From positions 1-31,118 of IMG/VR virus record IMGVR_UViG_3300043571_000290: a DNA stretch of 31,118 bases; one strand, written 5' to 3'. The notes beneath the pieces are model-generated. The model did no database searches. It had not been told where the DNA came from and saw nothing but the letters and a program-made list of their open reading frames with translations. The translations under genes were made by a program, and so were the position numbers. Of this stretch, positions 1 to 31,118 are shown one piece after another (the first letter of the stretch is position 1; every line of letters begins with the position of its first letter). The stretch comes from a virus.

Positions 1-391
1 TGGCTGGCTTTATCTCGCCGGAGTCCATCAGCTCTAATGCGGTTTCTATGCCCTTTCCTGCTGCCCTGGCGAGTCCTAATTTGTTGGCAGTATGGAAGGC
101 AAGGAGGCGCTTTTCTATGCTGCCAGAAGAAGAAAGAGAGCTATCGAGGACTTTCGGGGACTTTTCACTATTTTCTGAAAGTTTAGCCTCTTTCTCTTTT
201 GTCTCCGCCAGCATTCTTTCCAGCTTGAAAACGGTTAACCAATTTTCCCTTTGGGCTTTCTTTTTTACTGCCTCATATTCAATGCCGAAATCTTCCGCCA
301 CTTCTTTGAGCGTCATGCCCATTTCAGCACATCGCCGTGCCTCTGCCCATTGTTCGTCTGTTAAAACCGGAGTGTTCGCCATAATCGGCAT
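1..391 (-). CDS. Partial helix-turn-helix protein, possible terminase small subunit
   Basis: The reading frame is open through the left edge, so only the first 130 residues are visible. The start is ATG at 391, with an in-frame alternative at 382 (MANTPVL); neither has a clear Shine-Dalgarno. Residues about 20-48 (MTLKEVAEDFGIEYEAVKKK) look like a helix-turn-helix of the kind found at the N-terminus of phage small terminase subunits, which bind the packaging site. A Glu/Lys/Ser-rich linker follows, then a helical segment (EKRLLAFHTANKLGLARAAG). The gene is divergent from the early block and points in the late-gene direction, which fits the first gene of a packaging and head operon outside the window. 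The terminase call is inference from position and the HTH; a regulatory DNA-binding protein is also possible. Confidence 0.5.
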   Translation of the reverse strand, partial: MPIMANTPVLTDEQWAEARRCAEMGMTLKEVAEDFGIEYEAVKKKAQRENWLTVFKLERMLAETKEKEAKLSENSEKSPKVLDSSLSSSGSIEKRLLAFHTANKLGLARAAGKGIETALELMDSGEIKPA

Positions 392-434
392 TTAATCCCG
401 CTAAAGCCCTCTTTTCTCAACTCTTTTTTCAAAC

Positions 435-449
435 TGTCCGCTTTGTGCT
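435..449 (-). promoter_or_regulatory. Candidate operator, copy 1
   Basis: The 15-mer TGTCCGCTTTGTGCT (AGCACAAAGCGGACA on the other strand) is repeated exactly at 458-472, with starts 23 bases apart, about two helical turns. The core ACAAAGCGGAC also occurs at 3834-3848 and near 4291. The recurrence in promoter-like places suggests a binding site for a phage repressor. Confidence 0.55.
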
Positions 450-457
450 TGCCAATG

Positions 458-472
458 TGTCCGCTTTGTGCT
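458..472 (-). promoter_or_regulatory. Candidate operator, copy 2
   Basis: This is the second exact copy of the 15-mer seen at 435-449. It overlaps the TTTGTG that could serve as the -35 element of the rightward promoter at 465-493, so a bound protein would be expected to block early transcription. Confidence 0.55.
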
Positions 473-493
473 CTATTATCCCAGTTAGATAAT
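465..493 (+). promoter_or_regulatory. Candidate early rightward promoter
   Basis: TTTGTG (465-470), a 17-base spacer and GATAAT (488-493) give a weak -35 and a good -10. The -35 lies inside operator copy 2. This promoter could drive the early genes beginning at 613. It is assigned by eye only. Confidence 0.35.
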
Positions 494-577
494 CCGCGTT
501 CATGGTGCCAGTCGCGCTCACCCCATTAGCTCAAAGGATAGGAGAGCTTATCACACATTGCATTCATGCCTTGCCAT

Positions 578-602
578 GAGTCCGGTAAACATCCCCGGAC
601 TC
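578..602 (+). other. Perfect 8-bp hairpin in early leader
   Basis: GAGTCCGG (578-585) pairs perfectly with CCGGACTC (595-602) around a 9-base loop. No T-run follows, so it is not an obvious terminator. It lies just upstream of the first early gene and may be a leader RNA structure or a processing site. Confidence 0.4.
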
Positions 603-612
603 TATTCAACGC

Positions 613-1026
613 ATGCAAAATCAAGATCTAGCCCCTTATCTATTCGCTTTTTCCGCCCGGAAACGTGGCGCGATTGGAGCCTTTTACCCCGTAAACCGTT
701 GTCTCTCTTTGCCACAAGGCGAGCAAAACAACATGCTGGAAATCGTCTCCCGTTGCCCCGACTTGGAAATTAAAGCTATCAACCTCGTCTGTGAAATGAC
801 GAGCGGACAGGACTTCCCATGCCCGGAAGGCAATACAATTGCTTATGAATTAATAAACGGAACCGCTAACCCATGCTCTGTGGGGTTCATTCGTGAATCA
901 GACTTTGGTATCTCCTCTAAGGTCAAAGAAATGGTACTAAGCACGCATGCGCCATTCGTCAAGGCATGGAATCGCAACCAACTTGCCAGCTTCGCTGAGA
1001 AAAACTCTATACATTGGATTAGATAA
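613..1026 (+). CDS. Unrecognised early protein
   Basis: This 137-residue frame is not recognised. Its second half (from the internal ATG at 733, MLEIVSRCPDLEIK onward) has balanced, soluble-protein composition and is the more convincing part. The 733 start is preceded by AAAACAAC, resembling the A-rich leaders of neighbouring genes, so the true product may be only 98 residues. The first 40 residues are basic and aromatic-rich and could be real or read-through. As the first gene after the early promoter it is a candidate for an immediate-early host-takeover protein, but nothing in the sequence shows a function. Confidence 0.5.
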   Translation: MQNQDLAPYLFAFSARKRGAIGAFYPVNRCLSLPQGEQNNMLEIVSRCPDLEIKAINLVCEMTSGQDFPCPEGNTIAYELINGTANPCSVGFIRESDFGISSKVKEMVLSTHAPFVKAWNRNQLASFAEKNSIHWIR

Positions 1027-1059
1027 ACCAAAAAAGGGGTCGCGCATCTCACACGCGGG

Positions 1060-1076
1060 AAACAAAACAAAGCACG
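1060..1076 (+). promoter_or_regulatory. 17-nt A-rich leader element, copy 1
   Basis: AAACAAAACAAAGCACG ends exactly 8 bases before the ATG at 1085. An identical 17-mer sits at the same distance before the next gene (1354-1370). The fixed spacing suggests a role in translation start rather than chance. There is no Shine-Dalgarno in this leader. Confidence 0.5.
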
Positions 1077-1084
1077 CAACGTAT

Positions 1085-1354
1085 ATGACAATTCTAAATC
1101 AATCCCTCAATAAGCTCCGCGAGCACTTCGCGAACAGCGAGCATCATCACCACGTTTTTTCATCCGGCGAAAACTATCGTGCCCTTTTTGACATCGCTCG
1201 CGAATCACTTGGAGCGATGTTTGAGAGCCAAGAGAATCAAGCCAGACTTGCGGCTTTCATCACTGCAAACGGTGAAGAGAAAGCTGTGAATTCCATCACG
1301 AACCAAGGCAAAGCACTGATTTTGCAAGGCCTGCTTGTAATCGCAAAAGCATAA
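1085..1354 (+). CDS. Unrecognised small early protein
   Basis: Eighty-nine residues, predicted mostly helical (LNKLREHFANSEHHHH near the N-terminus, then an Ala/Leu-rich C-terminal half). No family is recognised. I chose ATG 1085 rather than the upstream ATG at 947 because the 17-nt leader element ends 8 bases before it and because the longer frame would overlap the previous gene. The C-terminal part (FITANGEEKAVNSITNQGKALIL) looks like a compact helical domain. It sits in a run of small early genes with A-rich leaders. Confidence 0.65.
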   Translation: MTILNQSLNKLREHFANSEHHHHVFSSGENYRALFDIARESLGAMFESQENQARLAAFITANGEEKAVNSITNQGKALILQGLLVIAKA

Positions 1355-1370
1355 AACAAAACAAAGCACG
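1354..1370 (+). promoter_or_regulatory. 17-nt A-rich leader element, copy 2
   Basis: This is an exact copy of the 17-mer at 1060-1076, again ending 8 bases before an ATG (1379). See the first copy for interpretation. Confidence 0.5.
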
Positions 1371-1378
1371 AACACAAT

Positions 1379-1573
1379 ATGAAACGCTATAAAATCACCT
1401 ACAGAGAATCAAAAGACTCTGAAACGCAGTCCCGCCTTATGTTCGGATTCAATTCCGAACACGCAGAGGAACGCTTTATCGATTCCATGGAGGAAGAGGG
1501 CGGAACGCAGGGCTTGCAGATCCTTTCGGTTTCGCAAATCACAATCAAAAACGGAATTGCCAAACTAGCTTAA
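1379..1573 (+). CDS. Unrecognised small early protein
   Basis: Sixty-four residues with alternating charged and hydrophobic positions, suggesting a small alpha/beta fold (MKRYKITYRESKD, later LQILSVSQITIKNG). The pattern of a first strand, a helix rich in Glu (AEERFIDSMEEEGG) and a final pair of strands is seen in many small phage proteins that bind host enzymes, but no family is recognised. The start is supported by the 17-nt leader element 8 bases upstream. Confidence 0.65.
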   Translation: MKRYKITYRESKDSETQSRLMFGFNSEHAEERFIDSMEEEGGTQGLQILSVSQITIKNGIAKLA

Positions 1574-1578
1574 ACCTT

Positions 1579-1680
1579 ATGACACCCCACGAAACACCAG
1601 ACATTATGATTGCCATGCTCCTAGCATGGATACTTGGCACGATCTCGCTTTTCGCCATAGCCATTATACTATGGTATTAA
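1579..1680 (+). CDS. Tiny single-span membrane protein
   Basis: A 33-residue ORF begins 3 bases after the previous stop. After a short polar N-terminus (MTPHETPD) it is nearly all hydrophobic (IMIAMLLAWILGTISLFAIA), as expected of a single transmembrane helix. Similar tiny membrane proteins occur in phage early regions and lysis regions. Function is unknown. Support is the hydrophobic pattern and the tight fit between neighbours. Confidence 0.45.
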   Translation: MTPHETPDIMIAMLLAWILGTISLFAIAIILWY

Positions 1681-1699
1681 ACCAAAAAACCAAAAACAC

Positions 1700-1849
1700 A
1701 TGACCACCGAACCAAACAACCTTCGCCTTCACTATCTAGCCGCCTCGCGCCATCGCCAGCGGCAGCAGTTCCATCGCCAAGTCATTCTATGGCTCTGGCT
1801 TTTCGCCGTAGCTGGCATTTTAGCAGGATGCGCCGCCTCCATACTTTAA
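1700..1849 (+). CDS. Small membrane protein with a lipobox-like LAGC
   Basis: Forty-nine residues: about 28 polar, Arg/Gln/His-rich residues, then one hydrophobic span (VILWLWLFAVAGILAGC) ending in AASIL. LAGC fits a lipoprotein lipobox, but the long basic N-terminus and the very short tail make a processed lipoprotein doubtful; a plain membrane anchor with a positive inside is equally likely. The start follows an A-rich leader (ACCAAAAAACCAAAAACAC) typical of this region. Together with the preceding tiny membrane protein it forms a two-gene membrane pair of unknown role. Confidence 0.45.
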   Translation: MTTEPNNLRLHYLAASRHRQRQQFHRQVILWLWLFAVAGILAGCAASIL

Positions 1850-1883
1850 CAAAACCAAAACCAAAAACGAAAGACAAAAACTT

Positions 1884-2255
1884 ATGAATACTGACAACGA
1901 AGAAAAGAAACTGGCACTAGCTAATCACCTCGAATGTTCACCTGACGAATTAAGCGAGGAAAGTCACGACCATTACGGTATGACAATCTACTCGCTAGGC
2001 TCGCAAGAGTACAGCGTTGGAACAGATGAGGAAGCGGATTCAGCATGGGATCAAGAGCTAGACAATTATATTGAGGAGTGCATTGAACCAGAGGTGGAAA
2101 AAGTGGCAGTAGGTAACCTCGCGCCATATATCAAATTCGATGCTGTTCTGTGGAAGCGAGACGCTCGCCACGATGGACGAGGCCATGCTTTGAGCCGCTA
2201 CGATGGCGATGAAATCGAGCTAGAAGGCGATTTTTACGCCTACAGGCTCAATTGA
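1884..2255 (+). CDS. Acidic phage protein of unknown function
   Basis: The 123 residues are strongly acidic (runs such as DEEADSAWDQELDNYIEECIEPEVE). The C-terminal SRYDGDEIELEGDFYAYRLN resembles the ending of a widespread family of small uncharacterised phage proteins, in which SYDG and a final FYxYRxN recur; this is from memory of the family pattern. The acidic surface could mimic DNA, but that is speculation. The ATG at 1884 follows a long A/C-rich leader. The folded leader of the next gene begins 14 bases after its stop. Confidence 0.7.
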   Translation: MNTDNEEKKLALANHLECSPDELSEESHDHYGMTIYSLGSQEYSVGTDEEADSAWDQELDNYIEECIEPEVEKVAVGNLAPYIKFDAVLWKRDARHDGRGHALSRYDGDEIELEGDFYAYRLN

Positions 2256-2268
2256 TTTGCTTCCTTGT

Positions 2269-2355
2269 CTCCCCTTTCCACGCGAGAGGGGAGCAAAGGG
2301 TGCAAACCCTAGCCCTGCAAGGTTGCCCATCTTGCAGGGACTCAAACCGGGCACC
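2269..2355 (+). ncRNA. Structured 5' leader RNA (two helices plus a closing stem)
   Basis: CTCCCCT (2269-2275) pairs with AGGGGAG (2287-2293). CCCTGCAAG (2313-2321) pairs perfectly with CTTGCAGGG (2331-2339) around a 9-base loop. GGTGC (2299-2303) pairs with GCACC (2351-2355), enclosing the second hairpin. An unstructured A-rich tract and the ATG at 2378 follow. No T-run follows, so this is not a standard terminator. It could be a regulatory leader, an RNA-protein binding site or a small stable RNA. No known riboswitch class was recognised. Confidence 0.45.
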
Positions 2356-2377
2356 ACATAACCAAAAACGAAAACAC

Positions 2378-2713
2378 ATGATTCTAAACCATAACGCACA
2401 GGAATTCTGTGCAATCAATAACATCGTGGGCCTCGCAATAGACCGCTTGCCATCCGGCCAAGTAATCGCATGCGAGGTTCGCAAAGATGAAGCTGGAGAA
2501 CTCCGCGTGCCCATCGCGCAGATGAGTCTGGAAGACCTCTACGCCCTGGCCGCTCGCTTGCATCTGGAAATCTTGCCTTCCAAGTTCGCAAGCCGTCAAG
2601 AGATGGACAGCCACCGGGCGCACGTTCGCAGACTTGCGGAGCGCTCAAACGAGGCGGCGGAGATTCGCGGTTCAAAGCAAACGCCAGCCTGGGCAGTGCT
2701 GGATAAAGCCTAA
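2378..2713 (+). CDS. Unrecognised early protein
   Basis: One hundred and eleven residues. I chose the ATG at 2378, after ACCAAAAACGAAAACAC, rather than an upstream in-frame start that would run through the folded leader. The N-terminal half (GLAIDRLPSGQVIACEVRKDEAGELRV) suggests a small beta domain; the middle (MSLEDLYALAARLHLEI) and end (RAHVRRLAERSNEAAE) are helical. No family is recognised. It is the gene most likely controlled by the structured leader at 2269-2355. Confidence 0.65.
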   Translation: MILNHNAQEFCAINNIVGLAIDRLPSGQVIACEVRKDEAGELRVPIAQMSLEDLYALAARLHLEILPSKFASRQEMDSHRAHVRRLAERSNEAAEIRGSKQTPAWAVLDKA

Positions 2714-2805
2714 ATCTTGCCCGTTTGCTATCTATGCGGCATCGCCAGCCGCCAAGATGGCAAGAGGGCGCGATTATGCGCCGAATAATAAAGGATAACC
2801 ACAAT

Positions 2806-3117
2806 ATGAAACTTACCGTTACAATCGAACTGAACGAAGACGAAAAAGGCTGGATTACCTGCCACGAAATGCGGGCATCCTTTCCGACCAGCAACTCTAC
2901 ACGAGATGTTGCCACGCTCATCGCGGATGCCATCGAGAGAGCCGAAGAAGCGGGGACGCTGCCGCCCTCTGTCCAGTATCCGCCTATGCCATGCCTTCGC
3001 CAGCATCCGGCCCATTGGGCAGACGAACGGAAAGCCGGGCTTAAAGCCATGGTTCTTGATCCAACAGCATCGCCGAAAGAGCGTTTCCTTGCTGCTGCAA
3101 TTCTTAAAACCACATGA
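2806..3117 (+). CDS. Small protein with a HicB-like N-terminus
   Basis: One hundred and three residues. The N-terminus (MKLTVTIELNEDEKGWITC) followed by a helix (STRDVATLIADAIERAEEAG) resembles the strand-strand-helix pattern of HicB antitoxin-like proteins, but no HicA-like partner is adjacent, so this is only a fold-level suggestion. The C-terminal helix (SPKERFLAAAIL) is separate. ATG 2806 is preferred over in-frame starts at 2725 and 2776 because ACCACAAT precedes it, as in nearby genes. Its stop overlaps the next start (ATGA), indicating coupling. Confidence 0.6.
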   Translation: MKLTVTIELNEDEKGWITCHEMRASFPTSNSTRDVATLIADAIERAEEAGTLPPSVQYPPMPCLRQHPAHWADERKAGLKAMVLDPTASPKERFLAAAILKTT

Positions 3118-3284
3118 ACCAGCAACCCGATAAACTCGCTGCTTTCTTCGCTCTCCTGGCACAACGCCAGCGAGAGCACGAAGCGCGGCAAGCGCAGGAA
3201 AGACGCGAGGCCGAAGACCGCAAACTCGCCAAGCTAAAACCCTGGTGGCAGGAAAGTGGAACAATAGCCGAAAACGAAATTTAA
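3114..3284 (+). CDS. Small charged helical protein
   Basis: Fifty-six residues, starting in an ATGA overlap with the preceding gene. The centre is a highly charged helix or coiled coil (RQREHEARQAQERREAEDRK) followed by LKPWWQE. No family is recognised. The stop overlaps the end of the convergent HNH gene by 4 bases, as if the homing gene had been inserted immediately downstream. Confidence 0.55.
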   Translation: MNQQPDKLAAFFALLAQRQREHEARQAQERREAEDRKLAKLKPWWQESGTIAENEI

Positions 3285-3718
3285 GCCCCACAAGAGCCGA
3301 AGCCGCAATTCGCAAGACGAAGAATTTCTATCGCTAGTTTCTTGCGGTGTTCTGATCTGTTTTGCTGATTTCCGCTATAAGTAACTACACGCAAATTTGC
3401 AATGCTGTTATCTTTTTTGATGGCGTTCATATGATCTATGCAGCCATTTGGTGGCTCGCCGTAATAATGAACCCAAGCCAAACGATGCGCCCAATGATAA
3501 GTTCTAAATACTTTTACCTTTAAGTAACCTTTACTATCCTTTCCAGCAATTTTCCCACCCTTCATTACCTTGGTTGATGTTGGGTGCCACTTCCAAAGTA
3601 ATATTCCGGTTAATGGATCATAATCGAACATTTTTCTAACCAATTCTGCGCTTGGTAATTCATTGGTCTTGCCAATATAATTAAATGGGATTACGATTTT
3701 TTTAGCTTCTTCATTCAT
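3281..3718 (-). CDS. HNH homing endonuclease
   Basis: A 145-residue free-standing HNH endonuclease, antisense to all its neighbours. It has the usual N-terminal module (LVRKMFDYDPLTGILLWKW), a central strand-rich part (GYLKVKVFRTYHWAHRLAWV) and the HNH core around H96, N104 and N108 (IDHMNAIKKDNSIANLRVV), ending NQQNR. Such enzymes cut DNA at a recognition site in related phages and spread their own gene. ATG 3718 (MNEEAKK) is preferred to the upstream ATG at 3793, which adds an unstructured basic extension. The opposite orientation and intergenic position suggest a selfish insertion into the early operon. Confidence 0.88.
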   Translation of the reverse strand: MNEEAKKIVIPFNYIGKTNELPSAELVRKMFDYDPLTGILLWKWHPTSTKVMKGGKIAGKDSKGYLKVKVFRTYHWAHRLAWVHYYGEPPNGCIDHMNAIKKDNSIANLRVVTYSGNQQNRSEHRKKLAIEILRLANCGFGSCGA

Positions 3719-3832
3719 GACGTTTATGAGTGTTGGGGTTAGAGGCCGCGAAGAAAGTCCAATTCCTCGCGGCTTCGTTATAGTTGCACGCAAATGATAA
3801 TTTTCAATCTGAAATTAGGGCTGAAAAACAAA

Positions 3833-3861
3833 TTGCACAAAGCGGACGAATGATTTAATAT
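3833..3861 (+). promoter_or_regulatory. Promoter with overlapping operator (copy 3)
   Basis: TTGCAC (3833-3838), a 17-base spacer and TAATAT (3856-3861) make a good sigma70-type promoter. The site TGCACAAAGCGGACG (3834-3848) covers the -35 and the first half of the spacer and matches the reverse complement of the two sites near 435 and 458. Transcription would begin only a few bases before the ATG at 3874, so the first gene is nearly leaderless. This looks like the autoregulated promoter of the repressor gene two ORFs down. Confidence 0.6.
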
Positions 3862-3873
3862 TGAATATACTAT

Positions 3874-4095
3874 ATGACAACCAAACAAGAGCCGATGCCG
3901 CTACTAACATACACAGAGAGATATGAAAAAGCTGAAAAGCTATTGCAAGACATTCTCTTTAGAGCCGCCAAGCAATATACTGACGGCGGAGAACGCAAAT
4001 CCGCCAAAATTGGCACCATGAAAGCCATCATCATGCGTTGGGCTGCTCGCGAGCCTGAGTGCATGGAATCCCTCGAATACCTTTCAGTCCACTAA
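3874..4095 (+). CDS. Unrecognised small protein in repressor operon
   Basis: Seventy-three residues, largely helical (TYTERYEKAEKLLQDILFRA, then MKAIIMRWAAREPECMESL). No family is recognised. It is the first gene after the operator-bearing promoter and ends one base before the start of the helix-turn-helix gene, so the two are surely cotranscribed. A role in the same switch, for example as an anti-repressor or partner, is possible but unproven. Confidence 0.65.
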   Translation: MTTKQEPMPLLTYTERYEKAEKLLQDILFRAAKQYTDGGERKSAKIGTMKAIIMRWAAREPECMESLEYLSVH

Positions 4096-4096
4096 T

Positions 4097-4309
4097 ATGA
4101 ACCTAGCAGCACTACTCAAAAAACACCTCGATGAAGGTCCGCACGGATCAGCAACTAAAATGGCTCGATTGATCGGCACTGATCGCCAGCGTCTTTACGA
4201 ATGGGCCAGCGGAAAAGTGAAGCCACGCAAAGAAACGGTGCCAACGATTGTGGAATACTTGCAATCGTTAAAAGCGCCGAAAAAGCAACTGGACAAAGCG
4301 GACAAATAA
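4097..4309 (+). CDS. Cro/CI-like helix-turn-helix regulator
   Basis: Seventy residues with an XRE/Cro-type DNA-binding domain: HGSATKMARLIGTDRQRLYE (residues 16-35) is the helix-turn-helix, followed by WASGKVKPRKETVPTIVEYL. Its size suits a Cro-like protein or a minimal repressor. It lies downstream of a promoter that carries the ACAAAGCGGAC site, and its own last codons (QLDKADK) contain another copy, upstream of the next gene. The simplest reading is that it binds these sites and those in the 435-472 region, setting the balance of early transcription. No large CI-like partner with a cleavable C-terminal domain was seen. Confidence 0.8.
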   Translation: MNLAALLKKHLDEGPHGSATKMARLIGTDRQRLYEWASGKVKPRKETVPTIVEYLQSLKAPKKQLDKADK

Positions 4310-4318
4310 GCATAAAGT
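4290..4318 (+). promoter_or_regulatory. Candidate promoter with operator (copy 4) inside the regulator gene end
   Basis: TGGACA (4290-4295), 17 bases and TAAAGT (4313-4318) form a plausible promoter ahead of the MazG-like gene at 4340. The overlapping GGACAAAGCGGACAA (4291-4305) shares ACAAAGCGGAC with the other three sites and is placed over the -35 and spacer just as at 3833. The site doubles as the final codons of the helix-turn-helix gene. Confidence 0.45.
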
Positions 4319-4339
4319 TACAACTCAACCCGATAAAAT

Positions 4340-4690
4340 ATGAATACAAGAGAAGCATTAAATGAACTGGCCGATGCAGCCTATAAAAACGCATCAGACA
4401 AAGGATTCCATGACGCGGATTACGAATACTCTTCCGTCGAACTCTACTCCAAATGGACAGCAAATCTGCATGGAGAAGTGAGCGAACTTTGGGAGGCAGC
4501 ACGCAAAGGACACCTTGAGAACCAATGCGACAAAGATTGCCCACTTACCTGCGAAGAAGAAGAATTCGCAGACATCATTATCCGTGTTTTGGATTCGTCT
4601 AAAGCACGTGGCATCGACATTGGCAAAGCCGTCGAAGTGAAGATGGCCTACAACGCAGGTCGCGAATATATGCACGGAAAGCTGGCATGA
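4340..4690 (+). CDS. MazG-like nucleotide pyrophosphohydrolase
   Basis: One hundred and sixteen residues of the all-alpha NTP pyrophosphohydrolase superfamily, which hydrolyses nucleoside triphosphates to monophosphates and pyrophosphate. The metal-binding signature is visible as E46-V-S-E49 in HGEVSELWEAARKG, then EEEEFADIIIRVLD with E75 and D78, followed by the conserved helix KAVEVKMAYNAGRE. The length fits a single-domain enzyme. Between the two halves is a small Cys-containing insert (NQCDKDCPLTCEEE), unusual for the family. Phage MazG proteins are thought to clean the nucleotide pool or blunt (p)ppGpp-type signalling. It overlaps the next gene by ATGA. Confidence 0.85.
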   Translation: MNTREALNELADAAYKNASDKGFHDADYEYSSVELYSKWTANLHGEVSELWEAARKGHLENQCDKDCPLTCEEEEFADIIIRVLDSSKARGIDIGKAVEVKMAYNAGREYMHGKLA

Positions 4691-4848
4691 ATGTAGATCG
4701 CACTCCAGGCGTCATCGCCGCACTCGATTACCTTGGCATTGATGTTGGCACCATGCCAGTTATCGGGCGCACCAACCATCCATTTCCAAAACGAAAACCG
4801 GATAACTGGAAAAGCATTATCGCAGCATTCAAACTTAGGTTTAGTTAA
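4687..4848 (+). CDS. Unrecognised small protein
   Basis: Fifty-three residues, coupled to the MazG-like gene by an ATGA overlap. The sequence begins MNVDRTPGVIAALDYLG and ends with a basic helical segment (DNWKSIIAAFKLRFS). No family is recognised. The overlap and the intact frame up to the RecT leader support that it is real. Confidence 0.5.
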   Translation: MNVDRTPGVIAALDYLGIDVGTMPVIGRTNHPFPKRKPDNWKSIIAAFKLRFS

Positions 4849-4871
4849 TTTCTCACCCACATACAAAACAC

Positions 4872-5609
4872 ATGAGCGACAACAATACAGAAACAAAACC
4901 AACGATTAAACAGCCGACTCTCAAGGAGATGATCGGCGGAGAAAAGTTCCGCGAGCAAGTAGCTTTGGCATTACCGAAGCACATGACTCCTGAGCGTTTC
5001 TCTCGCATTGCTCTCACAGCATTGCAGCGCACTCCAAAGTTGCAGGATTGCACGCAAACCAGCCTTTTTAAGTGCTTGCTTGATTTATCAGCCGCTGGCC
5101 TTGAACCAGATGGACGACGTGCTTATCTGATTCCATACGGATCTGAATGCACTCTGATTCTTTCATATATTGGTATGATCGAGCTTGTCCGTCGCTCCGG
5201 TGATGTTGTCAGCATTCGCTCTGAACTCGTTTGTGAGAATGATGAGTTCGTATGGGAAAATGGCAAAATCACGCACAAGGTCGAATGGCGTAAACCTCGT
5301 GGAGAAATCCAGGCTGTGTACGCAGAAGCTGTGCTCAAGTCTGGCGAGACTCAAACCGCCACCATGACCAAGGATGAGGTTGATGCTATCCGCAAGCGTT
5401 CGCGCTCTGGTAACTCTGGTCCATGGGTTACGGATTACGGTGAGATGGCAAAGAAGACCACTTTGCGCCGACTGTGCAAACTGCTGCCGCTTGCTAGCGA
5501 GATCGCAGAGCACATCGAGAAAGATGGCGATGTCGTTCTTGAGCGCGATGTAACTCCAAAACCAACCGCAAGCCTTGCGCTGCCATCAATGCAGGAGGTT
5601 GCGGAATGA
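4872..5609 (+). CDS. recT: RecT-family single-strand annealing recombinase
   Basis: A 245-residue RecT protein, the usual length. It anneals complementary single strands and promotes strand invasion together with the exonuclease encoded next. Hallmarks are LTALQRTPKLQDCTQTSL, LDLSAAGLEPDGRRAYLIPY (about residues 71-90), then LILSYIGMIELVRRSG, and the C-terminal GPWVTDYGEMAKKTTLRRLC. The start follows a short leader with TACAAAACAC. It overlaps the exonuclease gene by ATGA. In the phage it probably serves replication by recombination, concatemer formation and repair of ends. Confidence 0.96.
   Translation: MSDNNTETKPTIKQPTLKEMIGGEKFREQVALALPKHMTPERFSRIALTALQRTPKLQDCTQTSLFKCLLDLSAAGLEPDGRRAYLIPYGSECTLILSYIGMIELVRRSGDVVSIRSELVCENDEFVWENGKITHKVEWRKPRGEIQAVYAEAVLKSGETQTATMTKDEVDAIRKRSRSGNSGPWVTDYGEMAKKTTLRRLCKLLPLASEIAEHIEKDGDVVLERDVTPKPTASLALPSMQEVAE
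5593..5600 (+). promoter_or_regulatory. Strong ribosome binding site for the exonuclease gene
   Basis: AGGAGGTT lies 5 bases before the ATG at 5606, inside the end of the RecT gene. It fixes the start and shows that the Shine-Dalgarno signal is used here, unlike the A-rich leaders of many other early genes. Confidence 0.75.
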
Positions 5610-6400
5610 TCATTCTAGACGAACAAATTTATAGGTCTCATCCGGCTGCTAATTTCAGTAGCCTAAAGACCATCCTCAAGTCCCCAAAGCATTATCAGTC
5701 ATCGCTCAAAAAGACGTTTGAGCCAACGATTGAGATGACCATGGGGACGATTATTCACGAAGCTATTCTCGAAGGCAAACCATACAGCCACACCGTTAAG
5801 CCTGTTGATATTGATCTTCGGACCAAAGAAGGAAAGGCATGGCGCGATAAACACGCTGGCATGACCATCCTTTCTCTGGCTGAGCATGCAACAGTTGTCC
5901 GCACGGTTGAAGCTGTGCGCAATAGCCCTGACGCTCAATACATGCTCAACCTGTGCAAGCAGCGCGAAGTAGGCATTGTGAACAATTACAAAGGTGTTGA
6001 GATTAAGGGGCGTCTCGACGCATACGGCCAGGATGAAAGTGGTAAGCCTATCATCGTGGACTTCAAAACAACGAGTGAAGCTGATCCTGAGTTGTGGGGA
6101 CGCAAGGCTTTTGGTCTGCGCTACATGATGCAGATGCAATATTACAAGGCGTTGCTCTCTCTTGAGCTTGGCCTCGATGTGGAACCCGCCTATTTTTGGC
6201 TGGTCGCTGAGACAAACGAAGCCGCAGACGTGTGCATTTATCAACCACCACCAGAGGCAATTGCCATTGGTCAAGCGCAGATGGACTACGCTATCGAAAC
6301 TTTCAAGAAGTGCCTTGAAACCGGACAGTGGCAAGGATACGGTAAAGGAATCATCTCACTGGATGTACCAATCTGGGAGCAAAAACGCTGGTTAAAATAA
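5606..6400 (+). CDS. RecE/YqaJ-like PD-(D/E)XK exonuclease
   Basis: The 264 residues match the C-terminal nuclease domain of exodeoxyribonuclease VIII-type phage enzymes, which degrade the 5' strand of duplex ends and hand the 3' single strand to RecT. Catalytic features are GTIIHEAILEG (H51, E52), GRLDAYG (D138) and the IIVDFKTT strand (D152, K154), followed by the QMQYYKALL helix typical of the lambda-exo/RecB fold. It begins with MIILDEQIYRSHPAANFSSL, where S18-S19-L20-K21 resembles the usual start of these proteins. It is coupled to RecT by an ATGA overlap and a strong Shine-Dalgarno. Confidence 0.92.
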   Translation: MIILDEQIYRSHPAANFSSLKTILKSPKHYQSSLKKTFEPTIEMTMGTIIHEAILEGKPYSHTVKPVDIDLRTKEGKAWRDKHAGMTILSLAEHATVVRTVEAVRNSPDAQYMLNLCKQREVGIVNNYKGVEIKGRLDAYGQDESGKPIIVDFKTTSEADPELWGRKAFGLRYMMQMQYYKALLSLELGLDVEPAYFWLVAETNEAADVCIYQPPPEAIAIGQAQMDYAIETFKKCLETGQWQGYGKGIISLDVPIWEQKRWLK

Positions 6401-6410
6401 CAAAAACAAT

Positions 6411-6725
6411 ATGGCAACACCAATCATCATTAAACTAGACGTAACCAAGCTCAAAAAAGAGTGGTTTTTCAAAGGAGCTAAGGGCACTTACGTTGACCTT
6501 GTGCTTTACGAAAATGATCGTGAATCACCTTACGGAGATACTCACACACTCAAACAGTCACCAAATAAAGAGGCTCGTGATGCTGGAGAAAAAGCAATCA
6601 TAGCTGGTAATGGAAAATGGATGCCGCAAAAAGGTGGCTCTCAGTCCGCACCAAGAACTGCTGTCCCAGCTAAGCAGCACCCACTGATGCAGGATAACGA
6701 ACCCGACGAAACTATTCCCTGGTAA
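6411..6725 (+). CDS. SSB-like single-stranded DNA-binding protein
   Basis: One hundred and four residues. The N-terminal part (IIIKLDVTKLKKEWFFKGAK, then YVDLVLYENDRESPYGDTHT) suggests an OB-like beta domain. A Gln/Ser/Pro-rich linker leads to an acidic C-terminal tail ending DNEPDETIPW, closely like the DDDIPF tip with which bacterial SSBs recruit repair and replication proteins. This, and its position behind RecT and the exonuclease, make an SSB role likely. It is shorter than typical SSB and lacks the canonical SSB start, so it belongs to a phage-type family. A terminator directly follows. Confidence 0.75.
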   Translation: MATPIIIKLDVTKLKKEWFFKGAKGTYVDLVLYENDRESPYGDTHTLKQSPNKEARDAGEKAIIAGNGKWMPQKGGSQSAPRTAVPAKQHPLMQDNEPDETIPW

Positions 6726-6744
6726 TCTAAATCAACAAGCCCGT

Positions 6745-6772
6745 TGGCCGAGGGTTATATCGGCCATTTTTT
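6745..6772 (+). terminator. Rho-independent terminator after the SSB-like gene
   Basis: TGGCCGA (6745-6751) pairs perfectly with TCGGCCA (6760-6766) and is followed by TTTTTT (6767-6772). The next start codon (6775) is only 2 bases after the T-run. The unit RecT-exonuclease-SSB would thus end here, with partial read-through into the next genes or a separate promoter upstream of the hairpin. Confidence 0.75.
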
Positions 6773-6774
6773 AT

Positions 6775-6969
6775 ATGAAACTTACTCTTGAGCCTACAAT
6801 TAATCCTCCGCGAGAAGGCATACCATCACCAACAATCTCAATCGAGATTCCAGACGATGACATGACATGCCGAGCCACAATTATGGACTTGGTGTTTCCG
6901 CTTCTTAGTGCTGCATATCCAAGCAGCAACGTGCGTAATTATTTCAATACAGACGAAATCGACCTATGA
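6775..6969 (+). CDS. Unrecognised small protein
   Basis: Sixty-four residues, Pro- and Ile-rich at the start (EPTINPPREGIPSPTISIEI), then an acidic turn and a helix (ATIMDLVFPLLSAAYPSS). No family is recognised. The ATG lies directly after the terminator T-run, and the stop overlaps the next start (ATGA), which supports coding. If the terminator is efficient the gene depends on read-through. Confidence 0.6.
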   Translation: MKLTLEPTINPPREGIPSPTISIEIPDDDMTCRATIMDLVFPLLSAAYPSSNVRNYFNTDEIDL

Positions 6970-7109
6970 CTCCCAGTAAAGAAAAGATCGCACTGTTTGA
7001 CGACGCAATCGTCTATCACTCGTGCAAGGAGGAAATCAGCAAGGCTGAATCCGAGTGGATTGAGTGGGCTAGGATTCGCGTGATGGAATTAGAAATGGAG
7101 GGATCATGA
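6966..7109 (+). CDS. Unrecognised small acidic protein
   Basis: Forty-seven residues, linked by ATGA overlaps to the genes on both sides. It is a single acidic helix-forming sequence (CKEEISKAESEWIEWARIRV). No family is recognised. The double overlap is the main evidence that it is translated. Confidence 0.55.
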   Translation: MTPSKEKIALFDDAIVYHSCKEEISKAESEWIEWARIRVMELEMEGS

Positions 7110-7555
7110 AGCTGTCTATCGGAGTGGACCCAGGACAATCTGGTAGCATCGCCTTCATTCCTGACAACAATCCAGCGAAGGCTTGGGCTGTAAAAATGCC
7201 TGAGACTCTGACCGATTTGTGGGAAGTGTTTGATGAATGGAATCCAGACGATTTTAAGCGAGACACGATTCACTGCTGTCTTGAATCTGTGCATTCCATG
7301 CCGGGGCAGGGTGTTTCATCGTCCTTCAAATTTGGACGTGGATTTGGAAACCTTGAGATGGCACTCACCGCCGCACGCATCCCATACACTTATGTCACTC
7401 CGCAAAGATGGCAGAAGGAGCTTGGATGCCTAACAAAAGGCGATAAGAACGTGAGCAAGGCCAAATCTCAGCAGTTGTTTCCACATCTGAAGATTACACA
7501 TGCAATTGCGGACGGTCTGCTCATTGCTGAATACTGCCGGAGAACAATCAAATAA
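7106..7555 (+). CDS. RuvC-like Holliday junction resolvase
   Basis: One hundred and forty-nine residues of the RuvC/RNase H-fold resolvase family, which cleaves four-way junctions arising during recombination and before packaging. Motifs are MKLSIGVDPGQSGSIAF (D8), CCLESVHSMPGQG (E60) and a long central FGRGFGNLEMALTAARIPY, then HAIADGLLIAEYCRR (D136). The fourth acidic residue, usually three places before the last Asp, is not present; H132 is close by. GGAGGG sits 3 bases before the ATG. Its place behind the recombinases agrees with the function. Confidence 0.88.
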   Translation: MKLSIGVDPGQSGSIAFIPDNNPAKAWAVKMPETLTDLWEVFDEWNPDDFKRDTIHCCLESVHSMPGQGVSSSFKFGRGFGNLEMALTAARIPYTYVTPQRWQKELGCLTKGDKNVSKAKSQQLFPHLKITHAIADGLLIAEYCRRTIK

Positions 7556-7797
7556 TGGCAAACTCAAAACAACCATCCGCGGAATGCCGACTTCACAATC
7601 AGTTGGCTCGCACACTTAATAGCACTAAGGCATCCAGGGATGAAACTACACAAGTCCTTATCCACCTGCTAGCCATTCAGATCGCCAGCTACGACCCATT
7701 GATGCGCGATGCAGTCTGGGAATGTGCTGTCGATACACTGGACGACATGGTGGAGGACATCGCAGCAGAGATCGACGCACACTTTATCAATAACTGA
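7555..7797 (+). CDS. Unrecognised small protein
   Basis: Eighty residues starting in a TAATG overlap with the resolvase stop. The C-terminal half is helical and acidic (AVDTLDDMVEDIAAEIDAHF) and the middle hydrophobic (VLIHLLAIQIASYDP). No family is recognised. It is cotranscribed with the resolvase and the next gene, which starts 2 bases after its stop. Confidence 0.65.
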   Translation: MANSKQPSAECRLHNQLARTLNSTKASRDETTQVLIHLLAIQIASYDPLMRDAVWECAVDTLDDMVEDIAAEIDAHFINN

Positions 7798-7799
7798 AT

Positions 7800-8198
7800 A
7801 TGACATCGTTCCGACAAAATCCAGACTCAGACGAAAACGTCAAAGCTACGCGAGACAACGAGCGAGCGGTATTCGCTGCTAAAATGATGGCTATTCCACA
7901 TGTGCGCGTCACTGAATGTGCTGACCCATGTTCTACGCCACTAGGCCAGACGATGTTAAGCTATTGGAGCACTCTAAAGGAAATCAAGCTCATGCAAGAG
8001 CGTCTAAAGCTGCTTGGCGAGCAATGGGATGACATGAAAAACGAAATGCTTGAGGGCGACTTAAAGGATATGCTTGATTGGTGGCCGATGGGTAAAAACC
8101 ATTACGTTGTCAGCGAGCGTTGGCATGCTGAAAACCCAGGCTGGAAGATGTCAGGACGCGGACTTGAGCGTGTTAAGGTTAAGAGCGGCAACCAGTGA
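7800..8198 (+). CDS. Unrecognised protein with a central coiled coil
   Basis: One hundred and thirty-two residues. The centre is a likely coiled coil (STLKEIKLMQERLKLLGEQW), and the C-terminus is Trp-rich (MLDWWPMGKNHYVV, then ERWHAENPGWKMSGRG). No family is recognised. The tight spacing to the upstream gene supports cotranscription with the resolvase group. Confidence 0.65.
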   Translation: MTSFRQNPDSDENVKATRDNERAVFAAKMMAIPHVRVTECADPCSTPLGQTMLSYWSTLKEIKLMQERLKLLGEQWDDMKNEMLEGDLKDMLDWWPMGKNHYVVSERWHAENPGWKMSGRGLERVKVKSGNQ

Positions 8199-8229
8199 GT
8201 TTTAGTTTATACGTTAGAATTACAATAAT

Positions 8230-8604
8230 ATGAATACACCAGAGACAGATGCGGCTGAGAAAATGGCTTTTGCCCAAGAATACATGGTTTCTACAGACTT
8301 TGCTCGCAAACTTGAGCTAGAACGGAACAGTATTATCACGAAATCTGCCGAATTGGAGATTAAATGCCTCAAAATAGGTGAGGTGATCACCGATTTAAAC
8401 CAACGCCTTCAAGAGCGCCAGGAGAGCTTCCAGGCGCAACTGATCCGCATCGAGGAAATATGGCGTGGTAAGCTGGTCGAATCTCGCAAGGATGCAGACA
8501 GGCTTTACAATTGCCTGCTCGAAGCTGAATTTAGCGAAGCCCTGGACATTGCCCATGTGCAGAATGTGCTGGCACAGCACGAAGAACTGGCCGCGATTGG
8601 GTAG
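8230..8604 (+). CDS. Unrecognised coiled-coil protein
   Basis: One hundred and twenty-four residues. It opens with MNTPETDAAEKMAFAQEYMV, a style common in phage proteins of unknown role, then has long heptad-rich helices (FARKLELERNSIITKSAELE and LNQRLQERQESFQAQLIRIE). The start follows an ATTACAATAAT leader without Shine-Dalgarno. It ends before a 174-base gap with a terminator, so it is probably the last gene of its transcript. Confidence 0.65.
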   Translation: MNTPETDAAEKMAFAQEYMVSTDFARKLELERNSIITKSAELEIKCLKIGEVITDLNQRLQERQESFQAQLIRIEEIWRGKLVESRKDADRLYNCLLEAEFSEALDIAHVQNVLAQHEELAAIG

Positions 8605-8778
8605 TTTTTGTTGACTGGGTGTTTTGATGCAGTAGCGTTTGTTTGTCGAAGTTCTTGGGAGTTGCGTCCATATAGAACCAGATACTTTATCAATCATTGG
8701 CCGTTCAGGCCGCTTCCTCGCCGGGTAAAACCGGGCCGCAACCGGGGGAGCAACCTGAGCGGCCTTTTTGTTTTTAAG
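8605..8778. other. Intergenic gap with terminator-like structure
   Basis: A 174-base gap between the coiled-coil gene and the double-nuclease gene. An open frame runs through it from 8608, but the encoded residues look random (basic, Cys- and Trp-rich) and the downstream part is GC-rich and self-complementary, so I treat it as non-coding. The terminator at 8707-8775 is listed separately. I see no reliable promoter. Confidence 0.45.
8707..8775 (+). terminator. Large hairpin with T-run before the nuclease gene
   Basis: AGGCCGCT (8707-8714) pairs perfectly with AGCGGCCT (8758-8765), enclosing a GC-rich loop that can form an inner CCGG/CCGG hairpin (8721-8724 with 8731-8734). TTTTTGTTTTT follows, and the ATG at 8779 comes 3 bases later. 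It probably terminates the resolvase transcript. The long loop is unusual for a terminator and might reflect an attenuator or a remnant of insertion. Confidence 0.6.
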
Positions 8779-9432
8779 ATGCACAACTGGTACGCAAATC
8801 TCCTCCTTGATCACCGATGGCTAGCGAAGCGCAAAGAAGCACTTCATTATGATCACTATACCTGCCAGAACTGTGGCAGGAAAAACCCAGAAGTAACGCT
8901 TTGCGTCCACCATCTTGGATACGTTACCGGTTGGATGCCGTGGGATTATCCATTGACGCTTCTTCAAACACTGTGCCTCGGTTGTCATAAAAAAGTTCAT
9001 GCAGGACAGAAGCCGCATTACGTCATTTGCATCACTTGTGGAGGTCTAACTCCAGATTCAAAAGCCAACGGAAGAAATGACAAGCACGAGTGGATTTGCG
9101 AGGATTGCATACAAAAACAAGCAGTTGAAGAAATTGCCATGAAAACTGCATTTGTTTACCTTATGAAGAACACTAGAAATGGTTTCATTAAAATTGGATT
9201 TAGTAAAAATCCTAAATTTAGAGAAAAAACTCTTCAGTCTGAGGAGCCTGAAATCGAATTGCTGGCTTCTATTGAGGGCACTATCGACCTTGAGAAGGAG
9301 CTACATGCTAGATTTTCAGCCTATCGAATCAGGGGAGAATGGTTTCGATTAAGCGAGTTTGAAATAGAAGACGCTAAGCAATACGTCATTTTTCACCACG
9401 GTAGAATAAAGCCATCAGGAGACAAATTATGA
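8779..9432 (+). CDS. HNH plus T5orf172 (GIY-YIG-related) double-nuclease protein
   Basis: A 217-residue protein from ATG 8779. Residues 1-75 form an HNH-type zinc nuclease module (C29, C32, H44, H45, C66, C69, H74; CVHHLGYVTGWMPWDYPLT in the middle). Residues 82-112 hold a second zinc-ribbon-like pair (C84/C87 and C107/C110). Residues 123-192 are a T5orf172/MUG113 domain, related to GIY-YIG nucleases (AFVYLMKNTRNGFIKIGFSK, then LHARF and RGEWFRLS). The combination suggests a homing or DNA-processing enzyme with two cutting domains. Upstream in-frame codons from 8608 are rejected. It overlaps the initiator gene by ATGA, so despite its selfish look it is integrated into the replication operon. 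Confidence 0.82.
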   Translation: MHNWYANLLLDHRWLAKRKEALHYDHYTCQNCGRKNPEVTLCVHHLGYVTGWMPWDYPLTLLQTLCLGCHKKVHAGQKPHYVICITCGGLTPDSKANGRNDKHEWICEDCIQKQAVEEIAMKTAFVYLMKNTRNGFIKIGFSKNPKFREKTLQSEEPEIELLASIEGTIDLEKELHARFSAYRIRGEWFRLSEFEIEDAKQYVIFHHGRIKPSGDKL

Positions 9433-10364
9433 GCCTTAAAGCCATCAATAAATTCAAGATGTGCAAGATGTCACCAACTCAAAAGTTGGTAATGCTTTGC
9501 CTGTGTGATTGCCACAATCAAGAGTCTGAGAGATGTGATCCAAGCGTGTCGCTCATCATGAGTTTTACAGGGCTTTCAAACCGGGCTGTAGCTACCGCTT
9601 TGAAGGATTTGGAACGTCTAAAACACATCAAGATTAACCGTGGAAACGGATTCAAATCATCTTACAATATCGACATAACCAGTGAACCTCCTGCGGTGGT
9701 TGATTTAGCTAAACCAGTGAACGTCGTTCCACAACCAGTGAACCTGCCGCACCCCCGCAGCACGTTCACTAGTGAACCTCCTGCCATAACCAGTGAACCT
9801 CCTGCTGGGGTACCAGTGAACCTCCTGCCTAAACCAGTGAACGTCGTTCACACAAACAGAGAAGAACAGAGAATTAAACAGAGAATAACCGGAAGTACTG
9901 ACAGGCTTGATTCGCCGTTGTTTGAAGAAACCGACTCACACGACTTTCGATCAACCATGGCAGAATGGTTTGAGGACAAGTCACAACGCAAACAGCGTTA
10001 CACGCATCGTGGATGGAGGGCGCTCTTGACCACCTGTCGGCAAAAACCAATCGGCGTGTTGCGATGCGCTGTGAACAAGGCCATGTCGGGAGGCTGGCAA
10101 GGCATCCATTTTGATAAAATATCAGCCGAAGATGCGGCTGCTTTCGAGCCAACTTCAACAATTGCATTTGCCGATCCAATCAAGGACAACCCTAATTTTA
10201 TGGAATTTCAAGAGTGGTTTGAAAAGCTTCCTCCAGAGCCAGAATCGACCATAGATGTCGATTTCAACAAAGTTTTGGAATCATACCGTGAAAATAATTC
10301 ACCAGATGCCTCTATTTCGCACACAGATGGCCCTCAGAGCGTCGAGGAGGTGTCAGTATGGTAA
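9429..10364 (+). CDS. Lambda O-like replication initiator with winged helix-turn-helix
   Basis: Three hundred and eleven residues. Residues 14-82 form a winged helix (MSPTQKLVMLCLCDCHNQ, then MSFTGLSNRAVATALKDLER) like that of phage replication proteins which bind the origin. Residues 84-141 are a Pro/Val-rich linker that is really the translation of a DNA repeat array (SEPPA and PVNLL or PVNVV units). Residues about 165-311 hold a C-terminal domain (FRSTMAEWFEDKSQRKQRYT, AVNKAMSGGWQGIHFDK) of the kind that loads helicase. AGGAG lies 7 bases before the ATG. The primase-helicase gene follows with a 7-base overlap. Origin inside the initiator gene is the lambda and lambdoid arrangement. Confidence 0.85.
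   Translation: MSLKAINKFKMCKMSPTQKLVMLCLCDCHNQESERCDPSVSLIMSFTGLSNRAVATALKDLERLKHIKINRGNGFKSSYNIDITSEPPAVVDLAKPVNVVPQPVNLPHPRSTFTSEPPAITSEPPAGVPVNLLPKPVNVVHTNREEQRIKQRITGSTDRLDSPLFEETDSHDFRSTMAEWFEDKSQRKQRYTHRGWRALLTTCRQKPIGVLRCAVNKAMSGGWQGIHFDKISAEDAAAFEPTSTIAFADPIKDNPNFMEFQEWFEKLPPEPESTIDVDFNKVLESYRENNSPDASISHTDGPQSVEEVSVW
9678..9849 (+). repeat. Seven-copy iteron array, candidate replication origin
   Basis: ACCAGTGAAC starts at 9678, 9713, 9734, 9789, 9812 and 9833; ACTAGTGAAC, with one mismatch, starts at 9768. Four copies continue as CTCCTGC, two as GTCGTTC and one as CTGCCGC. Start-to-start spacings are 35, 21, 34, 21, 23 and 21 bases, near two and three helical turns. Copies at 9678, 9768 and 9789 are read as TSEPPA; the other four are read one base shifted as PVN. 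Conservation across two frames means the DNA, not the protein, is selected. A 14-base palindrome (9764-9777) sits at the fourth copy. Confidence 0.82.
9855..9885 (+). repeat. Three AACAGAGAA repeats, candidate unwinding element
   Basis: AACAGAGAA occurs at 9855-9863, 9865-9873 and 9877-9885, spaced 10 and 12 bases, one helical turn. The stretch is purine-rich on this strand and directly follows the iterons, as the AT-rich unwinding region does in lambda-type origins. Confidence 0.6.
10345..10352 (+). promoter_or_regulatory. Strong ribosome binding site for the primase-helicase
   Basis: AGGAGGTG ends 5 bases before the ATG at 10358, within the last codons of the initiator gene, and decides that start. 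Confidence 0.75.
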
Positions 10365-12103
10365 CGGTAGCTGATATTAGCCAAAAGCTCTCAAACAAGG
10401 CTTTAGAGGTCTGTAAGCTTCTTCTTCCTGGCGGCAAAGAAGATGGACAGTTTTGGGTGTGTGGAGACATTGCTGGATCGCCAGGAAAAAGCCTGAAGGT
10501 GGCTTTTGTTGGCAGTTACGTTGGAAACTGGCGAGATTGGGCTGATGATTCCAATAAAGGCGATCTTCTCGATTTGTGGCGCATCACAAAAGGAATTACA
10601 GCGGCACAAGCCATCAAGGAGGCTAAACATTACCTTGGTATTAATGATCCAGTCGATGCAAAAAAGAAGGATTACCGCAAGCCTGTAAATTCCATACCTG
10701 AACTTGCCACAGAGGGTAGAGGTGTTGCATATCTCACAGGTTCCAGGCATTTGAAGATTGACATCATACGGAAATTTAAGGTTGAGGGAGTCCGCGAAAG
10801 ACAGGCTATTGTTTTTCCATGCTACGCGCCAGATGGCGAGTTGATCAATCGTTCATATCGTACTCTTACTGAACCTAAGCAGGTGTGGCAGGAAAAAGAT
10901 TGCGCCCCATGTATGTTTGGATGGCATGCACTCAATGAACAAGCATATAAGGATAAAACAGTTCTTATTTGCGAGGGTCAAATCGACTGCATGACGTGGA
11001 CTCAATGGGGAGTCGATTCTATCTCTATTCCTAATGGCACCGGCACATCATGGGTTGAGTACGAGTGGGATAATCTAGCTCCATTTGACACAATTTATCT
11101 GGCATTTGATCAAGACAAAGCCGGAAGAGAATTAACCGACAAGATCATCCAGCGTCTAGGTAAGCATCGTTGCATGATTGTCTCAATGCCCAAAAAGGAT
11201 GCGAACGATTGTCTAAAATCTGGCTACACTCAAAAGGACGCTTTAGATTGGATTGGAAATGCCAAGATGGCCGCAATCCATAAATTCGTGCGTGGTGATG
11301 AGTTGGAGGAACGTGTTGTGGCTTCATACACCCCCAAGGAGGAAGCCTTTACATTGCCATTTTTTAAGGGCGATTGGCATGAGGGTACTGGGTTTTATTT
11401 TCGACCAGGAGAATTGACAGTATGGGGCGGCTTAGCCTTTGCTGGCAAGAGTACTATGCTTAACTTTTTGAAGGCAAACGTAGTCAGTAAGAGGAGATAT
11501 ATTTTTGAGGCAACCATGGAGATGTTGGTTGAGAATCAAATTGGCAGGTTAGCAAAGGTTTGTATGGGTCATGAGATCAACGAGCCGAAGTTGCGTCGAT
11601 TCTGTCAAGAAATAGGTAGGTATCTTCTATTTGCTGATGTCGTTGGAAGTATAGCAATGGAAGAGTTGATGGAAATGCTATGGTTTGCCAATCGTAGATA
11701 TGGATGCACAGATTTCATTATTGACTCAATGATGAGAATTAAAGGTCAAGCTGACATGGAAAAGCAGGCTGAAATCGTGAACACTCTGCAAAATTTTGTC
11801 AAGGAAAGCGGCAGTCATGTGCATCTCGTATGTCATTTTCGCAAGCCAGTTGAAGGCGAAAGACCAACAATGTATCACGTCAAGGGATCATCTGCACTTA
11901 TCGACAATCCAGACAATGTTGCAATTATCATTAGAAATAAGGCGAAGGATGACGCTATCAAGGCTGGTAAATCTCGCGAGATAATCGACGCTATGCACGA
12001 CACTGAAGTGATTATTGAGAAGCAGCGCGTTAGTGGTTGGGTAGGAAGCTTCAAGTTGAAGTACCATAAAAATACCTTTTCTTTTTCAGCGGCATCAAAA
12101 TGA
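10358..12103 (+). CDS. Primase-helicase (T7 gp4/Twinkle-like)
   Basis: Five hundred and eighty-one residues. The N-terminal part (to about 110) includes a primase-associated module (WVCGDIAGSPGKSLKVAF, NWRDWADDSNKGDLLDLW). A TOPRIM-type catalytic fold follows around residues 200-300 (KTVLICEGQIDCMTW, IYLAFDQDKAGRE, KDANDCLKSG). The helicase half starts near residue 345: Walker A GGLAFAGKSTMLNFL (about 356-370), Walker B-like DFIIDSMMRIKG, then VHLVCHFRKP and GSSALIDNPDNVAIIIRNK. It would unwind the fork and prime lagging strands. The usual four-Cys N-terminal zinc finger is not evident, so priming may be reduced or use another route. It completes the initiator-helicase module. Confidence 0.9.
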   Translation: MVTVADISQKLSNKALEVCKLLLPGGKEDGQFWVCGDIAGSPGKSLKVAFVGSYVGNWRDWADDSNKGDLLDLWRITKGITAAQAIKEAKHYLGINDPVDAKKKDYRKPVNSIPELATEGRGVAYLTGSRHLKIDIIRKFKVEGVRERQAIVFPCYAPDGELINRSYRTLTEPKQVWQEKDCAPCMFGWHALNEQAYKDKTVLICEGQIDCMTWTQWGVDSISIPNGTGTSWVEYEWDNLAPFDTIYLAFDQDKAGRELTDKIIQRLGKHRCMIVSMPKKDANDCLKSGYTQKDALDWIGNAKMAAIHKFVRGDELEERVVASYTPKEEAFTLPFFKGDWHEGTGFYFRPGELTVWGGLAFAGKSTMLNFLKANVVSKRRYIFEATMEMLVENQIGRLAKVCMGHEINEPKLRRFCQEIGRYLLFADVVGSIAMEELMEMLWFANRRYGCTDFIIDSMMRIKGQADMEKQAEIVNTLQNFVKESGSHVHLVCHFRKPVEGERPTMYHVKGSSALIDNPDNVAIIIRNKAKDDAIKAGKSREIIDAMHDTEVIIEKQRVSGWVGSFKLKYHKNTFSFSAASK

Positions 12104-12119
12104 AGTTTTGAAATCCCCC

Positions 12120-12149
12120 TTGCATCCCAACCAAAAACGGACGTATAGT
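12120..12149 (+). promoter_or_regulatory. Candidate promoter upstream of the last two early genes
   Basis: TTGCAT (12120-12125), an 18-base spacer and TATAGT (12144-12149) form a plausible promoter in the 58-base gap after the helicase gene. The spacer ends in CAAAAACGGACG, which matches the operator core at 9 of 12 positions, so weak repressor control is possible. Confidence 0.4.
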
Positions 12150-12161
12150 TAGATACCGAAT

Positions 12162-12383
12162 ATGAAAACCATTGATGAACTGCAAAAGATGCTACTCGAA
12201 CTCTCATGGGTTCTAGTTGATGATCGCCTGCCAACCAAAGAAGACGCCAACAAATACGGCGATGTCGATTGGTCTGATGGCGATGATATTTGGGAGGGTG
12301 CGTATGACCGTGGTTATGATCACGCAACGCATTGGAGGAAGATTGTGCTTCCGAACGCTAAAGTAGAGGCTCACCGCGAATGA
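12162..12383 (+). CDS. Unrecognised acidic small protein
   Basis: Seventy-three residues, rich in Asp and Trp (DVDWSDGDDIWEGAYDRGYD). No family is recognised. It starts 12 bases after the candidate -10 at 12144, so its leader would be short. Its stop overlaps the next gene by ATGA. Confidence 0.6.
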   Translation: MKTIDELQKMLLELSWVLVDDRLPTKEDANKYGDVDWSDGDDIWEGAYDRGYDHATHWRKIVLPNAKVEAHRE

Positions 12384-12649
12384 ATACCAAATCCAAGAAC
12401 GATGTTGTCAGTGTTTCATCAGAAACCTTGTTGGGCCGGATGCTTTTTGTCTATGCGCTTAACGGAGTGATTAAATGCTTATCCGCTGACGAAATCTGCC
12501 AGTTTGAATCTGCGATGTTGGATGTTGGATGGAAGCATACAGCAACCATTGACCCTGCACGCTGGATTGAAGCAATGGCAAACGGGAAGGCCGAACCTTC
12601 TGATATGCTAGATGAACTACAATTTTGTCCGCCTGACAATCAAGCGTAG
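12380..12649 (+). CDS. Unrecognised small protein, last early gene
   Basis: Eighty-nine residues, coupled to the preceding gene. It has a hydrophobic helix near the N-terminus (LLGRMLFVYALNGVIKCLSA) and a C-terminal ARWIEAMANGKAEPSDMLDE. No family is recognised. It ends 18 bases before the end of the convergent late operon; I see no strong bidirectional terminator in that short gap, only a weak GTAG/CTAC inverted repeat. Confidence 0.6.
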   Translation: MNTKSKNDVVSVSSETLLGRMLFVYALNGVIKCLSADEICQFESAMLDVGWKHTATIDPARWIEAMANGKAEPSDMLDELQFCPPDNQA

Positions 12650-12667
12650 GCTACAGCGGAAGTTTAG

Positions 12668-13309
12668 CTACTTCATCCAACAGTGATCAGGCCACTTGTC
12701 AGCCAACTCAGGTTCTCGCATTGCCTCTGTAGGACACCAGCACTTCATACGAAGATCACAGCTGCAAATCTGGCACGTCTTCAACATAGGATCGCTAGGC
12801 GTATGCCGACTCGTTAAGAACTGATTGATATGCCCAACAAGGCTACGAGTTGAGCAACTCACGCAGAACTCTACAATTTTATCCGTGTTCTTTGGGCATG
12901 TCGCGCAAATAGCCGCTCTTCGATTTGCCTCTTCTTGATCCACAAGCTCGCCAGCCAAGTAAGGCTTCACGGCGGAGTTGTAAAAACGCTTCATCATCTG
13001 AAACGCTCCAATCTTCGCCTCGCTGTCAGGATCACGCTCGACACATAAGTCAGGACGATGCTGGCAAAATGCTGCCTGCATGATGAGGCCAAGATTCGCT
13101 GGAATCTCAATGCCATTTCCTTCCAGGTGCTCTTGAACGGATTTCGCTAGATCACGCCAACCATATCTGACGAACACCGTGTTTGTGGATTCAACGTGGT
13201 AAAAGAAGCCATAGGTATCACCAGTGATAACAGCCGTTGGAAATAGCTCACGCAGCTTCGCGTGGTTGAATTCCTTTGGGATTGTATTTTTGCGGATGAG
13301 TTCTTGCAT
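12668..13309 (-). CDS. Cys-rich zinc-binding phage protein, end of late operon
   Basis: Two hundred and thirteen residues from ATG 13309, or one more from an adjacent GTG at 13312; the stop of the giant gene overlaps both starts. The N-terminal half (KEFNHAKLRELFPTAVITGD, YGFFYHVESTNTVFVRYGW) is an alpha/beta domain. The C-terminal third has Cys at 135, 138, 149, 152, 179, 182, 184, 190, 192 and 210 (AAICATCPKN, FCVSCS, CQICSCDLRMKCWCP), enough for two or three zinc sites. The arrangement recalls an uncharacterised family of phage proteins with C-x2-C repeats. It might be a minor virion or late regulatory protein; position gives no more. Confidence 0.7.
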   Translation of the reverse strand: MQELIRKNTIPKEFNHAKLRELFPTAVITGDTYGFFYHVESTNTVFVRYGWRDLAKSVQEHLEGNGIEIPANLGLIMQAAFCQHRPDLCVERDPDSEAKIGAFQMMKRFYNSAVKPYLAGELVDQEEANRRAAICATCPKNTDKIVEFCVSCSTRSLVGHINQFLTSRHTPSDPMLKTCQICSCDLRMKCWCPTEAMREPELADKWPDHCWMK

Positions 13310-16300
13310 CACGTTGCTGGTTTGTAGCCCCTATAGACCTTCTTGAGCGCCCTGTCGCGCACTTCGTCAGCTTTGTCCAACAAGAATGCTCTAGCGCGTT
13401 CTGTGGGCATCTGGAGCGCACGCTGGCCGTATCGCAGAAGCATCTGCTTGTAGCCTTTACCGGTTTCAAGGCTGTAGTTGTCGGCTTCTTCCTGTGTAAG
13501 GGAGCGACGACGAGCACCCTTGCCAACCATGCGGTGTTCGGCATTAGCAGGAGTCAGCCAAATTCCACGGGAATTGAGAGCACCGAGAACCTTGTAGGCC
13601 GGATCGGTTGGTTTCACCATGAACTCGCGGCTTCCAGGATACACATTGCGTTGGATTTGTTGGCCCAAGATGTCGTAGTACTCCTTGCCTTCGTAGCGAC
13701 GATAAACAGGGATGTGCGAGGCTGTCTTCTCCCACAGTGTTTCGTATTTACGCAGATTTGGATCTTGCGCGTAGTCGATGTCCTTCAGGAATCGAGGAAC
13801 GAAGCCGCCAGCGTAGCTCGACATCACCTTGGCAAAACGCTCCATGCGCTTCTCGTTGGGGTCTTTGCTGGACAAGCTATTGCCGAATAGCTCTTGGAAC
13901 TGGGAAAGAGCAGGAATATCAGCGGCAGCAGCAGCGCCAGACATTGCGGCACTTGCCATAATTTGTGCTACGTTTTTGTCGTTCCATTGATCTGGCGAGA
14001 AGCGGATCAAGTCAGAAAGACTTCCGATAGCTGCAAGCACAGATGAAATAGGCCAGTTGGCGTAATTGAACACCTTGCCATTGATGCCGATGGTGTATTC
14101 CTTCTCGCCAGCAGCCAGCTTCTGCTGCTTCTTCTCAGGTGTGAGGTTACCCCATCCGCCGTTGATGAACCAACCGCGCTTCTCGTCATCCGGCTCGTCT
14201 GCGATGGCTTTCAGGATTTGATAGCCAGCAACGGATAGCATCACTCCAATAAGCTGATTGCGCCGAATTGAGTCGATGAATGCTTCTTTTCCACTGATGC
14301 GATTAGGATCAAATTCAGCCTCAAATGCGCGAGCGAAACCAATGCCTGGAATGAAGCTCAGACCTTGGTTGAATTTGTTGCCAGCGAAACGTGCGAAGCG
14401 AACACCGCCAAAGTTGGCTGCATTGTAAGCAGCGAACTGCATGAAGTAGGCGAATGCCAATTCAAGTCCAGAGAGAATCCTATCGCCATTCTGCGCTGAG
14501 TCATTCCATCCGCGTTGAGCTTGTTTCAGGAATCTATCAGCACCTGCTTCAGCATTGGTCACAAGCGATCTGATCGCACGATAGCCAACGCCGCCAAGTC
14601 CAGATGGATCAAGCGTCATGGCACCTTGTTGACCGAAGAAGTTGGCGTTCTCGGACACGTTGCCTAGCTTATCCAATTCCTTCATCATATCGGCCAGAGC
14701 GTAGGAATCCAAAATAGCCTTGTCGCGTGCAGACTTTGGAGGAGTATTTTTGAAGTCTTGCTGAATAATGGCGTCCTTGTAAGGCTTCAAATCAGACTTC
14801 TTCTCCATTTCAGCAATCTTAGCTGGATCGAGTCCAATCTGGCGGAATACGATGGAAAGCGAGCCTTCCTTGGTGAGTCCACTATTGAATACGTCGAGAG
14901 CAGTCAGCAAACGGCTAACTGTCCGCATAAACAAGCCTGCGCTCTTGACGAGAATCTTGTCAGACTTCGCCATTTGTTCTGCCAGCTTGTTGCTCTTACC
15001 GATATTGCCCCACTGCATGTTCTCGGTCACATCGTTCATAGATGGATCAAGAAACACTGGATCGCCGCTAACAAGGTATTGCCACGCGATGTTGGCTTGG
15101 CGACCATAAGCACTCAGCAATCGAGCGAGTGTTTTGTATGCACCAGCAAGCTCAGATGGAAGCTGCTTTGGATTGGTGAATCCAGCGATGAACACGCGAG
15201 ACAATGCCGTGGAAAGCTCGAATGCACCGCTGGCAACAGCTAAACCGATTGAGACGATAGTATTTGGACCAGACAGCACACTAGAAACCCAGAAGTCAGC
15301 GAGCATCTTTGCCACTGGAATCTTGAGTTCGCCTTGCAGCACTTCAAGTAGCTTGTAGGCCGCAACTTGGCGCTTCACAGCGTTCAATCCTTCGTCTTGA
15401 AGAACCTCGATAAGCGAATTGATCTTCTCGCGCTCTGTCTCGGTGAACTCGGATTTAATACCAAATTTCTCAGCTATGATCTTCGCGATTTCATCGTTGT
15501 CGAAGATGCCAAGGTTGATGTCCTCAACGATACGCATACGATTTGCCTGAAGAGCTTCAGCAGCTTTTTTGCTGAGATTACCCTTTGCCTCTTGCTCACG
15601 GATCAATCGCTCCTGCATGCTGTCGAGAATGCGTTTACGCTTGGTTTCCCATGCTTCAGTGAACAGTTCTGCGAGACGTGCTTTTTGCTCTGGCGTTGCG
15701 TTCTTGAGTTCTTCGTTGGCAGAGATGGCGTCAAAGATGCGCTGGCGGTATTCTTCGACTGTCTTTGCGCTTTGCGAGAGAAGCTGACGCCAAGGGATAG
15801 GCGTCCTGAGAGGAATTTCCTCGCCACGGCGCATGTTGTTGATTTCGTTGATCATTCGTTGCAGGGCTTTTGGGCCTTGCAGAATGTTGAATGCAGCCAT
15901 TGCTTCGAGATCAGTCTTTTCGCGCTCAGCAGTCTTGAATAGGCGTTCAGCCACATCAGGTGAAACATCCAATTTAGCGAGGCGTTCAGCAAACTTTGAT
16001 TTCTCAACTGGATCAGAAACTTGATCTTTGAAAGCCTTGTTAATGGAGTCACCAGACGTTGATTTGGATAGGTCTTTGGAACCTTGGCGCAACCTTTCCT
16101 CAGTAGAGTAAATAAGTCTGGATGCCTGTTTATCGGCAATCTCAACTCGGCGCTTCTCGATTTTGAATTTCTTCATTCGAGCCAAGTCGGCACGCTCTCT
16201 GGATGCGGTTAGGAATAAGCGTTCAGAAACCTCTTCACCAACCTTGAGCGCGTCCAGTCGTTCTGCGAATTGCTCAAATGATACAGGGTTTTTAACCTGA

Positions 16301-19300
16301 TCTCTAAATGCTCGAATGATGGAGTCTTTTTGCTCCTTTTTTGACATGCCTTCAGGTGGATTCTTGAATCCTTGGCGATACAATTCCTCAAAGCGATAGA
16401 CGATTTGAGATGCCTTGTTTTCAGCAATCTCAATTTCGTTGGCGATCTCTTCTGCTGTTGGCTCAATAGGTTGACCTTCTGCAACACGTTTCTCCACCGT
16501 GTCGATGATCTCCTTGCGCTTCTTGCGTTTTTTCTTCTCTGTTGGTGTATCGTTTGGTGATTCCTCGCCAAGCAACTTGCCCATAATGGAGCGAAATTCA
16601 GCCAAGTCTTTTGCCTCTGCCGCATCCGCTTCCTCATCCGACATTTGCAGAATGGCGTTAAGCTCGCTTCGCTCTGCATCTGTCATGGATGCCTTGGCAT
16701 TTGCTACCTTCATATCCTTGCGACGTTTGTAGAAAGCAAATCTACGAACCAGCATCTTTGCCCTTTCCCACAAGGTCTTATCTGCACCTTCAAACACCTG
16801 TTCACCTTCTTTGATTAATGCCCACTCATCACTGTTGACGACATCCTGAGCTATCTCATCCGCCGCCTGCTGATTGGCCTTATCAGAATCGGCATAGCTA
16901 TTCTGCGTGAAGCTAGTCGCATTCTCACTTCCGAAGTTGGAAATGAGGATGTTAGTTCTAGCCTCCTTCATCGCCCTCTCCGCCAAGTCACGAATGAACA
17001 TCCAGCTATAACGAGCTTTGTTCACAAGATAGCGTCGTTGTCCAAGGTGTTGACCTTTCTTGCTACCTACTCCTTGCCAGAATGCAGACAGGCGCTCGCT
17101 AAGTTTGGATAGTTGCTTCTTTCTGTCTGGAGACTTAGCCTTGCGTGCAGCGTTGTCCACACGTTGACGAACTTCAATAGTCAGAGCGTCTTGGGCCATC
17201 AAGTCTTGCTCAATGCCAATGCTTTCAAGGAACGCTGGCGAGATGACTGAGTTGGCAATATCATCAAGCGAAACGCCTTCATTCTCAAGGCTGTTGACGT
17301 ATTTGATGGCAGCATCGCTATATTCTTCAGCAGATTTGACCGTGCGGTCAATGGGCATGAAGTTTGTAAACTGAACACCTCCAAACGGAGCCTTAGCTGT
17401 GCCACTGTTGATGTCCTTAATATTCTTCGCGAACTGCTTGGTTGCAGCGTCTTCAGGATCAATCATAGATGCCCTTGCGCCAGTCTGCTGATAAGCCATC
17501 GCCAGCATCATTTCAGTCTCGTTGATACGATTCTTGAGAATATCGCCAAACTCGCCAGCTTTTGCAGGAGCGATGGCATCACGAATCTTTTGTAGCATTT
17601 TCATCACGCGCTCAATGAAGCGGCGGAATAGCGATGCTTCCGAAACCGTTTGGTGCATGTCTTGCTGAATCATCTGGCGCACAAACTCGGACATCACTAA
17701 ACTGATGTTACCCTTTGGAGATGAAAATAGCTCATCAATGTCACTTGGAGTTGCGCCTGCACCGTAAAGTTGGCGAGATGCTTGAATCGCATCAAAAAGT
17801 ATCCGTGTTGCTTTTACTGGATCATTGCTTGATGCCACAACCTTTCTCATGTCTTCCAACATGGATTTGTCGCTGTTGGTAGCAAATTCAGTAAACGGCT
17901 CACGCCTTCCGCTTTTGATCCACGCCTCACGCTGAACGGCAAGATCAGCCGCATGAATCAATTCCTCAACCAGTGCATTGCCAATAGCTTCAATAGCTCC
18001 GTCTTCATCTAGGCCGAAGCTAGTTCCAGCCACCCTTTTACCAAGTTGTGTGGCATTGATGAGGATGGTTGTGGCCCCATTTCCATCCGCCATAACAGCC
18101 AGTCCACCTCCGATGTCGTTAGAAACTTCCTGAACTCTTGCTCCAATTCTGGACGCAATTTGAGCATAATCGGCAAAAGAGTAGCCACCACTTGCCATTC
18201 CCATGTCAGGTCTGGCCCCGGCTTTCCCTTCGCGATTTCCCCCTCTTCCTGCAATTGCCTCACGATTTCTAGAAACTTCTGATTCGACTCTTTGTGCTTG
18301 TGGTATGACTCCCTGTACTCCTTCTGGAAGGCCATCGAAGAGTGGTGTCCCGCTATCAGTCTGTCCAGCCCGGCCAACTCCAGAACCTTGTCGTAAACCT
18401 CCACCAAGTCCGGCCTTTTTGCCGGTGTAATTATCCATATTGGCTTCACCAGAGCGGTCCAATTGAATTGGTAAAGGGACTCTCCCTCCATTTGATATAA
18501 AATTCCTGAGTTGAGTAAGTACTGTATCATATAATTCTTGGTTGATTTCTCCAGATGGAGCCGGATTCGCAGCAGACATACCACGAAGCATGGAAATGAC
18601 ATCATCCTTAGTCATGTCGGTAGGCGGCATAACGATGACAGAACCAGCGCGTTCGCCTTCGGTGGTGAAGGTGTTGATGTTGCCGCGAATGTCTTTTCCA
18701 GTGTCGAAACGCTGTGAGAGTGGAACACCAGTAAATGCGTCGGCTGACTTTATTTGTCTTGGGTCTTTAACAAAATATTCATTGTGCGGAGGTGTCCACT
18801 TTGGACTTTCGCGTTTCCATGGGGAAGGAATCTCGGTAACTTGTGGATTTTTTAGATAAACACGAACGTCTCTTTTACCTCTACTGCTGTAAAACTTATC
18901 TGAGAAATACATGCCAGCACCAAACCTACCCTTGGTGGTTGGACGGAACTCTGTGAAATCTGCGTCAGTGGCGTGGCTGACTGGCCCAACATTAAAGCCA
19001 GCAGCTTTCGCCAACTTATCTACCAAAGCCTGTGCCTCCGCAGTCTCCGCTTCCGTGATGGTGCCAGCGTTGAACTTGGCCTCAAGTTCGGCATGTCTAG
19101 CCTCTTCTTCTGAAGTATAGGATGGAGCAACCTCACCCTCAATCAGCAGCGCCCCACTGTCCTCATACAGCCCTTGCAAGATACGGCTGAACTCGGTTTC
19201 TGTCAGATCAGGCATCGACTGCTTCACGATGCTGAAAAGCTCGTCTAGCGGCACCGATGGGCCATTTGTCTTCGGAGCAATATCATATGCAGCACGAATG

Positions 19301-22300
19301 GTAGAGCGCACTTCCTTGTCGCGTTCGTCGTAGTCAGTATTTCGAGCTACTTCAGCGCCACTGTTGAATGCGGCATCGTTGGGTGAGTCGTAGGTGACAA
19401 CAGAGGCTTGAGTTCCACTGCCACCAAACATCATAATCGCATCTTCCTTGGCGATGTTCTCGCTGGAGTATGGAGCGATGATTTTGCGTTGTTCAGGTGT
19501 CAGTTTTTGACGGGATTGGACATCGCGGGCTTCGATTTCGCCTGCAAGCAAACGATACAGCATGTCCAATCCTTCGTTTCGCTTATTTAAGACCCAAGAT
19601 CCACCGAGCTTCGTATCAACAACATTTATCGCAGAAAGGAGAGACGATCGTGTTGAATCCCGGTCAATGTTAAGGTTCTTTTTTTGATACTCCCATATAG
19701 AGTTAATCGAATCCTGAATTTTCGATATTGAGTCCTCAATGGATTTGATTGTTTTTTGATTCGGGCCACCAAAACCAATGAAAGATTTTTTGGATCGCTC
19801 TTGCTCTAGTGCAGTAACTAGGCCAGCTATTTCCGCTTTATATTTTTTAATGCCTCGGTAGGCATCTTTAAACTTAGCTGCATCTAAGATGTCAGCTTTT
19901 GTAATTAAGTTATCAGGAGTTCCCCCAATAGAGAAGCCTTCTTTCTTTTGAATAAAGTGCTGTAATTCATGAAGTATTGTCGATGTTGATTCATCACTAA
20001 TTTGACCGTTTTTTCCAATCGCAACCGTTGCGGTAATGACATCGTTTCCATTAATTGTTCGGTAAGAACCTTGAACCACATTTCCGGCTATTGGGAAAAA
20101 TGAAATATTTGCAGCATCAGGATATGCCGCAAAAAGATCATCGTGACGATATACATCCGACAGTTTTAGTACCTTGCCGGAATTAATTCGATCTAATATA
20201 GAAGATACCGTCAATTGACTGAAAGCCGGACCACCATATATCTTCGTGGCTTTGTCCACAAAACTATTCACCTCTTCAAAAGAAGCCACCTCATCCGGAA
20301 CTTCCCATCGCATCTTACCATCGTATTCGCCAGGAAACCATCCAGTGACGGCGCGAATCTCTTCGCTCGTCTTGCCTGCTGCGGCCATCACCTTTGCAGT
20401 GTCCAACGAGTCGCGCATGAACTGACGACGTTCTTCGGGAAGATTTTCAATGGAGGTTTCGCCTGCGTAACTCATCCGCACGCCGCCACCATTCACCAGC
20501 ATGTCAGCATTAGCCTTCTCCGAGTTTTTCAAGCTATTGCGAATCAGGCGGAAAACGTCTTTGTAGTCCTTCAAGGTAGGCTCGCTCGTCTTACCCGTGA
20601 TCTTCTGCCAGATGCCACGCAGGAATTGCATGAACTCTGCCAAAATGCCATCACGCGGGATTTCAACCATCGAGTCGAAGTCGCGAGTCATCGCTTCTTC
20701 AATGATGCTGAAGTAGCTAATCTGATTCGTGCGCCAGTCTGCATACTCGCTGTAGGACTCAGCAAGCGAATCAAGCTCCTGTGGAGAGTACATCCGGCGC
20801 AAGAACGAGAAGATCTGCATCTTCTCCTTCATCGACAAGAAGAACATACCCTTGTGGATGTTCTCATGAAGAATGACGCGACGAACTGCCGCTACTTCCG
20901 GCGTAGTTCCTTGAAGATTGGCTAGCTTGCGATCAAGGTCGGATACACCTACGTTGTCAGTGAAAACAATCGGCTGTCCATTTTCCGACATGCCTTCGAT
21001 TTTTGAGTTGGCGCTTACTGCTGCCCAAGTCTCAGGATAACGAACGCGATTAGCAGGATCAGCAAGGAAATCCTTTGAGGTGCCAATCCAGGTGAAGAGC
21101 ACATTTGGAATCTCGCCAGAACGATTGAGAATCGCGACAGCTTGATTGGCATCGGTTGGATTGACGGTGCCTTGAACGACGTTCGTCCGCGTTTTCTGAA
21201 TGAGCGAGTTGAGCGTTTTGAGTCTTAACTCATCGCTCTTCCTTTGTGCTTCTTCTGCTTTGGCTTGCTCCTTCTCGTCACGCTCGATTTCCTTAGCGAG
21301 CTTGGCATCGGCTGCATCACGCTTAGCTTGAGCTTCTGACGCTTCCTTATCAGCCTTGAGATAGGCTTGAACAATCGGACGAGAGCCAACGAGTTTGGGG
21401 AATGCAGCACGAAGCACATCCATGTCTTTGCCACCGCTAGCGAAGTAGGCTTTTGCAGCAGCGATCTTTTCTGGACTCCATTGCCTTTTGCTCTCGGTCA
21501 AATCCTCTTCCAAGAACGCCATTGCGGCATCTGCAATGTCCGCTTTTTCATTTGACTCTATGGCAGTTGTAGCAGATTCTTGCTCAACAGCAGGGATCGA
21601 CCCCTCTGCTGGTTGTTGAACAACACTGGCTACCGCCGCTTCCTTAGCCAAGGGAGCGGCGGTTTCTGTTGGTGTGGCTACCGTTGTGGTTTGGGGAAGT
21701 TGTCCAGTGGATGGTATAGATGGAAGGCTTCTGACAAAAGTTTGACCGCTTGCCCAACCTTTATACCAAGCATCATCCCATTTTTGATCTTTTGGCGATC
21801 TATTTTGCATCCTAGCCGGTGGAAGCTCACCTTGTTTTTCGGTAGCAGCTTGAAAACCGCGTGCAAAAGCACTCTCTTCCGTTTTGGTTTTGAATGAAAC
21901 TGCTGGTTTTTTAGTCGATGCCGTTGGTGCTCTTAGTAGCTCCTGAATCCTTCCCTGTACTTGCTCTTGAGTGACCGGCTTCGTCACATCCCGCTCCATG
22001 GCGCTGCCTCCCGGCATGACCTTGCCTTCGGTAGCGGTCGTCGGCGTCCCTTGTGGGGTAATTGGTTGGGCTGCTTGCCCCGTCATCTTCTGGACAAACT
22101 CGTTGGTGGAAGGGGCGACAGTTTGCGTTCCTGCGTTGATCGCAGCAGCTTGAGCAAGCATCTCTTGAGCCTGTGGCGCTAGGGCTGGCTTACGACCACT
22201 TGTTGGCTTTAAAACAGGTGCCTCACCCACCCCTGCACCTGCTTCCGCAGTCGGGGGCGGCACTGGCATGCCGCCGCCTTGCGTTTTGCCAGCGTTGTCC

Positions 22301-24639
22301 TGTGCCTGCGCCGCTTCCGCATGCACATACACATCCCCCTGCTTGGCATACTTTGCGGGAATACCTCGGCGCTTAATATTGCCATCGGGGCCGATGGCAT
22401 TGGTTGCGGGATATTGTGCCCAGCGCTCCATGGCCACGGCGTTCACCGGACGAGCGGACAGAATGGCCAGGGTCACGGCTTCGTCTTGGGCACGCACGGC
22501 ACGAGTGGCGAGTGGCCCACTGCCAGCCTTGGCACCCGTGAGGGTCATCATGGCCAGCTCGGCTGCACCGCGATCTTGCGCCGCCATCGCTGCATCCAGC
22601 CGCGCCTGTGCGTTGGTCACGTCTTGTGCTTGGCCATAGCTTTGCAGTTGTGCTGGCGTCAGCAGCTCAGGCACGACGGGCTGCGCATCAGTCTGCGCAT
22701 CCGTCTGCGTAGGCGTGTCAACTTGGGGCGTGGGGGGTGGGGGTAAAGTCTCAAGTTCTGGTGTCAGCAACTCATTGGGCGGTGCTGCCACGGGCTGTTC
22801 CGCCACCATTGCGCCCGTCCCTGCACCTGCTTCCGCAGTCGGGGGCGGCACTGGAGAAGGTGTTTTTGAGCCACCCTGCAATCTAAGGATAGCCTCAAGT
22901 GGTGTTTCGTTTGGGTCTGATCCTAGCGGTGGAACCATTCTTCTCTCTTGGGCATTCCAAGTCCAACCAGCATTGATCAACGTCTTTATCGAGGTGGCAA
23001 TGTTTGTTTCTGACCAATCGCCAATAGCGGCAGTTGCTTCTTCATCAGTCATTCCTTGTCTAGCCGACATGATTTGAGGAGCAACTTCATCAAAGACGGT
23101 AGGCTGATATGGCGAACCATCGTTATTGTGTGTTCTTCCGCGCTTCCGCATATTGCCATATTTTTCATTCCAAGCATCTCTTGCTGACGTGTCTCTGCCA
23201 TTTCTGGCTGGCATCGGTTCAACTGAAGATTCCGCCATAGGCGGTAGATTTGGAGATGGCGAATCTGAGATTGGTGTTTCTACGGTAGGAACAACAGTTG
23301 GAACTGGCAATCCAGCAGGCGCTTGGAGTTCTGCGGCAGCTTGAGCTTGGGCAGCTTGTTCCTGGGCCAGCATTTGAGCAGCTTTATCAGCAGCGCCTTC
23401 AGCTTGAGTCTTGAGCAGATTTTCATTAAGCTCCACGAAGGCGGTAGTTGAGCTTGAGACATCAGGAGATGTTTCGTTGGCTTTTACGACTAGCTCTTTG
23501 GGGATTATTTGGCTTGGAGGCTCTGGCGCTGGTGGCGGAATAACCGCTGTTTTCCCCTGTGGATCAACCACTGTGGTTCCGCCAGCATTCATGTTGACGA
23601 GCTTTTCGTCGTCTGTCTGATCTGGAACCACATCAACAGCATCCACATTATCTTCCGCGACGAACGCTTTTTGGATGTTAGTCTGCCTCTCTGGAGGTGT
23701 TCGGCCAAGTTTGTTGATCGCGCCAAACATTGCGCCACCAACGCCCTCCCAAAGAGCAGCTTCACCAACACCCTCAAACAAATCTGGGGTTTCAACACCA
23801 GTGGGGGCGGTAAGCTGAGTTGAGAGATTACTGAGAACTTGCGTGGAACCACCTTCAGCAGCTTCTTGGGCTGCGCTCATGCGGATGCCTGGAATTACCC
23901 TGCCAGCAGCATCTTCAACACCTCCAAGCAAGCGACGGGCGGCAGACGTTTCAAGCGCAGAGCCGAATGGAAGCATTTCTGGGGCAAGCTCAGATATGCC
24001 ACCACCAAGAAGATTCAAATACCCTTCAGCGCCAGTGATGCCAAGACGCTCATTTTCGGCAGCTTTAGCAGCAGCGCCTTGAGCAAACCCCGTGCCGTAT
24101 AGGGCAGATTTAGCGCCAGCTTGAATGGCCTGATTTGTGAGAGCTTGCCTAGCAGCGGCAGAACCGGCAGCGGCGGCACGTTCAGCGCCTAGAGCTTTAC
24201 CAGCAAGTCCACCAACGCCACTTGTGCCGATGATGCTAGCCACGTTGCCAGCTACATTTGCCACCTTGGCAGGAATGCCTTGCTCGTAAATTGGATTGAC
24301 TGGCGCGATGTATTCCAGCCCTTCGCGAGCAGATTCACCAAGATCGCTGATAGGTGTGATGCCAGTCAGAGCGCCAACGCCCTCCAATGTTCCTGGAACA
24401 ATTTCACCGAATCCACGGGCAGCACTGCCGAGTGTGGAGGTAACTATTCCTTGACCCGAATCGTCTGGAGTTTGCCAAAAGTCATCAAAAACAGCCTTTT
24501 GCGTCTGTGGCGAGAACGCTTTAAATTCAGGATCAGAGGATATTTCTCGTTCAAAAAATCCCTGCTTAACCAAAGCCTTTCCCTGTTCGGAAAGTTCTTG
24601 ATATTCTGGATCGCGTGTAATCTCGTGCCAAGTAGCCAT
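13309..24639 (-). CDS. Giant polyvalent virion protein (3776 residues)
   Basis: One uninterrupted frame of 11.3 kb. In order: a helical N-terminus (1-60); Gly/Ala-rich membrane-like segments (about 65-310); a Pro/Ala/Gln linker region (310-1050); a charged coiled coil (about 1093-1133); a metallopeptidase-like domain with HENIH (1258-1262); an LPD23-like region with TGWFPGEYDGKMRW and HELQH (1557-1561), ending AGEIEARDVQSR; an ADP-ribosyltransferase-like domain (about 1885-1975; VSHATDADFTEF, GRFGAGMYFSDKF, YLKNP, KDPRQIKSA); a degenerate third zincin-like motif, EELIH (2225-2229); two tandem coiled-coil repeats (about 2735-2917); and several membrane-compatible helices (about 3110-3580). Known polyvalent proteins of phages and conjugative elements carry such enzyme modules into the host with the DNA. 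The late position and hydrophobic ends suggest an ejected internal virion protein like T7 gp16. Confidence 0.85.
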   Translation of the reverse strand: MATWHEITRDPEYQELSEQGKALVKQGFFEREISSDPEFKAFSPQTQKAVFDDFWQTPDDSGQGIVTSTLGSAARGFGEIVPGTLEGVGALTGITPISDLGESAREGLEYIAPVNPIYEQGIPAKVANVAGNVASIIGTSGVGGLAGKALGAERAAAAGSAAARQALTNQAIQAGAKSALYGTGFAQGAAAKAAENERLGITGAEGYLNLLGGGISELAPEMLPFGSALETSAARRLLGGVEDAAGRVIPGIRMSAAQEAAEGGSTQVLSNLSTQLTAPTGVETPDLFEGVGEAALWEGVGGAMFGAINKLGRTPPERQTNIQKAFVAEDNVDAVDVVPDQTDDEKLVNMNAGGTTVVDPQGKTAVIPPPAPEPPSQIIPKELVVKANETSPDVSSSTTAFVELNENLLKTQAEGAADKAAQMLAQEQAAQAQAAAELQAPAGLPVPTVVPTVETPISDSPSPNLPPMAESSVEPMPARNGRDTSARDAWNEKYGNMRKRGRTHNNDGSPYQPTVFDEVAPQIMSARQGMTDEEATAAIGDWSETNIATSIKTLINAGWTWNAQERRMVPPLGSDPNETPLEAILRLQGGSKTPSPVPPPTAEAGAGTGAMVAEQPVAAPPNELLTPELETLPPPPTPQVDTPTQTDAQTDAQPVVPELLTPAQLQSYGQAQDVTNAQARLDAAMAAQDRGAAELAMMTLTGAKAGSGPLATRAVRAQDEAVTLAILSARPVNAVAMERWAQYPATNAIGPDGNIKRRGIPAKYAKQGDVYVHAEAAQAQDNAGKTQGGGMPVPPPTAEAGAGVGEAPVLKPTSGRKPALAPQAQEMLAQAAAINAGTQTVAPSTNEFVQKMTGQAAQPITPQGTPTTATEGKVMPGGSAMERDVTKPVTQEQVQGRIQELLRAPTASTKKPAVSFKTKTEESAFARGFQAATEKQGELPPARMQNRSPKDQKWDDAWYKGWASGQTFVRSLPSIPSTGQLPQTTTVATPTETAAPLAKEAAVASVVQQPAEGSIPAVEQESATTAIESNEKADIADAAMAFLEEDLTESKRQWSPEKIAAAKAYFASGGKDMDVLRAAFPKLVGSRPIVQAYLKADKEASEAQAKRDAADAKLAKEIERDEKEQAKAEEAQRKSDELRLKTLNSLIQKTRTNVVQGTVNPTDANQAVAILNRSGEIPNVLFTWIGTSKDFLADPANRVRYPETWAAVSANSKIEGMSENGQPIVFTDNVGVSDLDRKLANLQGTTPEVAAVRRVILHENIHKGMFFLSMKEKMQIFSFLRRMYSPQELDSLAESYSEYADWRTNQISYFSIIEEAMTRDFDSMVEIPRDGILAEFMQFLRGIWQKITGKTSEPTLKDYKDVFRLIRNSLKNSEKANADMLVNGGGVRMSYAGETSIENLPEERRQFMRDSLDTAKVMAAAGKTSEEIRAVTGWFPGEYDGKMRWEVPDEVASFEEVNSFVDKATKIYGGPAFSQLTVSSILDRINSGKVLKLSDVYRHDDLFAAYPDAANISFFPIAGNVVQGSYRTINGNDVITATVAIGKNGQISDESTSTILHELQHFIQKKEGFSIGGTPDNLITKADILDAAKFKDAYRGIKKYKAEIAGLVTALEQERSKKSFIGFGGPNQKTIKSIEDSISKIQDSINSIWEYQKKNLNIDRDSTRSSLLSAINVVDTKLGGSWVLNKRNEGLDMLYRLLAGEIEARDVQSRQKLTPEQRKIIAPYSSENIAKEDAIMMFGGSGTQASVVTYDSPNDAAFNSGAEVARNTDYDERDKEVRSTIRAAYDIAPKTNGPSVPLDELFSIVKQSMPDLTETEFSRILQGLYEDSGALLIEGEVAPSYTSEEEARHAELEAKFNAGTITEAETAEAQALVDKLAKAAGFNVGPVSHATDADFTEFRPTTKGRFGAGMYFSDKFYSSRGKRDVRVYLKNPQVTEIPSPWKRESPKWTPPHNEYFVKDPRQIKSADAFTGVPLSQRFDTGKDIRGNINTFTTEGERAGSVIVMPPTDMTKDDVISMLRGMSAANPAPSGEINQELYDTVLTQLRNFISNGGRVPLPIQLDRSGEANMDNYTGKKAGLGGGLRQGSGVGRAGQTDSGTPLFDGLPEGVQGVIPQAQRVESEVSRNREAIAGRGGNREGKAGARPDMGMASGGYSFADYAQIASRIGARVQEVSNDIGGGLAVMADGNGATTILINATQLGKRVAGTSFGLDEDGAIEAIGNALVEELIHAADLAVQREAWIKSGRREPFTEFATNSDKSMLEDMRKVVASSNDPVKATRILFDAIQASRQLYGAGATPSDIDELFSSPKGNISLVMSEFVRQMIQQDMHQTVSEASLFRRFIERVMKMLQKIRDAIAPAKAGEFGDILKNRINETEMMLAMAYQQTGARASMIDPEDAATKQFAKNIKDINSGTAKAPFGGVQFTNFMPIDRTVKSAEEYSDAAIKYVNSLENEGVSLDDIANSVISPAFLESIGIEQDLMAQDALTIEVRQRVDNAARKAKSPDRKKQLSKLSERLSAFWQGVGSKKGQHLGQRRYLVNKARYSWMFIRDLAERAMKEARTNILISNFGSENATSFTQNSYADSDKANQQAADEIAQDVVNSDEWALIKEGEQVFEGADKTLWERAKMLVRRFAFYKRRKDMKVANAKASMTDAERSELNAILQMSDEEADAAEAKDLAEFRSIMGKLLGEESPNDTPTEKKKRKKRKEIIDTVEKRVAEGQPIEPTAEEIANEIEIAENKASQIVYRFEELYRQGFKNPPEGMSKKEQKDSIIRAFRDQVKNPVSFEQFAERLDALKVGEEVSERLFLTASRERADLARMKKFKIEKRRVEIADKQASRLIYSTEERLRQGSKDLSKSTSGDSINKAFKDQVSDPVEKSKFAERLAKLDVSPDVAERLFKTAEREKTDLEAMAAFNILQGPKALQRMINEINNMRRGEEIPLRTPIPWRQLLSQSAKTVEEYRQRIFDAISANEELKNATPEQKARLAELFTEAWETKRKRILDSMQERLIREQEAKGNLSKKAAEALQANRMRIVEDINLGIFDNDEIAKIIAEKFGIKSEFTETEREKINSLIEVLQDEGLNAVKRQVAAYKLLEVLQGELKIPVAKMLADFWVSSVLSGPNTIVSIGLAVASGAFELSTALSRVFIAGFTNPKQLPSELAGAYKTLARLLSAYGRQANIAWQYLVSGDPVFLDPSMNDVTENMQWGNIGKSNKLAEQMAKSDKILVKSAGLFMRTVSRLLTALDVFNSGLTKEGSLSIVFRQIGLDPAKIAEMEKKSDLKPYKDAIIQQDFKNTPPKSARDKAILDSYALADMMKELDKLGNVSENANFFGQQGAMTLDPSGLGGVGYRAIRSLVTNAEAGADRFLKQAQRGWNDSAQNGDRILSGLELAFAYFMQFAAYNAANFGGVRFARFAGNKFNQGLSFIPGIGFARAFEAEFDPNRISGKEAFIDSIRRNQLIGVMLSVAGYQILKAIADEPDDEKRGWFINGGWGNLTPEKKQQKLAAGEKEYTIGINGKVFNYANWPISSVLAAIGSLSDLIRFSPDQWNDKNVAQIMASAAMSGAAAAADIPALSQFQELFGNSLSSKDPNEKRMERFAKVMSSYAGGFVPRFLKDIDYAQDPNLRKYETLWEKTASHIPVYRRYEGKEYYDILGQQIQRNVYPGSREFMVKPTDPAYKVLGALNSRGIWLTPANAEHRMVGKGARRRSLTQEEADNYSLETGKGYKQMLLRYGQRALQMPTERARAFLLDKADEVRDRALKKVYRGYKPAT
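15890..16430 (-). repeat. Tandem coiled-coil duplication inside the giant gene
   Basis: Residues about 2737-2833 and 2834-2917 are two copies of one unit: KASQIVYRFEELYRQG against QASRLIYSTEERLRQG, FRDQVKNPVSFEQFAERLDA against FKDQVSDPVEKSKFAERLAK, and RLFLTASRERADLARM against RLFKTAEREKTDLEAM. The copies are diverged at DNA level, so the duplication is old. Exact boundaries are approximate. Confidence 0.75.
22231..22266 (-). repeat. 36-bp direct repeat, copy A
   Basis: This 36-base stretch is identical to 22819-22854, 588 bases away, and encodes PVPPPTAEAGAG (residues 792-803) of the giant protein in the same frame. It lies in a visibly GC-rich part of the gene. Confidence 0.8.
22819..22854 (-). 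repeat. 36-bp direct repeat, copy B
   Basis: This second exact copy encodes residues 596-607. The identity at DNA level, with neighbours otherwise diverged, indicates a recent duplication or a recombination joint bounding the 588-base GC-rich insert. Confidence 0.8.
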
Positions 24640-24642
24640 AAC

Positions 24643-26196
24643 CTACTGTGGCACCGGAACTTTCTTGTTCAAGAAGTTTACAGCTTTATCAACCTCTTCA
24701 CGCGGAACATTGGCGTTGTTCTCAACGGTTGTTTGAACCGCGCCCCTCTTGCTTAAAAAGTCCTTTGCCCATTCTTCAAGAAGCTCTCGATAACCAACTT
24801 GCTGAGTTCCCAAGAATCCAAGTAAGCGGCGATTCTCTCCAGGCTCCCTGAAAACTGTTCTATTGGTCATCATTTCACCAATTGGAATGCCAGCTTTTTG
24901 CAAAACTTCCCAAGTGGCTGGAATGGTTCCATACTCAGGATTATTGATGATGTTTTCGCTTGGTTTGAGGACGGCTTTGGCAAAAGACTCCAACTGATTG
25001 ACTGATGTGCCTGGATAAACCTTATCTGGAACCACTTTAGCAATTTTGCTGCCAATATCTTGCTTGGCATTTTCCCACGCAGGAGCAATGGCTTTATTGG
25101 AAGCCTCCTGAGCTTGTGCCGCTTGAATAAACTGCTGCTGTTGAGCGTATGGAATATTAGCAAGCTGCGTGTTGAAATCTGGAACGCTTGGAGCGGTTGG
25201 CTGTTGAACAGGAGCTTGAGCCTGTGGCAACGCGCTAGCCAATATTGAAGCTGGCAATGCTGCTGGCGAGAATGGGGTAGCTACTGACGCCATGCCGGTA
25301 AGTGCTGAACTTGCGGCTGCGGCAGATGGACTCACCTGCTGCTGAGTGGCTGGTGCGGCTGGAACTCCTTTAGACTCCATGAAATTGAAGTAATCATTAT
25401 TAGCCTTTTCCCAAGCAGTTTCAGCATCAAGATATTTTTTGCTTTCAGGGTCTAATCCTTGAGCTTCATACTGTTTAAGTTGATTCTCGCGAGCTTCCTT
25501 GATCTTCTCAAAGCGGCGTTCTTCTTCGGAAATGGCACCGCTACGAGTTCCGGTTCCGCGAGTTCCTTTGCCTGCCACTTTAACCTTACCTTCCTCAATC
25601 GCAATTTGCTCCAGGCCCGCATTGCGAGGAAGTTTTTCAGGAGGAACACCAAAAGCTATTGCTCGATTTCTGGCGTCAATAATTTCTTTAGCGGACCTAG
25701 CTTCAGCTTCCATACGAGCTTGAGCAGCCCTCGCTTCAGCTTCCGCTCTCTGCTGCTTCGCCTGCTGATAGCCCTTGTATTGATTTTCATACAGTCCAGC
25801 CACAGTGCTGAATCGAGGATCACTAAATGCCAAAGGATTGCGAGTCGCCAGATCGCGATATTTTACCGCAAAATCATCGCTCTCAGGGTTGAGATTGCCG
25901 CCAGCTAGTTCGCTTGCCGCACGTTCAACCTGTGCCTCAATCTCCTGCTTTTTTCGCAAGTCGTTGGCTTTTTTCGCGATGTCGTCGTAGGCAAATTGAG
26001 CTTTTTGTGCTTCAAATACTGGAGCTAGGCGTTGTAGGCTACGAAGCTGATCTATTGCTGCCGCACCCTTGTAGAAATCCTCAACCTCACGATCAAGTGA
26101 TGCCACACCGGTAGATTTCCGAGTTTGGTTAAAAACTGGATTGGCGGGTGCCTGAACAGGCATTCCAAGGTAGTCGGCAAGGTCAATGACTGGCAT
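24643..26196 (-). CDS. Probable internal virion protein, coiled coil and Ala/Gln rich
   Basis: Five hundred and seventeen residues. The N-terminal half is helical with a strong coiled coil (AKQQRAEAEARAAQARMEAE), the centre is a flexible Ala/Pro/Gln stretch (about residues 290-360), and the C-terminal part (SKIAKVVPDKVYPGTSVNQL, GYRELLEEWAKDFLSKRG) is a separate helical domain. No family is recognised for certain. The composition and its position directly before the giant gene match the mid-sized internal virion proteins of podoviruses (T7 gp15-like in position). It ends 3 bases before the giant gene starts. Confidence 0.6.
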   Translation of the reverse strand: MPVIDLADYLGMPVQAPANPVFNQTRKSTGVASLDREVEDFYKGAAAIDQLRSLQRLAPVFEAQKAQFAYDDIAKKANDLRKKQEIEAQVERAASELAGGNLNPESDDFAVKYRDLATRNPLAFSDPRFSTVAGLYENQYKGYQQAKQQRAEAEARAAQARMEAEARSAKEIIDARNRAIAFGVPPEKLPRNAGLEQIAIEEGKVKVAGKGTRGTGTRSGAISEEERRFEKIKEARENQLKQYEAQGLDPESKKYLDAETAWEKANNDYFNFMESKGVPAAPATQQQVSPSAAAASSALTGMASVATPFSPAALPASILASALPQAQAPVQQPTAPSVPDFNTQLANIPYAQQQQFIQAAQAQEASNKAIAPAWENAKQDIGSKIAKVVPDKVYPGTSVNQLESFAKAVLKPSENIINNPEYGTIPATWEVLQKAGIPIGEMMTNRTVFREPGENRRLLGFLGTQQVGYRELLEEWAKDFLSKRGAVQTTVENNANVPREEVDKAVNFLNKKVPVPQ

Positions 26197-26199
26197 AAA

Positions 26200-26766
26200 T
26201 TAAGCGGCTTTTTTCTTCTTTTCTTTTTCTCCACCTTTTTTAATAGCGGCCAAAACTCGCTCTTTATCAGCACGCGCATATTTATTGTCCACCCCAGTGC
26301 TGGCAGTTGCTGTTCCAGTTCCGTAGCGGCTGGTAATAACGCGATTTCCACCACCATAATCTGCGATCACACCTCCAGTGGGACGCTGTTGAATAGTCTG
26401 AACTGATCCGGCATTAACAAATCGTGGAACAGCAATCGCTTGTCCGCCTTGAGTCACACCCATGCGCCCCCGAAGCTCTGCGCTCACTGCTTCTGGATTT
26501 GCAGGCACATACGAACGCACACCTTGTTCCTCCTGCTCACGCATCTTCATTCGAGCAGCGCCACCAGCATTCCTCAACCTCTCGCGAGCGGCTTGTAGAA
26601 GCTGATCGGCGGTTGAGATTTGTGGCCTAGTATTGACAAAAATGGACTGGAAATTAGGCGTGAGTCTAGATGCTCCACCTAAAGATTCATAAGTGTTTCC
26701 ACTGTATGGATTGCTCGTGTTATTGAACTTCGGTGATTCTGTGTCACCAGCGATTGTGGTAGCCAT
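26200..26766 (-). CDS. Small putative internal virion or core protein
   Basis: One hundred and eighty-eight residues, Gly/Thr/Gln-rich, with one helix (TADQLLQAARERLRNAGGAA) and a Lys-rich end (KKGGEKEKKKKAA), which could bind DNA. No family is recognised. The gene is packed between two other late genes with gaps of 3 and 5 bases. By position it may correspond to a T7 gp14-like small ejection protein, but no sequence feature proves this. Confidence 0.55.
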   Translation of the reverse strand: MATTIAGDTESPKFNNTSNPYSGNTYESLGGASRLTPNFQSIFVNTRPQISTADQLLQAARERLRNAGGAARMKMREQEEQGVRSYVPANPEAVSAELRGRMGVTQGGQAIAVPRFVNAGSVQTIQQRPTGGVIADYGGGNRVITSRYGTGTATASTGVDNKYARADKERVLAAIKKGGEKEKKKKAA

Positions 26767-26771
26767 ATTTT

Positions 26772-27131
26772 TTAGCGGTAAATGGTAAATGCTTGTGGTT
26801 GCATCGCTCCAAAAACTGAATTGCGGGCCATCTGTTGAGGCTGAGAGAGTCCTTCAGACTGCATATTAGATTGGGCAAATGGAGAAAGAGCTTGGTCAAC
26901 CTTGCGTGATTCAAGGCGAAGCTGTCGCTCAGCGATGCGGTCAGGAGAGTTGCGCGAACGTCCAACTGGCGTTGAGCGTTGCAGCGATGGCGGCAGCATT
27001 TCATTGTTGTTACGCTGCATATTTTCCAAAGCACCAGGACTAGCTTGTCCTGTATTGAGACTGTATGCTGATGGAAGATTTTGCTTCATCTGGAAATCAT
27101 TAATGCCTGATCTGCGTGGTGTATATGCCAT
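26772..27131 (-). CDS. Small putative virion protein
   Basis: One hundred and nineteen residues, rich in Gln, Asn, Arg and Ser, with little hydrophobic core (SAYSLNTGQASPGALENMQR). It is probably largely disordered, with one helix (DRIAERQLRLESRKVDQALS). No family is recognised. It is in the late operon between the presumed tail protein and the internal proteins. Confidence 0.55.
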   Translation of the reverse strand: MAYTPRRSGINDFQMKQNLPSAYSLNTGQASPGALENMQRNNNEMLPPSLQRSTPVGRSRNSPDRIAERQLRLESRKVDQALSPFAQSNMQSEGLSQPQQMARNSVFGAMQPQAFTIYR

Positions 27132-27133
27132 AA

Positions 27134-28099
27134 TTATCGAGTTTGTGGAGTTTGTCCGGCTGAGAAGGACCAGTCCATCGCCATTTTAGGACGGATAGCT
27201 CCTCGGTTTTGTTTCAGCCCTTGGTTAAGAACTTCGTAGCACTTCTGCCAGAAAAGCTGTGACTGTTGAAGCTCTGTAGCTCCACTGTCTTCAAGCTGAA
27301 TCGCCTTCATTGCAAATTTCAGCGCACCAATGTTGTCCGGCCAGATCAAATCAGTCTCTTGAATGAGTCGAACAAAGCGACGCTTACAAAGGCATCGAAG
27401 CACTGGCTTATTGTCTGGACTAGCCTCGATTGTGCCAACCTTGTAACGACGATAAATAGGATTCGTTTCACTTGGCTCATAGACAGAAAGCTCAGTCGGA
27501 GTGCCAGAAACAACGACTGATAGCGTGACATTGCCGGTAGTGAGAGGCTTGACCACCTGAGTGACGAACATCTGAACAGCGGTGGTTGCCGTTGGATTAG
27601 CGAGCGTTAGGTCAATACCTTCTACACCGTTAGCATCGAAAATGGTGTTGCCGTTTGCGTCGTGACCATATAGTCGCACCACTTGCCCTGCGTCGTATGA
27701 ATTGTCGATTGCAAGTTCGATGAACCCAGCGTCAGCTTGATACTCCTGCGTGCAAACATCGCCTTGATCCAAGATGATGCGAAGATCTCTCGTCGTCTCG
27801 TCAATGTAGCCAGGGCCAGAAGTCATGAACTCCTGCATGCGCGAGAATGGCATCGTGGGCCAGTTGACGCGAGTGACGCCAACGATTGACTCGTAGCGCC
27901 TTGGAAGGGTAATGTAGCCAGTCGTGGACGGGTAATCCACTTGGCCGTACATATTCTTCCACAAACCAGAGTTGATGATCCTCTCGACTCCCTGATTGAG
28001 AATCGGTAGGAAAAGCTCTGAATTAGGATTGCCAGGGAAGATGGCGTTGCCAATCATTGACCTGACATCCGCAACTGTTAGGCCGGTGGACATCTCCAC
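27134..28099 (-). CDS. Probable tail tube or head-tail connector protein
   Basis: Up to 321 residues; GTG 28099 gives MEMSTGL and ATG 28093 gives MSTGL, and the second is equally likely. The N-terminal part (LTVADVRSMIGNAIF, then LFLPILNQGVERIINSGLWK) and the strand-rich middle (GYITLPRRYESIVGVTRVNW) suggest a phage tubular or adaptor protein. The C-terminus (LRCLCKRRFVRLIQETDLIW, then FAMKAIQLEDSGATELQQSQ) is a helical base such as adaptor proteins have. The call rests on layout and order relative to the internal virion genes; no strict motif was found. Confidence 0.5.
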   Translation of the reverse strand: MEMSTGLTVADVRSMIGNAIFPGNPNSELFLPILNQGVERIINSGLWKNMYGQVDYPSTTGYITLPRRYESIVGVTRVNWPTMPFSRMQEFMTSGPGYIDETTRDLRIILDQGDVCTQEYQADAGFIELAIDNSYDAGQVVRLYGHDANGNTIFDANGVEGIDLTLANPTATTAVQMFVTQVVKPLTTGNVTLSVVVSGTPTELSVYEPSETNPIYRRYKVGTIEASPDNKPVLRCLCKRRFVRLIQETDLIWPDNIGALKFAMKAIQLEDSGATELQQSQLFWQKCYEVLNQGLKQNRGAIRPKMAMDWSFSAGQTPQTR

Positions 28100-28111
28100 C
28101 GATTCTAACCG

Positions 28112-29002
28112 TTATGGCTGGATGGGCAAGGGGGATTTTGGCGGATTTGTGGGTGATATAAACGCATTTCCAAGAACGGCTTTGAAAATAGCCAACTTGA
28201 CCACATCCTCCCCAAGCTCAGAAATCCAATGCTGCGTCATTTCTACCATCATCGGGTGGTTGATGTTGCGGTAAATCTCCAGCCAACCTGTATAGTAGTT
28301 GTGCAGCTTGTCATCAATCGTGAGTGGGAATGTTCGCTTCGGCCAGTTGAAACGGTGATTCCAACCCATTTTTGGATGGCAGATAACCTTGCCGCCATTG
28401 TGACGAACCATCTCAGCCATATACCATTCCTCACCACCAAAGCCTCGGAATCCTTGATTGATTACAGGAGCGTTGGCGCGGATGAATGAGAAGCATCCCA
28501 TTCCTTGTGCCGGAATCTCAAAAGGCTCACCTGACTTCAAGCCTTCCTTATTGTCGCCCCAAATGCCAAAGTCGTGACCTCGCCACACTGGATCTATTTT
28601 CTCACTTGTGGCTTTTAGACTGTCATATAGCAGCGGCCCCGTAAGCATGTTTTTGGATTCTGGATTCTGCGACCAGTATTCCATCATGGCAGCGATGAAT
28701 CCAGGTTGTAGCAGAACATGGCAATCAAGACCAAGGATCACATCACCAGTAGCAAGGCTGAATGCGTCATATTTAACGAAGCTGCTTTGGCGATCAGTGA
28801 CATCAACCACCCGCATATTTGGAACGTCCTTAGCGAAGTGCTTGATCTGCCTCCCATGATCACTGTTGGGATTATTGTCGAGAATCAGGAATTCAGTGTT
28901 CTCTGGAAGGTCTTGGTATATTCGGAGTGATTGAACGGAAAAAAAAATTCCATCGAAATCATCGAAGGTTGCCATTGAAATGGTTAGTTTTAATTGATTC
29001 AT
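28112..29002 (-). CDS. Family 2 glycosyltransferase
   Basis: Two hundred and ninety-six residues with a GT-A fold. It begins LKLTISMATFDDFDGIFFSV with the nucleotide-binding strand ILDNNPN (residues 40-46), and has GDVILGLDCHVLLQPGF (87-102) where D93-C-H95 stands in the place of the usual DxD metal motif. The acceptor-side motif is FGGEEWYMAEMVRHNGGKV. It transfers a sugar from a nucleotide donor; whether the target is virion protein, host glycan or DNA cannot be told. It starts within the ATGA overlap of the methyltransferase gene. The D-x-H metal site is a variant seen in part of the family. Confidence 0.9.
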   Translation of the reverse strand: MNQLKLTISMATFDDFDGIFFSVQSLRIYQDLPENTEFLILDNNPNSDHGRQIKHFAKDVPNMRVVDVTDRQSSFVKYDAFSLATGDVILGLDCHVLLQPGFIAAMMEYWSQNPESKNMLTGPLLYDSLKATSEKIDPVWRGHDFGIWGDNKEGLKSGEPFEIPAQGMGCFSFIRANAPVINQGFRGFGGEEWYMAEMVRHNGGKVICHPKMGWNHRFNWPKRTFPLTIDDKLHNYYTGWLEIYRNINHPMMVEMTQHWISELGEDVVKLAIFKAVLGNAFISPTNPPKSPLPIQP

Positions 29003-29529
29003 ATTTTTGTAAAGACCATCCCAGTGTTTCTCATAAACTCACGCCTCATAGTTGAGTTTTCTCGAATATGTTGAGTGAGTTCGATGTCCAACTCGTATCC
29101 ACATGACGTTATTTTGTCAATCCAGTATTCAGAAGGCTGGCAATTAACATGATGAAATCCTTTCTTTCCTGGCAACGCATGAGTCATGCAGATAGCCTTT
29201 TTAGCCAACTTGAATGCAGCTAAGATATTCGTAACATGCTGTTCATCAACGTGCTCCACGAACTCAACGGACCATACTAAATCTCGGTGATGCGTCATTA
29301 ATGGCCCTTTTGTGAAGTCGTGAGTTATCACATTTTCATTTGAGCAGGATTGGTCCCCGTCAACTCCAGTCCATGACACACCAATTAGCTCACACACCTT
29401 TTTCATTCCGCCTGGACCACAACCAATATCTAGAATGGATTTAATGTCTAATCTTTGCTTTAACAAAGCTAAAGACCCATCATCAACATGAGTTATATTA
29501 CAATGCCCTCCAAGATGATTTTGATTCAA
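28999..29529 (-). CDS. Class I SAM-dependent methyltransferase
   Basis: One hundred and seventy-six residues with the SAM-binding motif ILDIGCGPGGMKKVC (32-46), motif II VSWTGVDGD (acid at the end of strand 2), and DLVWSVEFVEHVDEQHV, the EHV motif typical of small-molecule or sugar methyltransferases of the UbiE type. It lacks the N/DPPY motif of DNA-amino methyltransferases, so a DNA adenine or cytosine-N4 role is unlikely. Between two glycosyltransferases, methylation of a sugar is the likeliest job. It overlaps both neighbours by ATGA. Confidence 0.9.
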   Translation of the reverse strand: MNQNHLGGHCNITHVDDGSLALLKQRLDIKSILDIGCGPGGMKKVCELIGVSWTGVDGDQSCSNENVITHDFTKGPLMTHHRDLVWSVEFVEHVDEQHVTNILAAFKLAKKAICMTHALPGKKGFHHVNCQPSEYWIDKITSCGYELDIELTQHIRENSTMRREFMRNTGMVFTKI

Positions 29530-30446
29530 TTTAATATCCTCCCAAGGACAAATGAAGCAAAGCTAAGTTCATCAGGCAATGGGAAAAGTTCTTTTGATGA
29601 CGCGAAAACCTTTACAATATCAGCAATTTTACCCAAGTTTGTCATCTTGTGAAAGCAATATTTCCACACAAGGAAGTCAAGAAATTTTGATTTGTATGAT
29701 TTGTCGCATTCCTGAATTCGCGATGGTATTAATCGCCCCGTGTATTGCGTTACTCCAGACTGCCAAAAGTAACCTGGAGCATATTGCACAACATGCTTAC
29801 CTGCTGCAATGGCATCTACAACGAATGTTGAGTTATAAACCAAGACAAATTCAGCCTTATCAACGATAGAAATATCCACATGGCCGCACTGGCTTCCGTG
29901 TTTATTTGCTATACCTCGAACTATTTCAAGTTCAGACGCATTACCCATCACCACCGGATGAAGTTTTATAAATGCTTTACCCTTGTAGTATGAGCAAGCC
30001 TCATCCAAGAATTTGTGATAATCCCCAGTTGATCCAGCCTTCCAAATACTTCTATCGCCAGGATGTTGCGCGGCTATTACAATACCATCCCATTCGACTT
30101 TCTCATGAGACTGCCTAAACTTGGACATAGTTAATCCTCTTTTCTGCATTTCAGAAAAAGAAACCTTGGCATCGTATGATTCAATAATTCCGCGAGCCAT
30201 TGGGAAGTTGAATGACGCCTTCTCGTAAAGCCCCATTGAGTCGATGTGAATTCCATCCCAAAAGAAACCAGTCTCAATCATCGCGCATCTGGTTTGATGA
30301 ACCGAATCACCCCAAGAAATCACGAAATTTTCTGGATTATTTCTAACTTCACTGCCGGTTTTGGAAATAGTGATTCCAAATTCCGCCATCTTTGAGTAGT
30401 CTTGGCTCTTCAGATAGTGAGGCCAAAGTTGATCTACAATTATCAT
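29526..30446 (-). CDS. GT-B-like glycosyltransferase, capsule synthesis type
   Basis: Three hundred and six residues. GKAFIKLHPVVMGN (KLHP at 161-164) and FVLVYNSTFVVDAIAAGKHV (about 200-219), followed by VQYAPGYFW, match the donor-side pattern of capsule polysaccharide and CDP-glycerol-type transferases: a His-Pro near the cofactor and a NST/SS..DA...GK loop. The first 120 residues form the acceptor-side half. It is coupled by ATGA to the Ser/Thr-rich gene upstream and to the methyltransferase downstream. The substrate is unknown. Confidence 0.75.
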   Translation of the reverse strand: MIIVDQLWPHYLKSQDYSKMAEFGITISKTGSEVRNNPENFVISWGDSVHQTRCAMIETGFFWDGIHIDSMGLYEKASFNFPMARGIIESYDAKVSFSEMQKRGLTMSKFRQSHEKVEWDGIVIAAQHPGDRSIWKAGSTGDYHKFLDEACSYYKGKAFIKLHPVVMGNASELEIVRGIANKHGSQCGHVDISIVDKAEFVLVYNSTFVVDAIAAGKHVVQYAPGYFWQSGVTQYTGRLIPSRIQECDKSYKSKFLDFLVWKYCFHKMTNLGKIADIVKVFASSKELFPLPDELSFASFVLGRILN

Positions 30447-31042
30447 GGCGGCGGCGTTGTCGTCGTCGTCAACGGTGGCTGAGTCGTCGATGTTGAACTT
30501 GTAGAGGTGGAACTCGTTGAAGTTGAACTACTTGTAGTCGAACTCGTCGTCGTCGGTGGCGCAGTAGTTGTGGTCGAGCTTGAAGTCGTGCTGCTTGAAG
30601 TCGTAGAACTTGTCGTCGAAGATGTTGTGCTACTCGTCGTCGAACTGGTCGTCGAACTGGTCGTCGAACTGGTCGTCGAACTGGTCGTCGAACTGGTCGT
30701 CGAACTGGTCGTTGAAGAGGTTGTACTTGAAGTCGTCGAAGTTGGAGGAGGCGTAGTCGTTGTTGGCGGTGGCGGAGTTCCAGGGCCAACAAAAAGAACA
30801 CTACCAGTAAAGATCCCACCAGAAAAAGCTCCAGATAGCTGGATATTTGATCCGGCATCAAATGGTGGTCCAGAGTTAGTAATGCTCTCCATCTGCACAT
30901 TCGATCTTGGCAGATTAGCAATCACTGTAGAGGTGCCATCTCGGCTCACATTCGAGCCAATTCCAGACATTCCCCATACCCAATTACGTTGAGCAAATGG
31001 GCCGTTCTCAGATGCAAATTCTCCGTTGCCAGTATTAATCAT
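30443..31042 (-). CDS. Virion-type protein with mucin-like Thr/Ser/Pro tail
   Basis: One hundred and ninety-nine residues from ATG 31042, chosen because its ATGA overlaps the stop of the preceding gene; a TTG start at 31099 is less likely. Residues 1-88 are a small Gly/Asn-rich beta-type domain (MSGIGSNVSRDGTSTVIANL, LSGAFSGGIFTGSVLFVGPG). Residues 89-199 are almost only Thr, Ser and Pro, with SSTT repeated many times, ending TTTTTPPP. Such tails are flexible spacers and are the classic substrate of O-glycosylation. The next three genes are glycosyltransferases and a methyltransferase, so this may be their target. It is probably a tail fibre, spike or head decoration protein. Confidence 0.7.
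   Translation of the reverse strand: MINTGNGEFASENGPFAQRNWVWGMSGIGSNVSRDGTSTVIANLPRSNVQMESITNSGPPFDAGSNIQLSGAFSGGIFTGSVLFVGPGTPPPPTTTTPPPTSTTSSTTSSTTSSTTSSTTSSTTSSTTSSTTSSTTSSTTSSTTSSTTSSSTTSSSTTTTAPPTTTSSTTSSSTSTSSTSTSSTSTTQPPLTTTTTPPP
30637..30708 (-). repeat. Six perfect 12-bp tandem repeats
   Basis: TCGTCGAACTGG occurs six times in a row without mismatch, coding SSTT units on the other strand. The flanks (30450-30780) are decayed versions. Because 12 is a multiple of 3, slippage changes tail length without breaking the frame. Confidence 0.9.
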
Positions 31043-31118
31043 TGGATCACATCGTCTGGAGGTGGTGGGGGATAGATCGTGATCCGCTCCCTCAACCAAA
31101 GACCGTTAGTGTTCTGTT
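31039..31118 (-). CDS. Partial late gene, C-terminal end only
   Basis: Only the last 25 residues are visible, including GLWLRERITIYPPPPPDD near the end. The frame is open to the window edge and the stop overlaps the next ATG (ATGA). This is the tail of a late, probably structural protein. Nothing more can be said. Confidence 0.5.
   Translation of the reverse strand, partial: QNTNGLWLRERITIYPPPPPDDVIQ

Follow-up and report, generated by a model that had tools for sequence, protein, structure and literature searches.

A compact covarying pseudoknot beside a duplicated A-rich leader in phage genomes: a candidate cis-acting RNA signal read by the host

The duplicated 17-nt leader and its surroundings

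The exact 17-mer that occurs twice in the window (the whole 31,118-nt stretch of DNA analysed here, an IMG/VR record encoding RecT, exonuclease VIII-like, replication-initiator and primase-helicase genes) is an ordinary A-rich ribosome-landing leader of small phage genes carrying no Shine-Dalgarno motif, and its first copy lies directly 3' of a conserved H-type pseudoknot. We combine these features into one reading, to which we give an even chance: a leader, a cassette bounded by that leader, and a pseudoknot that would act in cis and be read by the host, with RNA polymerase as its likeliest reader in the manner of the nut and put signals. The features are as follows.

613..1026, + strand: upstream ORF, 137 aa, no assigned family; its TAA (1024-1026) lies 8 nt before the pseudoknot
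1035..1058, + strand: H-type pseudoknot AGGGGTCGCGCATCTCACACGCGG, predicted from covariation
A1035-T1049, G1036-C1048, G1037.T1047, + strand: pseudoknot helix S1, predicted from X-X' covariation
1040-1044 with 1054-1058, + strand: pseudoknot helix S2, predicted from stem covariation
1045-1053, + strand: pseudoknot loop CATCTCACA, near-invariant letters
1060..1076, + strand: 17-mer copy 1, AAACAAAACAAAGCACG, A-rich leader directly 3' of the pseudoknot
1085..1354, + strand: gene 1, 89 aa, no assigned family, flanked by both leader copies
1354..1370, + strand: 17-mer copy 2, AAACAAAACAAAGCACG, leader of gene 2, overlapping the gene 1 stop codon by one base
1379..1573, + strand: gene 2, 64 aa, no assigned family; in L047/L048 its relative follows the pseudoknot directly

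The sequence-only reading had described an exact 17-nt element ending 8 bases before two ATGs, and both copies are confirmed, with the ATGs at 1085 and 1379 opening ORFs of 89 and 64 codons. Copy 2 starts on the final base of the gene 1 stop codon, within a 24-nt gap of a gene run. The window holds no third copy at up to three mismatches; shuffled controls contain 0.23 copies on average and reach two in 2 of 100 shuffles. The spacing that the same reading called fixed is 8 nt at both window copies, but the second spacing is 7 nt in the near-identical contig L005. The gene 1 and gene 2 products have no match in PHROGs, and Pfam returns a single sub-threshold match, for gene 1. Elsewhere in the window, a 3776-aa ORF (13309-24639, - strand) has relatives both among related records and in G018, which is otherwise distant.

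The translational role proposed for the element is supported, as a leader, by the composition of the window's start regions and by relatives that carry the leader before different genes. The A fraction at positions -20 to -1 is 0.411 for 32 chosen window starts versus 0.272 for 492 internal ATGs, a difference reached in 0 of 5000 resamplings, while Shine-Dalgarno words are not clearly enriched (7/32 versus 85/492). The window starts thereby combine A enrichment with no clear Shine-Dalgarno excess, which is how we define an A-rich leader, and nearby window leaders are likewise A/C-rich in style. Kozak-like or A-rich leaders lacking Shine-Dalgarno motifs are described before Bacteroidetes starts (PMC6847099). 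The window leaders resemble those described there in being A-rich before starts and free of Shine-Dalgarno motifs.

Origin of the two copies

Both copies are kept in three near-identical contigs. In L006, a relative with 91% identity, copy 1 differs and copy 2 carries one change, gene 2 is absent, and the second leader stands before the next gene; in L047/L048 a relative of gene 2 directly follows the upstream block. With the leader standing before different genes in these relatives, gene 1 behaves as a leader-bracketed cassette, which agrees with the duplicated leader that the sequence-only reading had offered. Gene 1 would thus be a cassette bounded by two leader copies, hence the two 17-mers; the homology is demonstrated, and we infer the direction of the event. 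Searching related phages for the same leader, as had been suggested, gives a divided picture: three close relatives have both copies, but the letters change in L006, L050, L060 and L067. Together with the 7-nt spacing in L005, these changes indicate that the 17-mer is neither invariant nor strictly fixed in spacing.

Two other explanations of the pair are both very improbable. The copies could be a chance likeness of A-rich leaders, given that the 17-mer is A-rich and of low complexity and that its reversed pattern matches two window places at up to two mismatches. In first-order simulations of 32 leaders, however, the share of sets with a common k-mer falls from 4.8% for 12-mers through 1.2% for 13-mers to 0.13% for 14-mers; the simulation ran to 14-mers, and a shared 17-mer must be rarer still. 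Because a shared 14-mer is already this rare, and with relatives carrying the leader joined to different genes, the 17-letter identity most likely reflects descent between neighbouring small genes. The exact 17-mer occurs in 37 IMG/VR contigs. Three are the close relatives, in which both copies serve as leaders; the remaining 34 are unrelated and contain a single copy each, most of them repeating the same conserved context from one unrelated phage group, and a comparable leader pair is seen in none of these 34. The reversed 17-mer occurs in one contig, and we attribute the excess of 37 over 1 to that unrelated group rather than to leaders. The sequence-only reading had also raised a protein-binding role on the ground that ACAAAGC is shared with an operator core. 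The 7-mer is indeed common to the 17-mer and the GCACAAAGCGGACA sites, but nothing beyond it is shared, and the 17-mer is absent from the ten matches to the GCACAAAGCGGACA pattern at up to three mismatches. ACAAAGC is moreover frequent in the window (12 observed versus 6.4 expected), copy 2 lies in the 24-nt gap of a gene run overlapping a stop codon, and the 17-mer letters differ in relatives, so that a binding site of a DNA-binding regulator is scarcely credible. The earlier reading is supported for leader and duplication and unsupported for the operator, and it missed the pseudoknot 5' of copy 1.

The GCACAAAGCGGACA sites themselves lie at 435-448 and 458-471 (- strand) and at 3835-3848 and 4291-4304 (+ strand), two exact and two with one mismatch; they are possible operators around a divergent early region, and the site at 4291-4304 falls in the 3' end of an HTH gene (4097-4309).

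Structure and covariation of the pseudoknot

The block 5' of copy 1 is unchanged among relatives with different neighbouring genes. The special look of the 17-mer is explained by its place directly 3' of this element; the leader changes and the element does not. The element has the form X-GGGG-(stem5)-CAUC-X'-(n)-(stem5') and spans 23-28 nt, X being the base before GGGG and X' the fifth loop base.

The first pattern, GGGNCGCGCATCTNACACGCG, finds 32 stretches in IMG/VR. All 27 aligned sequences have complementary bases in the free closing pair (C-G 19, G-C 3, U-G 3, U-A 2); 26 of them come from virus contigs and one from a MAG, exact duplicates and the L107 match being set aside. Freeing four stem positions yields 59 stretches, with 32 sites in 30 new loci; 22 of these sites restore all four free pairs through six different stems, two restore three, and the remaining eight form a longer-loop class in which the stem is re-formed. 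Freeing the loop and the 5' base lists 88 stretches in 80 loci, and across the 87 sites parsed, X pairs with X' in every case (G-C 49, A-U 34, C-G 3, U-G 1), while the outer stem pair is C-G at 58, G-C at 15, A-U at 10, U-A at one and mismatched at three. X-X' pairing holds in 70 of 70 distinct sites, where independence predicts 67.5%. It holds in 122 of 122 distinct sites overall, a set for which the script required five stem pairs and did not require X-X'; the unbiased count is nevertheless the 87 sites (70 distinct), since the first scan fixed X' = T and the second fixed X = A and X' = T. Reversed-sequence controls over 2.6 Mb give no site.

In the 70 distinct rows, 99.6% of the cells of the eight-pair pseudoknot are paired, and its covariation score is 0.358 versus 0.112 for shuffled alignments (0/500), also far above slid controls. 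This model-based alignment (A6) was used because the 3' arm is misaligned in the MAFFT alignment (A5); it was fitted to the stem and not to S1, and X' is gapped in five rows. As the rest of S1 consists of a constant G-C and a constant G-U pair, X-X' is the only covariation evidence for this helix. The two interleaved helices with covariation support lead us to infer an H-type pseudoknot, S2 strongly and S1 through X-X', although the window's stretch folds with no better energy than its shuffles (z 0.16). Strand, placement and compensatory pairs, some of them G-U, point to RNA.

L166 (4083/4712), L186 (8352/8820), L192 (7637/8000) and L235 (527/721) each contain two pseudoknots that agree in stem and loop and lie a few hundred bases from one another, which suggests duplication.

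Placement behind stop codons

The element is placed with respect to the preceding gene. At 73 of the 122 sites, an ORF of 60 codons or more on the same strand stops 5-12 nt short of X, compared with 4 of 122 on the mirror strand and 179 of 6100 random positions (2.9%); the other 49 sites have no long ORF ending in this interval. The stop-to-element gap has a median of 8 nt and a standard deviation of 2.1 over 71 sites (gaps above 15 nt dropped), whereas the distance from element to start has a standard deviation of 14.7 and ranges from 5 to 66 nt. The next start codon is a median 21 nt away over 110 sites, and at several sites just 5-8 nt away, within the footprint of an initiating ribosome. 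The spacer between element and start is A-rich (0.47) or contains Shine-Dalgarno words (22/71), and in the window's clade the stop-to-element spacer is also A-rich. Stop-codon readthrough was rejected, as the next start lies in frames 0, 1 and 2 at 28, 18 and 25 of 71 sites. In L079, L153 and L165, 15-17 same-strand genes precede the element (by a crude gene call that is unreliable elsewhere), which may thus not always be promoter-proximal.

Two further arrangements are observed. In L185, L189, L193, L211, L218 and similar loci, a purine-rich hairpin-like stretch (e.g. gtcaggagagactgac) lies just 5' of the pseudoknot and takes the place of a nearby long-ORF stop. In L148, L160, L170, L179, L239 and L242, the element is flanked by a conserved gene encoding about 270 aa and by a small conserved protein beginning MKKKYDAVATVG; several different stems occur among these six, showing turnover of the stem at a constant position.

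Carriers

The pseudoknot usually occurs once or twice per record, and once in the window. A model search of 38 records matched 33 at one place each, and a further search of 14 records matched 12 at one or two places each. Five RecT-related records (G011, G012, G014, G015, G016) gave no model match, and the pseudoknot is therefore not essential. Many IMG/VR contigs also carry it, and isolated carriers comprise Stenotrophomonas phage Silvanus, Synechococcus phage S-EIVl and 13 records of Corynebacterium vitaeruminis phages including Zion, several with two places; the BLAST search of phages used short queries, which may miss forms of the element. A match in Brevundimonas phage Delta was rejected because its 3' arm is missing.

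The first pattern has two matches in 257 Gb of bacterial and archaeal genomes, and the element is nearly absent from bacterial genomes. One Elusimicrobia MAG contig carries the pseudoknot, and the L107 match lies in a genome with no model match. Model R2 finds it in one of 198 Elusimicrobiota genomes (G038, already a known carrier) and in 0 of 299 Pseudomonadota genomes, a weak zero as the set held no known positive.

At E 1e-3, Silvanus and S-EIVl have no protein in common. Among 17 records compared by BLAST at E 1e-3, no protein family is present in all, the largest is in 10, and 71 of 136 record pairs share none, a comparison that could miss small distant homologues. Proteins next to the element fall into 75 clusters from 110 downstream and 74 clusters from 104 upstream. 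The pseudoknot is phage-borne and independent of neighbouring genes.

Rfam 15 has no covariance-model match to the window element up to E 10 and none to L207, while L193 gives two matches far below the gathering score; 16 sources searched at the gathering threshold return one tRNA and nothing else. Within the portions of the literature reached by our search, no description of the element was found, and it has apparently not been described before.

Discussion

Copy 1 is the 3' tail of the predicted pseudoknot, which lies 8 nt past the preceding gene's stop codon and probably acts in cis as RNA. Its spacing would clear a ribosome parked on that codon, so that the element could sit just outside the halted ribosome and stay folded on nascent or mature mRNA. 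Its carriers share no neighbour genes and no common protein and span several bacterial phyla, which argues for the host's own machinery as the most likely reader. The likeliest candidate is the RNA polymerase elongation complex, given an element that keeps clear of ribosomes, is usually present in one or two copies per genome and is indifferent to which genes surround it; the pseudoknot may be a compact nut/put-like anti-pausing or antitermination signal.

Weighing against such a signal are the missing boxA consensus and two-hairpin put architecture, the apparently promoter-distal positions in L079, L153 and L165, and the 49 sites without a nearby upstream ORF end. A minority possibility, perhaps a little better than one in four, is that the pseudoknot regulates or stimulates translation of the gene that follows, as a ribosome recruiter, a translational operator or a very small riboswitch, with the 3' leader or Shine-Dalgarno region as the regulated site; the short median distance to the start, the starts inside the initiating footprint and the A-rich or Shine-Dalgarno-containing spacer all fit, but the distance to the start is loose where that to the stop is tight, the downstream genes fall into 75 clusters, and most records have one or two copies. 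Less probable again is an mRNA stabiliser or processing boundary, which would stop exonucleases at the upstream message's 3' end or shield a 5' end left by cleavage. Such a role suits a compact element just past a same-strand stop codon and the A-rich stop-to-element spacer of the window's clade; the usual one or two copies per record speak against it, and the near-invariant loop letters would be more than a generic block needs. Mimicry of a CRISPR repeat or RNA antitoxin was considered and rejected, the first pattern having only its two genome-collection matches, one of them (L107) in the genome with no model match; an anticodon-loop mimic was dropped because X' is variable.

Known systems resemble the pseudoknot in part. 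In the lambda record, the letters that we take to be boxA start 7 nt past the cro stop, and lambda nutR is thus likewise an untranslated RNA shortly after a same-strand stop (7 nt versus 5-12 nt at 73/122 sites). Lambda and one pseudoknot variant share the letters TCTTACAC, but the matching letters vary with X', and unlike nut the pseudoknot has no boxB hairpin and no constant boxA, X' varying with X. No N-like protein was found in common among the 17 records compared (BLAST, E 1e-3, from which distant small homologues may escape). HK022 put is a two-hairpin RNA that acts on RNA polymerase without a phage protein; the pseudoknot would by analogy do the same, although it is a single element of 23-28 nt rather than a longer two-hairpin RNA. 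The pseudoknot in T-even gene 32 mRNA lies upstream of an unstructured leader and serves gene-specific autoregulation. Both are thus phage mRNA pseudoknots before an unstructured leader, but the present element is not tied to a particular gene and matches no Rfam family.

Of the described phenomena that we found, the closest is the SAS/ESAS of cluster K mycobacteriophages, though its sequence, its copy number and its spread are all different. These are short repeats just before start codons of different downstream genes, about half with an upstream inverted-repeat feature and of unknown function; SAS is GGGATAGGAGCCC, with 11-19 copies per genome in essentially one cluster (PMC3203893). Its sequence differs from the present elements, the window having the 17-mer twice and the pseudoknot once, and the pseudoknot, usually in one or two copies, occurs in unrelated phages with spacing tied to the stop codon.

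A bolder form of the proposal, which we regard as possible but doubtful, is that a protein-independent pseudoknot of unrelated phages from several phyla directly alters how a universal host machine works (RNA polymerase or the ribosome) from a position just beyond stop codons. Were this true, the element would rank with the smallest natural RNAs of its kind while being unknown to Rfam. The element can be tested without delay in isolated carriers (Silvanus, S-EIVl, and phages of Corynebacterium such as Zion), and the conservation of an RNA among phages with no protein in common suggests that its target is a host component shared by distant bacteria.
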